64,000 nt of DNA. Source: Aquabacterium sp. OR-4. GTDB taxonomy: Bacteria; Pseudomonadota; Gammaproteobacteria; Burkholderiales; Burkholderiaceae_C. Location of the stretch: NCBI RefSeq assembly GCF_025290835.2, contig NZ_JAOCQD020000002.1, forward strand, positions 496,001 through 560,000, in the 5' to 3' direction. Below the pieces are notes generated by a model, which was not told the origin of the DNA, ran no database searches, and saw only the letters and a program-made list of their open reading frames with translations. Below are positions 1 through 64,000 of the stretch, piece after piece (within the stretch, counting starts at the first letter, position 1; every line of letters starts with the position of its first letter). A program made the position numbers and the translations under genes.

Positions 1-60
1 CTCACCGGCTTCATCAACGAGCCGCGCACCTGGGGCGTGCAGTTCAAGGCGATGTTCTGA
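1..60 (+). CDS. C-terminal end of a TonB-dependent receptor (partial)
   Basis: Only the last 19 codons and a TGA stop are in the window. The peptide ends in PRTWGVQFKAMF. An 'NEPRTWGVxF...F' ending with a terminal aromatic residue is typical of the last beta-strand of TonB-dependent outer-membrane receptors, where the terminal Phe is recognised by the BAM machinery. The assignment rests on this short tail alone, so the substrate is unknown. The stop codon overlaps the first ATG of the next reading frame by one base, so the two genes may be co-transcribed. Confidence 0.5.
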   Translation, partial: LTGFINEPRTWGVQFKAMF

Positions 61-1112
61 TGGGGCTTGCCGCCCCTCGTGCGCCGGGTACGGCGCACGG
101 CCCCCCAAGGGGACGGCGGGCCGGCTTGGGGCGGCCCGGCGCTCGGCCCGCTGCCGCGTGGGTCGTGTTGCTGGCCATGGCGCAAGCGACCACCGTTGCG
201 CGCGCCGAGCCGGCCGTGATCTACGAGATCGGCGGCAAGCACGACCGGTCGTTCAACCAGGCCGCGTCTGATGGCGCCGAGCGCTGGAAGAAACAGACCG
301 GCAAGCCCTTTGCCGAGTTCGAGGTCGCCGCGCATGCCCAGCGCGAGCAGGTGGCGCGGCGCTTTGCCGAGCGCGGCGCCAACCCGGTGGTGGCCATCGG
401 CTTTCCGCATGCCGAAGCCATTGGCAAGGTGGCGCGCGACTTCCCGAAGACGCAATTCGCGATCATCGACGCGGTGGTCGACGCGCCCAATGTGCAGAGC
501 TTCGTCTACCGCGAGCACGAGGGCTCGTTCCTGGTGGGCATGCTGGCCGCGCTGGCCAGCAAGAGCGGCAAGGTGGGCTTTGTCGGCGGCATGGACATTC
601 CGCTGGTGCGCAAGTTCCTGTGCGGCTACGAGCAGGGCGCGCGCCACGCCAACCCCAAGGCGCAGGTGCTCACCAGCATGACCGGTGCCACGCCGGCCGC
701 CTGGACCGACCCGGTGCGCGGCGCTGAACTCACCCGCGGCCAGATCGCGCAAGGTGTGGATGTGGTGTTCGCCGCGGCCGGCACCACCGGCCTGGGCATC
801 ATGCAGGCGGCCAAGGACGGCGGCATCCTGGCCATCGGGGTCGACAGCAACCAGAACCACCTGCACCCCGGCACCATGCTCACCAGCATGGTCAAGCGCG
901 TGGATCTGGCGGTCTACCAGGCCTTCCAGGGTGTGAAGCCCGGCATCACCGCGCTGGGGCTCAAGGAAGGCGGGCTCGACTACGCGCTCGACCAGCACAA
1001 CGACCGGCTGGTCACGCCCGCCATGCGCCAGAAGGTGGACGCCGCCAAGGCGGCCATCATCGCCGGCCAGCTGAAGGTGATCGACTACACGGTGGCCAAC
1101 CGCTGCCAGTGA
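60..1112 (+). CDS. BMP-family (PnrA/Med-like) periplasmic substrate-binding protein
   Basis: The mature part begins near [19 protein letters not shown] and shows the BMP family pattern: an early G-x-x-D-x-SFN segment, a [16 protein letters not shown] segment, then [20 protein letters not shown] and [13 protein letters not shown]. Members bind nucleosides or related small molecules for ABC uptake, often as lipoproteins. Here there is a Sec-type hydrophobic stretch ([16 protein letters not shown]) and no lipobox Cys, so a soluble periplasmic protein is likely. The start is uncertain. ATG at 60 overlaps the preceding stop, but codons 15-30 are a dispersed repeat (101-150). ATG at 177 or a TTG at 126 are alternatives. 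No ABC permease or ATPase gene lies beside it on this side; they may lie upstream of the receptor. Confidence 0.8.
101..150 (+). repeat. Copy A of a dispersed GC-rich repeat
   Basis: The core (about TTGGGGCGGCCCGGCGCTCG, at 126-145) recurs with few changes at 32124-32177, 32241-32263 and 14721-14740, and inverted at 4107-4140. The left part, a CCCCC-A/G-AGGGGAC palindrome, is shared with the 32124 copy. This copy lies inside the 5' end of the BMP protein reading frame. Confidence 0.6.
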
Positions 1113-1156
1113 GCCGGGCGCCGGCCACGCGCGCCGGCCGCACAGGGGGCGCCTCC

Positions 1157-1162
1157 TACAAT
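1157..1162 (+). promoter_or_regulatory. Putative -10 element (TACAAT) for valS
   Basis: TACAAT lies 72 bases before the valS ATG, in an intergenic gap, within the context CCTACAATCGGCC that is common for -10 boxes in Burkholderiales. No convincing -35 hexamer lies at 16-18 bp, so the call is tentative. Confidence 0.35.
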
Positions 1163-1233
1163 CGGCCATCCCCTTCCCTTCCAGTGCAGCGGGTGCGGCC
1201 CGTTCGGCCCGCCTGCTTTCGCCTGCCGCTGCC

Positions 1234-4080
1234 ATGACCGAGCTCGCCAAGTCCTTCGAACCCGCCGCCATCGAGGCCCGCTTCGGCCCGCTGTGGGAGC
1301 AATCGGGGCTTTATGCACCGACGCTGGATGCCGCCAGGCCCAGCTTCTGCATCCAGCTGCCGCCGCCCAACGTGACCGGCACGCTGCACATGGGCCATGC
1401 GTTCAACCAGACCATCATGGACTCGTTGACGCGCTACCACCGCATGCTGGGCCACAACACGCTGTGGGTGCCGGGCACCGACCACGCCGGCATCGCCACG
1501 CAGATCGTGGTGGAGCGCCAGCTGCAGGAGCAGGGCCTGAGCCGCCACGACCTGGGCCGCGAGGCCTTCGTGGCCAAGGTGTGGGAGTGGAAGGCCAAGA
1601 GCGGCGCCACCATCACCCAGCAGATGCGCCGCATGGGCGACAGCGTGAGCTGGGGCCACGAGTACTTCACGATGGACGACAAGCTGTCGGGCGTGGTCAC
1701 CGACACCTTCGTCAAGCTGTTCGACGAGGGCCTGATCTACCGCGGCAAGCGCCTGGTGAGCTGGGACCCGATCCTGAAGAGCGCCGTCTCCGACCTGGAG
1801 GTCGAGAGCGAAGAGGAAGACGGCTTCCTGTGGCACATCCGCTATCCCCTGGCTGACGGTTCGGGTGAACTGGTGGTGGCCACCACCCGGCCCGAGACCA
1901 TGCTGGGCGACACCGCGGTGATGGTGCACCCCGAAGACGAGCGCTACGCCGCGCTGATCGGCAAACAGGTGAAGCTGCCGATCACCGGCCGCCTGGTGCC
2001 GGTGATCGCCGACGACTATGTGGACAAGGCCTTCGGCACCGGCGTGGTCAAGGTCACGCCGGCGCACGACCCCAACGACTACCAGGTGGGCCAGCGCCAT
2101 GGCCTGCCCATGCTGACCATCTTCACGCTCGAAGCCAAGGTGGTGTCGGACATGGCCGACATCCCCGAGGCCTACCGCGGGCAAGACCGCTTTGCCGCAC
2201 GCAAGGCCATCGTGGCCCAGCTCGACGCCGAGGGCCTGCTGGTCGAGACCAAGAAGCACAAGCTGCAGGTGCCGCGCTGCGCACGCACCGGCCAGGTCAT
2301 CGAGCCCATGCTGACCGACCAGTGGTTCGTGGCCATGACCCAGCCCGGCCACCAGGGCAAGAGCATTGCCGAAGAAGCCATCGAGGCGGTCAGCAGCGGC
2401 GACGTGCGCTTCGTGCCCGAGCAGTGGGTCAACACCTACAACCAGTGGATGAAGAACATCCAGGACTGGTGCATCAGCCGCCAGCTGTGGTGGGGCCACC
2501 AGATCCCGGCCTGGTACGGCACACATGGCGAGCTGTTCGTGGCCCGCAGCGAGGCCGAGGCCCGCGCCAAGGCCACGGCCGCCGGCTACAGCGGTGCGCT
2601 GCAGCGCGACCCCGATGTGCTGGACACCTGGTACAGCAGCGCGCTGGTGCCCTTCAGCACCCTGGGCTGGCCCGAGCGGACGAAGGAACTCGATCTGTTC
2701 CTGCCCAGCAGCGTGCTGGTCACCGGCCACGACATCATCTTCTTCTGGGTCGCCCGGATGATCATGATGACCAAGCACTTCACCGGCCAGGTGCCGTTCA
2801 AGCACGTCTACATCCACGGCCTGGTGCTCGATGCGCAGGGCAAGAAGATGAGCAAGAGCGAGGGCAATGTGCTCGACCCGGTCGACCTGATCGACGGCAT
2901 CGCGCTCGCGCCGCTACTGGACAAGCGCACCACCGGCCTGCGCAAGCCCGAGACCGCGCCCAAGGTGCGCAAGGCCACCGAGAAGGAGTTTCCCGAGGGC
3001 ATTCCGGCCTATGGCGCCGATGCGCTGCGCTTCACCTTCGCGGCCATGGCCACGCTGGGCCGCACGGTCAACTTCGACACCAAGCGCTGCGAGGGGTACC
3101 GCAACTTCTGCAACAAGCTCTGGAACGCCACGCGCTTCGTGCTGATGAACTGCGAGGGCCAGGATTGCGGCCTGATGGAGCACACCAAGGCCGACTGCGT
3201 CGAAGGTGGCAAGGCCCATGGCTACATGCGCTTCAGCGCGGCCGACAAGTGGATCAGCAGCGAGCTGCAGCGCGTGGAAGCGGCCGTGGCCCAGGGCTTT
3301 GCCGACTACCGGCTCGACAACGTGGCCAACGCGATCTACCAGTTCGTGTGGGACGAGTACTGCGACTGGTACCTCGAGATCGCCAAGGTGCAGATCCAGA
3401 CCGGCGGCGAGGCCGAGCAGCGGGCCACGCGCCGGACGCTGATCCGCACGCTGGAGACAGTGCTGCGCCTGCTGCACCCGATCGCGCCCTTCATCACCGC
3501 CGAGCTGTGGGAGGCCGTGGCCCCGGTGGCCGGCCGCAAGACGCATGACAGCATCGCCGGCGCCGCCTACCCGCTGGCCCAGCTGGACAAGATCGATGCC
3601 GCCAGCGACGCCTGGATGCAGCGCCTGAAGGCCCTGGTGGACAGCTGCCGCAGCCTGCGCGGCGAGATGGGCCTGTCACCTGCCGAACGCGTGCCGCTGC
3701 TGCTGGCCTGCGCGCCGGCCGATGCCGACTTTGCCCATGCCGCGGCACCGCTGCTCAAGGCCCTGGCCAAGCTGGCCGAGGTGCAGGTGTTCACCGACGA
3801 GGCTGCCTTTGCCACCGCCAGCGCCATGGCCCCGGTGGCCGTGCAGGGCGGCCTGCGCCTGGCCCTGAAGGTGGAGATCGACGTGGCCGCCGAGCAGGCC
3901 CGCCTGGGCAAGGAGATCACGCGCATCGAAGGCGAGATCACCAAGGCCGAGGCCAAGCTGGGCAACGACAGCTTCGTGGCCCGCGCCCCGGCCGCCGTGG
4001 TGGACCAGGAACGCGCCCGCCTGGCCGACTTCCACAGCACGCTGGCGCGCCTGCGCGAGCAGTTGTCGCGGCTGGGCTGA
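1234..4080 (+). CDS. valS: Valyl-tRNA synthetase
   Basis: Cytoplasmic class I aminoacyl-tRNA synthetase that charges tRNA-Val and edits mischarged threonine. The protein is 948 aa, normal for bacterial ValS. The HIGH signature is LHMGH at residues 51-55, preceded by PPPNVTGT. The KMSKS loop is at 538-542 in [11 protein letters not shown]. The CP1 editing region carries [13 protein letters not shown]. The last ~65 residues form the charged tRNA-binding coiled coil ([17 protein letters not shown]), ending REQLSRLG. The ATG at 1234 fits the usual [10 protein letters not shown] start. It stands alone between the BMP protein and a convergent minus-strand gene. Confidence 0.98.
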
Positions 4081-4106
4081 GAGTTGGCGAGACCGGGGGC
4101 CTTCAG

Positions 4107-4140
4107 CGGGCTGAGCGCAGGGCCGCCCCAAGCCGGCCCG
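4107..4140 (-). repeat. Copy C of the dispersed GC-rich repeat, inverted
   Basis: The reverse complement of this stretch reads CGGGCCGGCTTGGGGCGG followed by a CCTGCGCTCAGCCCG variant of the core seen at 101-150. It sits between the convergent ends of valS and the 2-hydroxyacid dehydrogenase-like gene. A further small palindrome (CTCGCG..CGCGAG) follows at about 4159-4174. Confidence 0.55.
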
Positions 4141-4186
4141 CACCCGCCCGGCGGGTGGGCTCGCGTACCCGCGAGACCGGGTGCCC

Positions 4187-5104
4187 TCAATACCCGATGG
4201 GCACCGGCGGCAGCGACAGCGCGGTGTCGATGCGCTTGGCCACGTCCCAGGCCGCACGCACGCGTGATTCACGCGTGGTGCTGGCCACACGCGGCGTGAC
4301 CTGCAGGGTGTCGATCTGGTGCAGCGGCCGGCCGGCCTCGAGCATCTGCGGCTCCATGCTGTCAAACCAGGCCGCGGCCATGCGGCCGGTGCCCAGCACA
4401 TCGGCCAGCGTGGCCTCGTCGAACAGGCTCGAGGCCCCCAGGCTCACCATCACCTGGTTGGGCTTGCAGAAGGCCAGGTAGCGCTCGCCCAGCAGCCGGT
4501 GGTAGCGCTGGAAGTAGTTCAGCATCACCGCCACGCAGTCGCTCTCTTCCATCAGCCCGCGCAGGCTCACCGGCTCGACACGCAGCGTGCTCCACGCGCC
4601 ATCGTTGGCATGCAGCGTGGGCTCGTAGCCGATCACGTGGGCACCAAAGGCTTCGAGCAGGCGGGCCAGCGGTTCACTGGCCGGCGTGAGCCCGATCAGG
4701 CCCACCGTGGCGCCGCCCAGCTCGCGCCCCACCAGCAGGCCTTCGGCGTTGACCACCGGCACCCGCCGCAGCATCTGCAGCAGCGCGCCGATCACGAACT
4801 CGGCCTCGGCCTGGGCGGTGGCATCGGTGGGGCGGATCACCTCCACGCCGGCCCGGGCGCAGGCCTCGGCATCGAGGTTCTCCACCCCGGCCGACAGCCG
4901 CCCCACGGCCTTGAGCAGCGGCGCCTGCTCCAGTGCCTCGGCGTCCACCGCCACGGTGGACGGAATGATCAGCGCGCGCACCTGCGGCAAGGCCTGCCGC
5001 AAGGCGCGCGGATCACGCGCGAGGTCGGGTGCATAACGCACTGGATGGCGTGCCACCAGCCACTGCATGACGCCCGGATCGATCGGCTCGACGATCAGGA
5101 TCAC
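4187..5104 (-). CDS. 2-hydroxyacid dehydrogenase-fold protein with altered cofactor and active sites
   Basis: 305 aa with the overall arrangement of D-isomer-specific 2-hydroxyacid dehydrogenases (N-terminal catalytic half, central Rossmann segment, C-terminal return), for example [27 protein letters not shown]. The hallmark residues are changed. The dinucleotide loop reads [11 protein letters not shown] instead of G-x-G-x-x-G. The usual N-x-A-R-G segment with the catalytic Arg reads [11 protein letters not shown]. The catalytic His of TPHIA is TPRVA. Dehydrogenase activity is therefore doubtful; a ligand-binding or structural role is inferred. It is divergent from galU with about 90 bp between the starts. 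Confidence 0.75.
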
Positions 5105-5196
5105 GACGCCACCACGGCTGTGACAACTTGGGAGGCAACCGTCATGGACGGCATGCCAGAATCATTGGAATCCCACACGACAACACTGCTGTTCTT

Positions 5197-6063
5197 ATGC
5201 TGGTCAAAAAGGCAATCTTCCCGGTGGCAGGTCTTGGCACTCGCTTCCTGCCGGCCACCAAGGCACAACCCAAAGAGATGCTGCCGGTGGTTGACAAGCC
5301 GCTGATCCAGTACGCCGTTGAAGAGGCCTACGCGGCGGGCGTGCGCGAGATGATCTTCGTCACCGGTCGTCACAAGCGCCCTATCGAAGACCACTTTGAC
5401 ATGACCTTCGAGCTCGAGGTAGCCCTTGAACAAGCGGGTAAAGCCGAATTGCTCGATGTGGTCCGCAGCGTCAAGCCCCACGACATGGAGTGCATCTACG
5501 TGCGCCAGGCCCAGGCGCTGGGCCTCGGCCATGCCGTGCTGTGCGGCCGCCGCCTGGTCGGCAACGAGCCCTTCGCGGTGCTGCTGGCCGACGACCTGAT
5601 GGTTGGCACCAAGCCCATCCTGAAGCAGATGGTCGAGCAGTTCGCCGAGTGGCAGGCCTCGATCCTGGCCGTGCAGGAAGTGCCGCCCGAGCACACCCGG
5701 CGCTACGGCATCGTGGCCGGCACGCAGGTCAATGAGCGCCTGGTCGACATCACCCGCATGGTCGAGAAGCCGGCGCCCGAGGCGGCCCCGTCGAACCTGG
5801 GCGTGGCCGGCCGCTACATCCTCACGCCCGGCGTGTTCCGCGAGATCGAGAGCCAGCCGCGCGGCGTGGGCGGCGAGATCCAGCTCACCGACGGGATTGC
5901 CGCGCTGCTGCGCCGCGAGAAGGTGTTCGCCTACCGCTACGAAGGCCGGCGCTACGACTGCGGCAGCAAGGAAGGCTTCCTCGAGGCCAATGTCGAACTC
6001 GCGCTGGCCCACCCGCAGCTCGGCCCGGGCTTCCGCGACTACCTCAAGACCCTGGATCTCTGA
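5197..6063 (+). CDS. galU: UTP-glucose-1-phosphate uridylyltransferase
   Basis: Makes UDP-glucose from UTP and glucose-1-phosphate for envelope polysaccharides. The protein is 288 aa, normal for the family. The nucleotide-binding loop [11 protein letters not shown] begins at residue 12, followed by [19 protein letters not shown], and later [13 protein letters not shown] and [12 protein letters not shown]. The start at 5197 ([16 protein letters not shown]) is chosen because it matches family N-termini; an upstream in-frame ATG at 5128 would add 23 unrelated residues. It is convergent with tusA across a perfect-looking hairpin. Confidence 0.96.
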
Positions 6064-6075
6064 CAACCGGCGCGC

Positions 6076-6107
6076 CCGGCGCCGTGGCATCGCAGCCATG
6101 GCGCCGG
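6076..6107. terminator. Hairpin between convergent galU and tusA
   Basis: 13-bp arms 6076-6088 and 6095-6107 (CCGGCGCCGTGGC against GCCATGGCGCCGG) pair with one G-U and leave a 6-base loop. There is no T-run, so factor-independent termination is uncertain; its place between two convergent genes is the main argument. Confidence 0.45.
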
Positions 6108-6112
6108 TGTGC

Positions 6113-6340
6113 TCAGCGGCGGCGCAGCAGGTGCACGAACTCGGCGCCGGCGCTGCTTTGCTCGACCAGCTCGTTGCCGGTCTGGCGGCAGAAGGCCTGG
6201 AAGTCGCGCACCGATCCCGGATCGGTGGCCAGCACCTTGAGCAGGTCGCCGCTCTGCAGCTCAGCCAGCGCCTTCTTGGCCTTCAGGATGGGCAGGGGGC
6301 AGTTCAGGCCGCGGGTGTCGAGTTCCTTCGGGACTTGCAT
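6113..6340 (-). CDS. tusA: TusA/SirA-family sulfur carrier protein
   Basis: A 75-aa cytoplasmic protein of the TusA fold. The sulfur-accepting Cys is C14 in the family signature LDTRGLNCPLPILKAKKAL, and the C-terminal half has DPGSVRDFQAFC followed by a short tail. Family members relay persulfide sulfur for tRNA thiolation, molybdenum cofactor synthesis or sulfur oxidation; which applies here cannot be read from the sequence. It lies near cysM and a Nudix gene on the same strand, which may indicate a link to sulfur assimilation. The start is clear because the N-terminus is of typical length. Confidence 0.9.
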   Translation of the reverse strand: MQVPKELDTRGLNCPLPILKAKKALAELQSGDLLKVLATDPGSVRDFQAFCRQTGNELVEQSSAGAEFVHLLRRR

Positions 6341-6438
6341 GGTGGCAGACGCGGCTGTGGCGTGACGTGTGAGGGGTGGCCGCGATTCTAGGAGCGCGGG
6401 CCTGGCCCCGGCCGGTGCGCCGCGGCGCTGCCCGCGGT

Positions 6439-6978
6439 TCAGCCGCGCGGCGGAAAGTCGATGAATTGCGGCTCGTGGCCGCGGCTGCGCAGCCAGTCGG
6501 CCAGCGCCTGGCCGGTGCCGGCACGCCAGCAGCGCAGATCGGCCAGCTCGAACAGCTTGTATTCGGCCAGCTCGGGCGACAGCCGCACCTCGCCGCGCGC
6601 CAGCGCGTGGTAGGCAATGATCACCTGGTTCATGCGCTGGAAGTCATAGACGCCCACCAGCTTCAGGGCCAGCACCTCGAGCGCCGTTTCTTCGGCCACC
6701 TCGCGGCGAATGCCCTCCTCGGGCGATTCACCGGCCTCCATGAAGCCGGTGATCAGCGCGAACATGCGCCCGCTCCAGGCGGCGTTGCGCGCCAGCAGCA
6801 CGCGGCCGCCCTGGTCGGCACATTCGACGATGGCGGCCAGCACCGGCGTGGGGTTGTTCCAGTGCGTCCAGCCACAGGCGGCGCAGCGCAGCCGGGTCTT
6901 GGGGCCGCCGTCCTCCCACTGCTCGATCGCCTCCAGCGGGCCGCCGCAGGGCGGGCAGAAGCGATAGCCGCCCGTCAT
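6439..6978 (-). CDS. Nudix hydrolase with N-terminal zinc ribbon
   Basis: 179 aa. The N-terminus has two CxxC pairs (C8/C11 and C32/C35), forming a zinc ribbon as in NudC-type proteins. The Nudix box runs from G78 to L100: GFMEAGESPEEGIR then REVAEETAL. The metal-binding Glu residues of REVAEE are kept, while the usual Gly after EET is Ala. Likely substrates are nucleoside diphosphate derivatives such as NAD-type dinucleotides, by family; the exact one is unknown. The ATG overlaps the cysM stop (ATGA at 6975-6978), so it is translationally coupled to cysM. Confidence 0.88.
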   Translation of the reverse strand: MTGGYRFCPPCGGPLEAIEQWEDGGPKTRLRCAACGWTHWNNPTPVLAAIVECADQGGRVLLARNAAWSGRMFALITGFMEAGESPEEGIRREVAEETALEVLALKLVGVYDFQRMNQVIIAYHALARGEVRLSPELAEYKLFELADLRCWRAGTGQALADWLRSRGHEPQFIDFPPRG

Positions 6979-7886
6979 GCCGGAAACACGCCGGTGGACA
7001 GGTATCGGTCGCCGCGGTCACACACCACGAAGGCGATGGTGGCGTTGCGCACCTGCTGCGCGATCTGCAGCGCCACCCAGCAGGCGCCGGCGGCCGAGAT
7101 GCCGGCAAACAGGCCTTCGTCGCGCGCCATGCGGCGGGCCATGTCCTCGGCGTCGGCCTGGCTCACCAGCACCAGTTCGTCCACGGTGCTGGGGTCGTAG
7201 ATCCGGGGCAGGTAGGCCTCGGGCCACTTGCGGATGCCGGGGATGCGCGAGCCTTCGGCCGGCTGCGCGCCGACGATGCGCACCGCCGGATTCATCTCCT
7301 TCAGGTAGCGGCTGACGCCGGTGATGGTGCCGGTGGTGCCCATGGCGCTGACGAAGTGCGTGATCTGCCCGTCGGTCTGCCGCCACAGCTCGGGGCCGGT
7401 GGTCTCGTAATGAACGCGCGGGTTGTCGGCATTGCCGAACTGGTCGAGCACGCGGCCCTTGCCGTCCTTCTGCATCTGCTCGGCCAGGTCGCGCGCGTAC
7501 TCCATGCCGCCCGAGCGCGGCGTGAGGATCAGCTCGGCGCCGAAGGCCTTCATGGTCTGGGCGCGTTCGATCGACAGGTCCTCCGGCATGATCAGCACCA
7601 TGCGGTAACCGCGGATGGCCGCCGCCATCGCCAGCGCGATGCCGGTGTTGCCGCTGGTGGCCTCGATCAGCGTGTCGCCGGGGCGGATCTCGCCGCGCTC
7701 TTCGGCGCGGCGGATCATGGCGATCGCCGGCCGGTCTTTCACCGAGCCGGCCGGGTTGTTGCCTTCGAGCTTGCCAAGGACGACATTGCCGCGCGCCTGG
7801 CCGGCCTCGGCCGGCAGACGCTGCAGGCGCACCAGCGGCGTGTGGCCGATGACTTCCTCGATCGTGGGGTAGCGGGGCATGGACAC
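6975..7886 (-). CDS. cysM: Cysteine synthase B (O-acetylserine sulfhydrylase)
   Basis: A PLP-dependent enzyme that condenses O-acetylserine with sulfide or thiosulfate to give cysteine or S-sulfocysteine. It is 303 aa. The PLP lysine is K50 in NNPAGSVKDRPA, the substrate loop TSGNTG is at 77-82, and the phosphate loop GTTGTITG follows. The sequence reads as CysM rather than CysK (PTIEEVIGHTPLVRLQRL start, DQFGNADNPRVHYETTGPE). Its partner enzyme CysE is encoded at 59.9-60.7 kb in the same window. The downstream Nudix gene overlaps it by four bases. Confidence 0.95.
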   Translation of the reverse strand: MSMPRYPTIEEVIGHTPLVRLQRLPAEAGQARGNVVLGKLEGNNPAGSVKDRPAIAMIRRAEERGEIRPGDTLIEATSGNTGIALAMAAAIRGYRMVLIMPEDLSIERAQTMKAFGAELILTPRSGGMEYARDLAEQMQKDGKGRVLDQFGNADNPRVHYETTGPELWRQTDGQITHFVSAMGTTGTITGVSRYLKEMNPAVRIVGAQPAEGSRIPGIRKWPEAYLPRIYDPSTVDELVLVSQADAEDMARRMARDEGLFAGISAAGACWVALQIAQQVRNATIAFVVCDRGDRYLSTGVFPA

Positions 7887-8049
7887 GTGATGAACCTCCG
7901 GGCGGCGATTGTGTCAGCGCCAGCCCGCGCCCGCTGTGCGCAGCGCGACAGCCCGCACCAGCCTGGCGCACGGCGCCGGGCCGGCCAGGGGCGCCACACC
8001 CCCATGACATAATCCACCGCCACGCCGCCCCTTCCCCGGGGCGCCTCCT

Positions 8050-8134
8050 GCCCGCGTGACGAAATCGGTAGACGTAGCGGATTCAAAATCCGCCGCCGCA
8101 AGGCGTGCCAGTTCGAGTCTGGCCGCGGGCACCA
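8050..8134 (+). tRNA. tRNA-Leu (anticodon CAA)
   Basis: An 85-nt class II tRNA. The acceptor arms are GCCCGCG (8050-8056) and CGCGGGC (8124-8130), then discriminator A and an encoded CCA (8132-8134). The anticodon stem is GCGGA/TCCGC with loop TTCAAAA, giving anticodon CAA. A long variable arm and the T-arm GTTCGAGTC are present. A CATAAT hexamer at 8008-8013 could be the -10 box of its promoter. Confidence 0.97.
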
Positions 8135-8161
8135 TCGCTACTTCATCCCCTGCACCTGTCG

Positions 8162-8887
8162 ATGCTGCAACTGCCCCCGGTCACCAAGGCGCTGCTGCTG
8201 GCCTGCATCGCCGTGTTCTGCGTGCAGTCGCTGCTGCCGATCCTGCCGCTCGAATCGTTTCTGGCGCTGTGGCCGCTGGGCAGCGGGCAGTTCTGGCCCT
8301 GGCAACTGGTGAGCTACGGCTTCCTGCACGGCGATTTCACGCACCTGCTGTTCAACATGCTGGGGCTGTGGATGTTTGGCCGCGAGCTCGAGCAGCTGTG
8401 GGGCCCCAAGCGCTATGTGCACCTGCTGCTGGCCGGTGTGGTGACGGCGGCGCTGGCGCAGCTGGTGGTCACGCTGCTGCTGGGCAGCCGGGCGCCCACG
8501 GTGGGCGCGTCGGGCGCGCTGTACGGCCTGCTGCTGGCCTACGCGCTGGTGTTTCGCAGCCGCATGTTCGACCTGGTGGGCCTGCTGCCGATGCTGCTGA
8601 TGATGCTGCCCGGCCAGATCTTCCAGACCCTGGGCATGATGCTGTTCGTGCTGCTGCTGGCCAACCGGCAGATGGTGCCGATCCCGCCGATCATGATCCC
8701 GGCCATGACCATGGTGGCCATCTTCGGCGGCATCGAGCTGTTCATGGGCCTGATGTACTACCGCAACTCCGGCATCGCCCACTTCGCCCACCTGGGCGGC
8801 ATGCTGGGTGCCTGGCTGCTGATCCGCCACTGGCGCAGCGGCGGTGGCAGCGGGCGCGCCCGCAGCAAGGTGCGCCGCGTGCACTGA
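8162..8887 (+). CDS. Rhomboid-family intramembrane serine protease
   Basis: 241 aa with about six hydrophobic segments. The catalytic Ser is S117 in the GASG motif (APTVGASGALYG), the catalytic His is H210 in HFAHLGGM, and the oxyanion Asn is N65 in HLLFNMLGLW. The H-G-D-F-T-H segment before it is typical. Cleaves transmembrane substrates in the inner membrane; the substrate is unknown. The ATG at 8162 was chosen because the earlier in-frame ATG at 8105 lies inside tRNA-Leu. It begins 27 bases after the tRNA and may share its transcript. Confidence 0.9.
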   Translation: MLQLPPVTKALLLACIAVFCVQSLLPILPLESFLALWPLGSGQFWPWQLVSYGFLHGDFTHLLFNMLGLWMFGRELEQLWGPKRYVHLLLAGVVTAALAQLVVTLLLGSRAPTVGASGALYGLLLAYALVFRSRMFDLVGLLPMLLMMLPGQIFQTLGMMLFVLLLANRQMVPIPPIMIPAMTMVAIFGGIELFMGLMYYRNSGIAHFAHLGGMLGAWLLIRHWRSGGGSGRARSKVRRVH

Positions 8888-9006
8888 GTGTGGGATGACC
8901 CGCTGCGGCGGGCCCCGCTAAGCTGCACCGGAAGCCCCGCACCCAGCGGGGACATGCGGGAATGGTTCATGCTGCGCTGCATGCCAGTTCCGCCGGGAGC
9001 GCTGCC

Positions 9007-10113
9007 ATGCACCGAGGCCTGTCCCCCTGGAGTTTGACCGCCTGGACCGCGATGCTCGCGATCCTGGCCGCTGTGCTGCTGGCCTGGCCGGGCATGAGTC
9101 CGGCACGAGGGCTGGCCGATGGCAATGGCGACAGTGCCACCAGCCTGGCCGAGCGATCCCGCGCCCTCGAGCGTGCCCGCCAGGCCGTGGTGGGCGTGCA
9201 GGCCACCGCGCTGGACGACGCGCGCTCGATCCGCACGCTGGGCCGCGAACGCGCAGGTTCGGGCGTGGTGATCGGCAGCGACGGCCTGGTGCTGACCGTG
9301 GGCTACCTGCTGATCGAGGTCGAATCGGTGGCGCTGCAGCTCGATGACGGGCGCACCGTGCCGGCGCGCGCGCTGGGCTACGACAGTGCCTCGGGCCTTG
9401 GCCTGGTGCAGGCGCTGGCACCGCTGAACATCGCGCCGGCACCGCTGGGCCGCCCCACCCTGCTGGCCCTGCAAGAGCCCTTGATGGTGGCCAGCGGCGG
9501 TGGCGACGCCACGGTGAGCACGGCCGCCCTGCTGGCGCGCCGGGCCTTTGCCGGCACCTGGGAATACCACCTCGAGCAGGCCCTGCTGACGGCCCCGGCG
9601 CGGCGCGACCACAGCGGTGCCGGCCTGTTCAACGGCCGTGGCGAGCTGGTGGGCATCGGCTCGCTGTTTCTGGCCGACGGCCGCGCCGGTGCCGATGCAC
9701 GCCAGGACGACGATACCGCCAGTGCGCCCGGCGCCGCCGGCCCGGCCAACCTGTTCGTGCCGGTAGACCTGTTGCCGCCGGTGCTCGACGAGCTGCGCCA
9801 GCGCGGCAGCACGCGCAGCAGCCAGCGCGCCTGGCTGGGCCTGAACTGCGTGGAACTGGCCGGCGCGCTGCGCGTGGTGCGGGTGGCCCAGGACAGCCCG
9901 GCCGACGTGGCCGGCCTCGAGGTGGGCGACCGCATCCTGCGCATCGACGGCACCGAGGTCAGCTCGCTGGCCGCGCTGTGGCAGGCGCTGTGGTCGGGCG
10001 GCGCGGCCGAGCGCGAGGTGCGGCTCGACATCCAGCGCCATGGCGAGGCCCAGGCGGTGCGCGTGTACAGCGTGGACCGGCAAAAGACGCTGAAGCGCCC
10101 GCAGGGCATCTGA
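9007..10113 (+). CDS. DegP/HtrA-like protein with degenerate catalytic triad and PDZ domain
   Basis: 368 aa. One N-terminal membrane or signal segment (residues ~11-28) is followed by a trypsin-like HtrA domain and one PDZ domain (~265-345, with GLEVGDRILRIDGTEV). Aligned by eye to DegP, the His of TNxHVV is Y100 (LTVGYLL), the Asp of SDxAL is G120 (SGLGLV), and only the Ser remains as S193 in DHSGAGLFN in place of GNSGG. It is thus probably not a protease; a periplasmic binding or adaptor role is inferred. ATG at 9007 has a GGGAGC ribosome site in front; an upstream ATG at 8962 is possible. Confidence 0.82.
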   Translation: MHRGLSPWSLTAWTAMLAILAAVLLAWPGMSPARGLADGNGDSATSLAERSRALERARQAVVGVQATALDDARSIRTLGRERAGSGVVIGSDGLVLTVGYLLIEVESVALQLDDGRTVPARALGYDSASGLGLVQALAPLNIAPAPLGRPTLLALQEPLMVASGGGDATVSTAALLARRAFAGTWEYHLEQALLTAPARRDHSGAGLFNGRGELVGIGSLFLADGRAGADARQDDDTASAPGAAGPANLFVPVDLLPPVLDELRQRGSTRSSQRAWLGLNCVELAGALRVVRVAQDSPADVAGLEVGDRILRIDGTEVSSLAALWQALWSGGAAEREVRLDIQRHGEAQAVRVYSVDRQKTLKRPQGI

Positions 10114-10147
10114 TGGCGTGAGCCAAGGGCCGGGGCTGGACCCTCGG

Positions 10148-10208
10148 CGCTTGGGCGCTTGGGCGCTTGGGCGCTTGGGCGCTTGGGCGCTTGGGCGCTT
10201 GGGCGCTT
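10148..10208. repeat. 8-bp tandem repeat (CGCTTGGG), seven and a half copies
   Basis: Seven perfect copies of CGCTTGGG run from 10148 to 10203, then a partial CGCTT, followed by decayed units (AGGGCTTGAGGGCTTGGG). It lies in the gap between the DegP-like gene and a convergent SDR gene. Such short perfect arrays change copy number by slipped-strand mispairing. It is not coding in either neighbour. Confidence 0.9.
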
Positions 10209-10247
10209 AAGGGCTTGAGGGCTTGGGCCCGCCCGGGCCGGCGGGGC

Positions 10248-11159
10248 TCAGGCCCGCAAGCCCTCGGCCACCGTGGGGTGGCGCAGCTGCAGCCGCAGCT
10301 CTAGCTTCAGGCGCCGGTTGAGCAGGCGCCGCGACTCGGCCATGAAGCTCAGCTGCATGGCCGACAGCACGGCCGCCGCCTCGGTGCGGCGCAGCCGCGG
10401 CGGGGGTGGCAGGCCGCACAGCGCGGCGGCCAGGTCGAAGTACTCGCCCATGCGCAGGGCCGTGTCGTCGCTGACATGCACCACGCGCTGCGGCTTGCCG
10501 CGCAGCAGCGCTGCGATGCAGGCGCGCGCCAGGTCGTCGGCGTGGATGTGGTTGGTATACACATCGTCCTCGGGCGCCAGCACCGGCGTGCCGCGCAGCA
10601 GGCGCTCACGCGGGTGGCCGCCGGGCCGGTTGGTGGCATAGATGCCCGGAATGCGCAGGATGCTGGCCCGGCTGCCCCGGCGGCCGTGGGCCCGCACCTG
10701 GCGCTCGGCATGCACCCGCCGGCGGGCGCGGTCGGTGGCCGGTGCCACGGCGCGGGTTTCGTCCAGCAGGGCGCCGCCGCAATCGCCATACACCCCGGTG
10801 GTGCTGGCGTACACCAGCCGCCGTGGCGGCCGCGCGGCGCCGCCCGGCCGGGCGCGCCACAGCGCCTGCAGCAGCTGCGCGGTGCGCGGGTCGGTGGCGC
10901 CGTGGCCGGGTGGCGGGGCCAGGTGCAGCACCGTGTCGGCCAGGCCGGCCAGGCGGCGCAACGTGGCGGCGTCGTCCAGGTTGCCCAGCAGCGGCACCGC
11001 GCCGGCGGCGCGCAGCTCGGGCACACGCGCCGAGCTGCTGGTGAGGGCCAGCACCCGCCAGCGGCCGGCCAGCAGGCGCAGCACGCGCATGCCCACATCG
11101 CCACAGCCCACCACCAGCAGCGTGGGGCGGTGGTGGCGCGGTGTCGGGTTCATTGGCAA
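10248..11159 (-). CDS. NAD(P)-dependent extended/atypical SDR-family protein (YeeZ-like)
   Basis: 303 aa with a Rossmann start LLVVGCGDVGMRVLRLLAG (GxGxxG as GCGDVG), then LVYASTTGVYGDCGG, the family's 'VYxSSTGVYG' strand, and LRIPGIYAT and HIHADDLARACIAAL later on. This matches the NAD-dependent epimerase/dehydratase-like proteins related to E. coli YeeZ. No clear YxxxK pair is visible in the usual place, so the reaction is unknown. Start choice between 11159 and 11153 is open. It is divergent from the iron-sulfur reductase gene. Confidence 0.8.
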   Translation of the reverse strand: MPMNPTPRHHRPTLLVVGCGDVGMRVLRLLAGRWRVLALTSSSARVPELRAAGAVPLLGNLDDAATLRRLAGLADTVLHLAPPPGHGATDPRTAQLLQALWRARPGGAARPPRRLVYASTTGVYGDCGGALLDETRAVAPATDRARRRVHAERQVRAHGRRGSRASILRIPGIYATNRPGGHPRERLLRGTPVLAPEDDVYTNHIHADDLARACIAALLRGKPQRVVHVSDDTALRMGEYFDLAAALCGLPPPPRLRRTEAAAVLSAMQLSFMAESRRLLNRRLKLELRLQLRHPTVAEGLRA

Positions 11160-11237
11160 CAGGGGCTTCAGGTTCGGGCAGGCACAATGCCGGGTTCAGT
11201 GTAAGACCCGGTCGCAGACCGCTTCAGCCTTCGCAAC

Positions 11238-12275
11238 ATGAGCTTCAACGTCACGATCCAGCCTTCCGGCCGCAGCTTCGATGTGGCCCGCGACGAGACC
11301 GTGCTGGCCGCCGCCATCCGCCAGGGCATCGGCCTGCCCTATGGGTGCCGCGACGGCGCCTGCGGTTCGTGCAAGAGCAAGCTGCTCGGCGGCCGCGTGA
11401 TCCACGGCGCACACCAGAGCAAGGCCCTGAGCGAGGCCGAAGAGGCCGCCGGCCTGATCCTCACCTGCTGCGCCACGCCGCAGACGGATTGCTCGGTGGA
11501 GGCACGCAGCGTGCCCGGCCTGGGCGAGTTTCCGATCCTCAAGATGCCCACCCGTGTGCTGGCGATCAGCCGGCCCGCGGCCGATGTAGCGGTGCTGCGC
11601 ATGCAGTTGCCGGCCAACCAGAGCTTCCAGTACCGCGCCGGCCAGTACGTGGAGTTCCTGCTGCGCGACGGTGCGCGCCGCAGCTACTCGATGGCCAATG
11701 CGCCGGGCAACGTGGGCGAGCCGCCGGCCATCGAGCTGCACATCCGCCACATGCCCGGCGGCAAGTTCACCGACGTGGTGTTCTCCACGCTGAAGGAGAA
11801 GGACATCCTGCGCATGGAAGGGCCGTTCGGCAGCTTCTTCCTGCGCGAGGGCGACAAGCCCATGGTGCTGCTGGCCTCGGGCACCGGCTTCGCGCCGATC
11901 AAGGCGCTGATCGAGCAGCTCAAGGCCAGCGGCAGCCAGCGCCCGGCGGTGCTGTACTGGGGCGCACGCCGCAAGGCCGACCTGTACATGCACGACTGGG
12001 CCCTGCAGGCCGCCGCCGAGATGCCCGGCCTGCGCTATGTGCCGGTGCTGTCGGAGCCCGCGGCCGACGATGCCTGGAGCGGCCGCAGCGGCCTGGTGCA
12101 CCAGGCGGTGATGGCCGACCTGCCCGATCTGGCCGGCCACGAGGTGTACGCCTGCGGTGCGCCCTTGATGGTGGATGCCGCGCAGCGCGACTTCACGGCG
12201 CAGTGCGGCCTGCCGGCCGAGGCCTTTTTTGCCGACGCGTTCACGTCGGAGCTCGACAAGCAGACCGGGGCCTGA
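11238..12275 (+). CDS. 2Fe-2S ferredoxin/FAD/NAD(P)H oxidoreductase (CDP-6-deoxy-glucoseen reductase type)
   Basis: 345 aa. The N-terminal plant-type 2Fe-2S domain has ligands in GCRDGACGSCK (Cys at 37, 42 and 45) and LTCC (the fourth ligand near 77). It is followed by an FAD domain with RRSYSMAN and an NAD(P)-binding domain with ASGTGFAPIKAL and a C-terminal CGAP segment. Electrons pass from NAD(P)H through FAD to the cluster and then to a partner. Burkholderiales homologues are usually named CDP-6-deoxy-delta-3,4-glucoseen reductase, but no sugar genes are near, so the partner is unknown. It ends four bases before the next gene. Confidence 0.9.
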   Translation: MSFNVTIQPSGRSFDVARDETVLAAAIRQGIGLPYGCRDGACGSCKSKLLGGRVIHGAHQSKALSEAEEAAGLILTCCATPQTDCSVEARSVPGLGEFPILKMPTRVLAISRPAADVAVLRMQLPANQSFQYRAGQYVEFLLRDGARRSYSMANAPGNVGEPPAIELHIRHMPGGKFTDVVFSTLKEKDILRMEGPFGSFFLREGDKPMVLLASGTGFAPIKALIEQLKASGSQRPAVLYWGARRKADLYMHDWALQAAAEMPGLRYVPVLSEPAADDAWSGRSGLVHQAVMADLPDLAGHEVYACGAPLMVDAAQRDFTAQCGLPAEAFFADAFTSELDKQTGA

Positions 12276-12279
12276 ACCG

Positions 12280-13353
12280 ATGACCCGCCCACCGACCGCC
12301 GTGACCCCGCCGCAACCATCGCCCCCGCGGCGCGCGCCGGGCACCGGCCTTGCCCCCCGAGCCCGCCGCACGCTGCTGGCCAGCTTGACCACGCTGGCCG
12401 TGGCCACGCTGCTGCCCTGCGCCGCACTGGCCCAGGGCGTGGCCAGGCCGATCCGCCTGATCGTGCCCTACCCGCCTGGCGGCCCGCTGGACATTGCCGC
12501 CCGTGCGCTGGCCGCCGGCGTGAAGGACACGCTGGGCGCCATGGTGGTGGACAACAAGCCCGGCGCCGGCGGCAACCTGGGCGCCGATCTGGCCGCCAAG
12601 GCGGCGCCCGACGGCCACACCCTGGTGATGGGCGCGGTGGCCACGCATGCCATCAACCCCTGGCTGTTCAAGAAGCTGCCCTACGACCCGCTGCGTGACT
12701 TCACGCCGATCACCCGCGTGGCCCAGGTGCCCAATGTGCTGGTGATGAACGCCGAGGCCGCCCAGCGCCTGCAGATCGGCTCGCTGGCCGACCTGGTGGC
12801 CTATGCCCGCAAGAACCCGGGCAAGCTCAACTACGGCTCGGGCGGCAATGGCAGCGCGGGCCATCTGGCCGGCGAGATGTTCAAGTCGCAGGCCGGTCTG
12901 TTCATGGTGCACATCCCCTATGCCGGCGGCAATCCAGCGCAGCTGGCACTGCTGGCCGGCCAGGTGGACCTGAACTTCGACAACCTGGCCACCGCCAGCG
13001 CCAACATCAAGAGCGGCAAGCTCAAGGCGCTGGCCGTCACCGGCACGCGGCGGGCCCCGGCCCTGCCCGATCTGCCCACCGTGGCCGAGGCCGGCGCGCG
13101 GCTGGGCCTGGCACAGTTTGACGTGGGCACCTGGTTCGGCCTGTTCGCACCCGCCGGCCTGCCGCCGGCCGAGCTGGCGCGGCTGCACAAGGGCTTTGCC
13201 GCGGCGCTCGAATCGGCCGAGCTCAAGGCCCGCTTCGCGCAGCTGATGGCCGAGCCCTCGCCCACCACGCCCGAGCAGTTTGGCGCCTTCGTGAAGGCCG
13301 AGCTGGCCAAGTACGGCCCGGTGGTCAAGGCCTCGGGCGCCACGGTGGATTGA
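12280..13353 (+). CDS. Bug/TctC-family tripartite tricarboxylate transport binding protein
   Basis: 357 aa. A long N-terminus leads to a Sec signal peptide (TLLASLTTLAVATLLPCAALAQG), then the Bug signature RPIRLIVPYPPGGPLDIAARALA, DNKPGAGGNLGADLAAKA and YGSGGNGSAGHLAGEMFK. Members bind carboxylates or other small organic molecules in the periplasm. Burkholderiales carry many such genes without adjacent tctAB, as here. The ATG at 12280 gives a proper signal peptide and sits four bases after the reductase stop, suggesting an operon. Confidence 0.92.
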   Translation: MTRPPTAVTPPQPSPPRRAPGTGLAPRARRTLLASLTTLAVATLLPCAALAQGVARPIRLIVPYPPGGPLDIAARALAAGVKDTLGAMVVDNKPGAGGNLGADLAAKAAPDGHTLVMGAVATHAINPWLFKKLPYDPLRDFTPITRVAQVPNVLVMNAEAAQRLQIGSLADLVAYARKNPGKLNYGSGGNGSAGHLAGEMFKSQAGLFMVHIPYAGGNPAQLALLAGQVDLNFDNLATASANIKSGKLKALAVTGTRRAPALPDLPTVAEAGARLGLAQFDVGTWFGLFAPAGLPPAELARLHKGFAAALESAELKARFAQLMAEPSPTTPEQFGAFVKAELAKYGPVVKASGATVD

Positions 13354-13411
13354 ACGTGCCGCCACGCCGCCGCGCTGGCGCCCTTCGCGGCACTGCCCAG
13401 GCCCGCCCGCC

Positions 13412-14659
13412 ATGGTGCTGAACCTCGTCTGGGTCGGCTTCGTGCTGATCGGCCTGCTGGTCACCGCGGTGCAGGTGGCGCAGGGCCAGGCCGACGCCGC
13501 CACGCGGGTGCTGGGCGGGTTGTTCGATGCGGCCAAGACCGGCTTCGACATCTCGCTGGGCCTGGTGGGCGTGATGAGCCTGTGGCTGGGCCTGATGAAG
13601 GTGGGCGAGCAGGCCGGCGTGATCCAGCTGCTGGCGCGCGGCATGGCGCCGTTTTTCCGCCGCATCTTTCCCGGCATTCCGCCGGGGCACCCGGCCGGCG
13701 GCAGCATCGTGATGAACGCCAGCGCCAACATGCTGGGGCTGGACAACGCCGCCACACCGCTGGGCCTGAAGGCCATGCGCGAGCTGCAGGAGATCAACCC
13801 CGACAAGGGCACGGCCAGCGATCCGATGATCATGTTCCTGGTGCTCAACACCGCGGGCATCACGCTGATCCCCACCTCGGTGATCGCCATCCGCCAGACC
13901 ATGGCGGTGGAGCAGGGCCTCGTCGGCTTCAACGGCGCCGACATCTTTCTGCCCACGCTGCTGGGCACGCTGGTGTCCTTCATCGCCGGGCTGGTGGCGG
14001 TGGCCTGGGTGCAGCGCATCCGCCTGCTGTGCCTGCCGGTGCTGGCCTTTTTTGGCGGGTTCGGCCTGCTGCTGGCCGCGCTGTACGCCTGGCTGGCGCC
14101 ACTGCCGGCGGCCGCGATGGCCCAGCGCATCGGGCTGCTGGGCAGCGCCACCATCCTGGCCATCGTGGGCTTGTTCGTGGCCGCCGGCGCGCTGCGCCGG
14201 GTCAACGTCTACGAGGCCTTCGTCGAGGGCGCCAAAGAGGGCTTCGGCGTGGCGGTGCAGATCATTGCGTACCTGATCGCGATGCTGGTGGCAATCGCGG
14301 TGTTTCGCCACAGCGGCTGCATGGGCTACCTGGTCGAGGGCATCGGCAGCGTGGTGCGCACGCTGGGCCTGGACGACCGCTTCGTGCCGGCGCTGCCGGT
14401 GGGGCTGATGAAGACGCTGTCGGGCAGCGGCGCGCGCGGCCTGATGGTGGATGTGCTGAAGACCTACGGCGTTGACTCGTTCGAGGGCCGGCTGGCCTCG
14501 ATCATCCAGGGCTCCACCGAGACCACCTTCTATGTGCTGGCGGTGTACTTCGGCAGCGTCAACATCCGCCGCACGCGCTACGCGCTGGGCTGCGGGCTGT
14601 TTGCCGATGCGGTGGGCCTGGTGGGCGCCATCCTGATCGGCTACGCGTTCTACGGCTGA
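13412..14659 (+). CDS. SpmA-SpmB fusion membrane protein (nucleoside recognition domains)
   Basis: 415 aa, hydrophobic throughout. The first half matches SpmA (DISLGLVGVMSLWLGLMKVGEQAG, GGSIVMNASANMLGLDNAATPLGLKAM) and the second half SpmB (VQIIAYLIAMLVAIAVFRHSG, MKTLSGSGARGLMVD, IIQGSTETTFYVLAVYFGSV). In Bacillus these are separate spore-maturation proteins. In proteobacteria the fused form occurs without sporulation and is thought to be a small-molecule transporter. No substrate can be inferred here. It follows the Bug protein on the same strand. Confidence 0.9.
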   Translation: MVLNLVWVGFVLIGLLVTAVQVAQGQADAATRVLGGLFDAAKTGFDISLGLVGVMSLWLGLMKVGEQAGVIQLLARGMAPFFRRIFPGIPPGHPAGGSIVMNASANMLGLDNAATPLGLKAMRELQEINPDKGTASDPMIMFLVLNTAGITLIPTSVIAIRQTMAVEQGLVGFNGADIFLPTLLGTLVSFIAGLVAVAWVQRIRLLCLPVLAFFGGFGLLLAALYAWLAPLPAAAMAQRIGLLGSATILAIVGLFVAAGALRRVNVYEAFVEGAKEGFGVAVQIIAYLIAMLVAIAVFRHSGCMGYLVEGIGSVVRTLGLDDRFVPALPVGLMKTLSGSGARGLMVDVLKTYGVDSFEGRLASIIQGSTETTFYVLAVYFGSVNIRRTRYALGCGLFADAVGLVGAILIGYAFYG

Positions 14660-14710
14660 TGCACTGGGGCACCCGGTCGCCGGTGACGGCGCCCATCCGC
14701 CAAGCGGGTG

Positions 14711-14746
14711 CTCAGGCGGCCTGGGGCGGCCCGGCGCTCGCCTGAG
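14711..14746. repeat. Copy D of the dispersed repeat inside a small palindrome
   Basis: The core TGGGGCGGCCCGGCGCTCG (14722-14740) is flanked by the inverted ends CTCAGGCG (14711-14718) and CGCCTGAG (14739-14746). It encodes the stop and last dozen codons of the minus-strand histidine kinase gene (tail AQASAGPPQAA), so the repeat has replaced or extended the kinase C-terminus. Confidence 0.6.
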
Positions 14747-16888
14747 CCACCTGCGACGTCGTCAACCCCGGCTCGCACAGCAGCAGCACGCACATCGCCG
14801 CCCCGCCGCCGGGCCGGTTGCTGGCCACGATGTCGCCGCCGTAGCGCTCGACGATGCCGCGGCTGATCCACAGGCCCAGGCCGGTGCCGTCCTTCTTGCG
14901 CGTGACGAAGGGCTGGAACAGCTCGCCCAGCAGGCCTTCATCCAGGCCGGGGCCGCTGTCGCTGACCTCGATGCGCACACCGGCGCGGCCCTGGGCATCG
15001 GCCCAGTCGCTGGTGGCCAGGCGCAGCGTGCCGCCCTCGGGCATGGCGTGGATGGCGTTGACGATCAGGTTCACCAGCACCTGCTGCAGCTCCTGGCGGT
15101 TGATGCCCACCGGGCGGCTGGCCTGCAGCGCCCGCCGCACCTCGATGCGGGTGCTGACCAGCAGGTGCTTGACCAGCACCAGGCTGTCGTCGAGCGCGCG
15201 GGCGGTGTCCACCGGCTCCACGTAGCCGGCGTACTCGTTGGGCCGCGCAAACTGCAGCAGCTGGGTCACGATCAGGCGCATGCGCTCGATCTGCTCGTCC
15301 ACCAGGCGCAGCTCGCCCGCCACGCGCTGGGCATCGGCACCCAGCAGCTCGCGCACCAGGTCGAGGTTGCCCTGGATCACCGCGATCGGGTTGTTGACCT
15401 CGTGCGCGATGCTGGCGGTGAGCTGGCCCACGGTGGCCATCTTCTCGCTGCGCAGCAGCTGCTGCTGCGCCGCCGCCAGTGCCGCGCCGCGCTGGGCCAC
15501 CTTGGCATCGAGCTCGGTGTTCCACTGCTGCAGGCGCTGGTTGCGCTCGGCCAGCGCCTCGAGCAGGCGGTCGAGGTGGCCGGCCAGCGCGCCCAGCTCG
15601 TCGCCGCTGGCCACCGCGCCCACACGCGCCTGCAGCGCGCCGGCCTCCACCTGCTGCATGGTGTGGTCCATCTGTTCGATGGGCCGGAAGATGCGCCGCG
15701 CCAGCCGCGACGAGCCGATCGCCGCCACGATCATCACGCCGAAGAACAGCACGCCGATGCCGGCCAGCACGCCCCATTTGAGCCAGCGGTAGGGCTGCTC
15801 GAGAAAGCCCACGTAAAGCATGCCCACGCGCTGGCCGCCGGCGTCCAGCAGCGGCTGGTAGCCCGAGACATACCAGTCATTGACCACGAAGGCCCGGCCC
15901 AGCCAGGGGCGGCCCTGCTCGAGCACCGCCGCGCGCACCGCTTGCGACACCCGCGTGCCGATGGCGCGCGCCTCGCCGCTGCCGCCGTGGCCGTCGCCGA
16001 ACAGGCGCACATTGGTGGAGATGCGCACATCGTCGAGAAACAGCGTGGCCGTGCCCTGGCTGCCGAAGGGCAGCGCACCGGCCGGGTAGACGATCTAGTT
16101 GATGTGGTCGATGAAGGGCAGGTTGCGGTTGAGCAGCAGGCCGGCCTGCACCAGCGCCAGCGTGCGGCCCTGCGCATCGCGCACCGGCGCCAGCGCGCGC
16201 AACACCAGGGCGCGGTCTTCCACCTGGCGTTGGCTGGGCTGGGCGTTGCGGGTGGCCAGCAGGTTCACCGGCACGCGCAGGCGCAGCTCGGGCGACAGCA
16301 GGTCCTGCTCGGCCGGTGCCAGCACCGCCAGCGCGGCCTGCACGCGCAGCGCCTCGCTGGGCGGCGCCACCGGCTGCGCGGCGGCAGCGGCCGGCGTGTC
16401 GGCCACCCACAGGCGGCCATCGGGATGGCGCAGGTTGATGAAGTCCAGGCCCTCGCGTGCCTTGATGCGCAGCAGCAGCGGCCGCAGCCGGCTGGCGGCC
16501 TCGCCGGCTGGCACCGAGGCCGCCGTGGCCGCGGGTGGCGTGCGCTGCAGGCTTTCAAACAGCAGCTGCGACTCGGCCACCGCCTGGGTGCTGGCCGCCA
16601 CCTCGCCGCGCACACGTTCGAAATAGCCCTGGGCAATGGCCAGGTCGGCACGCGCCTTGGTGACCAGCAGGCGGTCGACCGCGGCGTCGCCCCAAATCAG
16701 CAGCACCAGGCCCAGCAGCGGCAGCACGCCCACCAGCGGCAGCAGCACCATCAGCTGCAGCTTGCGCCGGATGGGCCAGGCGCCGAAGCCGCGGCCGGCG
16801 CCTGGCGGCGGGGCCGCAGCAGCGCCGGGCAGCACAGTCAGCACCGGCGGCACGGGTGGTTCCGGCGGGCCCGGCTCGGCCGCAGCGT

Positions 16889-16904
<16 letters not shown>
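14712..16904 (-). pseudogene. Cache-domain sensor histidine kinase gene with in-frame amber codon
   Basis: Read through, it would encode 730 aa. There is a membrane segment at ~50-71, a periplasmic Cache-type sensor, a second membrane segment near residue 375, HAMP, HisKA with SIAHEVNNP (H501) and a HATPase domain (NLIVNAIHAM, DSGPGLDE, GTGLGLW). A single TAG at 16095-16097 (codon 270) splits it. Both sides are in the same frame and the Cache sequence continues without a gap (FIDHIN-stop-IVYPAG), so this is a point change, not a frameshift. The 5' end overlaps the regulator gene by 16 bases. The downstream part has an ATG at 16028 but would lack the first membrane segment. Nonsense mutation, sequencing error or suppression are all possible. 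Confidence 0.8.
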
Positions 16905-18346
<1,442 letters not shown>

Positions 18347-18370
18347 GGGATTTACTGCATCGAGCGCGGC

Positions 18371-18376
18371 ATTGTA
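18371..18376 (-). promoter_or_regulatory. Putative -10 element (TACAAT) for the two-component operon
   Basis: On the minus strand TACAAT is followed by GCCGCGCTCG and the start region of the response regulator about 25 bases on. A second hexamer, GACAAT at 18415-18420 on the plus strand, could serve the divergent PHP gene. No strong -35 was recognised for either. Confidence 0.4.
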
Positions 18377-18485
18377 GGAATGCCCCGGCCACGGCGCCGC
18401 CCTCGCGCGCCACCGACAATGCGGTGGTGAGTGCCCTGCCGCCGCTCTCGCCCCGGCTGCCAAGCCTGCAATCCACCCGCCGGGT

Positions 18486-19352
18486 GTGCACGCGCTGAGC
18501 AATGCCGACCTGCACAGCCATTCCACGCACTCCGATGGCACGCTGCGCCCGGCTGCGCTGGCCGCCCGCGCCCAGGCCAATGGCGTGACGCTGTGGGCCT
18601 TGACCGACCACGACGAGCTGGGCGGCCTGCCCGAGGCCGCCGCCGCGGCACACGACCTGGGCATGGGCTTCCTGACCGGCGTGGAGCTGTCGGTGAGCTT
18701 TGCCGGCGAAACCGTGCACATCGTGGGCCTGGGCTTCGATGCCGACAACGCCGACCTGCGGGCCGGCGTGGCCCACACCCGCGGCGGCCGGCTCGAGCGC
18801 GCACGCGCCATGGCCGACGGCCTGGCCGCGGTGGGCCTGCCCGGCGCCTTTGAAGGGGCGCTGCGCTATGTGGGCAACCCCGACCTGATCTCGCGCACCC
18901 ACTTTGCGCGCTGGCTGATCGACACCGGCGTGTGCGCCGATTTTTCGGCCGTGTTCAGGCGCTACCTCAGCACCGGCAAGCCCGGCTTCGTGCCGCACCG
19001 CTGGGCCGCGCTGGGCGACGCGGTGCGCTGGATCACCCAGGCCGGCGGCGTGGCGGTGATCGCCCACCCCGGCCGCTACCCGTTCAGCCCCAGCGCCGAG
19101 TACGCGCTGTTCTCCGAGTTCCACACCCATGGCGGGCGCGGCGTCGAGGTGCTGACCGGCAGCCACGGTCAGGCCGACACGCTGAAGTACACCGCCATGG
19201 CCGCCGAGTTCGGCCTGCAGGCCTCGCGCGGCAGCGACTTTCATTCACCCGAAGAAAGCCGCACCGACCTGGGCGCCCTGCCCGATCTGCCCGGCACGCT
19301 GACCCCGGTGTGGCTGGGCCTGGCCCACCGCGTGCAGCCACCGCGCCGCTGA
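18486..19352 (+). CDS. PHP-domain phosphoesterase (RnmA/TrpH-like 3',5'-nucleotide phosphatase)
   Basis: 288 aa from a GTG start (VHALSNADLHSHSTHSDG). The first metal-binding motif DLHSHSTHSDG is at residues 8-18, followed by ALTDHDELGGL, GVELSVSF, VAVIAHPGRYPF and SRGSDFHSPEE. These are the ordered PHP metal ligands. The family, E. coli RnmA/YciV, removes the 3' phosphate from nucleoside 3',5'-bisphosphates and trims RNA 5' ends. In proteobacteria it is often followed by yciO, exactly as seen here, which supports the call. A GTG is used because no in-frame ATG precedes the first motif. Confidence 0.9.
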   Translation: MHALSNADLHSHSTHSDGTLRPAALAARAQANGVTLWALTDHDELGGLPEAAAAAHDLGMGFLTGVELSVSFAGETVHIVGLGFDADNADLRAGVAHTRGGRLERARAMADGLAAVGLPGAFEGALRYVGNPDLISRTHFARWLIDTGVCADFSAVFRRYLSTGKPGFVPHRWAALGDAVRWITQAGGVAVIAHPGRYPFSPSAEYALFSEFHTHGGRGVEVLTGSHGQADTLKYTAMAAEFGLQASRGSDFHSPEESRTDLGALPDLPGTLTPVWLGLAHRVQPPRR

Positions 19353-19527
19353 AGCCCCGCCCCTGGGATGAGTGGTGCCCGCCGGCCCGCGCCGCGGGTT
19401 GTGCTGGGGTCTTGCGCGCCGTGGCGGGCGTACAGTGCCGGGTTCGGCGCGGCGTGCGGCCCGCCACCCGGCCGGCCACTCAGCCCGCCCGCCCGCCGAA
19501 ATTTGCTGCCCACTCTGGTTTTCGCGC

Positions 19528-20160
19528 ATGTCGCAGTACTTCGAAGTCCACCCCGAGAACCCGCAGCCCCGCCTGCTGCGCCAGGCCGCGCAGATCCTGC
19601 ATGGCGGCGGTGTGTGCGCGGTGCCCACCGACTCCAGCTACGCGCTGGTGTGCCACCTCGACGACAAGGCCGCGGCCGAGGCGCTGCGGCGCATCCGCGG
19701 CGTCGATGAAAAGCACCACCTCACGCTGCTGTGCCGCGACCTGTCCGAGCTGGCCAGCTATGCGCGGGTGGACAACCGCCAGTACCGGCTGCTGAAGCTG
19801 GCCACGCCGGGGCCCTACACCTTCATCCTCGAGGCCACCAAGGAGGTGCCGCGGCGCCTGTCGCACCCCTCGCGGCGCACCATCGGCCTGCGCGTGCCCG
19901 ACCATGCGGTGACCCAGGCCCTGCTGGCCGAGCTGGGCCAGCCGCTGCTGGCCACCACGCTGATCCCGCCGGGCGAGGCCGATCCGCTGAACGACCCCGA
20001 AGACATCCGCGCCCAGTTCGAGAAGCGCATCCAGGCGGTGGTGGACGCCGGCGCCTGCCAGCGCGCGCCCACCACGGTGATCGATCTCACCGGCGAGGCG
20101 CCCGTGGTGGTGCGCGCCGGCCGTGGCGAGCTGGCGCGCCTGGGCCTGTCGGCCGACTGA
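19528..20160 (+). CDS. yciO: YciO-type Sua5/YrdC-family protein
   Basis: 210 aa of the Sua5/YrdC/YciO fold (AAQILHGGGVCAVPTDSSYALVC, RRIRGVDEKHHLTLLCRDLSELA, PGPYTFILEATKEVPRRL, RRTIGLRVPDH). The KHHLTLLCRDLSEL stretch follows YciO rather than the essential TsaC, so a threonylcarbamoyl-AMP synthase role is possible but not assured. The start at 19528 matches the usual MSQYFEVHPENP end; upstream extension is low-complexity. A possible -10 (TACAGT) lies in the gap before it. The PHP gene is immediately upstream. Confidence 0.9.
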   Translation: MSQYFEVHPENPQPRLLRQAAQILHGGGVCAVPTDSSYALVCHLDDKAAAEALRRIRGVDEKHHLTLLCRDLSELASYARVDNRQYRLLKLATPGPYTFILEATKEVPRRLSHPSRRTIGLRVPDHAVTQALLAELGQPLLATTLIPPGEADPLNDPEDIRAQFEKRIQAVVDAGACQRAPTTVIDLTGEAPVVVRAGRGELARLGLSAD

Positions 20161-20240
20161 TCGGTCGACTGATCGGCAGATTGATGGGCACCCTGATGGG
20201 CGCCCCGATGAGCGGGTTGATCGGCGGTTTGATCGCCCGA
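20157..20240. repeat. Seven degenerate 12-bp direct repeats after yciO
   Basis: Units of the form YTGATSGGCNNN (CTGATCGGTCGA, CTGATCGGCAGA, TTGATGGGCACC, CTGATGGGCGCC and so on) run head to tail from the yciO stop codon to 20240. One frame would encode a repeating L-(I/M)-G-x tetrapeptide, but no start or gene is evident. It lies in the gap before the convergent glutaredoxin-like gene. Confidence 0.75.
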
Positions 20241-20280
20241 CGGCTGGGCCGGCGGGTGGACCCGCCCGGCCAGCGCCTGC

Positions 20281-20676
20281 TCAGCCCGGCGGCTCGGCCA
20301 GGCGCTGGCGCAGCTGCTGCGGGCTGAAGCCCAGCTGCACCTGGCCGCGCACCAGCAGCACCGGCGTGCCCGGCTGCATCAGCGCGCGAAACTGCGCCGC
20401 GCAGGCGGCATCGCGTTCGACAAAACACTCGGTGAACGGCACCTGCTGCGCCTGCAGCCAGCGCCGTGCCTGGGTGCAGTAGCCGCACTGGGTGGACGAC
20501 AGCATGTGGATGTCGCCCGGGCGGGCCTGCGCCGCCAGTTCACGGCCCAGCCGGGCCTCGCGCTGCTGCTGCCACCACGACACGCCGGCCGTGGTGGCCA
20601 GGATCAGCGCCAGCGCCACCCACAGCGAGCGCTTGTCGAGCGGCCGCTCGGCGGGGGCATCGGTGGCGGTGGGCAT
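20281..20676 (-). CDS. Membrane-anchored glutaredoxin-like protein
   Basis: 131 aa. An N-terminal membrane segment (SLWVALALILATTAGVSWW) is followed by a thioredoxin-fold domain with the redox motif CGYC in SSTQCGYCTQARRWLQ and the cis-Pro segment PGTPVLLVRG near the C-terminus. An additional CFVERDAAC pair lies between. The domain should face the periplasm with the N-terminus inside, giving a thiol-disulfide exchange role there; partner unknown. It stands between a repeat array and the RidA gene. Confidence 0.82.
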   Translation of the reverse strand: MPTATDAPAERPLDKRSLWVALALILATTAGVSWWQQQREARLGRELAAQARPGDIHMLSSTQCGYCTQARRWLQAQQVPFTECFVERDAACAAQFRALMQPGTPVLLVRGQVQLGFSPQQLRQRLAEPPG

Positions 20677-20745
20677 CGTGTGGCCTGGGCCAGCCTGGGG
20701 GCGCGTTGACGGGCCGAATCGGCCTGCGGCGCCGGGCCGGGCCGG

Positions 20746-21090
20746 TCAGAGCGCCGCGGTGACGACGATCTCGACCTTCCACTCGGGCTTGGCCAGGGCC
20801 GCCTGCACGGTGGCGCGCGGCGGCGTGTGGCCGGGCACCACCCAGCTGTCCCACACGCTGTTCATGCCGGGAAAGTCGGCCAGGTCGGCCAGGAAGATCT
20901 GCGCGCGCAGCACCTTGGTCTTGTCGGTGCCGGCCTTGGCCAGCAGCGCGTCCACGGCGTCGAGCACCTCGCGCGTCTGCGCCTCGATGCTGGGCGCGGC
21001 GCCCACGGCCACCTGGCCAGCCAGGTAGCAGACCCCGTTGTGCACGGCCATCTCGGACATGCGGGCACCGACATCGAATCGCTGGACCAT
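20746..21090 (-). CDS. RidA/YjgF-family protein
   Basis: 114 aa with the Rid trimer fold: MSEMAVHNGVCYLAGQVA, SIEAQTREVLDAVDALLAKAGTDKTKVLRAQIFLADLADF, and HTPPRATVQAALAKPEWKVEIVVTAAL. The substrate-binding Arg is present in PPRATV. RidA proteins hydrolyse reactive enamine/imine intermediates from PLP enzymes; whether this is RidA itself or a Rid2-type relative is unclear from sequence alone. It is close behind plsY on the same strand with three bases between. Confidence 0.88.
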   Translation of the reverse strand: MVQRFDVGARMSEMAVHNGVCYLAGQVAVGAAPSIEAQTREVLDAVDALLAKAGTDKTKVLRAQIFLADLADFPGMNSVWDSWVVPGHTPPRATVQAALAKPEWKVEIVVTAAL

Positions 21091-21093
21091 GGC

Positions 21094-21876
21094 TCAGTTT
21101 CCTTTGGAGGATGAAGTGGAAGGTGACGTGGAATGGGATTGGCCGGTCGCGGCCGACGCGCCACGCGCGCTGCCGGGCGCGGGCGGCGTCTCGACATGCA
21201 GGCGGCTGCGGCGCCGCTGGCGGCGGCGCTTGGGCTGGGCCGCGTCGGCCTTGGCGCCGAGCTTGGACTCCTTGCCGCTCATCAGGTTGCCGATGTTGCG
21301 CCAGTGGCGCCAGATCAGCATCAGGCTCATGATCGTGACGGCCAGCGCCACCACCGGCCGGTCAAAGAAGATCATCGTGAAGAAGGGCGCGAACACCGAG
21401 GCCATCAGCGAGGCCAGCGACGAGTAGCGGAACATCGCCGCCACCACCACCCACACGATCAGCGTGCCCAGGCCCAGCAGCGGCTCGTAGGCCAGCAGCA
21501 CGCCCAGCGCGGTGGCCACGCCCTTGCCGCCCTTGAAGCGGAAGAACACCGGGTACAGATGGCCCAGGAACGCCGCCACGCCGACGAAGGCCACGGTGGC
21601 ATCCACCACGCCGATGTCGGCCGCATAGGCCGACACCACGGCCGTGGGCACATAGCCCTTCAGCGCGTCGAGCAGCAGGGTCAGCACCGCCGCCTTCTTG
21701 CTGCCCGAGCGCAGCACATTGGTGGCGCCGGGGTTGTTCGAGCCGTAGCTGCGCGGATCGGGCAGGCGCATCAGCCGGCTCACGATGACCGCGAACGACA
21801 GCGAGCCGATCAGGTACGCGGCAAAGAACAGCGCGTAGCTGTAGATCAAATCGAGGTGGGGGCGCAGCTCTTCCAT
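21094..21876 (-). CDS. plsY: Glycerol-3-phosphate acyltransferase PlsY
   Basis: Uses acyl-phosphate to make lysophosphatidic acid in the inner membrane, the first step of phospholipid synthesis. 260 aa from the ATG at 21876. The three family motifs are visible: GSNNPGATNVLR, GHLYPVFFRFKGGKGVATALG and the C-terminal SLMLIWRHWRNIGNL. The membrane part ends near residue 200, and a further ~55 residues are basic then Ser/Thr-rich (QPKRRRQRRRSRLHVE...), longer than usual. An upstream in-frame ATG at 21915 would add a non-family leader. Confidence 0.93.
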   Translation of the reverse strand: MEELRPHLDLIYSYALFFAAYLIGSLSFAVIVSRLMRLPDPRSYGSNNPGATNVLRSGSKKAAVLTLLLDALKGYVPTAVVSAYAADIGVVDATVAFVGVAAFLGHLYPVFFRFKGGKGVATALGVLLAYEPLLGLGTLIVWVVVAAMFRYSSLASLMASVFAPFFTMIFFDRPVVALAVTIMSLMLIWRHWRNIGNLMSGKESKLGAKADAAQPKRRRQRRRSRLHVETPPAPGSARGASAATGQSHSTSPSTSSSKGN

Positions 21877-21972
21877 GGCTTCGGGCAGGGGCGCGACAAG
21901 GCGCCCGGCGAACACAATGTCAACAGAAGAGTGTAAGGCTCGCGGACTGTGCCGCCGGACGGCGGCGCCCGC

Positions 21973-22341
21973 TCAGCGCGCAGCGCGCTTCTTGGCGGCC
22001 GGCTTGCGTGCCGGCTCGTCCACCGGATGGCCACCGGGCGGTGCCGAGAACAGCTTGGCGGCGCGGCCCTTCAGCTCGAGCAGCTCGGTGGGCGTGATCG
22101 AGTAGGTGCGGCCGACCACGTCGACCTCGATGCGGAACTCGACTTCCTTGCTGCCGTTGGACAGCGTGCCGCAGGTGAAGTCGTAGTCTTCGTCCTCGGC
22201 CGGAAAACCATCGTCCTCGAGGTCGTAGTCGATGTACTTGACCTGGGTGATCTCGCCGCTGGCGAGGTCCAGCATGCCCTTGGACTCGATCACCTCGTCG
22301 GCAAGTTCGTCGTGGATGGTGATCGGCAGCTTCAGGTCCAT
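21973..22341 (-). CDS. Hypothetical acidic protein with basic tail
   Basis: 122 aa from the ATG at 22341 (MDLKLPITIHDELADEV). The body is acidic (VKYIDYDLEDDGFPAEDEDYDF) and the last 15 residues are Lys/Ala/Arg-rich (ARKPAAKKRAAR). No domain was recognised. Codon use is as in the neighbours, so it is likely a real gene. It lies between plsY and the J-domain gene on the same strand. Function unknown. Confidence 0.7.
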   Translation of the reverse strand: MDLKLPITIHDELADEVIESKGMLDLASGEITQVKYIDYDLEDDGFPAEDEDYDFTCGTLSNGSKEVEFRIEVDVVGRTYSITPTELLELKGRAAKLFSAPPGGHPVDEPARKPAAKKRAAR

Positions 22342-22449
22342 GGTGCGCGGGCGGCAATGCGGCAAAGGGGCGGCATCATGCCACAGCGGGGAAGCCGGTT
22401 GGCAGCCTGCCGGCCCGGCGCCGCGTGGCGATGGCGCCAGGCGCCCGGC

Positions 22450-23199
22450 TCAGGCCTGGGCAGAAACGAACACGCCGGTGGCCTGCAGCAGCATGGCGCT
22501 GATCAGGCGGCCGTGCATCAGGTGCCAGGGGCCCTGGGCGCGGTGGCTTTCCACCACCTCGGCCACGGCCTCGAGCGCGCCGTCGATCAGGTGCACGCGC
22601 TGGCCCACCGCCAGGGCCGCCGGGGTGTACAGGCTCAGGCCGGTGAGCGAGAGGTCGCGCCAGCGCACGGCCACCGGCTGGCCGGGCCAGCCGACCTGCA
22701 GGCTGGCCACGTGGTGGCGGTCGCGCCGCACCGCGCCGCGGCGGCCCAGCAGTTCGTGCGCCTGGCTGCCCGGCACCGGCAGCGCCGCCAGCGGCGCATG
22801 GCAGCGGCTGCAGCGGCTGTCGGGGCGCGGCTGCACCGAGCCGGCCAGGCTGCACAGCGGGCATGGCCGGCCGCCCACGGCGGCTTCGGCGGCCAGCGTG
22901 GTCTGGCCGCGTGCGGCCGCCATCTGCCGGCCGAGGCTGCGGTCGTACTCGGCACGCCGGTCGGGATCACCCAGCACCGCCCAGGCGGCGTTGACCAGGG
23001 CCGCCTCGCCATGGCTGCCGCCCAGATCGGGGTGCATGCGCAGGCGCTGCATCAGGGTGCGGTAGCTGGCCTGGATCACCGCCTGCGGCGCCTCGGGCTG
23101 CACATGCAGAACCCGGTACAGGTTGCGCCGGTTGTCGGGCGGCGCCATGCCGGCGGCCACGTCGTGCGGGTCGGATGGCGGCTCGATGGGCGTGTGCAT
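22450..23199 (-). CDS. J-domain / zinc-ribbon / PilZ protein
   Basis: 249 aa with three parts. Residues 26-87 are a J-domain (NLYRVLHVQPEAPQAVIQASYR) with the HPD motif at 56-58, which stimulates DnaK ATPase in this family. Residues 113-133 have two CxxC pairs (C113/C116, C130/C133). The C-terminal ~95 residues fit PilZ: R154-x-x-x-R158 and D182-x-S184-x-x-G187 (DLSLTG), the c-di-GMP-binding pattern, with spacing in the usual range. This would couple a chaperone partner to a second messenger; binding is inferred, not shown. It lies 125 bp downstream of cbbY on the same strand. Confidence 0.8.
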   Translation of the reverse strand: MHTPIEPPSDPHDVAAGMAPPDNRRNLYRVLHVQPEAPQAVIQASYRTLMQRLRMHPDLGGSHGEAALVNAAWAVLGDPDRRAEYDRSLGRQMAAARGQTTLAAEAAVGGRPCPLCSLAGSVQPRPDSRCSRCHAPLAALPVPGSQAHELLGRRGAVRRDRHHVASLQVGWPGQPVAVRWRDLSLTGLSLYTPAALAVGQRVHLIDGALEAVAEVVESHRAQGPWHLMHGRLISAMLLQATGVFVSAQA

Positions 23200-23324
23200 G
23201 CGGCTGTTCTTTTCGGGTGGTTCGCTGCCTCATCGGCACGCCGCGCCGGAACTTGAGCCCGATCAACACCGCGGCGGCCGTTTTGCTCGGCCGATCCTGG
23301 CGCCGCTGCCGCCCCGGCCCCGAA

Positions 23325-24161
23325 TCAGGCGCTGCCGGTCGCGGCCGGTGCCGGGGCGCCTTGCCAGGCAGCATGCCAGGCCGCATGCCAGGCCTGCAGA
23401 TCGGGCCACTGCACCCGGCCCTGCCAGGGCTGCGCGGCGGCGCCGGCGGGCAGCAGGCGGCCGCGTGCCGGCGCCGCCACGCCGCCCAGGCCATCCAGAT
23501 CGGCCAGCAGCGCGGCGGGCGGCAGCGGCGCAAGATCGGGCGGGCCGTAGTCGCTGCGGGTCAGCAGCACCGGCAGGCCGGCGGCGCGGGCCGCGGCCAC
23601 GCCGGGCGCTGAGTCTTCGATGGCCAGCGCGGCGCCGGCCGGCAGGCCCAGCTGCTGCAGCGCGGCCAGGTAGACATCGGGCGCCGGTTTTTTGCGCGGC
23701 ACCTCGTCGCCGGCCACGATCACGGCAAACCAGGCTTCGGCGCCCTCGCCCAGCGTGGCCTGCAGCAGCGCGCTGACGTTGTCGCGGGTGGTGGTGGTGG
23801 CAATGGCCAGCGCCACGCCCTGCGCCCGCGCCTGGCCCAGCAGCCGCGCCACGCCCGGGCGCAGCGCCACGCCGCCGCTGGCCACGCGGCGGGTGTAGTG
23901 CCGGGTCTTGGCGGCGTGCAGCGCGCGCAGGCGCTCGGCCAGCCCGGGCTGGGCGGCCGCGGCCGGGTCGACCTGCTGCCACCAGGCCAGCAGCCGCTCC
24001 TTGCCCCCGGGCACGGCCAGCAGCTGGCGGTATTGCTCGGCGCTCCAGCGCCAGGGCAGGCCGGCTTCGGCGAAGGCGGCGTTGAAGGCCGGCAAGTGGC
24101 CGTCGCGCTCGGTCTCGGCCAGGGTGCCGTCGACATCCCAGATCAGCGCACGCAGGCTCAT
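23325..24161 (-). CDS. cbbY: CbbY-type HAD phosphatase
   Basis: 278 aa haloacid-dehalogenase-fold enzyme. The nucleophile and acid are D9 and D11 in [20 protein letters not shown], with the CbbY-like cap ([15 protein letters not shown]), motif II as IATTTT and motif III as KKPAPDVYL. CbbY dephosphorylates xylulose-1,5-bisphosphate, a RuBisCO inhibitor made by misprotonation. Its position as the last gene of the cbb operon supports that role. The ATG overlaps the cbbE stop by four bases. The C-terminus carries ~50 extra Ala/Trp-rich residues ([10 protein letters not shown]). Confidence 0.9.
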
Positions 24162-24886
24162 GCTGCGGCGAGCCCGGCCTGCTCGGCACCCTGGCGCAGC
24201 GCGGCGATGGTGGCCGCCCAGTCGCTGCTGCCAAACACCGCCGAGCCGGCCACGAAGGTGTCGGCGCCGGCCGCGGCAATGGCGCCGATGTTGTCGGCCT
24301 TGACGCCACCATCCACCTCGAGCCGGATGGCGCGGCCGCCGCCGCGGACATGGGCGTCCAGCCGCTGGCGCACCTGGCGCAGCCGCGGCAGCGTGCCGGC
24401 GATGAAGGACTGGCCGCCGAAGCCGGGGTTCACGCTCATCAGCATCACCAGGTCGAGCTGGTCGAGCACGCCGTCCAGCCAGGCCAGCGGCGTGGCCGGG
24501 TTGAACACCAGGCCGACCTGGCAGCCGCTGTCGCGGATCAGCGCCAGCGTGCGGTGCAGGTGGCGCGTGGACTCGGGATGCACGCTGATCAGCCCGGCAC
24601 CGGCCTTGGCAAACATCGGGATCAGCGCATCCACCGGCTCGACCATCAGGTGCACGTCCAGCAGGGCCGGGCCCCGGGGGCCCTGGGCGTAGGGCGCGAT
24701 GGCCTCGCAGACCATCGGGCCGATGGTGAGGTTGGGCACGTAGTGGTTGTCCATCACGTCCACATGGATCCAGTCGGCCCCGGCGGTCACGACGCCGCGC
24801 ACGGCCTCGCCCAGGCGGGCGAAATCGGCCGACAGGATGCTGGGCGCGATGACGCTGGGCAGGCGCCCGGGCTGCGGGCCCGGCAT
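24158..24886 (-). CDS. cbbE: Ribulose-phosphate 3-epimerase
   Basis: Interconverts ribulose-5-phosphate and xylulose-5-phosphate, feeding phosphoribulokinase. 242 aa TIM barrel: [15 protein letters not shown], the metal ligands H41 and D43 in [41 protein letters not shown] (here [14 protein letters not shown]) and [12 protein letters not shown]. Both flanks are coupled: its ATG overlaps the stop of cbbA and its stop overlaps the ATG of cbbY. Because it sits in the cbb operon it is named cbbE; it may also be the only rpe of the cell. Confidence 0.95.
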
Positions 24887-25956
24887 CAGGCGGCCCGCCT
24901 GAGCTGGCCGGCGCGCTGCTCGGCATAACGCTGGGCCATGGCGGCCAGCGGCAGCACGCGGATGCGGCTGGCCCGGCCGGCGCAGCCAAAGGCCTCGAAG
25001 CGCTCGCGGCAGATGCCGCGCGCCGCGGCGGTGGCCACCTTGAAAAACGCCCGCGGGTCGAACTCGGACGGCTGCTCGGCCATCAACTGGCGCATGGCAC
25101 CGGTCATGGCCAGGCGGATGTCGGTGTCGATGTTGACCTTGCGCACGCCCGAGCGGATGCCGCGCACGATCTCGGCCACCGGCACGCCGTAGGTCTCGCG
25201 GATGTCGCCGCCAAAGCGCCGGATCGTGGCCAGCCATTCCTGCGGCACGCTGGAGCTGCCGTGCATCACCAGGTGGGTGTCGGGAATGGCGGCGTGGATG
25301 GCGGCGATGCGGTCGATGGCCAGGATGTCGCCGGTGGGCGCGCGGCTGAACTTGTAGGCGCCGTGGCTGGTGCCGATGGCGATGGCCAGCGCATCCACGC
25401 CGGTGGCGGCCACGAAGTCGGCCGCCTGGGCCGGATCGGTCAGCAGCTGGCTGTGGTCGAGCGTGCCTTCGGCGCCCACGCCGTCTTCCTCGCCGGCCTG
25501 GCCAGTCTCGAGACTGCCCAGGCAGCCCAGCTCGCCTTCGACGCTCACGCCCACCGCATGGCTCATCTCGACCACGCGGGCGGTGACGGCCAGGTTGTAT
25601 TCGTAGCTGGCGGGGGTCTTCTGGTCTTCCAGCAGCGAGCCGTCCATCATCACGCTGGCAAAGCCCGAGCGGATGGCCTGCTGGCACACCGCCGGCGAGG
25701 CGCCATGGTCTTGATGCAGGCACACCGGCAGCTGCGGGTACTGCTCGATGGCGGCCTCGACCATCTTGCGCAGAAAGGGCTCACCGGCGTATTTGCGCGC
25801 ACCGGCACTGGCCTGCAGGATCACCGGCGCGTCGCAGGCCTCGGCGGCCTGCAGGATGGCCTGGATCTGCTCCATGTTGTTGACGTTGAAGGCGGGCACG
25901 CCGTAGTCGTGCTCGGCGGCATCGTCGAGCAGTTGGCGCAGCGAGATCAGGGGCAT
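24886..25956 (-). CDS. cbbA: Class II fructose-/sedoheptulose-bisphosphate aldolase
   Basis: 356 aa zinc aldolase for fructose-1,6- and sedoheptulose-1,7-bisphosphate in the Calvin cycle. It starts [27 protein letters not shown]. The zinc and catalytic residues are in LHQDHGAS (H81, D83, H84), with GTSHGAYKF and HGSSSVP following, the CbbA pattern. The ATG follows an AGGAGA ribosome site (rc of TCTCCT near 25963). Its stop overlaps the start of cbbE. It is separated from pgk by 110 bp containing a duplicated fragment of the pgk 3' end. Confidence 0.96.
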
Positions 25957-26029
25957 GTGGGTCTCCTTGTTTCAGGCGGGTGGATCAATGAAGCGAATCG
26001 GCGGCCCTGCCATGGCCTGGGCCTGGCCT

Positions 26030-26066
26030 GGCTAGTGCGCCGCGCGCCCTGGCCGGCCCGGCCCGG

Positions 26067-26082
<16 letters not shown>
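26030..26082. repeat. 18-bp direct repeat at the pgk 3' end
   Basis: GGCTAGTGCGCCGCGCGC occurs at 26030-26047 and again at 26065-26082. The second copy contains the cbbK stop codon and its last codons; the first copy is a downstream duplicate 35 bp away, between cbbK and cbbA. It may be the trace of a small local duplication. Confidence 0.8.
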
Positions 26083-29013
<2,931 letters not shown>

Positions 29014-29074
29014 GTCGGCTGGCCTCCGCCAACACCGCGCCAGGCCGGCGCCACCAGCCAGCGGCAAGGCGGCC

Positions 29075-31174
29075 TCATGCCGCCACCCGCGCGGCCACGG
29101 CCACACGCTGGCGCACCGCGGCCATCACGCGCTCGACGGTGAAGCCGAAATGCGCCATCAGCTGCGGCCCCGGGGCCGAGGCGCCGAAACGCTCGATGCC
29201 GATCACCGCGCCGGCGCGGCCGGTGTAGCGGCGCCAGCCGTCGGGGTGGCCGGCCTCCACCGCCACCACCGGCAGCGTGGGCGGCAGCACGGTGTCGCAC
29301 CAGCCATCGCCCTGCGCATCAAAGCGCTGGGTGCAGGGCATGGACACCACGCGCACGGCCAGGCCTTCTTCGGCCATCAGCCGGGCCTGGGCCTCGAGCG
29401 CCAGCGCCACCTCGCTGCCGGTGGCCAGGATCACGGCGCGCGGCCGCAGCCCGCCCATGGCGCCCTGCCGCGGGTCGGCCGGCGCCTCGCGCAGCACATA
29501 GCCGCCGCGCACGATGTCGGCGCGCTGCGCCGGCGTGGCCACGCCCGGCAGGGCCTGGCGCGACAGCACCAGCGCGCTGGGCCCGTCGGCACGCGCCAGC
29601 GCCTCGGTCCAGGCCACGGCGGTTTCCACGCCATCGGCCGGCCGCCACACATCCAGGCCCGGAATCAGGCGCAGCGAGGCGATGTGCTCGATGGGCTGGT
29701 GGGTGGGCCCGTCCTCGCCCACGCCGATGGAGTCGTGCGTGAACACCTGCACCACGCGCTGGCGCATCAGCGCGGCCATGCGGATGGCGTTGCGGCTGTA
29801 GTCGCTGAAGGTGAGAAACGTGCCGCCGTAGGGCACGAAGCCGCCGTGCAGCGCCACGCCGTTGAGCGCGGCGGCCATGCCGAACTCGCGCACGCCCCAG
29901 CTCAGGTAGTTGCCGGCACGGCCGGGGCCGGCCTTGCGGTGGCCCTTGAAGTCGGTGAGGTTCGAGCCGGTGAGATCGGCCGAGCCGCCCAGCAGTTCGG
30001 GCAGGCCGGGCGCCAGGGCATCCAGCGCCAGCTGCGAGGCGCGGCGCGTGGCCATGGGCTTGGCATTGGCCTCGGCCAGCGCCTGCACGGCGGCAGCGGC
30101 ATGGTGCTCGAAATCGAGCGGCAGCGCGCGCTGCTGGCGGCGGCGGAAGTCGGCCGCCAGGGCCGGGTGGGCCTGGGCGTAGGCCGCGAACAGGCCTTGC
30201 CACTGCGCATGGCGCTGCGCGCCGGCGGGGCGCGCATCCCAGGCCTGGGCCAGCGCGGGCGGCACCTCAAAGGGCGGTGCAGACCAGTCGAGCGCAGCGC
30301 GCAGCGCGGCCACGCCGGCCGCGCCCAGCGGCGCACCATGCACCTCGGCCGTGCCCTCGTGGCCGATGGCCCCCTTGCCGATGGTGGTGCGACAGACGAT
30401 CAACGTGGGCCGTGCGCCGGGCTGGCGCGCCTGGGCCCGGGCCTGGGCCAAGGCCGCGTCCAGCGCGGCCGGGTCGTGGCCATCGAGCGGGCCGATGACC
30501 TGCCAGCCGCAGGCCCGAAAGCGCGCCGGCGTGTCGTCGGCAAACCACTCGCCCACGGCGCCGTCGATGCTGATGCCGTTGTCGTCGTACAGCGCGATCA
30601 GCTTGCCTAAGCCCAGCGTGCCGGCCAGCGAGATGGCCTCCTGGCTGATGCCCTCCATCAGGCAGCCATCGCCCAGCGCCACCCAGGTGAGGTGGTCGAC
30701 GATGGCAAAGCCCTCGCGGTTGAACTCGGCCGCCAGCAGCGATTCGGCCAGCGCCATGCCCACGGCGTTGGCCAGGCCCTGGCCCAGCGGGCCGGTGGTG
30801 GTTTCGACGCCCGGCGTGTGGCCCACCTCGGGGTGGCCGGGCGTCTTGCTGTCGAGCTGGCGAAAGCGCTTGAGCTCGTCCATCGGCAGCGCGTAGCCGC
30901 TCAGGTGCAGCAGGCCGTACAGCAGCATCGAGGCATGGCCGTTGCTGAGCACGAAGCGGTCGCGGTCGGGCCACTGCGGTTCGGCCGGGTGGTGCCGCAG
31001 GTGGCGGTGCCAAAGCACGGTGGCAAAGTCGGCCATGCCCAGCGGCGCGCCGGGGTGGCCGCTGTTGGCCTGCTGCACCGCATCGGCGGCCAGCATGCGC
31101 AGCGCGTTGGCCATGCGCCGCAGCTGCGCGGCGTCGGCGGCAGCCGGGGCGGCCAGGGGTTCGGGGGCATTCAT
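29075..31174 (-). CDS. cbbT: Transketolase
   Basis: 699 aa thiamine-diphosphate enzyme that moves two-carbon units in the regenerative Calvin cycle. The N-terminal part has ANSGHPGAPLGMADFATVLW, HASMLLYGLLHLSG and TPGVETTTGPLGQGLANAVGMA, then GDGCLMEGISQEA and the ThDP motif through YDDNGISIDG. The middle domain has DLTGSNLTDFKG and THDSIGVGEDGPTHQPIEH, and the C-terminal domain follows. Lengths and motifs are standard. It is 28 bp from cbbP. Confidence 0.97.
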   Translation of the reverse strand: MNAPEPLAAPAAADAAQLRRMANALRMLAADAVQQANSGHPGAPLGMADFATVLWHRHLRHHPAEPQWPDRDRFVLSNGHASMLLYGLLHLSGYALPMDELKRFRQLDSKTPGHPEVGHTPGVETTTGPLGQGLANAVGMALAESLLAAEFNREGFAIVDHLTWVALGDGCLMEGISQEAISLAGTLGLGKLIALYDDNGISIDGAVGEWFADDTPARFRACGWQVIGPLDGHDPAALDAALAQARAQARQPGARPTLIVCRTTIGKGAIGHEGTAEVHGAPLGAAGVAALRAALDWSAPPFEVPPALAQAWDARPAGAQRHAQWQGLFAAYAQAHPALAADFRRRQQRALPLDFEHHAAAAVQALAEANAKPMATRRASQLALDALAPGLPELLGGSADLTGSNLTDFKGHRKAGPGRAGNYLSWGVREFGMAAALNGVALHGGFVPYGGTFLTFSDYSRNAIRMAALMRQRVVQVFTHDSIGVGEDGPTHQPIEHIASLRLIPGLDVWRPADGVETAVAWTEALARADGPSALVLSRQALPGVATPAQRADIVRGGYVLREAPADPRQGAMGGLRPRAVILATGSEVALALEAQARLMAEEGLAVRVVSMPCTQRFDAQGDGWCDTVLPPTLPVVAVEAGHPDGWRRYTGRAGAVIGIERFGASAPGPQLMAHFGFTVERVMAAVRQRVAVAARVAA

Positions 31175-31202
31175 GGGGTGCGTCTCCTCGGCGGCTTGCC
31201 GC

Positions 31203-32090
31203 TCACATCGAACGTTTTTTCTGATCCATCAGGCGCAGGATCATGGGCGTGAAGATCAGCTGCATCGCCAGGCCCATCTTTCCGCCCGGCACGACGATGG
31301 AGTTGGGCCGCGTCATCCACGAGCCATGCAGCATGGCCATCAGGTACGAAAAATCGATGCCCTTGGGCCGGGCAAAGCGGATCACCACCATGCTCTCGTC
31401 GGCGGTGGGGATGTCCTTGGCGATGAACGGGTTGCTGGTATCCACCGTGGGCACGCGCTGGAAGTTGACATGCGTGCGGCTGAACTGCGGGCACAGGTGG
31501 TTCACGTAGTCGGGCATGCGGCGCAGGATGGTGTCGACCACCGCCTCCTGGCTGTAGCCGCGCAGGGTCTGGTCGCGGTGCAGCTTCTGGATCCACTCGA
31601 GGTTGATGATCGGCACCACGCCCACCAGCAGGTCGACATGGCGGGCCACGTCCACGCCGGCATGCTCGCCCTGCCCCACGTAGCCGCCATGCAGGCCCTC
31701 GTAGAACAGCAGATCGCTGCCGGGCGCCATGTCGAGCCAGGGCGTGAAGCTGCCCGGCTCGCCGCCCAGCGTCTTGGCCTCGTCGGCGTCGTGGATGTAC
31801 TTGCGCACCTGGCCGCCGCCGGTCTCGGCGTAACGCGCAAACGTGGCGTCCAGCTCGGCCAGCAGATTGCTCTCGGGCCCGAAGTGGCTGATGCGCGGGC
31901 CTTCGCCCGCGTCGGCGGCGCGCACCCGGGCCCGCATCTCGTGGCGGTCAAAGCGGTGAAAGCTGTCGCCCTCCACCACCTGGGCCTGGATGCCCTCGCG
32001 GCGGAAGATGTGGGCAAAGCTCTTCATCACCGTGGTGGTGCCGGCGCCGCTGCTGCCGGTGATGGCGATGATGGGGTGTCGTTGACTCAT
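31203..32090 (-). CDS. cbbP: Phosphoribulokinase
   Basis: 295 aa, the bacterial class I type. Phosphorylates ribulose-5-phosphate to ribulose-1,5-bisphosphate with ATP. The P-loop is ITGSSGAGTTTV at residues 10-21, followed by VVEGDSFHRFDRHEM, the substrate-binding FYEGLHGGY and the PIINLEWIQKLHRD helix. The ATG at 32090 gives the expected MSQRHPIIAITGSSG start; upstream codons are repeat-derived. The bacterial enzyme is typically activated by NADH, by family knowledge only. Confidence 0.97.
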   Translation of the reverse strand: MSQRHPIIAITGSSGAGTTTVMKSFAHIFRREGIQAQVVEGDSFHRFDRHEMRARVRAADAGEGPRISHFGPESNLLAELDATFARYAETGGGQVRKYIHDADEAKTLGGEPGSFTPWLDMAPGSDLLFYEGLHGGYVGQGEHAGVDVARHVDLLVGVVPIINLEWIQKLHRDQTLRGYSQEAVVDTILRRMPDYVNHLCPQFSRTHVNFQRVPTVDTSNPFIAKDIPTADESMVVIRFARPKGIDFSYLMAMLHGSWMTRPNSIVVPGGKMGLAMQLIFTPMILRLMDQKKRSM

Positions 32091-32123
32091 TTCTGCCCCT
32101 GGTCGATTGGGTACAAACGCCGG

Positions 32124-32177
32124 TCCCCCGAGGGGACGCCGGCCGGCATGGGAGCGGCCCGGCACTCGGCCGGCCCG
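32124..32177 (+). repeat. Copy B of the dispersed GC-rich repeat
   Basis: It shares both the CCCCCGAGGGGAC palindrome and the TGGGAGCGGCCCGGCACTCGGCC core with the copy at 101-150. A half copy, CTTGGGAGCGGCCCGGCGCG, lies at 32241-32260 in the same gap. Both are in the 171-bp space between cbbF and cbbP, within the operon. Confidence 0.6.
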
Positions 32178-32261
32178 CCTTCGATCCACAGCTTCGCGCT
32201 CACTGGACTCCCCTGCGCGCGGTGCGCTGCGGGATTCGCGCTTGGGAGCGGCCCGGCGCGC

Positions 32262-33341
32262 TCATGCCGGCTGCTGCGCGCGGTACAGCGAGCGCTCGTT
32301 GAACAGCGGCGACTCGAAGGGCTGATCGCCGCCGCTGTCGTGCTCGAGGTGGTAGCGCTCCAGGCGCTCGACCTCGCCGCGCGTGCCCAGGATCAACGGC
32401 ACGCGCTGGTGCAGGGCCTCGGGCGCCAGGTCGAGGATGCGCGCCCGCCCGGTGCTGGCCAGGCCGCCGGCCTGCTCGATCAGCCAGGCCATCGGGTTGG
32501 CCTCGTACATCAGGCGCAGGCGGCCGGGCTTGGCCGCGTCCTTGGTGTCCCTGGGGTAGAGAAACACGCCGCCACGCATCAGGATGCGGTGGGTTTCGGC
32601 CACCACGCAGGCGATCCAGCGGGTGTTGAAGTCGCGCCCGCGCGGGCCGGCGCGGCCGGCCTGGCATTCGCCGATGTAGCGCACCACCGGCGGCTCCCAG
32701 AAGCGGGCATTGCTGGCATTGATGGCGAACTCGCTGGTCTCGGCCGGGATCTGCAGATCGGGGTGGGTGAGGATGAAGTTGCCGATCTCGCGGTCGAGCG
32801 TGAAGCCGTGCGTGCCGCGGCCCACGGTCAGCACCAGCATCGTGGCCGGGCCGTAGATGGCATAGCCCGCGGCCACCTGCTGGCGGCCGGGCTGCAGGTA
32901 GTCGGCCACCTGCGGCGCCTCGGGGCGCTGGTGGCGCAGCACCGAGAAGATGCTGCCCACCGAGGCATTGACATCGGTGTTCGACGAGCCGTCGAGCGGG
33001 TCGTACACCAGCAGAAAGCGGCCCCGCGTGAACTCGCCCGGAATGGCCAGCGGCGCCTCGTGCTCCTCGCTGGCCAGGCCGGCCAGCAGGCCGCCCCACT
33101 CGCAGCTGCGCACGATGGCCTCGTCGGCCAGCACGTCGAGCTTCTTCTGCTGCTCGCCCTGCACGTTCTCGTTGTCCAGCGCGCCCAGGTAGGCGCCCAG
33201 CGCGCCCTTGGCGGTCATCGCGGCGATGGCCTTCACGGCGGCGGCCACATCAACCAGCAGCGCGCCAAGATCGCTGGCGTCGGGCATGCCGGCCAGCTGC
33301 TGGATCAGAAACTTCGACAAGGTGGTGCGGCCGAGGTGCAT
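32262..33341 (-). CDS. cbbF: Class I fructose-1,6-bisphosphatase
   Basis: 359 aa. Hydrolyses fructose-1,6-bisphosphate (and often sedoheptulose-1,7-bisphosphate) in the regenerative phase. The metal site DPLDGSSN begins at D114 (FLLVYDPLDGSSNTDVNASVGS), with EEHEAPLAIPG before it and YPRDTKDAAKPGRLRLMYEANPMAWLIEQAGG later. The last residues approach the repeat element of the cbbF-cbbP gap. 31 bp separate its ATG from the cbbX stop. Confidence 0.96.
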   Translation of the reverse strand: MHLGRTTLSKFLIQQLAGMPDASDLGALLVDVAAAVKAIAAMTAKGALGAYLGALDNENVQGEQQKKLDVLADEAIVRSCEWGGLLAGLASEEHEAPLAIPGEFTRGRFLLVYDPLDGSSNTDVNASVGSIFSVLRHQRPEAPQVADYLQPGRQQVAAGYAIYGPATMLVLTVGRGTHGFTLDREIGNFILTHPDLQIPAETSEFAINASNARFWEPPVVRYIGECQAGRAGPRGRDFNTRWIACVVAETHRILMRGGVFLYPRDTKDAAKPGRLRLMYEANPMAWLIEQAGGLASTGRARILDLAPEALHQRVPLILGTRGEVERLERYHLEHDSGGDQPFESPLFNERSLYRAQQPA

Positions 33342-33372
33342 GGGTTCTCCTTGGAACGGCAGGCGCGGGTGA

Positions 33373-34359
33373 TCAGGCGGAAGGGGATGGCGCGGCGCCG
33401 TCGAACACGCGGCTGGCGCGGATGTCGGCCGCGCTGAGCGTGCTCAGCGCGTCGCGGTCGAGCACGCGTTCGGTGTCGGCAAACAGGCGCGAGGCCTGGC
33501 GCAGGCGCGCCCGGTCGAGCGCATTGCGCACGCTGCGGGCATTGGCAAAGTGCGGCTGCGTGATGCGGCGCGCGATGTACTCGGCAAAGGCCGTGGCCGC
33601 GGCGTCGTCAAAACGGTAGTTCTGCGCCTGCAGCAGGCGCAGCGCAATCTGCAGCAGCTCGGGCGGGCTGTAGTCGGGAAAGTCGAGGTGGTGCGCAATG
33701 CGCGAGCGCAGGCCCGGATTGCTGTGGAAGAAGCTGTCCATGCGGTCGCCATAGCCGGCCAGGATCACCACCAGGTCGTCGCGCTGGTTCTCCATGGTCT
33801 GCAACAGGATCTCGATGGCCTCCTGGCCGTAGTCGCGCTCGTTCTCGGGCCGGTACAGGGTGTAGGCCTCGTCGATGAACAGCACGCCGCCCATGGCCTT
33901 CTTGAGCACCTCGCGGGTCTTGGGCCCGGTGTGGCCGATGTAGCTGCCCACCAGGTCGTCGCGGGTCACGGCCACCAGGTGGTCGCGCCGCACATAGCCC
34001 AGGCGGTGCAGCAGCGTGGCCATGCGCAGCGCCACGGTGGTCTTGCCGGTGCCGGGCCGGCCGGTGAAGGCCATGTGCAGCGTGGGACTGGTGGTGGTCA
34101 GCCCCTGGCCCAGGCGCAAGCGGTCGATCACCAGCAGCGCGGCGATGTCGCGGATGCGGGCCTTCACCGGCGCCAGGCCGACCAGCGCCTGGTCCAGCTC
34201 GTCCAGCACGGTCTGCACCTGGCTGCCGGCCAGCACCTCGGCCACGGTGCGCGGGGCCTGCGCGGCGGGGCCGGCTGACGCCGCGGTGTCTGCCGGACCG
34301 GCAGTTGCAGGCGCGGCCGCCGCGGTGCTGCCCGGAATCGAATACAGCGGTGCGCCCAT
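33373..34359 (-). CDS. cbbX: Red-type RuBisCO activase CbbX (AAA+)
   Basis: 328 aa hexameric ATPase that remodels inhibited form IC/ID RuBisCO by threading the CbbL C-terminus. Walker A GRPGTGKT at 100-107; pore loop [11 protein letters not shown] around 138-148, with Y140-I-G; Walker B VLFIDEAY near 159-166; then sensor [11 protein letters not shown]. The N-terminus is ~35 residues of Ala/Pro-rich linker before the conserved part. It is directly downstream of cbbS, in keeping with form IC loci. Confidence 0.96.
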
Positions 34360-34424
34360 GGGTCGGCCTCGTCGTCGGATGGGTCGGGTGGTCGGATGGG
34401 TCGGGAGATGTGCCGGCGGGCCGC

Positions 34425-34868
34425 TCAGGCGCCGGTATAGCGCTCGGCCTCGGGCCGGTCGGTGGCGTACGAGTGCACCGTGGTGCGCATCATCCGGCCG
34501 GCCACCTCCTGCCGCGCCAGGCCGAAGCCGGGCTCCACCGGCGGGCGGTTGACGATGAAGCTCATCGTGATCGACTCGACGCCGCGGGTCGAGTCGAAGG
34601 CCATCAGGCGGATGTAGTGGCGAGGAAACGCGGCCCGGCAGGCATTGGTCTCCTGCAGCACGCCGGCGGCGTCGGCCAGGTCGAACATGGGCATGCCGTA
34701 CATCTCCCAGTACGTGTTGCGGGGATGCGGGTCGTCGGTGTATTCCACGCTCCAGGCGTAGCCCTTGTTCAGCCCGTACTGCACCTGGGCCGCGATCTCG
34801 GCATCGGTGAGCTCGGGCAGAAAGCTGAACTGGCCCTGGGTGATGCGGCCGGTGGGGTTGGTCATCAT
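34425..34868 (-). CDS. cbbS: RuBisCO small subunit (form IC)
   Basis: 147 aa (146 if the second ATG is used; the gene begins MMTN). Conserved segments: [55 protein letters not shown], then [17 protein letters not shown] and the C-terminal extension typical of red-type small subunits that forms the central beta-barrel ([21 protein letters not shown]). An AAGGAG ribosome site precedes the start. It is separated from cbbL by 382 bp, far more than usual. Confidence 0.97.
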
Positions 34869-35250
34869 GGTCGGGTTCTCCTTGTGGGGTGTTCGTTAAC
34901 GTTGCTTTGCGCTGCGTTGCGCTGCTTGCGTGCTGAGGTCAGTTCAAGGCTCAGGCGGCTGGGGTGGCTTGCGCCGCTCATGTCCTCCGCCGCCGGCCTC
35001 TCGGCCGGCGGCTCCCCCTTGACTTCGCTCTGCAAGCCACCCCAACCACCTGAGCCCGCACCATCTGCGCATGCCGAGGGCATGCCACGGTGGTGCCGGA
35101 GCGGGACGGCAGGGGGCTTCCTGCAGCGAAGTCAAGGAGGAGCCGTTGGCCGGAGGCCGGCGGCGGGGGACATGAGCGGAAGGGAGCCCCCTGGCGGCCC
35201 GCTCAAGCGCAGGTCAGTGCAAGCAGACAGCCCATCTCAATGCAAGCAAC
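34869..35250 (-). other. Structured 382-bp cbbL-cbbS intercistronic region
   Basis: No gene is visible here. The stretch holds several inverted repeats. One pairs 34975-35034 with 35122-35178 (about 57 bp, high identity). A second pairs 34949-34974 with 35031-35056 (26 bp, three mismatches). A GCCGGCC..GGCCGGC palindrome is at about 34990-35012 and a small hairpin is at 35069-35085. The first two pairings share bases and so are mutually exclusive. The element could stabilise or partly terminate the cbbL message, or be an inserted repetitive element. Confidence 0.8.
34949..35178. repeat. Nested inverted-repeat element between cbbL and cbbS
   Basis: The left arm starts CGCTCATGTCCTCCGCCGCC (34975) and ends in TTGACTTCGCTCTGCA (35034). 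The right arm reads TGCAGCGAAGTCAAGGAGG (35122) to GGACATGAGCG (35178), its reverse complement with a few changes. The spacer has GCATGCC-GAG-GGCATGC within an outer GCACCA/TGGTGC stem (35058-35063 with 35091-35096). No second copy was noticed in this window. Confidence 0.85.
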
Positions 35251-36789
<1,539 letters not shown>

Positions 36790-36790
36790 C

Positions 36791-36820
36791 TAAAAAGCCG
36801 GACAGATAAGCGCCAGTCAA
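36791..36820 (-). promoter_or_regulatory. Putative cbbL promoter
   Basis: On the minus strand TTGACT (36815-36820) and TTTTTA (36791-36796) are separated by 18 bp, a plausible -35/-10 pair ahead of cbbL with a short leader. The A+T-rich stretch beyond it toward cbbR (about 36823-36855) is where LysR-type CbbR would be expected to bind, but no unambiguous T-N11-A palindrome was assigned. Confidence 0.45.
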
Positions 36821-36880
36821 TGTTGCTTGCGTTTGAATTCAGCTTTTGCTTAAATCAGGGCGAACCCTAGGCCCCAGCCC

Positions 36881-37813
36881 ATGAACATCACCTTCCGCCA
36901 ATTGCGCGTGTTTGCCGAGGTGGCCCGCAGCGGTAGCGTGCAGCGCGCAGCCGAGGCGCTGCACCTCACGCCGCCGGCGGTGTCGATGGCGGTCAAGGAG
37001 GTCGAGGGCCAGGTCGGCCTGCCGCTGTTCGACCGCGGCAGCCGCAAGCTGGTGCTGTCCACCGCCGGCGAGTACTTCCTGGTGTACGCCCGCCGCCTGC
37101 TGGCCACGCTGAAGGAGGCCGAGGACGCGATGGCGCGCTTCACGCGCATCGAGACCGGTCTGCTCACCGTGGGCATGGTCAGCTCGGCCAAGTACTTTCT
37201 GCCGGCGCTGCTGGCCGAGTTCCACCGCGAGCATCCGGCGGTGGAGGTGCGGCTCAAGCTGGGCAACCGCGAGCAGCTGGCCGCGATGATGGCCGCCAAC
37301 GAGGTCGATCTGGCCATCATGGGCCGCCCGCCCAAGGAGTTTCCGAACCGCGCCGAGCCCTTTGCGATGCACCCGCATGTGCTGATCACCGCGCCCGAGC
37401 ACCCCTTCACCGCGCTCGAGACCGTGCCCGCCGCCGCGCTGGCGCGCGAGCCCTTCATCGTGCGCGAGGCCGGCTCGGGCACCCGCGCGGCGCTGGAGGA
37501 GTTTCTCGACAGCCACCACCTGAAGCCCATGGTGGTGATGGAGATCGATTCCACCGAGGCCATCAAGCAGGCGGTGATGGCCGGCCTGGGCGTGGCCCTG
37601 GTCTCGCTGCACACCATCGGCCTGGAATGGCGCAACGGCCTGCTGGCCGCGCCGGCGGTCGAGGGCCTGCCGCTGATGCGCCGCTGGCATGTGGTGAACA
37701 CCGCCGCCAAGCTGCTGTCGCCGGCCGCCGAGGCGCTGCGTTATTTCGTGCTCGAACACGGCGAAGCCCGCCTGGCTGCGATGTTCGGCGACGACGTGCC
37801 GCAGCCGCTGTGA
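36881..37813 (+). CDS. cbbR: LysR-type regulator CbbR
   Basis: 310 aa. The N-terminal winged helix MNITFRQLRVFAEVARSGS with SVQRAAEALHLTPPAVSMAVKEVEGQVG is of the LysR family; the effector domain has GLLTVGMVSSAKYFLPALL, GNREQLAAMM and REAGSGTRAALEEF. CbbR activates the divergent cbb operon in response to metabolites such as RuBP or NADPH (family knowledge). The 133-bp gap to cbbL is the usual arrangement. Downstream, a DUF3422 gene follows on the same strand. Confidence 0.94.
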   Translation: MNITFRQLRVFAEVARSGSVQRAAEALHLTPPAVSMAVKEVEGQVGLPLFDRGSRKLVLSTAGEYFLVYARRLLATLKEAEDAMARFTRIETGLLTVGMVSSAKYFLPALLAEFHREHPAVEVRLKLGNREQLAAMMAANEVDLAIMGRPPKEFPNRAEPFAMHPHVLITAPEHPFTALETVPAAALAREPFIVREAGSGTRAALEEFLDSHHLKPMVVMEIDSTEAIKQAVMAGLGVALVSLHTIGLEWRNGLLAAPAVEGLPLMRRWHVVNTAAKLLSPAAEALRYFVLEHGEARLAAMFGDDVPQPL

Positions 37814-37854
37814 CCGCGCAGCGCAACCCGATTTCCATCTCCCCCGCCCAGACC

Positions 37855-39240
37855 ATGACCCTCGCACCTCGCACCACCTCGCACGGCGTGCCCTTTCCGG
37901 CGCGCGACCTGCTGGCCCTGCACCAGGAGCTGCACGCCCGCCCCGCCCTGCCCACCCGGCCGACCTGCGTGGTGTCGTCGTGGGTGCATGCCGGCATGAG
38001 CGCCGAGCGCGCCGAAGCCGCGCTGGCCACGCTGTGCCTGGCCTGCGGCAGCACGCCGCCGGCCGCCGGCGCCCGCCACCATGTGCTGCAGGCACCGGGC
38101 TTTGCGCTCAAGCTCGAGCGGCATGGCGAGTTCGTGAGCTTCCAGCTCAACCGCCCGCTGCCCGACATCGCCAGCGGCAGCGAGCCCGACGACGCCACGC
38201 TGCAGGCCCTGCTGCAAAGCGCCAGCGCGCTGCCGGTGCTGCCCGATGCCTTCGTGTCGCTGCTGTCGGGCGACGGCGCCGGCCGCCTGGTGGCCGCCGC
38301 CCATGTGCTGCTGATCGACGCCCGCGAGCACGAGGCCATGCTGGGCCGCTGCCAGGCCCTGCTGAAGGCCCAGGCCGGCGGCGGCCACGACGACGCCGCC
38401 ACGCTGGCCGGTGCCTGGATCGGCGACGGCCAGCGCGGCGCCCTGCTCACCCACCTGCGCCTGGGCACCGACGGCTTCACCCGCTTCGTGCTGCTCGATT
38501 TCGGCCTGCCGCCCGACCAGGCCGCGCGCGAGGCCCAGCGCCTGTGCGAGATCGAGGCCTACCGCATGCTGGCGATGATGGGTTTTCCGGTGGCGCAGCA
38601 AGAGGCCGCGCTGCTGGCCGAACTCGAGCGCACGCTGCAGGGCACGGTGGACGCCATGGCCAACGACCAGTCGGCCGACGACACCCGGGCCTTCGAAACC
38701 CTCACCCGCCTGGCGGCCGAGGTCGAGCACAGCACCGCCCGCACCCGCTACCGCTTCTCGGCCACACGCGCCTACCACCGCATCGTCGAGCGCCGGCTGG
38801 CCGATCTGCGCGAGCAGCGCATCCCGGGCGTGCAGACGCTGTCGGGCTTTCTGTCGCGCCGTTTCACGCCGGCGATGGCGCTGTGCGACAGCACCGACGG
38901 CCGCCTGACCGACATCGCCGAGCGCATCAACCGCGCCACCAGCCTGGCGCGGGTGCGCATCGAGGTGCGGCGCGAAGAAGGCAACCAGGAGCTGCTGCGC
39001 GCACTCGCCACGCGCCAGAAGCAGCAGCTGCAGCTGCAGCAGACGGTGGAAGGCCTGTCGGTGGTGGCCATCAGCTACTACGCGCTGGGCCTGGTGGGCT
39101 ATCTGGCCAAGGCCGCCAAGGTGCTGCCGGTGCTTGAACCGCTGCACCTGCAGCCCGACCTGGTGGTGGGCGTGGCCGCCCTGCCGGTGGTGCTGGCCGT
39201 CGCGTGGTTTGTGCAGAAATTGCGCCAACACCTGCATTGA
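37855..39240 (+). CDS. DUF3422-family membrane-anchored protein
   Basis: 461 aa. The N-terminus reads VPFPARDLLALHQELHARPA, the typical DUF3422 opening, and the C-terminus has a long helix (EVRREEGNQELLRALATRQKQ) followed by the conserved YYALGLVGYLAKAAKV and one or two hydrophobic segments. These proteins are predicted to be anchored near the C-terminus; function is unknown. It begins 41 bases after cbbR, possibly co-transcribed. ATG at 37855 is the first that gives the family N-terminus. Confidence 0.85.
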   Translation: MTLAPRTTSHGVPFPARDLLALHQELHARPALPTRPTCVVSSWVHAGMSAERAEAALATLCLACGSTPPAAGARHHVLQAPGFALKLERHGEFVSFQLNRPLPDIASGSEPDDATLQALLQSASALPVLPDAFVSLLSGDGAGRLVAAAHVLLIDAREHEAMLGRCQALLKAQAGGGHDDAATLAGAWIGDGQRGALLTHLRLGTDGFTRFVLLDFGLPPDQAAREAQRLCEIEAYRMLAMMGFPVAQQEAALLAELERTLQGTVDAMANDQSADDTRAFETLTRLAAEVEHSTARTRYRFSATRAYHRIVERRLADLREQRIPGVQTLSGFLSRRFTPAMALCDSTDGRLTDIAERINRATSLARVRIEVRREEGNQELLRALATRQKQQLQLQQTVEGLSVVAISYYALGLVGYLAKAAKVLPVLEPLHLQPDLVVGVAALPVVLAVAWFVQKLRQHLH

Positions 39241-39333
39241 TGTTTTTGGCCCCCGCGAATGGGTGGGGTTACCCCCTGCTCATGGGCTGCGCATGCCTTG
39301 AGCCTGCCATGTAACGCATCGATACTGCTCCAC

Positions 39334-39657
39334 ATGGAAAGTTTTTCGACAACCCAACGTTCCGGCCTGCCCTGGATGACCAACATGGCCACGCTGGCCG
39401 TGGTGGTGGTGGCCACCCTGTGGTCGGGCGCCCAGCGCCCGGCACCGGTGGCCGCGCAGCTCGAATCCGCCATGGACGGCACGCCGGCCAGCGTGCGGCC
39501 CGCCGGCAGCACCCAGCAGCCGCAGGCCGAGCCCGCGCCGCTGCGCGTCAAGGCCGACCTGTCCGGCGCCACGCTGGCGCAGGCCTCGCTGTCGGGCGCT
39601 GGCGCGCTGCCCCAGGGCGCCGTCAAGACCGTGGGCTTCAAGCCCCAGTCGAACTGA
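39334..39657 (+). CDS. Hypothetical small membrane-anchored or exported protein
   Basis: 107 aa from ATG 39334 (MESFSTTQRSGLPWMTNMA). A hydrophobic segment (NMATLAVVVVATLWSG) at ~17-32 is followed by a Pro/Gln/Ala-rich stretch and ending GAVKTVGFKPQSN. No domain was recognised. The TM plus a low-complexity exterior suggests an envelope protein. Codon use is normal for the window. Confidence 0.6.
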   Translation: MESFSTTQRSGLPWMTNMATLAVVVVATLWSGAQRPAPVAAQLESAMDGTPASVRPAGSTQQPQAEPAPLRVKADLSGATLAQASLSGAGALPQGAVKTVGFKPQSN

Positions 39658-39695
39658 GCCTGGGCTCACCCGGCCGCCAGGCGGCCGGCTACCCA

Positions 39696-39717
39696 CAGGG
39701 GCGCTGCGGCGCCCCTG
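39696..39717 (+). terminator. Hairpin after the small membrane protein gene
   Basis: Arms CAGGGGCGC (39696-39704) and GCGCCCCTG (39709-39717) form a 9-bp stem with loop TGCG, followed by GTCGTTTCT. A second hairpin, CCGGCCGC/GCGGCCGG, lies at about 39670-39688. The T-run is weak. The location between convergent genes supports a terminator role. Confidence 0.5.
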
Positions 39718-39769
39718 GTCGTTTCTGGCGCCAGGCGCGGCCTTGGGGCCATGGCCGCGCCACCGCGGC

Positions 39770-40261
39770 TCACAGCGCGCAGCTCACCGCCTGCGCACCC
39801 AGCAGATCCACCAGCACCTGCGGCGCCAACGCCAGCAGGTAGCCGCGACGGCCGCCGTTGATCAGCAGGCGCTCGAGGCCCAGCACGCTGGCCTCCACAT
39901 ACACCGGCACGCCGGCGCGCTTGAAGCCGAAGGGCGAGGTGCCGCCCACCAGGTAGCCGCTGTGGCGCTGCGCCTCGTCGGGCTTGCAGGGCTCGACGCT
40001 CTTGGCCCCGATGGCGCGGGCCAGGTTCTTGGTGCTGACCTGCTTGTCGCCGTGCATCAGGATGATCAGCGGCTGGTCGCGCTCGTTTTTCATCACCAGC
40101 GTCTTCACCACCGCATGCTCGGGCCAGCCCAGCTGCCGGGCCGATTCGGCGGTGCCGCCATGCTCGACATAGTCGTACACATGCTCGCTGAAGCCCACGC
40201 CGGCCTGGCGCAGCAGCGCGGTGGCCGGGGTTTCGCTGACGTGTTTGTCCTTCTTCGCCAC
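39770..40261 (-). CDS. ybaK: Cys-tRNA(Pro)/Cys-tRNA deacylase YbaK
   Basis: 163 aa YbaK/ProX-fold editing protein. Typical segments: ATALLRQAGVGFSEHVYDYVEHGGT, HAVVKTLVMKNERDQPLIILMHGDKQVS (including the conserved Lys of AVVKTL), ATGAxxxxxxPF-like GGTSPFGFKRAGVPVYVE, and LLINGGRRGYLL. YbaK hydrolyses Cys-tRNA(Pro) made in error by ProRS. It is a stand-alone gene. The start gives a standard length. Confidence 0.92.
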   Translation of the reverse strand: MAKKDKHVSETPATALLRQAGVGFSEHVYDYVEHGGTAESARQLGWPEHAVVKTLVMKNERDQPLIILMHGDKQVSTKNLARAIGAKSVEPCKPDEAQRHSGYLVGGTSPFGFKRAGVPVYVEASVLGLERLLINGGRRGYLLALAPQVLVDLLGAQAVSCAL

Positions 40262-40369
40262 GGTGGCGCTCCCTGTCGGACGGGCCGGACGCGCGCCCGG
40301 CCGCTTGAAGTTGTCCGGGCTCAGCCGGATGGGTGGCCCCGCGTCACCGCGGGACCGGGCGTTTCACAT

Positions 40370-41431
40370 TCACTGCGCCGGGTCGCGCAGCTCCCAGCGG
40401 ATCTTGTCGACCGCCGCCAGCAGCTCGGGCGACAACTGCACGGCCCATGCGTCCAGGCATTCGTCGAGCTGGGCCAGGCTGGTGACGCCGATGATGGTGC
40501 TGGCCACGCGCCAGTTGCGGTAGCAAAAGGCCAGCGCCAGCTGCGTGGGTGTGAGGCCGTGATCGCGTGCCAGCGCGTTGTAGCGGCGCGCGGCGGCCAG
40601 CGTGTCGGGCCGCGCCCAGCGCTGCGCGCGCATGCTCTCAAAGCGCGCCAGCCGGCCCAGCTGCGGCATCGCGGCGTCGAAGCCGGGGCCGTCATACTTG
40701 CCGGTCAGCGTGCCAAAGCCCAGCGGCGAGTAGGCCAGCAGGCCCACGCCGCTGCGGTGCATCACCTCGTCCAGGCCGTTGTCGAGCGCCCGGTTCACCA
40801 GCGCATAGGGGTTCTGCACGGTGGCCACGCGCGGCAGGCCATGCTGCTCGGCCACGCGCAAGAACTCCATCAAGCCCCAGGGCGTTTCGTTGGACAGGCC
40901 GATGTGCCGCACCTTGCCCGCCTTCACCAGGCCGGCCAGGGCCTCGAGCTGGGTCTGGATGCTGCTGAATTCGCGGTCCTTGGCGGGGTCGAAGTACAGG
41001 CCGCCGAACATCGGCGCGTTGCGGTTGGGCCAGTGGATCTGGTACAGGTCGATCACCTCGGTGCGCAGGCGCTTCAGGCTGTCGTCACAGGCGGCCACGA
41101 TGTGCTCGGGCAGCAGGTTGGCCGCGCCGTCGTGAATCCACGGCATGCCGCGCGACGGCCCCGCCACCTTGGTGGCCAGCACCAGCTGGCGGCGCACACC
41201 GGGCCGGGCATCGAGCCAGCGGCCGAGGATGGTCTCGGTGGCGCCAAAGGTCTCGGGCCGGGCCGGCACCGCGTACATCTCGGCGGTGTCCAGAAAGTTG
41301 ATGCCGCGCTCGACTGCGCGGTCGAGGATGGCGAAGGCACCGGCCTCGTCCACCTGCTCGCCGAAGGTCATGGTGCCGAGACAGATGCGGGTGACGCGCA
41401 GATCGCTGCGGCCGAGTGGGGTGAGTTCCAT
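40370..41431 (-). CDS. Aldo/keto reductase (Tas-like)
   Basis: 353 aa from ATG 41431 (MELTPLGRSDLRVTRICLGTMTFG). The (beta/alpha)8 family residues are visible: Asp and Tyr in FLDTAEMY, Lys in LVLATKVAGPS, His in LYQIHWPNRNAP, and GLSNETPWGLMEF. The length and the insertion between HW and the next strand fit E. coli Tas. NADPH-dependent carbonyl reduction is expected; the substrate is unknown. Confidence 0.88.
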   Translation of the reverse strand: MELTPLGRSDLRVTRICLGTMTFGEQVDEAGAFAILDRAVERGINFLDTAEMYAVPARPETFGATETILGRWLDARPGVRRQLVLATKVAGPSRGMPWIHDGAANLLPEHIVAACDDSLKRLRTEVIDLYQIHWPNRNAPMFGGLYFDPAKDREFSSIQTQLEALAGLVKAGKVRHIGLSNETPWGLMEFLRVAEQHGLPRVATVQNPYALVNRALDNGLDEVMHRSGVGLLAYSPLGFGTLTGKYDGPGFDAAMPQLGRLARFESMRAQRWARPDTLAAARRYNALARDHGLTPTQLALAFCYRNWRVASTIIGVTSLAQLDECLDAWAVQLSPELLAAVDKIRWELRDPAQ

Positions 41432-41586
41432 GCGGGGCACCTGGTGGGTGGGGTTCGTGCAGCCGCGGCACGCCCGGGCGGGCCGCGACCTGTGGGCAGG
41501 CAGTGTGCCGCATGTCGGCCCGCCCGCCAGCCCGGGCCCAGCCAAGCGCAGACGCATCCACTGGCCGCTGATGAAACCTGCTAGAC

Positions 41587-41617
41587 GATGATTATTTATT
41601 GTTTTACAGTAACTATC
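41587..41617 (+). promoter_or_regulatory. A+T-rich promoter-like patch ahead of the DUF2975 remnant
   Basis: A short A+T-rich tract (TGATTATTTATTGTTTTACAG and on) stands out from the ~70% GC surroundings and ends directly at the remnant's ATG. It is likely the ancestral promoter of the DUF2975-HTH pair. Exact -35/-10 boxes were not assigned. Confidence 0.4.
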
Positions 41618-41619
41618 TC

Positions 41620-41846
41620 ATGCCAAACGCGAACTCAATGCAACCCTCACCGGTGGCCACGCCCGCCCACCCGCTGCGCCTGCAGGTGCTGGCCGTGCGG
41701 GCCCTGGTGCTGCTGGGGGCGGTGGCCGTGCCGCTGATCATTTCACCGACTACACCCAGATGCTGATCGGCGCGGTGCTGCTGACCATGGCCCAGGTGAT
41801 GGAGCGCGCCGCCGCGCTGGCCGAAGAAAACGAGGGCTTCGTCTAG
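41620..41846 (+). pseudogene. DUF2975 gene remnant with internal deletion
   Basis: The first ~40 codons (MPNANSMQPSPVATPAHPLRLQVLAVRALVLLGAVAVPLII) give the start and first membrane segment of a DUF2975 protein. The reading then shifts: another frame continues FTDYTQMLIGAVLLTMAQVMERAAALAEENEGFV and a stop, the usual C-terminus of that family. About 100 central codons are missing and the junction is out of frame. DUF2975 proteins are typically encoded just upstream of a small XRE-type HTH, which is exactly the next gene here. Confidence 0.75.
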
Positions 41847-41905
41847 AGTCTGTCCACACCAAGGGAAGGGATCGCGTTGATCACCAGAAATGCCGCGAGC
41901 AAGGC

Positions 41906-41944
41906 GCCAATCCTCGCCGGGTTGGACGCCCGGCGAGGATTGGC
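41906..41944. repeat. Perfect 16-bp stem inverted repeat
   Basis: GCCAATCCTCGCCGGG (41906-41921) and CCCGGCGAGGATTGGC (41929-41944) are perfect reverse complements with a 7-base loop (TTGGACG). It lies directly before an intrinsic terminator, between the DUF2975 remnant and the HTH gene. It could be part of the terminator complex, a regulatory site, or a mobile-element end. Confidence 0.9.
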
Positions 41945-41965
41945 AAGGCCGCGTGCGGCCTTTTT
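41945..41965 (+). terminator. Intrinsic terminator after the DUF2975 remnant
   Basis: AAGGCCG (41945-41951), loop CGTG, CGGCCTT (41956-41962) and a T-run reaching 41965. The T-rich end is on the plus strand. It would end transcription from the remnant's promoter before the HTH gene. Confidence 0.75.
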
Positions 41966-42040
41966 GGGGGTCGCACCCCTTCGGCAGAGCCCACCGAAAC
42001 GGACCTTCGCGACCCTTCCCGTCGTGTGAACAGGCCCAGG

Positions 42041-42295
42041 ATGCCCATCGTTGTGCAGCTCGACGTGATGCTGGCGCGGCGCAAGATGCGCTCGCGCGAA
42101 TTGGCCGAACGCATCGGCATCACCGAGCAGAACCTGTCGCTGCTCAAGAGCGGCAAGGTGCGCGGCGTGCGCTTCGACACGCTGGCGCGCATCTGCGCGG
42201 TGCTGCAATGTCAGCCCGGCGACCTGCTGGCCTGGCAGCCCGCGGCCCAAGACCACGGCGCACCGCCCCCGGACCCCGGGCCCGACCCGGCATGA
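42041..42295 (+). CDS. XRE-family HTH regulator (YozG-like)
   Basis: 84 aa. MPIVVQLDVMLARRKMRSRELAERIGITEQNLSLLKSGKVRGVRFDTLARICAVLQCQPGDLLAW is the YozG-type Cro/CI pattern (SxxELAERIGIT as recognition helix, NLSxLKxGK, LxxICxxLxCQPGDLL). These regulators normally pair with DUF2975, whose remnant lies upstream. ATG at 42041 was chosen over a GTG at 42026 because it gives the family N-terminus. Its stop overlaps the next start (ATGA). Confidence 0.88.
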   Translation: MPIVVQLDVMLARRKMRSRELAERIGITEQNLSLLKSGKVRGVRFDTLARICAVLQCQPGDLLAWQPAAQDHGAPPPDPGPDPA

Positions 42296-43041
42296 CACCC
42301 CGGCACGGCCCGCGCCTGCCCTGGGTGCTGCTGGTACTGGCCGGCCACCTGGGCCTGGGCCTGAGCCTGCATCTGGCGCTGAAGCAGCCGCATCGGCGCG
42401 CGCCGTCGGCCGCCGCGGCCGTGTCGTGGCTGCAGGTGTGGCTGGCCCCGGCCAGCCCTCGCGCGGCACCCGCACCCGCCCCCGCACCCGCACCCGCACC
42501 CGCACCTGCACCGGCACCCACACCCCCGCCACGCGACGCCGGGCGCACCGGGCCGCATGCGGCCCGCGCACCCGCCGCCGTGGCCACGCTGCCGGCAGCG
42601 CCACGGCCAGCCGAGCCGCTGGCCATCACCGCCCCGGCCGCGCCTGCCGCGCAGGCCCTGCCTGGTGCTGCGCAGGCCCTGCCTGGTGCTGCGCAGGCCC
42701 TGCCTGGTGCCACGCCGGCGGCGCCAAGCCCGCCCGCAGGCCCCGCCGCGGCCGCCGCACCGGCCGCGCTGAACCTGGCCCTGCCCGCGCGGCCCGCCTC
42801 GGCCCCGCCACCGGCCAGTTGGGCGCGGCAGGATGGGCGTGTGCAGGCGGCGCCGCTGGACGGCGATGAGCGCATGGCGCGCACGCTGGGCACCGACCTC
42901 ACGCTGCGCACGGTGCGCCGCGGCGATGGTTTCGAGCTGCGCCGCGGCACCGGCTGCGTGCAGGTGCAGCCCAGCCGCGCCGGCCAGATCCTGCCGGCCG
43001 ACAGCAGCGCGCCGCGCCCGTCGCTCGCGGGACGCTGCTGA
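42292..43041 (+). CDS. Pro/Ala-rich single-pass membrane protein of unknown function
   Basis: 249 aa. One N-terminal membrane segment (LPWVLLVLAGHLGLGLSLHLAL), then a long low-complexity linker with (AP)n at ~58-73 and three copies of AQALPGA, then a ~70-residue C-terminal part (MARTLGTDLTLRTVRRGDGFELRRGTGCVQVQPSRAG) with one Cys. The layout resembles TonB-like or periplasmic-spanning proteins but no domain was recognised. It overlaps the HTH gene by four bases, so it is translationally coupled. Confidence 0.65.
   Translation: MTPRHGPRLPWVLLVLAGHLGLGLSLHLALKQPHRRAPSAAAAVSWLQVWLAPASPRAAPAPAPAPAPAPAPAPAPTPPPRDAGRTGPHAARAPAAVATLPAAPRPAEPLAITAPAAPAAQALPGAAQALPGAAQALPGATPAAPSPPAGPAAAAAPAALNLALPARPASAPPPASWARQDGRVQAAPLDGDERMARTLGTDLTLRTVRRGDGFELRRGTGCVQVQPSRAGQILPADSSAPRPSLAGRC
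42649..42711. repeat. 21-bp coding tandem repeat, three copies
   Basis: GCGCAGGCCCTGCCTGGTGC plus one base occurs at 42649-42669, 42670-42690 and 42691-42711, the last with one base change. It encodes AQALPGA three times in the Pro/Ala-rich protein. A less regular GCACCC repeat (Pro-Ala) precedes it around 42466-42530. Confidence 0.9.
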
Positions 43042-43064
43042 TCAGCCGGTGATCGGCCCCCGGG

Positions 43065-43928
43065 TCAGCCGGTGGCCACCACCGCATCAGGCTGCCGGCA
43101 CCATTCGCTCCACGAGCCGGGATACAGGCGCGCCCCGTCCAGGCCGGCGGCCTGCAGGGCCAGCAGGTTGTGGCAGGCGGTGACGCCCGAGCCGCACTGC
43201 ATCACCAGCGCGTGGGCCGGGCGCCCGGCCATCAAGGCCAGCCATTCGGCGCGCAGCTGCGCGGCCGGCTTGAAAGCGCCCTCGGCGCCCAGGTTCAGCC
43301 GGAACACGCGGTTGAGCGCCCCGGGGATGTGGCCGCCCACCGGATCCAGCGTTTCGTTCTCGCCGCGAAAGCGGTCGGGCGCGCGGGCATCCACGATCAG
43401 CCGGCCCGGCGTGCCCAGCTCGGCGCGCAGCGTGGCGTAGTCCAGCGTGGCCTCCAGCGGCGCCTGCAGCGCAAACGCCGGCCGTGCCGGGCCCGTGGCG
43501 GGCGGGCCGCTGTGCAGCGCGCCGCCGGCGGCCTGCCAGGCACCGATGCCGCCATCGAGCACCTGCACCGCGGCATGGCCCAGCCAGCGCAGCATCCACC
43601 AGGCGCGCGCGGCGTACATGCCGCCGGCCTGGTCGTACACCACGATGGCCTGGTCGTTGCGCAGGCCTTGCGCGCCCAGCGTGGCGGCAAAGGCCTCGCG
43701 CGTGGGCAGCGGATGGCGCCCGCCGCTCAGGCCCGGGGCGTTCTTGGCGCCCGACAGGTGGTGATCGAGGTGCAGGTACAGCGCGCCGGGCAGGCGCGCC
43801 TGGGTGTGCAGGCGCTCGCCGGCGCCGGGGTCGGCCAGGTCGAAGCTGCAGTCGACGATCTGCGGCGGCGTGCCGGCGGCCAGCAGGGCCTGCAGTCCGG
43901 CCGCGGTGATCAGGGGCGAAGTGGGCAT
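43065..43928 (-). CDS. 3-mercaptopyruvate/thiosulfate sulfurtransferase
   Basis: 287 aa with two rhodanese domains. The active-site Cys is C235 in VMQCGSGVTACHN; a CGSGVT loop is typical of mercaptopyruvate sulfurtransferase (SseA type). The N-terminal domain ends with ARAWWMLRWLGHAAVQVLDGGIGAWQAAGG; the C-terminal one has LIVDARAPDRFRGENETLDPVGGHIPGALN. Transfers sulfur to thiols or cyanide. The start at 43928 gives MPTSPLITAAGLQALL. Confidence 0.92.
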   Translation of the reverse strand: MPTSPLITAAGLQALLAAGTPPQIVDCSFDLADPGAGERLHTQARLPGALYLHLDHHLSGAKNAPGLSGGRHPLPTREAFAATLGAQGLRNDQAIVVYDQAGGMYAARAWWMLRWLGHAAVQVLDGGIGAWQAAGGALHSGPPATGPARPAFALQAPLEATLDYATLRAELGTPGRLIVDARAPDRFRGENETLDPVGGHIPGALNRVFRLNLGAEGAFKPAAQLRAEWLALMAGRPAHALVMQCGSGVTACHNLLALQAAGLDGARLYPGSWSEWCRQPDAVVATG

Positions 43929-44073
43929 GTCAGCAGGCCTTGCGGGCAAAAAGATAGGACGCCGAGGACGCCGAGGGCGGCGTGGCGGGCGAGACCGGCG
44001 AACGGTCGAGCGGCCAGGCCGGCCGCGGCGATGCCCTGCATCATCGCCCAGCCCCGCACGCCGTCGGCCTGCG

Positions 44074-45000
44074 TCAGCGCAGGAAGTCGGCCATCACCGC
44101 GGCCAGGGCCTGCGGCTGGTCGTGGTGCAGCATGTGGCCGGCATCGGGCAGCTGCTGCTGGCGCACATCGCGCACCTGGGCCAGGCGCTGTTGAAACTCG
44201 GCCAGCGTGTAGCGGCCGTTCCAGTACCTGTCGGGAGCCGATTCGGCGCCCTGCACCCACAGCGTGGGCGCGGTGATGGCGCGCCAGGTGGCGATGGCAT
44301 CGGCCGCACGGTAGGGCACCGGGTTGACGCGACGGTGCGCGGCATCGGCCCGCAGCACCCACTGGCCATCGGCCTGCGCCTCGGCCCAGTGCGCGGCCAG
44401 CCACTCGGCGCGCCCGGCCGGCAGGCGCGGGTTGTTGTGGCGCAGGCGCTGCGCCACCTCGGCCAGGCTGGCGTAGGGCTTCAGGTGCTGCGGGGTCTTC
44501 AGCTCGTCCAGCCATTGCGCCAGGCGGCCGGGGGCCTGCTCGGCGGGCAAGTCGGGCAGGCCGAAGCCTTCCAGGTTGACCAGGCGGCGGATGCGCTGCG
44601 GCCGCACGCCGGCATAGGCCATGGCCACATTGCCGCCCATGCTGTGGCCGATCAGGTCCACCGGCGCATCGGGCGACAGCGCATCGAGCAGGCCATCGAG
44701 ATCGCCCAGGTAGTCGGCAAACCAGTAGGCGTCGGTGCCCGGTGGCGCCAGCGTGCGGCCAAAGCCGCGCCAGTCGGGCGCGATGACGCAGGCCTCGTCG
44801 CCCAGCGCGTGCAGCGCATCCACCACGAACTGGAACGAGGCGCCCACGTCCATGTAGCCATGGGCCATCACGCGCAGTGGCACGCCGTGCTGCGGCTCGC
44901 CCCACTGCAGCAGGTGAACCTGCAGGCCGCGCACCGGCACAAAGCGGCTGCGGGCCTGGCGCAAGGCGAGGTAGGGCGTGGCGGTGGCGGGCGCGTTCAT
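44074..45000 (-). CDS. Alpha/beta hydrolase
   Basis: 308 aa. The nucleophile elbow is GHSMGG (S120), with the oxyanion region VMAHGYMDVGASF, APDWRGFGRT, and the acid/His segment ending AGHMLHHDQP. A standard esterase/hydrolase fold of unknown substrate. Its start (MNAPATATPY) is divergent from the GNAT gene, 75 bp apart. Confidence 0.85.
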   Translation of the reverse strand: MNAPATATPYLALRQARSRFVPVRGLQVHLLQWGEPQHGVPLRVMAHGYMDVGASFQFVVDALHALGDEACVIAPDWRGFGRTLAPPGTDAYWFADYLGDLDGLLDALSPDAPVDLIGHSMGGNVAMAYAGVRPQRIRRLVNLEGFGLPDLPAEQAPGRLAQWLDELKTPQHLKPYASLAEVAQRLRHNNPRLPAGRAEWLAAHWAEAQADGQWVLRADAAHRRVNPVPYRAADAIATWRAITAPTLWVQGAESAPDRYWNGRYTLAEFQQRLAQVRDVRQQQLPDAGHMLHHDQPQALAAVMADFLR

Positions 45001-45062
45001 CGGCGCGCACTGTAGGCGGCGCGGGCCGGCGCTGCTGGCGCGGCTGCGACAAGCCCCGATGC

Positions 45063-45068
45063 CAGAAT
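45063..45068 (+). promoter_or_regulatory. -10 element suggesting a leaderless GNAT transcript
   Basis: CAGAAT ends seven bases before the ATG at 45076, so transcription would start at or next to the start codon. The in-frame ATG at 45067 lies within the hexamer and is therefore an unlikely start. Confidence 0.45.
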
Positions 45069-45075
45069 GCCCGGC

Positions 45076-45591
45076 ATGAGCCCTGCCGCCGCCTTCAACC
45101 TGCGCCCCGCCGAGCCGCGTGACCTGCCCGCCATCGTGGGCCTGATCACCGAGCTGGCCGAGTTCGAAGCCCTCACCCACCTGCTGGCGGTGACGCCCGA
45201 GACGCTGGCGCCACACCTGTTCGGCGACAAGCCGGTGGCCGAGAGCGTGGTGGCCGAGGTGGCGGGCAGCGCGCCGGGCGCCGCGCCGCGGGTGGTGGCC
45301 TTTGCGCTGTTCTTCACCAACTTCTCGACCTTCCTGGCCAAGCCGGGGCTGTACCTGGAAGACCTGTACGTGCAGCCCGCGCACCGCGGCATGGGGCTGG
45401 GCCGCGCGCTGCTGCAGCACCTGGGCGCGCTGGCGGTGGCGCGTGGCCATGGCCGCTTCGAATGGAGCGTGCTCGACTGGAACGCCAACGCCATCGCCTT
45501 CTACGAGAAGATGGGCGCCACGGTGATGCCCGACTGGCGCATCTGCCGCGTGGCCGGGCCGGCGCTCGCCGCCTTCGGCCCGAAAGGCTGA
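45076..45591 (+). CDS. GNAT acetyltransferase, diamine acetyltransferase-like
   Basis: 171 aa. The acetyl-CoA loop is QPAHRGMGLGRALLQHL (R/Q-x-x-G-x-G/A pattern). FTNFSTFLAKPGLYLEDLYVQ and RFEWSVLDWNANAIAFYEKMGA match the spermidine/diamine N-acetyltransferase (SAT) group, so polyamine acetylation is likely; the ligand is not certain. Start chosen at 45076 for the reason given under the promoter. Confidence 0.85.
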   Translation: MSPAAAFNLRPAEPRDLPAIVGLITELAEFEALTHLLAVTPETLAPHLFGDKPVAESVVAEVAGSAPGAAPRVVAFALFFTNFSTFLAKPGLYLEDLYVQPAHRGMGLGRALLQHLGALAVARGHGRFEWSVLDWNANAIAFYEKMGATVMPDWRICRVAGPALAAFGPKG

Positions 45592-45653
45592 CGCACACCG
45601 CCCCAAGCCGGCAGCCGCCGCGGCGGCGGCGAAGCCGCTTCGGGAGCTGGGGC

Positions 45654-46790
45654 CTATCCCGCAGCCAGCATCACCAGCATCTCGGGCGAGATGCCCGACT
45701 GCATCATCTGCCCGCTGATCACCGACTGGATGGCGTGGCCCTTGACCGAGGTGTCGCGGCGGATCGGCTGGCTCAGCTTGTTGCCGGCCGGCGAGCTCAT
45801 CACCGCCACCACCGGCGTGGTGACGGTGGGGCCGCGGCGCACCACCAGGCCGCATTCGCCCGACTCGAGCCGCACATAGCAGCCGGGCGGGTAGACGCCA
45901 AACTCCTTGACCAGGGCCGCGGTCATCGGGTGGCCGGGGTCCTGCATGAACATCTGGCGCCCCGCCACATCGGCGGCCATGGCCTGGCGCGAGCCGCGCG
46001 GGCTGAGCTTGGCGGTGTAGATGTCGGCGCGCCGCACCAGATCGGCGGTGTCGCTGATCTGGCGCAGGCCACCGGGGTAGCCGCTGCCGTCGGGCGCCTC
46101 GTGGTGCTCGGCCACGGCGCGCAGCCACTCGGGGTCGGTGACGCCGCTCAGTTCGAGCATCAGGCGGCTGAAGTCGGGATGGGCCCGCACCGCGTCGCGC
46201 TGCTCGTCGCTGAGCGGCGTGCTCTGCCGGGCCAGCTCGCCCTGCAGCTCGAGCATGGAGATGTTCATGGTCAGCGCGGCCTTGAAGGCGCGCTGCGCGT
46301 CGTCGGCCGCCCAGCCCAGGCGCTGGGCCACCAGCAAGGCGGTGATGGCGGCATGCATCGAGCGCGTGATGCCGTACTGCGCCATCGCGTTGCCCTCCTG
46401 GCGCAACACCTGGAAGATGGCCAGGTCGCGGTCACGCTCGATCAGCGTCAACACGGTGGGCGTGGCGGCATCCAGCGCGTTGACGAAACCCTCGTCGCCG
46501 GCGGCATGGCGCAGGGTCTCGCCCAGCTGGTGCAGGTTGCGGTTCCACAGGCCCGGCAGCTCGTGCGGCTTGGCGCGGCGGGCCTCGGCGGCCGGATCGG
46601 CCAGCTCGGCAATGTCCACCAGCGCGCCACGCTCGAACAGCAGGCACATCTGCTCGTAGTTCTCCACCAGCTGGCCGCGCGCCAGCAGCAGCGTGCGGTC
46701 GGCGTCGTAGACGTTGAAGGGCAGCGAGGCGGCAATGGCCACCCGGTGCTTGAACTGCGACAAAGGAGAAAACTGCAGGTTGGACGGCAT
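45654..46790 (-). CDS. HD-GYP-like protein with altered HD site
   Basis: 378 aa. The HD-GYP core is present from ITRSMHAAITALLVAQ through AHPDFSRLMLELSG, VAEHHEAPDGSGYPGGL and RRADIYTAKLSPRGSR, so the HHE and GYP parts are kept. The 'HDIGK' position reads TMNISMLE, so the HD pair is lost. An N-terminal ~130 residues and C-terminal ~100 residues have no recognised domain. c-di-GMP hydrolysis is doubtful; sensing is possible. Divergent from the broken acyl-CoA synthetase gene. Confidence 0.78.
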   Translation of the reverse strand: MPSNLQFSPLSQFKHRVAIAASLPFNVYDADRTLLLARGQLVENYEQMCLLFERGALVDIAELADPAAEARRAKPHELPGLWNRNLHQLGETLRHAAGDEGFVNALDAATPTVLTLIERDRDLAIFQVLRQEGNAMAQYGITRSMHAAITALLVAQRLGWAADDAQRAFKAALTMNISMLELQGELARQSTPLSDEQRDAVRAHPDFSRLMLELSGVTDPEWLRAVAEHHEAPDGSGYPGGLRQISDTADLVRRADIYTAKLSPRGSRQAMAADVAGRQMFMQDPGHPMTAALVKEFGVYPPGCYVRLESGECGLVVRRGPTVTTPVVAVMSSPAGNKLSQPIRRDTSVKGHAIQSVISGQMMQSGISPEMLVMLAAG

Positions 46791-46932
46791 GTAACGGCTC
46801 GCTGAGAGGGCTGTCAGAACTGATCGGCGCGACCTGTCTTGGGGCGTTATCGGGTGGCCACTGCAAGACTTGAGGGGCGATCTCAATCGGTTGCAGGTGA
46901 ATTCCCTCAGCGCCGGGGCCCGGGTGCCTGCC

Positions 46933-46938
46933 CACAAT
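46933..46938 (+). promoter_or_regulatory. -10 element suggesting a leaderless start for the acyl-CoA synthetase gene
   Basis: CACAAT ends eight bases before the ATG at 46947 (CACAATGCCGGCGCATG), the same spacing as at the GNAT gene. Confidence 0.4.
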
Positions 46939-46946
46939 GCCGGCGC

Positions 46947-48747
46947 ATGAAGCATGTCGTCGACCGCCACGCCGCCCTGCACGGCAGCTTTCGCTGGCAG
47001 GTGCCGGCGCAATTCAACATCGCCGAGGCCTGCTGCGGCCGCTGGGCGCGCAGTCGGCCGCGCGCAGTGGCCATTCGCTGGCAGCGCGAAAACGGCGAAC
47101 GCGGCACGCTCAGCTACGGCCAGCTGCAGGCCCTGGCCAACCGCCTGGCCCACGCGCTGGCACGCCGCGGCGTGCAGCGTGGCGACCGCGTGGCCATCGT
47201 GATGCCGCAGCGGGTGGAAACCGCGGTGGCCCACATGGCCGTGTACCAGCTGGGCGCGGTGGCCATGCCGCTGTCGATGCTGTTCGGCCCCGAGGCGCTG
47301 GAATACCGGCTGCGCGACAGCGGCGCGCGCGTGGCCATCGCCGACGAGAGCGCCATCGCCCACCTGTGCGCCGCGCGCCCGGCCTGCCCCGACCTGGCCT
47401 GCGTGGTCGCGGTTGGCCAGGCGGCCGGCCAGGGCGATGTGGACTGGGCGGCCGCCCTGGCCGCCGAGCCCGACCGCCACGACCCGGTGGCCACCGGCGC
47501 CGACGAACCCGCGATGCTGATCTACACCAGCGGCACCACCGGCCCGCCCAAGGGCGCGCTGATGCCGCACCGCGCGCTGATCGGCAACCTCAGCGGCTTT
47601 GTCTGCAGCCAGAACTGGTTCCCCGCCGTGCTCGGTGCAAAGCCCCCGCTCCGGGGCGGGGGGAGCGGGGGTGGGGGGCCACAGTTCAGGGCAAAGCCCA
47701 GCGGCTGGGGATCAGGAGACGCCTTGCGTCTTCTGGTCACCAGCCGACTGGGCCTGGACCGGCGGGCTAATGGACGCGCTGCTGCCCACGCTGTACTTCG
47801 GCCAGCCCATCGTGGCCTACCAGGGCCGCTTCGACCCCGAGCGGGCGCTGGCGCTGATGGCCGAGTACCGGGTGACGCACAGCTTCCTGTTCCCCACCGC
47901 GCTGAAGGCCATGATGAAGGCCGTGCCCGAACCGAAGCAGCGCTACAGGCTGCACCTGCGGGCCGTGATGAGCGCCGGCGAGGCCGTGGGCGATGCGGTG
48001 TTTGCCTGGTGCCAGCAGGCGCTGGGCGTGACGGTCAACGAGATGTTCGGCCAGACCGAGATCAACTACATCGTCGGCAACTGCACCCGCAGCCTCGATG
48101 CCCAGGGCCGCCCGGCCCCCGGCTGGCCGGCCAGGCCCGGCAGCATGGGCCGCGCCTACCCCGGCCACCGCGTGGCGGTGATCGATGACAGCGGCCACGA
48201 ATGCCCGCGCGGCACGCCCGGCGACGTGGCCGTGCACCGGCGCGATGTGCATGGCCAGCCCGACCCGGTGTTCTTTCTCGGCTACTGGAACAAGCCCGAG
48301 GCCACGGCCGCCAAGTTCACCGGCGATCCGGCCGATTCATGGTGCCGCACCGGCGACACCGCGGTGATGGATGCCGACGGCTACCTCTGGTACCAGGGCC
48401 GCAGCGACGACGTGTTCAAGGCCGCCGGCTACCGCATCGGCCCCAGCGAGGTCGAGAACTGCCTGGTCAAGCACCCCGCGGTGGCCAATGCCGCCGTGGT
48501 GCCCAAGCCCGACGCCGCGCGCGGCGCGGTGGTCAAGGCCTATGTGGTGCTGGCCCCCGGCTGCACCGGCGATGCCGCCCTGGTGGCCGCCCTGCAGCAG
48601 CATGTGAAAGGCCGGCTGGCGCCCTACGAGTACCCCAAGGAGATCGAGTTCATCGACGCGCTGCCGATGACCACCACCGGCAAGGTGCAGCGGCGGGTGC
48701 TGCGGCTGCAGGAAGAAGAGCGCGCGCGGGCGGCCGGCGTGGCCTGA
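46947..48747 (+). pseudogene. Acyl-CoA synthetase gene broken by a ~91-bp insert
   Basis: AMP-forming acyl-CoA synthetase. The N-terminal part (MKHVVDRHAALHGSFRWQVPAQFN to GFVCSQNWFP) carries the P-loop LIYTSGTTGPPKGAL. The C-terminal part resumes in another frame at 47731 with FWSPADWAWTGGLMDALLPTLYFG and has NEMFGQTEINYIVGN, YQGRSDDVFKAAGYRIGPSEVE and the catalytic Lys segment TTTGKVQRR. Between them are 106 bp where about 15 (the PGDV region) are expected, giving a +1 shift. The insert has a hairpin (CCCCCGCTCC/GGAGCGGGGG). Gene probably inactive. Confidence 0.88.
47625..47730. repeat. Palindromic insert in the acyl-CoA synthetase gene
   Basis: About 91 bp more than expected. It contains CCCCCGCTCC and GGAGCGGGGG as hairpin arms around GGGGCGGG, and a GGGCAAAGCCC palindrome (47690-47700) further on. 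No open reading frame or transposase; no clear direct duplication of flanks was identified. A REP or MITE-like element is inferred. Confidence 0.6.
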
Positions 48748-48762
48748 TCGACTCGCCGCCGG

Positions 48763-51267
<2,505 letters not shown>

Positions 51268-51273
<6 letters not shown>

Positions 51274-52017
51274 CGGTGGATTCTAGGAGGGGGGTGGCTG
51301 CTGGCCGCCGCGCTTGCACAGCCGGCCCTGGCCGCCCGGACGCCCGCCCCGGCCCTGGCCCGCCGGGCCTGCCCGGCCGCCACGGCGGGCGGCATCGAAC
51401 GCTTCATCACCGCCGACTGTGCGGATTGCTGGGCCGCGGCGCTGGGCGGGGGCGACGGGGCCGGCCCCGACAGCCTTGCCGCCGCCCCCGCCCCTGCCCG
51501 CCGCTGGACGCTGGACTGGCTGCTGCCGCGCGGCGCCGACGCGGCGATGGCCGCCGCCGCCCTGCCCGAGGCCAGCGAGCGCAGCCAGCGCGCCGGCCTG
51601 CCGGCCGAGGCCGCTGCGCCGGGCCCGAACCAGCGGCAAGCCGAGCGCCGCGCGCAGCGGCCGTGGCCGGGCCTGGCGCTGCGCGTGAGCTCGGGCCCGG
51701 CCTGGCAGGGCTACTTCGGCCTGCAGCTGCGCGTGGCGGTGACCCAGGCCACGCGGCTGCCGGCCGGCAGCACGGCCTGGCTGGCGCTGGTGGAGCACCT
51801 GCCGGCCGGCCAGGAGGGCTCGGCCCTGCCGCGCCAGCTGGTGCGCAGCGTGGCCGGCCCGCTGCCGCTGCAGGCCCTGCGCGCCGGCCAGCCGCTGAGC
51901 CACCTGCAGGCCCTGCGCTGGCCCGCGGGCGCGCAGCCCGAGCGCCTGCGCGCGCGCGGCTGGATCGAGGCCGCCGACGGCCGCATGCTGGCCATGGCCG
52001 GCGACCGCTGCGATTGA
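51268..52017 (+). CDS. Hypothetical exported protein with CxxC
   Basis: 249 aa. A Sec-type signal (MHRWILGGGWLLAAALAQPALAA) is followed by RRACPAATAGGIERFITADCADCW (a CADC pair), then an Ala/Pro-rich part and a C-terminal strand-rich segment (LALRVSSGPAWQGYFGLQLRVAV). No domain assigned; a thiol-related role is possible because of CADC. Its first codons overlap the uvrD start on the other strand by six bases. Confidence 0.65.
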
Positions 52018-52223
52018 CCTCGCATCGCCCGCCACAGCGCGGTGTCGGCCCTTGGGCCCGGCAGCGCCCCGGCCCCTGGTGCTTTCCCTAGCGGCCGTGA
52101 ACTTTCAACTGTCGTTCAGGCTTGCATCCTTACATTTGCCGACTGCAGCGACGCAGGGGCCTGGCCACGCCCACCCGTGCCGCGTCGCAAGACGTCCAAC
52201 CAACAACATTTTCTGGAGGTGAC

Positions 52224-52763
52224 ATGTCCCCACTTCTGAGACTTTCCGAAGCGATCGATTGGCTGACCGATCGTTTCGGCGTGCTGGCCAAGTGGGCGGT
52301 GCTGCTGTCGTGCCTGATCAGTGCCGGCAACGCCGCCTTCCGCTACGCCTTCGACAACAGCTCCAACGGCCTGCTGGAGATCCAGTGGTACCTGTTCGCG
52401 GCCTGCGTGATGCTGGGCGCCGCGCAGGTGCTGCGCGTCAACGAGCATGTGCGCGTCGATGTGGTCTACGGCCGCTTCAGCGGCAAGGGCCAGGCGCTGA
52501 TCGACCTGGCCGGCTTCTGCCTGTTCCTGGTGCCGGTGATGCTGGTGATGATCCATTACTCCTGGCCGCTGTTCATGAAGATGTTCATCAGCAAGGAGAT
52601 GTCCAGCAACGCCGGCGGCCTGATCCGCTGGCCGGCCATGCTGCTGCTGCCGCTGGGCTTCTCGCTGGTGCTGCTGCAGGGTGTGTCCGAGATCATCAAG
52701 CGGGTGGCCTGGCTGGCCCATAAATACAACGGCGAGTTCCACTACGAGAGGCCCCTGCAATGA
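52224..52763 (+). CDS. dctQ: TRAP transporter small permease (DctQ)
   Basis: 179 aa with four membrane segments (LAKWAVLLSCLISAGNAAFRYAF, EIQWYLFAACVMLGAAQVLR, LIDLAGFCLFLVPVMLVMIHY, WPAMLLLPLGFSLVLLQG). The EIQWYLFAACVMLG and RVDVVYGR segments are DctQ hallmarks. TGGAGGTGAC directly before ATG 52224 is a good ribosome site. The stop overlaps the dctM start. The 206-bp gap upstream holds its promoter, not resolved. Confidence 0.94.
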   Translation: MSPLLRLSEAIDWLTDRFGVLAKWAVLLSCLISAGNAAFRYAFDNSSNGLLEIQWYLFAACVMLGAAQVLRVNEHVRVDVVYGRFSGKGQALIDLAGFCLFLVPVMLVMIHYSWPLFMKMFISKEMSSNAGGLIRWPAMLLLPLGFSLVLLQGVSEIIKRVAWLAHKYNGEFHYERPLQ

Positions 52764-54364
52764 TCGCCATGGAGAACTTCGCGCCGATCATGTTCGGCGG
52801 GCTCATCGTCACGCTGCTGATTGGCTTTCCGGTCGCGTTCTCGCTGGCCGCGCTGGGCCTGGGCTGCGGCTTCTTTGCGGTGCACATGGGCTGGTTCCAG
52901 CCCGAGTTCCTGAGTGCGCTGCCACTCAATGTGTTCGGCATCCTCAGCAACGAGCTGCTGCTGGCCATTCCGTTCTTCACGCTGATGGGCTCCATCCTCG
53001 AGAAGTGCGGCCTGGCCGAGGACATGCTCGATTCGATGGGCCAGCTCTTCGGCCCGGTGCGCGGTGGCCTGGGCTACTCGGTGATCATCGTCGGCTTCAT
53101 CCTCGGCGCCATCACCGGCACGGTGGCCGGCCAGGTGATCGCCATGGCCATGATCAGCCTGCCGGTGATGATGCGCTACGGCTACAACATGCGCTACGCC
53201 ACCGGCGTATTGGCCGCCAGCGGCACCATCACCCAGCTGGTGCCGCCCAGCCTGGTGCTGGTGGTGCTGGCCGACCAGCTCGGCAAGAGCGTGGGCGACA
53301 TGTACAAGGGTGCCTGGGGCCCCAGCATCCTGCAGGTGCTGATCTTCGCGCTCTACACCTTCATCCTCACCCGCGTGCGGCCTGACTACCTGCCCGGCGT
53401 GCCCAAGGAAGCGCGCACGCTGCAGGGCTGGGATCTGTGGAAGAAGTGCCTGCGCGGCATCGTGCCGTCGGCCTTCCTGATCTTTGCCGTGCTGGGCAGC
53501 ATGGGCGGCCTGCCCGGCATCAACACCGCCATCTGCACGCCCACCGAGGCCGGCGCGATGGGCGCCGTGGGGGCCCTGGTGCTGGCCGGCATCCACCGCC
53601 GCCTGAGCTGGTCGCTGCTCAAGGACACCATGCTCGGCACCATGCGCATCACCGCCATGGTGGTGTTCATCCTGATCGGCTCGCGGGTGTTCTCGCTGGT
53701 CTTCCAGGGCGTGGATGGCGCGATCTGGATCGAGCACATGCTCTCGGGCCTGCCCGGCGGCCAGACCGGCTTCCTCATCGCGGTCAACATCTTCATCTTC
53801 TTCCTGGCCTTCTTCCTCGACTTCTTCGAGATCGCCTTCATCATCCTGCCGCTGCTGGCACCGGTGGCCGACAAGCTGGGCATCGACCTGATCTGGTTCG
53901 GCGTGCTGCTGTGCGTGAACATGCAGACCTCGTTCATGCACCCGCCCTTCGGCTTTGCGCTGTTCTACCTGCGCGGCATCTCCGACACGCTGTTCAAGAA
54001 CAAGGCCCTGCCGCGCAAGGTCGAGTCCAAGGACATCTACCTCGGCGCCATTCCGTGGGTGGTGATGCAGCTGGTGCTGGTGGTGGTGGTGATCTTCGTG
54101 CCCGAGACGGTGACCGCCTTCCTCGACAAGCCGCAGGTCGTCGACATCGACAAGGCCAACAGCCAGCTCGAGCAGATGAGCCAGGACCAGGCGCCCGGCG
54201 CCAAGGCCGAGGAGAACGTGCGCGAGCTGTTCGGCCTGGACCCGGCCGGCAAGGCCGCGGCGTCGGCTCCGGCAGGCGCCGCATCGGCGGCCGCGCCCGC
54301 CGCCGCCGAGGAAGACCCGATGGAGGCCGTCAAGCGCAGCCTGCAGCAGGACAAGAAGCCCTGA
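52760..54364 (+). CDS. dctM: TRAP transporter large permease (DctM)
   Basis: 534 aa. About 12 membrane segments; FGGLIVTLLIGFPVAFSLAALGLG start, GAITGTVAGQVIAMAMISLP, GINTAICTPTEAGAMGAVGAL and FLDFFEIAFIILPLLAPVADKLGI are DctM signatures. The length is longer than usual because of a ~90-residue Ala-rich cytoplasmic tail (SAPAGAASAAAPAAAEEDPMEAVKRSLQQDKKP). ATG at 52760 overlaps the dctQ stop; MENF at 52769 is an alternative. Confidence 0.95.
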   Translation: MIAMENFAPIMFGGLIVTLLIGFPVAFSLAALGLGCGFFAVHMGWFQPEFLSALPLNVFGILSNELLLAIPFFTLMGSILEKCGLAEDMLDSMGQLFGPVRGGLGYSVIIVGFILGAITGTVAGQVIAMAMISLPVMMRYGYNMRYATGVLAASGTITQLVPPSLVLVVLADQLGKSVGDMYKGAWGPSILQVLIFALYTFILTRVRPDYLPGVPKEARTLQGWDLWKKCLRGIVPSAFLIFAVLGSMGGLPGINTAICTPTEAGAMGAVGALVLAGIHRRLSWSLLKDTMLGTMRITAMVVFILIGSRVFSLVFQGVDGAIWIEHMLSGLPGGQTGFLIAVNIFIFFLAFFLDFFEIAFIILPLLAPVADKLGIDLIWFGVLLCVNMQTSFMHPPFGFALFYLRGISDTLFKNKALPRKVESKDIYLGAIPWVVMQLVLVVVVIFVPETVTAFLDKPQVVDIDKANSQLEQMSQDQAPGAKAEENVRELFGLDPAGKAAASAPAGAASAAAPAAAEEDPMEAVKRSLQQDKKP

Positions 54365-54436
54365 CCGGTGCCGCGGCGCCCTGCCCCGGGGCGCCGCCGC
54401 CGAAGCAACCGCCAACGCACAGGCGAAAGTAAAAGC

Positions 54437-54469
54437 AAAAGGGCCCTGCCGCGAGGCAGGGCCCTTTTT
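54437..54469. terminator. Bidirectional intrinsic terminator
   Basis: AAAAGGGCCCTGCC (54437-54450), loop GCGA, GGCAGGGCCCTTTT (54455-54468) with T-runs on both strands. It serves dctM from the left and the first dctP from the right. Confidence 0.92.
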
Positions 54470-54481
54470 CATGGCCGCCGC

Positions 54482-55564
54482 TCAGAGCTTCTGGGCCTGC
54501 ATGAAGTCGTCGAAGCTGGCTTCGGCGAAGCGGAACCACAGGTTCTGGTCGCGGCGGAAGTTGGCGTAGTCCTCGTACACCTTCTTCCAGTTCGGGTTCT
54601 TGGCGCTCAGGTCGCTGTACAGGGCCAGCGCCTCCTTGAAGGCCAGGTCCATCACGTCCTTCGGGAAGCGGAACAGCTTGGTGCCGCCGGCCACCAGCTG
54701 CTTGAGCGCCGCCGGGTTCTTGGCGTCGTACTTGGCCTGCATCTCGACGTGGGCGAAGGTGGCCGCACACTCGACGATGGCCTTGTACTCGGACGAGAGC
54801 GCGTCGTAGGCCTTCTGGTTGACGAACACGTCGAGCTGCGGGCCGCCCTCCCACCAGCCGGGGTAGGCGTAGAACGGGGCCACCTTGTTGAAGCCGAGCT
54901 TCTGGTCGTCATACGGGCCGATCCACTCGGCCGAGTCGATGGTGCCCTTCTCCAGCGCCGCGTAGATCTCGCCGCCCGGAATGTTCTGCGGCACCGCGCC
55001 CATGCGCTCGGCCACCTTGCCGGCAAAGCCGCCGATGCGCATCTTCAGGCCCTTCATGTCGGCCGCGCTCTTGACTTCCTTGCGGTACCAGCCGCCCATC
55101 TGGGCACCGGTGTTGCCGGCCGGGAAGTTGACGATGTTGTACTGCTTGTAGAACTCGCGCATCAGCTTCAGGCCGTTGCCTTCGTACATCCAGGCGGTCA
55201 TCTGGCGGCTGTTCAGGCCGAAGGGCACGGCGCAGCCCAGCGCAAAGGTCTCGTCCTTGCCGAAGAAGTAGTACGGCGCGGTGTGGCAGGCCTCGACGGT
55301 GCCGTTCTGCACGCCATCCACCACGCCGAAGGCCGGCATCAGCTCGCCGGCGGCATGGGTGGAGATGGTGAACTTGCCACCCGACAAATCCTTCACCTTG
55401 GCGGCAAACACATCGGCCGCGCCGAAGATCGTGTCGAGCGACTTCGGAAAGCTCGAGGCCAGGCGCCAGCGCACCTGAGCCTGGGCGTGCACCACGGCCG
55501 GCGCCACGCCGGCAGCCAGCACACCGGCCAGGCCGGCACCACGAACAAACGAACGACGTTCCAT
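54482..55564 (-). CDS. dctP: TRAP periplasmic binding protein (DctP), copy 1
   Basis: 360 aa. Twin-arginine-type signal MERRSFVRGAGLAGVLAAG then RWRLASSFPKSLDTI, HAAGELMPAFGVVDGVQNGT, the TRAP Arg region MRIGGFAGKVAERMGAVPQNIPGGE, and EWIGPYDDQKLGFNK. This matches TakP-like 2-oxo-acid-binding proteins; a monocarboxylate ligand is inferred. GAGGAGA lies ahead of ATG 55564. It converges with dctQM. Confidence 0.93.
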   Translation of the reverse strand: MERRSFVRGAGLAGVLAAGVAPAVVHAQAQVRWRLASSFPKSLDTIFGAADVFAAKVKDLSGGKFTISTHAAGELMPAFGVVDGVQNGTVEACHTAPYYFFGKDETFALGCAVPFGLNSRQMTAWMYEGNGLKLMREFYKQYNIVNFPAGNTGAQMGGWYRKEVKSAADMKGLKMRIGGFAGKVAERMGAVPQNIPGGEIYAALEKGTIDSAEWIGPYDDQKLGFNKVAPFYAYPGWWEGGPQLDVFVNQKAYDALSSEYKAIVECAATFAHVEMQAKYDAKNPAALKQLVAGGTKLFRFPKDVMDLAFKEALALYSDLSAKNPNWKKVYEDYANFRRDQNLWFRFAEASFDDFMQAQKL

Positions 55565-55598
55565 TGATCGGTCTCCTCTCGAGGACATGGGTAGAAAT

Positions 55599-55613
55599 GC
55601 AGAACGGTTCTGC
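55599..55613 (-). promoter_or_regulatory. Candidate operator ahead of dctP copy 1
   Basis: GCAGAAC-G-GTTCTGC is a perfect inverted repeat with 7-bp arms, located just downstream of a TAGAAT -10 hexamer (55625-55630, minus strand). The repressor is unknown. No such motif precedes the second dctP. Confidence 0.55.
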
Positions 55614-55624
55614 ACGGTCGCCAC

Positions 55625-55630
55625 ATTCTA
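55625..55630 (-). promoter_or_regulatory. Putative -10 element (TAGAAT) of dctP copy 1
   Basis: TAGAAT on the minus strand about 60 bases ahead of the dctP ATG. The inverted repeat at 55599-55613 would cover roughly +5 to +19. Confidence 0.45.
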
Positions 55631-55726
55631 GGGAGCCGTTCCGGGCGTCCGACGGGGTGAAAGCCCTTGGTTCGGCCACGCCGGACGGGCGCTGGCTGGC
55701 GCCCCGGCCCCAGGCGCGAAAACGCC

Positions 55727-55761
55727 AAAAGCCCCGGGGCCGTTGCCGGCCGGCGGGGCTT
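55727..55761 (-). terminator. Terminator after dctP copy 2
   Basis: On the minus strand, AAGCCCCG...CGGGGCTTTT closes a hairpin with a GGCCGG-rich interior and ends in a T-run (rc of AAAA at 55727-55730), 64 bases after the dctP copy 2 stop. Confidence 0.7.
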
Positions 55762-55824
55762 GCGAAGGGGCCAACGATCAGGCTGGTGCAGGCACCCGTC
55801 AGGGGCGCCCAGCCGCGCGCTGCC

Positions 55825-56907
55825 TCAGAGCTTTTGCGATTGCATGAAGTCGTCGAAACCCGACTCGGCAAAGCGGAACCACAGGTTCTGATCGCGCCGG
55901 AAGTTCGAGAAGTCGGCGTAGATCTTCTTCCAGTTCGGGTTCTTGCCGCTGAGCTCGCTGTACAGGGCCATCGATTCCTTGAACGCCAGTTCCATCACGT
56001 CCTTGGGCAGGCGGTACAGCTTGGTGCCGTTGGCCACCAGCTGCTTGAGCGCGCCGGGGTTCTTGCCGTCGTACTTGGCCTGCATGTCCACGTGCGCGTA
56101 GGTGGCCGCGCACTCGACCACGGCCTTGTACTCGGCCGACAGCGCGGCATAGGCCTTCTGGTTGACGAACAGGTCGATCTGCGGGCCGCCTTCCCACCAG
56201 GCCGGGTAGGCGTAGTACGGCGCCACCTTGTTGAAGCCCAGCTTCTGGTCGTCGTACGGGCCGATCCACTCGGCGGCGTCGATGGTGCCCTTTTCGAGCG
56301 ACTGGTAGATCTCGCCGCCGGGGATGTTCTGCGGCACGCCGCCCATGCGCTCAAGCACCTTGCCGGCAAAGCCGCCGATGCGGAACTTCAGGCCCTTCAC
56401 ATCGGCCGCGCTCTTGACCTCCTTGCGGTACCAGCCGGCCATCTGGGCGCCGGTGTTGCCGCACGGGAAGCTGATGATGTTGTACTGCGCGTAGAACTCG
56501 CGCATCAGCTTCAGGCCGTTGCCTTCCAGCATCCAGGCCGTCATCTGGCGGCTGTTCATGCCGAACGGAATGGCCGCGCCCAGCGCAAAGGCCTCGTCCT
56601 TGCCGAAGAAGTAGTACGGCACGGTGTGGCAGGCTTCGACGGTGCCGTTCTGCACGCCATCGACCACGCCGAAGGCGGGCATCAGCTCACCGGCCGAGTG
56701 CACCGAGATCTGGAACTTGCCGCCGGTCAGCTCGCCGACCTTCTTGGCAAACTCGTCGGCACCGCCGTAGATCGTGTCGAGCGACTTCGGGAAGCTCGAC
56801 GCCAGGCGCCAGCGGATCTGGGCCTGGGCCTGCACCACGGCCGGTGCGGCGCCAGCGGCCAGGATGCCGGCCAGGCCAGCGCTGCGTACGAATGAACGGC
56901 GTTCCAT
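55825..56907 (-). CDS. dctP: TRAP periplasmic binding protein (DctP), copy 2
   Basis: 360 aa, the same length as copy 1 and alignable end to end without gaps. It starts MERRSFVRSAGLAGILAAG, has the same SSFPKSLDTIYGGADEF, MNSRQMTAWMLEGNGLK and FRRDQNLWFRFAES blocks. Differences are spread through the chain (for example CGNTGAQMAG for AGNTGAQMGG), so it is an established paralogue rather than an assembly error. No separate permease genes lie beside it; it likely shares DctQM. Confidence 0.93.
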   Translation of the reverse strand: MERRSFVRSAGLAGILAAGAAPAVVQAQAQIRWRLASSFPKSLDTIYGGADEFAKKVGELTGGKFQISVHSAGELMPAFGVVDGVQNGTVEACHTVPYYFFGKDEAFALGAAIPFGMNSRQMTAWMLEGNGLKLMREFYAQYNIISFPCGNTGAQMAGWYRKEVKSAADVKGLKFRIGGFAGKVLERMGGVPQNIPGGEIYQSLEKGTIDAAEWIGPYDDQKLGFNKVAPYYAYPAWWEGGPQIDLFVNQKAYAALSAEYKAVVECAATYAHVDMQAKYDGKNPGALKQLVANGTKLYRLPKDVMELAFKESMALYSELSGKNPNWKKIYADFSNFRRDQNLWFRFAESGFDDFMQSQKL

Positions 56908-57064
56908 GCGGGATCTCCTCGTCTGAATGGCAGCGCCGCAAAGGTGGCGCCGAGTCGGGCGGGAGTCTCGGCCAGGCCAGCTTGCAGTTACCTGAAGATG
57001 GCCGTGCCGCAGCGCGGAATCAAGGGTAAGCCCTGATCCAGCGCCGGCTGGATGCGTTGGCCGT

Positions 57065-58438
57065 TCAGCTGCCGGCGACCTTCATGCGCTCGAGCAGCAG
57101 CGAGCCGACGCGCTTGCCACCCGACACGTACTCGTCGGCGCCCAGCGCCACGATGCCGCGCAGCATGTCCTTCAGGTTGCCGGCAATGGTGACCTCGTGC
57201 ACCGGGTGCACGATGCGGCCGCCCTCGACCCAGAAGCCGGCCGCGCCGCGCGAGTAGTCGCCGGTGACGCCGTTGACCCCCTGGCCCATCAGCTCGGTGA
57301 CAAACAGGCCGCGGCCCAGCTTGCGCAGCATCTGCTCGAGGTGGTCGCCCGGCTGGGTGAGCCGGCTCGACAGGCGCAGGTTCTGCGAGCCGCCGGCGTG
57401 GCCGGTGGTCTTGAGCCCCAGCTTGCGCGCCGAGTAGCTCGACAGGAAGTAGCCCTGCAGCACGCCGGCCTGCACCACGCGGCGCTGCCGGGTGGTGACG
57501 CCCTCGTCGTCGAAAGGCGCGCTGCCCTTGCCCTTGCGGATGTGCGGCTGCTCGTCGAGATCCAGGTGATCGGCCATCACCGCCTGGCCCAGGCTGTCGA
57601 GCAGGTAGGTGGCGCGGCGGTACAGCGCACCGCCGCTGGTGGCCTGCACCAGCGCGCTGATCATGCCGGCGGCCAGCGTGTTCTCGAACAGCACCGGCAC
57701 CTCGCAGGTGGCGATCTTGCGGGCGTTCAGGCGCGACAGCGCGCGCTCGGCGGCATAGCGGCCCACGGCCTCGGGCGCGGCCAGCTCGAGCGGGTCGCGC
57801 ACCGAGGTGTACCAGGCGTCGCGCTGCATGTCGCGGCGGTGGGTGGCGATCGGCGCCACCGAGATCGAATGCCGCGAGCTGGCATAACCGCCGCGAAAGC
57901 CGCGCGAGTTGCCGGCCCAGAAGTGCGATTGCTGCGCCGACACGCCCGCCCCTTCGCTGTTGCTGATGCGCGGATGGGTGGCAAAGGCCGCGTCCTCGCT
58001 GCGCCGCGCCAGCTCGGCCGCGGTGTCGGCGTTCAGCGCCCAGGGGTAGAACAGGTCGAGGTCCATGCCCGCCACATCGGGCGTGGCCAGGTCTTCGGCC
58101 TCGGGCAGGCCGGCGGCGGGGTCTTCGGCGGTGAAGCGGGCGATGTCGTAGGCGGCGCGCACCGTCTGCTCGATGGCGGCGCGCGAGAAATCGCTGGTGC
58201 TGGCATTGCCGCGGCGCTGGCCCAGGTAGACGGTGACGCCCAGGCTCTTGTCGCGGTTGCGCTCCACGTTCTCGAGCTCGCCCTTGCGCACTGAGACCGA
58301 CAGGCCCGCGCCCTCGCTGACCTCGGCGCCGGCGTCGCTGGCCCCCAGGCCCTTCGCGATGTCCAGCGTGTCCTCGATGATCTGCTGGAACTGCTCGCGG
58401 TCGAAGGCGAAGCCCTGGGAGGTGGTGGATCCGGACAT
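57065..58438 (-). CDS. pmbA: Metalloprotease-related PmbA/TldE
   Basis: 457 aa TldD/PmbA-family protein. Typical segments: GAEVSEGAGLSVSVRKGELENVERNRDKSLGVTVYLGQRRGNAS, ETTGHAGGS-like KTTGHAGGSQNL, and ELMGQGVNGVTGDYSRGAAGFWVEGG near the end. With TldD it forms a heterodimeric peptidase that trims unfolded peptides, e.g. microcin precursors and CcdA. Divergent from yjgA, the usual proteobacterial arrangement. Confidence 0.94.
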   Translation of the reverse strand: MSGSTTSQGFAFDREQFQQIIEDTLDIAKGLGASDAGAEVSEGAGLSVSVRKGELENVERNRDKSLGVTVYLGQRRGNASTSDFSRAAIEQTVRAAYDIARFTAEDPAAGLPEAEDLATPDVAGMDLDLFYPWALNADTAAELARRSEDAAFATHPRISNSEGAGVSAQQSHFWAGNSRGFRGGYASSRHSISVAPIATHRRDMQRDAWYTSVRDPLELAAPEAVGRYAAERALSRLNARKIATCEVPVLFENTLAAGMISALVQATSGGALYRRATYLLDSLGQAVMADHLDLDEQPHIRKGKGSAPFDDEGVTTRQRRVVQAGVLQGYFLSSYSARKLGLKTTGHAGGSQNLRLSSRLTQPGDHLEQMLRKLGRGLFVTELMGQGVNGVTGDYSRGAAGFWVEGGRIVHPVHEVTIAGNLKDMLRGIVALGADEYVSGGKRVGSLLLERMKVAGS

Positions 58439-58540
58439 GGGGTGTTCTTGGTGACTCTTGTTGACGCGCGGCGCGGCGGTTGGGGGGGCGGCGGAGGTAA
58501 GAGACAATCATAGCCACCCCACCCACCCTGCCAGAGCCCC

Positions 58541-59149
58541 ATGCGGCAACGTCCCACCGACGCCCTCCCCGAAGAAACCGCCGGCCTCGAAGGCATCGCC
58601 ATCGAAACCGGCCGCCCCAGCAAGACCCGGCTGAAGCAGCAGGCCCACGATCTGCAGAAGCTGGGCGTCGAGCTGTCCGAGCTGCCGGCCAGCCGCCTGG
58701 CCGCGCTCGACATGCCCGAGGGCCTGCGCAACGCCCTCGACGAACTGCGCCGCACGCGCAGCCACGAGGGCCGGCGCCGCCAGCTGCAGTACGTGGGCAA
58801 GCAGATGCGCTTTGCCGACGAGGCACCGCTGCGCGAGGCGGTGGCGGCCTACAAGCTCGGCTCGGCCAAGGACACGCTGCGCCTGCACAACACCGAACGC
58901 TGGCGCGACGAGATGGTGGCCAACGACGAGGCCGTGACCCGCTGGGCGCAAGAGTTCCCGGGCAGCGACCTGCAGCAGCTGCGCAGCCTGGTGCGCGCCG
59001 CGCGCACCGACGCCGCCGCCGCGCCTGAAAAACGCAACGGCCGCGGCTACCGCGCGCTGTTCCAGTTCATCAAGCCGTACCTGGCCGCCGCCGATGGCGC
59101 CGCCAACCCCGAAGAATCGAGCGAAGACGACGATGAGCACGACGACTGA
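58541..59149 (+). CDS. yjgA: Ribosome-associated protein YjgA (DarP)
   Basis: 202 aa. Conserved DUF615 segments: SKTRLKQQAHDLQKLGVEL, RTRSHEGRRRQLQYVGKQMR and LHNTERWRDEMVANDEAVTRW. In E. coli YjgA/DarP binds late 50S intermediates. The acidic tail (ESSEDDDEHDD) is unusual but common in this order. It overlaps mog by 17 bases in another frame. Confidence 0.93.
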   Translation: MRQRPTDALPEETAGLEGIAIETGRPSKTRLKQQAHDLQKLGVELSELPASRLAALDMPEGLRNALDELRRTRSHEGRRRQLQYVGKQMRFADEAPLREAVAAYKLGSAKDTLRLHNTERWRDEMVANDEAVTRWAQEFPGSDLQQLRSLVRAARTDAAAAPEKRNGRGYRALFQFIKPYLAAADGAANPEESSEDDDEHDD

Positions 59150-59735
59150 ACAGCACGATGCGGTGACCGTCGGCGTGGTCTCGATCAGCGACCGCGCCTC
59201 CACCGGCATCTACGAGGACAAGGGCATCCCGGCGCTGCAGGACTGGCTGGGCAAGGCGCTGAAGAACCCGATCACCTGGCAGCCGCGGCTGATTCCCGAC
59301 GATCGCGAGACGATTGCCGCCACGCTGCGCGAACTGGTGGATGAGGTGAAGTGCGACCTGGTGCTGACCACCGGCGGCACCGGCCCGGCGCCGCGCGACG
59401 TGACGCCCGAAGCCACCCTGGACGTGGCCGACAAGCCCATGCCCGGTTTTGGCGAGCAGATGCGCCAGATCAGCCTGAACTTCGTGCCCACGGCCATCCT
59501 GAGCCGCCAGGTGGCGGTGATCCGCGGCAAGGCGCTGATCATCAACCTGCCCGGCCAGCCCAAGAGCATTGCCGAGACGCTGCAGGGCTTGCCGCATGCC
59601 GAACGTCCGGTGCACGGCATCTTTGCCGCCGTGCCCTACTGCATCGACCTGATCGGCGGGCCGTACCTCGAGTGCGACGACGAGTTCACCAAGGCCTGGC
59701 GGCCGAAGACGGCGGTGAGGCCCCAACGCACCTGA
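59133..59735 (+). CDS. mog: Molybdopterin adenylyltransferase
   Basis: 200 aa. The MogA/MoaB fold is seen in VTVGVVSISDRASTGIYEDKGIPALQDWL, LVLTTGGTGPAPRDVTPEATLDV and LIINLPGQPKSIAETLQGL, ending in the GPYLE region. It adenylylates molybdopterin before Mo insertion. Start at 59133 gives MSTTTEQHDA; it overlaps yjgA and is likely co-transcribed. Confidence 0.93.
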   Translation: MSTTTEQHDAVTVGVVSISDRASTGIYEDKGIPALQDWLGKALKNPITWQPRLIPDDRETIAATLRELVDEVKCDLVLTTGGTGPAPRDVTPEATLDVADKPMPGFGEQMRQISLNFVPTAILSRQVAVIRGKALIINLPGQPKSIAETLQGLPHAERPVHGIFAAVPYCIDLIGGPYLECDDEFTKAWRPKTAVRPQRT

Positions 59736-59764
59736 GGCAGGTCACTGCCGTCTCGGGACAAGGG

Positions 59765-59911
59765 CGTCGGGTGCCGGGCTGACGTAAGTAAAGGAGGAGG
59801 GCCGCAGGCCCGGGGGAGCGAACCCGGACGCAAACAGTCCAGTGGACTGTTTGCGCCTGGTGAGCGCCAGAGCGCTTGCGCTCTGGCATGGAGTCAGCCC
59901 GGTACCCGACG
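59765..59911. repeat. Nested inverted repeats between mog and cysE
   Basis: Outer arms CGTCGGGTGCCGGGCTGAC (59765-59783) and GTCAGCCCGGTACCCGACG (59893-59911) pair with one mismatch. Inside are a 12-bp perfect palindrome CGCAAACAGTCC/GGACTGTTTGCG (59829-59855) and GCCAGAGCG/CGCTCTGGC (59866-59887). No gene is in this 201-bp gap. Confidence 0.8.
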
Positions 59912-59936
59912 GCCTTGGCCTCGCGCCATCGGCGCC

Positions 59937-60716
59937 CTACTTGACCAGGCGGTTCAGGCCGTCAGCGTCAAAACGCTCGGTGGTGTGGGCGTCCTGCGGC
60001 ACGCAGTCACCGGCTGGCAGTTCACGTGCTCCGGAAGACAGCGTCTCGATGGCGCGCCACAGCAGCGCGATCTGGTGCTCGTGGCCGGCGGCGTTGTCGA
60101 TCAGGCCCTTCATGGCCTGGGCCACCGGGTCGTCGCCCTGGGTCACGCCATAGGCCGAGAAGCCCATCTTGGCCGCCACCTGCTCACGCGTGGCCTCGGC
60201 GCTCTTTTGCACGATGCGCGCCGGAATGCCCACCGCCGTGGCGCCCGCCGGCACCGGCTGCAGCAGCACGGCATTGCTGCCCACGCGTGCGCCATCGCCC
60301 ACCGTGAAACCGCCCAGCACCTTGGCGCCGGCCGAGACGATCACGCCCCTGCCCAGCGTCGGGTGGCGCTTGGCGCCTTTCTCGAGCGAGGTGCCGCCCA
60401 GCGTCACACCCTGGTAGATGGTGCACTCGTCGCCGACCTCGGCGGTCTCGCCAATCACCACGCCCATGCCGTGATCGATGAACACGCGCTGGCCGATGGT
60501 GGCGCCAGGGTGGATCTCGATGCCGGTGAGAAAGCGGCCGATGTGCGAGAGAAACCGCGCCGGCCAGCGCATGCCGCGCAGCCAGAAGCGGTGGGCCAGG
60601 CGGTGCCAGATCAGCGCATGCAGGCCTGGGTAACAGGTGAGCACCTCCCAATTCGAGCGCGCGGCGGGGTCGCGCTCACGGATGCAGGCGATGTCTTCAC
60701 GAAGGCGGCTGAACAT
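59937..60716 (-). CDS. cysE: Serine O-acetyltransferase
   Basis: 259 aa. Acetylates L-serine for cysteine synthesis. The left-handed beta-helix hexapeptides are clear: [62 protein letters not shown]. The His and Asp of the active site are in [14 protein letters not shown]. The start at 60716 gives [21 protein letters not shown]. Its product feeds CysM. Confidence 0.95.
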
Positions 60717-60759
60717 GATGCGTTTCCAGCAGGAGTCGCGGCCAGTGTAGCGGCGGGGC

Positions 60760-61542
60760 TCAATCCTTGCTGGCGGCGGCATTGGCCGCTGCGGCGGCCG
60801 CGCGCGCGATGCCGCGCAGGATGTGCAGCTCCTCGCGCGTGAGCTGGGCGCGGTTGAGCAGCTGGTTCAGGCGCGGCATCAGCTTCTTGGGTGCGGCGGG
60901 GTCGAGAAAGCCGATGGCCGCCAGCGTGTGCTGCCAGTGCGCCAGCGCCCCGGCCACCTCGTCGGCGCCGGCCAGCGCGGCGTCGGCGGTGCGTGGCTGC
61001 ACCGGGTAGCCGCCCAGCGCCATGCGCCAGTCGTAGGCGATCAGCTGCACCGCCTGGGCCAGGTTCAGGCTGCCGTAATCGGGGTGGGTGGGAATGCTCA
61101 GGCAGGCATGGCAGCGCCACACGTCCTCGTTGGCCATGCCGAAACGCTCGCTGCCAAAGACAAAGGCCACGGCCTGCGCGGGTGCCTGCGGCGCGGCCAG
61201 CGCCGCGAAGTGCGCGCGCGGCGCCACCGTGGGCGGGCCGAAGTCGCGCGGCGTCATGGCCGTGGCGCAGGCATGGGTCACGCCGGCCAGGGCCTGGTCG
61301 AGCGAGTCGACGATGCGTGCGCGGGCCAGGATGTCGGCCGCGCCGCTGGCCATGGCCACCGTCTCTTCCTGGCTCAGCACATCGGCAAAACGCGGCTGCA
61401 CCAGCACCAGATCGGCAAAGCCCATCACCTTCATGGCCCGGGCGGCGGCACCCACATTGCCGGGGTGGCTGGTGCGCACCAGCACGAAGCGTGTGCCATT
61501 CACGGGCGGCGGCAGCGGCGGGGTATCGGTGTTGGCGGTCAC
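60760..61542 (-). CDS. trmJ: tRNA (cytidine/uridine-2'-O-)-methyltransferase TrmJ
   Basis: 260 aa SPOUT enzyme. [39 protein letters not shown]-like [50 protein letters not shown] are family motifs including the knotted SAM site. 2'-O-methylates position 32 of tRNAs. Upstream of cysE; divergent from suhB. Confidence 0.94.
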
Positions 61543-61549
61543 GGGCAGC

Positions 61550-61555
61550 TAAAAT
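61550..61555 (+). promoter_or_regulatory. Putative -10 element (TAAAAT) of suhB
   Basis: TAAAAT followed by GCGGG, about 135 bases ahead of suhB; a leader of ~130 nt is implied. No clear -35 was recognised. Confidence 0.4.
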
Positions 61556-61690
61556 GCGGGTTTTCGTGGGTGGGCAAGGCCGATGATTGTCGGCCTTCAC
61601 CCGGGCGAACGCTCTTTCCTTCCGTCGGCCCCCTCTCCTTTCCGGCCCGCCCGTGCGATCCACGGCGCGCCAGGCATTCCAGGATCTCCC

Positions 61691-63016
61691 ATGTCGCAAT
61701 CCCTGCACCCCATGCTCAACATCGCGATCAAGGCCGCCCGTGCGGCTGGCGCGATCATCAACCGGGGTTCGCAGGATCTGGACTTGCTGAAGGTCACCTC
61801 CAAGGGGCCCAACGACTTCGTCAGCGAGGTCGACCGCGCGGCCGAGGCCGTGATCATCGAAACCCTGCTCGAGGCCTACCCCGGCCACGGCATCCTGGCC
61901 GAAGAGTCGGGCCGCGAGCACGGCGCCAAGCACAGCGACTATGTGTGGATCATCGATCCGCTGGACGGCACCACCAACTTCCTGCACGGCCTGCCGATCT
62001 ACGCGGTGTCCATCGCCCTCGCCTACCGCGGCAAGGTCGAGCAGGCGGTGGTGTACGACCCCAACCGCAACGACCTGTTCTACGCCTCCAAGGGCCGTGG
62101 CGCGTTCCTCAATGACCGGCGCCTGCGCGTGTCCAAGCGCGTGCGCCTGGCCGATTCGCTGGTGGGCACGGGCTTTCCGTTCCGCCGCGGCGACAACTTC
62201 CAGCGCTACCTGAAGATGTTCGAGAGCGTGATGCAGGCCTGCGCCGGCCTGCGCCGCCCGGGCTCGGCCGCGCTCGACCTGTGCTACGTGGCCGCCGGCT
62301 GGTACGACGGCTTCTTCGAGACCGGCCTGTCGCCCTGGGACCTGGCCGCCGGCTCGCTGATGATCACCGAGGCCGGTGGCCTGGTGGGCAACTTCACCGG
62401 CGAGGCCGATTTCCTGTACCAGCGCGAGCTGGTGGCCGGCAACCCGAAGGTCTATGCCCAGCTGGTGACGCTGCTGGCACCGTACTCGCGCGCCATCAGC
62501 CGTGACGACGAAACCTCGGCCGAGGCCGGCGAGCACGGCACGGCCGACCAGCCCGCCGCCGCGCTGGCCGCGGCCCTGGGCGTGGGCGGCGAGGCCACCG
62601 CCGAGCCGGCCGACGCCGCCGCGCCGGCCGTGCGCGAGCGCAAGCCGGTGCGCATCCGCAAGGCCGATGTCGAGGCCGAGGCCGCGGCGGCCGAAGGCCA
62701 GGCCGACGGCGACGCCCAGCCCGGCGCCGAGCGCCCGCCCCGCGCGCCGCGCCCGGTGCCCACGGTGACGCACAAGCCGGCCGACCCGCGCGGCCCGCGC
62801 ACCGGCGGTTTTGGTGACCGTGGCGACCGTGGCGATCGCGGTGGCCCCGGCGGCCCGCGCGGCCCGGCCCGCGGCGCACCGCAGGGTGACCGGCGTCCGC
62901 CGGCCAAAACTGGCGCCGGCCCGCGCCCGGGCGGCAAGCCCGGCTTCAAGACCCCGGGCGGCCGCGGCGGCCAGGGTGGTGGCGGCGGCAGCCGTGGCGG
63001 CTCGGGCGGCTACTGA
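61691..63016 (+). CDS. suhB: SuhB (inositol monophosphatase family) with long RGG-rich C-terminal tail
   Basis: 441 aa. Residues ~1-265 are the IMPase/SuhB domain: [18 protein letters not shown] region ([16 protein letters not shown]), the metal motif [12 protein letters not shown] with D89 and D92, and the second motif [17 protein letters not shown]. The final ~175 residues are low-complexity: acidic/Ala-rich, then a basic and Gly/Arg-rich segment with RG and GGR repeats ([21 protein letters not shown], ending SRGGSGGY). SuhB in E. coli joins the Nus factors in rRNA antitermination; the tail suggests RNA contact (inference). Confidence 0.95.
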
Positions 63017-63298
63017 CGCCCTGGCCCTGCGCCGTGCCGAACCTGCGCTGACACTGCGCTGAACCCGCGCGTTTTCTCCAACGCCGCCTCTTCCTCAAGC
63101 TTTGCTGTCCTAGATGACTGGCACGCCCGCCACGCCTGACCGCGCCCTGCCCGACCTGTCGGCCCACACGCCCATGATGCAGCAGGGTATATGCCAGGGA
63201 GTTGGCGCGGTTTTCTTGAAACTCACGCCAAAACCTACGCCAATCACCTGAACAGGTGGCGCAGAATCTGAGCCACCCGCCGGCGCACATTGCCGGCC
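63017..63298. other. 282-bp gap without a recognised gene
   Basis: It contains a CACCTG-AA-CAGGTG palindrome (63245-63258), an imperfect TTGGCG/CGCCAA pair (63202-63232 area) and CAGAAT at 63263-63268 as a possible -10 for the next small gene. No coding sequence or RNA gene could be supported. Confidence 0.5.
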
Positions 63299-63520
63299 AT
63301 GAGCACCCTAGTCCTGTACCGCTGGCGCATCCGCGACCCCGCCACCGGCGACTGGCGCGTGACGCGCCACCGCGTGACCGAGGCCGATGCCCGCGCCGCC
63401 TACCCCGACGCGGAGCCAGTGGAGTGGTCGCGCGAGGAGCGCCAGGTGCCCGACGATCCGCTGTACGACGGCGCCACCAGCGTCTGGCGCCGCCGCAAAG
63501 AAGACAGCCCCGGGCCATGA
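63299..63520 (+). CDS. Small hypothetical protein
   Basis: 73 aa, MSTLVLYRWRIRDPATGDWRVTRHRVTEADARAAYPDAEPVEWSREER. Charged, with aromatic residues, no membrane segment; the form recalls short Burkholderiales hypothetical proteins with a 'RYRWRIRD..G' start. No function known. The ATG at 63299 has a CGGCC rather than a Shine-Dalgarno context; it may be expressed from the promoter in the gap. Confidence 0.6.
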   Translation: MSTLVLYRWRIRDPATGDWRVTRHRVTEADARAAYPDAEPVEWSREERQVPDDPLYDGATSVWRRRKEDSPGP

Positions 63521-63660
63521 GGCGCCGGGGCTGGAACGGCAGCGGGTGCGGCGCTGCCGACGAGCTCAGGGAGGTGCGCTCGGGGCGTTGGGGCCCGCGG
63601 CAATGCTACCGCCTGGCCACCGCCTGATGCACCCCGATGCCGGGGGCCCGGCATGCTGGC

Positions 63661-63831
63661 TCACTGGCGGCCGGCCCAGGCAGCCCAGAGCAACGCCACA
63701 GATCCCGCACCCATGGCCGCATTGCTGGCGCGCCGCAGCACACCGGCGGCTGGGCCATCCATCTGCCAGGCGCAGTACAGCGCGCGGGCCAGGCCAATGA
63801 CGCCCAGCGCCGCCAGGATCAGGTGGATCAT
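63661..63831 (-). CDS. Small two-segment membrane protein
   Basis: 56 aa from ATG 63831 (MIHLILAALGVIGLARALYCAW), with a second segment AAMGAGSVALLWAAWAG. The start overlaps the stop of the upstream gene (ATGA at 63828-63831), which decides the start over an ATG at 63885. Function unknown. Confidence 0.6.
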   Translation of the reverse strand: MIHLILAALGVIGLARALYCAWQMDGPAAGVLRRASNAAMGAGSVALLWAAWAGRQ

Positions 63832-64000
63832 GTACTGCCCCCATTGCGACGCTCGAGCCATTGCCTGATCTGCCCCACGGCCCACTCACCGGCCACGCCC
63901 AGCCGGTCGGGCCAGGCCCAGGCGATGGCCAGCGCCACCAGCGCCATCACATCGTGCCGCCCGACGGGCCAACGCGCCGGCATCTCGGCCAGCACGATGG
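63828..64000 (-). CDS. Partial gene of unknown function (5' part outside window)
   Basis: Reading from the right edge, the frame gives IVLAEMPARWPVGRHDVMALVALAIAWAWPDRLGVAGEWAVGQIRQWLERRNGGST and a TGA. A hydrophobic segment (MALVALAIAWAW) suggests a membrane protein. Its stop overlaps the ATG of the small membrane protein, so they form an operon. Identity unknown. Confidence 0.55.
   Translation of the reverse strand, partial: IVLAEMPARWPVGRHDVMALVALAIAWAWPDRLGVAGEWAVGQIRQWLERRNGGST

Follow-up and report, generated by a model that had tools for sequence, protein, structure and literature searches.

REPs, in the part of PMC3733652 available to us, are repeats of 20-40 bp with GTAG or CGTC ends, of which the GTAG families accompany RAYT genes; their dimers are inverted, include heterodimers, have spacers that are sometimes structured, and lie between convergent or unidirectional genes near 3′ ends (PMC3733652, same part). 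The sections of that source at hand also describe the TIR repeats of TIRtrons, some of which are self-complementary and dimeric and which share the motif GGGGWSAS (PMC3733652). MITEs such as Correia/NEMIS and ERIC are, in the portion of PMC10969869 used here, non-coding, mostly intergenic elements with terminal inverted repeats, and RNase III or RNase E can cleave transcripts that bear Correia or ERIC elements (PMC10969869, same portion). In Bordetella and Comamonadaceae, of the order Burkholderiales, the accessible part of PMC3110155 reports BRE, a GC-rich intergenic repeat of ~90 bp that forms tandem arrays (VNTR), is sometimes found inside coding sequences and is commonest in a Polaromonas.

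The locus compared here with these systems lies in Aquabacterium sp. OR-4, within a stretch of 64,000 nucleotides (contig NZ_JAOCQD020000002.1, positions 496,001 to 560,000) that is called the window below and whose numbering is used throughout. In the window, the RuBisCO genes cbbL and cbbS are separated by 382 bp, and the genes of the locus are placed as follows:

34425-34868, minus strand: cbbS, RuBisCO small subunit gene (open reading frame; relatives align along its length)
35251-36747, minus strand: cbbL, RuBisCO large subunit gene (open reading frame; relatives show 85-94% identity)
33373-34359, minus strand, among the cbb genes: open reading frame, presumably a cbbX-like gene
36881-37813, plus strand: open reading frame that we take to be a cbbR-like gene

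A preliminary description of this DNA had stated that cbbL and cbbS normally lie tens of bases apart, and a survey of relatives agrees with it. The survey comprised 92 loci, namely the best 80 cbbL loci from the genome collection and 12 own-genus loci, with some genomes represented twice. The gap was measurable at 89 of them, the window included (L111, L114 and L150 were left out), and had a median length of 22 bp, with 78 gaps of 46 bp or less and 11 of 84 bp or more. Most relatives have gaps of 12-46 bp without the element described below, and in the own genus all ten other genomes with a cbbS match (L141-L149, L151) have gaps of 13-28 bp that hold no unit of it. Other long gaps without the unit were seen at L074 (258 bp), L093 (164 bp), L072 (103 bp) and L099 (111 bp), that of L093 containing different short inverted repeats.

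A repeat search of the gap in the window found inverted arms at 34974-35000/35153-35179 (27 nt, 96%) and at 35002-35029/35125-35152 (28 nt, 89%), two adjoining pairs that make up the imperfect inverted repeat of ~57 bp noted previously, and a pair at 34948-34972/35032-35056 (25 nt, 92%), which is the overlapping repeat that had been given as 26 bp; both repeats are real. A fourth pair, at 35099-35127/35176-35204 (29 nt, 83%), is absent from the preliminary description and forms the outer stem of the unit named B below. The predicted fold of the 382-nt gap on the plus strand had z = -13.7, none of 100 dinucleotide shuffles being as good, and chance or a plain GC-rich hairpin was rejected on this value and on the covariation across units. 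Neither an intrinsic terminator nor a sigma-70-type promoter was found in 34800-35320. A search of Rfam 15 gave only a tRNA at the gathering threshold in the window and no match at E<=0.1 in loci L015, L033 and L153; matches of the gap to miRNA precursors were weak, far below gathering, and were taken as artefacts of the long hairpins.

The inverted repeats of the gap proved to be two inverted copies, A and B, of one dispersed hairpin unit of ~110-120 nt, a few members of which are longer through inserts. The unit consists of a covarying outer stem of ~25 bp (~25-28 bp), a core that is rich in purines and conserved, and an apical hairpin that varies, and other places in the own genome show the same order of outer arm, conserved stretch, small apical hairpin, second conserved stretch and closing arm. 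The features in the window are listed below; scores are those in the own genome with R1, the first covariance model of the unit (R2 being a wider model), and the core and hairpin coordinates of units A and B were read off the sequence.

34901-35250: probable whole element, ~350 bp, ends tentative; outer inverted repeats, unit A, spacer and unit B
34941-35063, minus strand (the purine strand, which is also the cbb mRNA strand): unit A, 104.4 bits, E 5.8e-21
34948-34972: unit A outer stem, arm 1, pairs with 35032-35056 (92% complementary)
35032-35056: unit A outer stem, arm 2, pairs with 34948-34972
34977-35028, minus strand: unit A core and apical hairpin from the unit alignment; core 35028-35012, hairpin 35011-34990, core 34989-34977
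35064-35091: inter-unit spacer, belonging to a small inverted repeat around GCATGCC...GGCATGC, a hairpin in the predicted fold
35092-35211, plus strand (the purine strand): unit B, 85 bits, E 2.8e-16
35099-35127: unit B outer stem, arm 1, pairs with 35176-35204 (83% complementary)
35176-35204: unit B outer stem, arm 2, pairs with 35099-35127
35126-35176, plus strand: unit B core and apical hairpin from the unit alignment; core 35126-35142, hairpin 35143-35163, core 35164-35176
59749-59927, minus strand: further unit of the family, 65.5 bits, E 1.5e-11, whose core contains an inserted second hairpin structure

The cbb mRNA thus carries the pyrimidine strand of unit B. The extent of ~34901-35250 is probable by likeness to whole-pair copies in two relatives, with ends that stay tentative, as the outer repeats of the window copy (GTTGCTT...GC...TGCTTGC at both ends) are weak and 40 of 1000 shuffles score as high. 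The 32 bp left outside this extent are an ordinary gap length and contain AAGGAG. By eye, a 13-nt direct repeat flanks the unit pair in the window. A second hairpin structure of ~60-70 nt was observed at the same place in the core, beside CATG, in three units (59749-59927 of the window, L031 1501-1691 and L238), and is a repeat nested in a repeat.

A DNA search of the own genome returned five further partial matches at four places, and R1 returned 23 rows at E<=0.01, which are 17 places, six of them listed on both strands. R1 matched 21 of 60 genomes, the own included. With R2, matches at E<=1e-6 were found in 116 of 250 genomes of the bacterial family, again counting the own, and in 70 of its 126 genera, in nine of 200 genomes of the order (four of the own family and five from two other families) and in three of 232 genomes of the class, one of which (G473) lies outside the own family; since these three scans scored 14-17 candidates per genome, the copy numbers from them are lower bounds. 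In the distant units examined, the core is nearly unchanged and the stems are different. Twelve of the 16 genomes behind the named loci matched, with 30 matches in Rubrivivax pictus W35, 25 in R. gelatinosus IM 151, 20 in Methylibium sp. Root1272, 17 in Ideonella alba, 11 in a Hydrogenophaga and 10 or fewer in seven others, and the genomes of Polaromonas, Variovorax, Azohydromonas and Derxia gummosa among the 16 gave no unit match. Viral contigs held no exact match to ATGTCCCCCGN{6,36}CTCCTCCTTTACTT, and a search of plasmids with window positions 34901-35250 found none. In draft relatives, many matches are found no more than about 200 bases from the end of a contig (e.g., G008:C4:18-131 and G012:C80:2-115); the repeat seems to break short-read assemblies, and draft copy numbers may be too low. 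In R. gelatinosus IM 151 (G698:C89:15021-16113 and C9:64275-64788), whole pairs occur as a tandem of three that repeats every 414 bases, and three units in a single orientation are spaced 201 bases apart. The earlier suggestion that the gap might hold a captured repetitive element is supported by the copies in the own genome and the family and by the unit-free gaps of the same genus, and the dispersal in related genomes that had been proposed as a check on it is found.

Taken together, we consider it likely that cbbL and cbbS are separated by a single copy of a dispersed, non-coding palindromic repeat, made of two inverted units and probably outer repeats over ~350 bp, which has settled in the gap. 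Its appearance is that of a settled repeat and not of a purpose-built RuBisCO switch.

The pairing within the unit was assessed in alignments. In a first alignment of seven units, 17 of 33 predicted pairs had at least one sequence changed on both sides with the pair kept. Among 62 units from the 43 loci searched, 91.1% of 1940 cells were standard pairs and 462 cells were changed on both sides, and the covariation score was 0.571 as against 0.138 in shuffles and 0.055-0.098 when the partners were shifted by 1-3 columns; because the units had been aligned by fitting to the covariance model, these values lean towards structure. By column counts of aligned units, the purine-strand core reads RAGUMAAGGAGGAG - hairpin - CGGGGGACAYGRR (also written RAGUMAAGGAGGAG / CGGGGGACAYG). 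It contains, on the purine strand and well away from start codons, AAAGGAGG, which we take to be the complement of the 16S anti-Shine-Dalgarno sequence and which would pair with it; this run is not strictly kept, its fourth-last position being changed from A to G in 9 of the 62 units.

The mismatches are unevenly divided between the strands. Counted on the pyrimidine strand of 120 distinct units, A-C mismatches outnumber G-U by 141 to 20 and C-U outnumber G-A by 190 to 2, and 80 units have more A-C than G-U as against six with the reverse. The asymmetry was repeated in the 56 distinct units outside the 62-unit alignment (A-C 59 versus G-U 9; C-U 106 versus G-A 0), where, as in the whole set, the counts are not independent events, units of the same genome being related and a few of the 56 being near-copies of the first set (e.g., L056 and L037). 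On the purine strand, A-C and C-U become G-U and G-A, which are tolerated in folded RNA and in folded single-stranded DNA, and the fold of the purine strand therefore seems to matter. Two pairs of core positions also covary. On the purine strand of the 62 units, the first is A-U in 32 and G-C in 29, with one exception, and the second is A-G in 48 and G-A in nine (A-A in three, U-U in one and one gap); in the other set of 56 units the counts are A-U 45, G-C 10 and C-G 1 for the first and A-G 44, G-A 10 and A-A 1 for the second. We take the asymmetry and the core covariation as evidence for a folded single strand, RNA or DNA, with a partly non-canonical core. At apparently identical sites in two genomes of one genus (L162/L177 and L164/L157), four unit comparisons gave 4, 0, 2 and 6 two-sided changes, 3, 1, 4 and 2 one-sided changes to G-U or A-C, and 1, 0, 3 and 1 other changes, which suggests that pairing has been kept over time at these apparently shared sites and that more than parasitic decay is at work.

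Stem arms could also be kept alike in the absence of functional selection, if hairpin-templated correction (template switching) copied one arm onto the other and the core were conserved by recent descent only. The 462 two-sided changes as against few one-sided ones in the 62 units, and stem sequences that vary freely, are in keeping with such copying, but it predicts neither the strand asymmetry of 141:20 and 190:2, nor the A-G/G-A covariation, nor a core held in common with a distant family, and we regard it as improbable.

We then considered where the units lie among genes. The 77 sites from 75 loci, with exact duplicates dropped, comprise 43 pairs in +- order, 33 single units and one -+ pair, so that 43 of the 44 two-unit sites have the +- order, most with spacers of 24-65 nt. 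Genes were called by a small codon-usage script, not taken from annotation, and 13 of the 77 sites, at edges, were left unclassified. The 64 sites with called genes on both sides, some of which are the same site in related genomes, divide into 25 convergent, 36 co-directional and three divergent, and none is inside a called gene. Control gaps (n=153, 58 of them from the window) are 12% convergent, 72% co-directional and 16% divergent by count, and 8, 54 and 38%, respectively, by length; against these controls convergent sites are in excess (p 2e-8 by count, 7e-12 by length) and divergent sites are short (p 4e-3 by count, 4e-10 by length). The sites lie mostly after stop codons and rarely between divergent genes. 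Among seven single units between co-directional genes, the sense strand is the pyrimidine strand in four and the purine strand in three, which shows no preference, though the units are few. As a separate observation, at L178 1272-3431 (G078:C3) near-identical copies of one unit, within an apparent pcc-type carboxylase operon, flank two genes that by eye resemble HipB and HipA, as if this gene pair had been captured by unit-unit recombination.

These data bear on a reading in which the unit is a structured RNA element, the purine strand working as RNA in 3′ regions and the spread of copies being secondary; the partly non-canonical core would then bind a protein or the ribosome or serve as a processing signal. 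The one-sided tolerance of G-U and G-A, the A-U/G-C and A-G/G-A covariation inside the core, a core nearly unchanged in a distant family where the stems differ, the siting after stop codons and the presence of AAAGGAGG in the core all speak for it. However, folded single-stranded DNA tolerates G-U and G-A as well, the few single units favour neither strand as sense, the Shine-Dalgarno-like run varies in 9 of 62 units, and there is no Rfam match, so that we hold this reading to be possible but doubtful. The same doubt attaches to its fuller form, in which the unit would represent an undescribed class of structured nucleic acids: hairpins of ~110 nt, built around a conserved and partly non-canonical core of purines, which would act as RNA folded on one strand in 3′ gene regions of dozens of genera. 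Often present as inverted pairs, so that transcripts from either side carry one functional copy, such elements would have entered the RuBisCO operon on several occasions.

It had also been proposed in the preliminary description that two mutually exclusive folds of the gap set the cbbL:cbbS message ratio. The 57-bp repeat is the core of unit A against that of the inverted unit B, and the 26-bp repeat is the outer stem of unit A itself, so that the long A:B hairpin and its exclusive rival follow from the presence of inverted copies of one core, and any inverted pair of such units would show this overlap. Folds predicted for the cbb mRNA strand gave -232.6 kcal/mol for the long A:B fold versus -187.9 kcal/mol for local folds with pairs at most 125 nt apart; the free-energy comparison that had been called for leaves both folds possible, with the long one lower on paper, but the pairing of A with B in the outer stems is not maintained. 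Across 43 inverted pairs, Watson-Crick pairing within units is 88% in outer stems and 91% in apical stems, whereas the outer stems of A and B are 51.8% identical in the same pair versus 51.6% in different pairs (equalled or exceeded in 96 of 200 shuffles). In the apical hairpins, 65% of the letters of A and B agree within a pair versus 55% between pairs (0 of 200 shuffles), and in the window 17 of 18 apical letters and 21 of 48 outer-stem letters agree, which points to a weak remaining tie between A and B in the apical hairpins. What evolution maintains, as judged from these comparisons, is the hairpin inside each unit and not the long A:B hairpin. Since the outer-stem identity of A and B is no higher than that of unrelated pairs, a two-state switch is not supported.

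The occupancy of the gap in relatives was examined as well. The unit pair is in the cbbL-cbbS gap at the window, L070 (Methylibium sp. BC.012), L082 (Ideonella oryzae) and L102 (a groundwater Burkholderiales genome), and a fifth genome with the pair in this gap, L156 (genome G189), lies outside the 92-locus survey; 85 of the 89 measured gaps have no unit pair. Three of the five unit sites in 91 other cbb loci sit in the cbbL-cbbS gap, an enrichment of p 0.06, and the gap as an insertion hot spot is accordingly suggestive and not significant. In a tree of 84 CbbL+CbbS rows, which is without the row of the window, whose locus in that set includes only part of cbbL, L070, L082 and L102 stand in three places, requiring three changes, as in shuffles; the well-supported branches are compatible with one origin of the three inserts. 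A switch specific to RuBisCO would be in line with the predicted possibility of both folds, the five genomes with the pair in the gap and the three of five cbb sites located there (p 0.06), but the unit is dispersed with the great majority of its copies elsewhere, the A:B outer-stem pairing is not maintained and 85 of 89 gaps are without the pair, and we find such a switch extremely improbable.

If the element is a settled repeat, as we prefer, it would have spread as a small non-autonomous element moved by some enzyme, and its action would resemble that of BIME/REP repeats. The inverted order of the units means that transcription through the element from either side yields a pyrimidine-strand hairpin followed by one purine-strand hairpin, and the cbb mRNA would have the order cbbL, pyrimidine hairpin (B), central hairpin, purine hairpin (A), cbbS. 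Downstream of cbbL, a structure of such stability could protect the cbbL portion against 3′-to-5′ decay; alternatively, the element could be cut in the cbb mRNA, leaving the cbbL and cbbS messages partly independent. Stable REP-type intercistronic hairpins can have a protective effect on the upstream message while reducing the downstream one. This protection, together with the RNase cuts at Correia and ERIC elements, makes a changed cbbL:cbbS message ratio plausible, and by this analogy we tentatively put forward, as a possibility, that the element may alter the ratio as a by-product of its landing site.

The way in which the element spreads was approached through 20 aligned copies from two relatives (G003 and G008). 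Most of them have common ends that reach past the units, and outside these ends the flanks diverge; the shared outer inverted repeats, e.g., GGGCTC...GCGGACAT or CTCGGCCCGTTGCGGAC, are clear by eye, and three G008 copies keep only one unit. As the shared ends lie beyond the units, the spreading entity in these two genomes seems to be the unit pair with its ends and not the lone unit. No target-site duplication was obvious by eye in the 20 copies, and a pattern search of three genomes recognised no gene-sized autonomous parent element.

One candidate mover is a Y1 (RAYT-like) transposase, which would have moved the unit as folded single-stranded DNA, as with REP elements. Strand-specific folding would be expected of such a substrate, and the inverted dimers and their siting match those of REP dimers in the available part of PMC3733652. 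However, Y1_Tnp was found in 84 of 116 genomes with units versus 86 of the 134 that lack them (odds ratio 1.47, p 0.18), no Y1_Tnp reached E<=1e-5 in 32 of the unit-bearing genomes, a search of 30 Y1 loci for the unit gave only one chance-level match (E 0.92), and at three loci the Y1 genes are flanked by AATGGGGTCAGA-like or GGGGTCAGATT-like repeats that do not resemble the unit. With no association between Y1 genes and units, this mover was rejected, and we regard the unit as very unlikely to be a Y1 substrate. The Y1_Tnp loci L201, L209 and L210 are flanked by GGGGTCAGA-type inverted repeats, which fit the description of TIRtrons in the part of PMC3733652 at hand.

As an inserted repeat, the element explains an odd gap in a carbon-fixation operon. 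It also brings out a defined family of repeats that 116 of the 250 genomes of the bacterial family contain and whose working strand can be read from the mismatch asymmetry. Two questions thereby become testable, namely whether 3′ repeats of this kind exert their action as RNA or single-stranded DNA, and how repeats without a RAYT are mobilised. Relatives with and without the cbbL-cbbS insert offer a natural experiment on the effect of a hairpin in an operon on two subunits that are needed in equal numbers.

A literature search of open-licence PMC papers did not find the unit family named, which is not proof that it is undescribed, and among the matches listed for five words of the unit core in PMC full text the papers were on other subjects by title. 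The comparison with known systems, taken as they stand in the parts of PMC3733652, PMC10969869 and PMC3110155 available to us, gives the following. Like REP, BIME and REPIN sequences, the units are dispersed palindromes that form inverted dimers with a spacer (43 of 77 distinct sites are +- pairs), and 61 of the 64 classified sites lie between convergent or co-directional genes. Unlike REPs of 20-40 bp, the unit has ~110-120 nt with an internal conserved core and covarying stems; neither GTAG nor CGTC is seen by eye as an unpaired end in the aligned units, whose conserved letters are in the internal core, and the Y1 (RAYT) association of GTAG REPs is lacking. The stretch GGGGGACAY in the unit core resembles the GGGGWSAS of TIRtron repeats, but the Y1-gene repeats in this bacterial family have other sequences, and 30 Y1 loci gave no unit beyond one chance-level match. 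With MITEs the element shares its whole size, the lack of coding capacity and a mostly intergenic position; terminal inverted repeats like theirs are clear by eye in copies of two relatives and weak in the window. In contrast to MITEs, the conserved part is inside the unit and not at the ends. A parent insertion sequence was not recognised in the pattern search of three genomes, and a target duplication was not obvious by eye in the 20 copies. The last system to be weighed is BRE, the Betaproteobacteria repeat element (PMC3110155), which, compared by description only, is likewise a GC-rich intergenic repeat of similar size in related bacteria, so that the unit might be one of its members. But BRE is tandem and sometimes intragenic, whereas 43 of 44 two-unit sites here are inverted, none of 64 sites is inside a called gene and no same-orientation neighbours occur among the 77 sites (R. 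gelatinosus does have one-orientation units 201 apart), and BRE is commonest in a Polaromonas, whereas the one Polaromonas genome tested gave no unit match; membership in BRE therefore appears quite unlikely. Within the searches made, we file the element as a new repeat family that would work like a BIME or a MITE, is a member of none of these groups, and is set apart from BRE by description.
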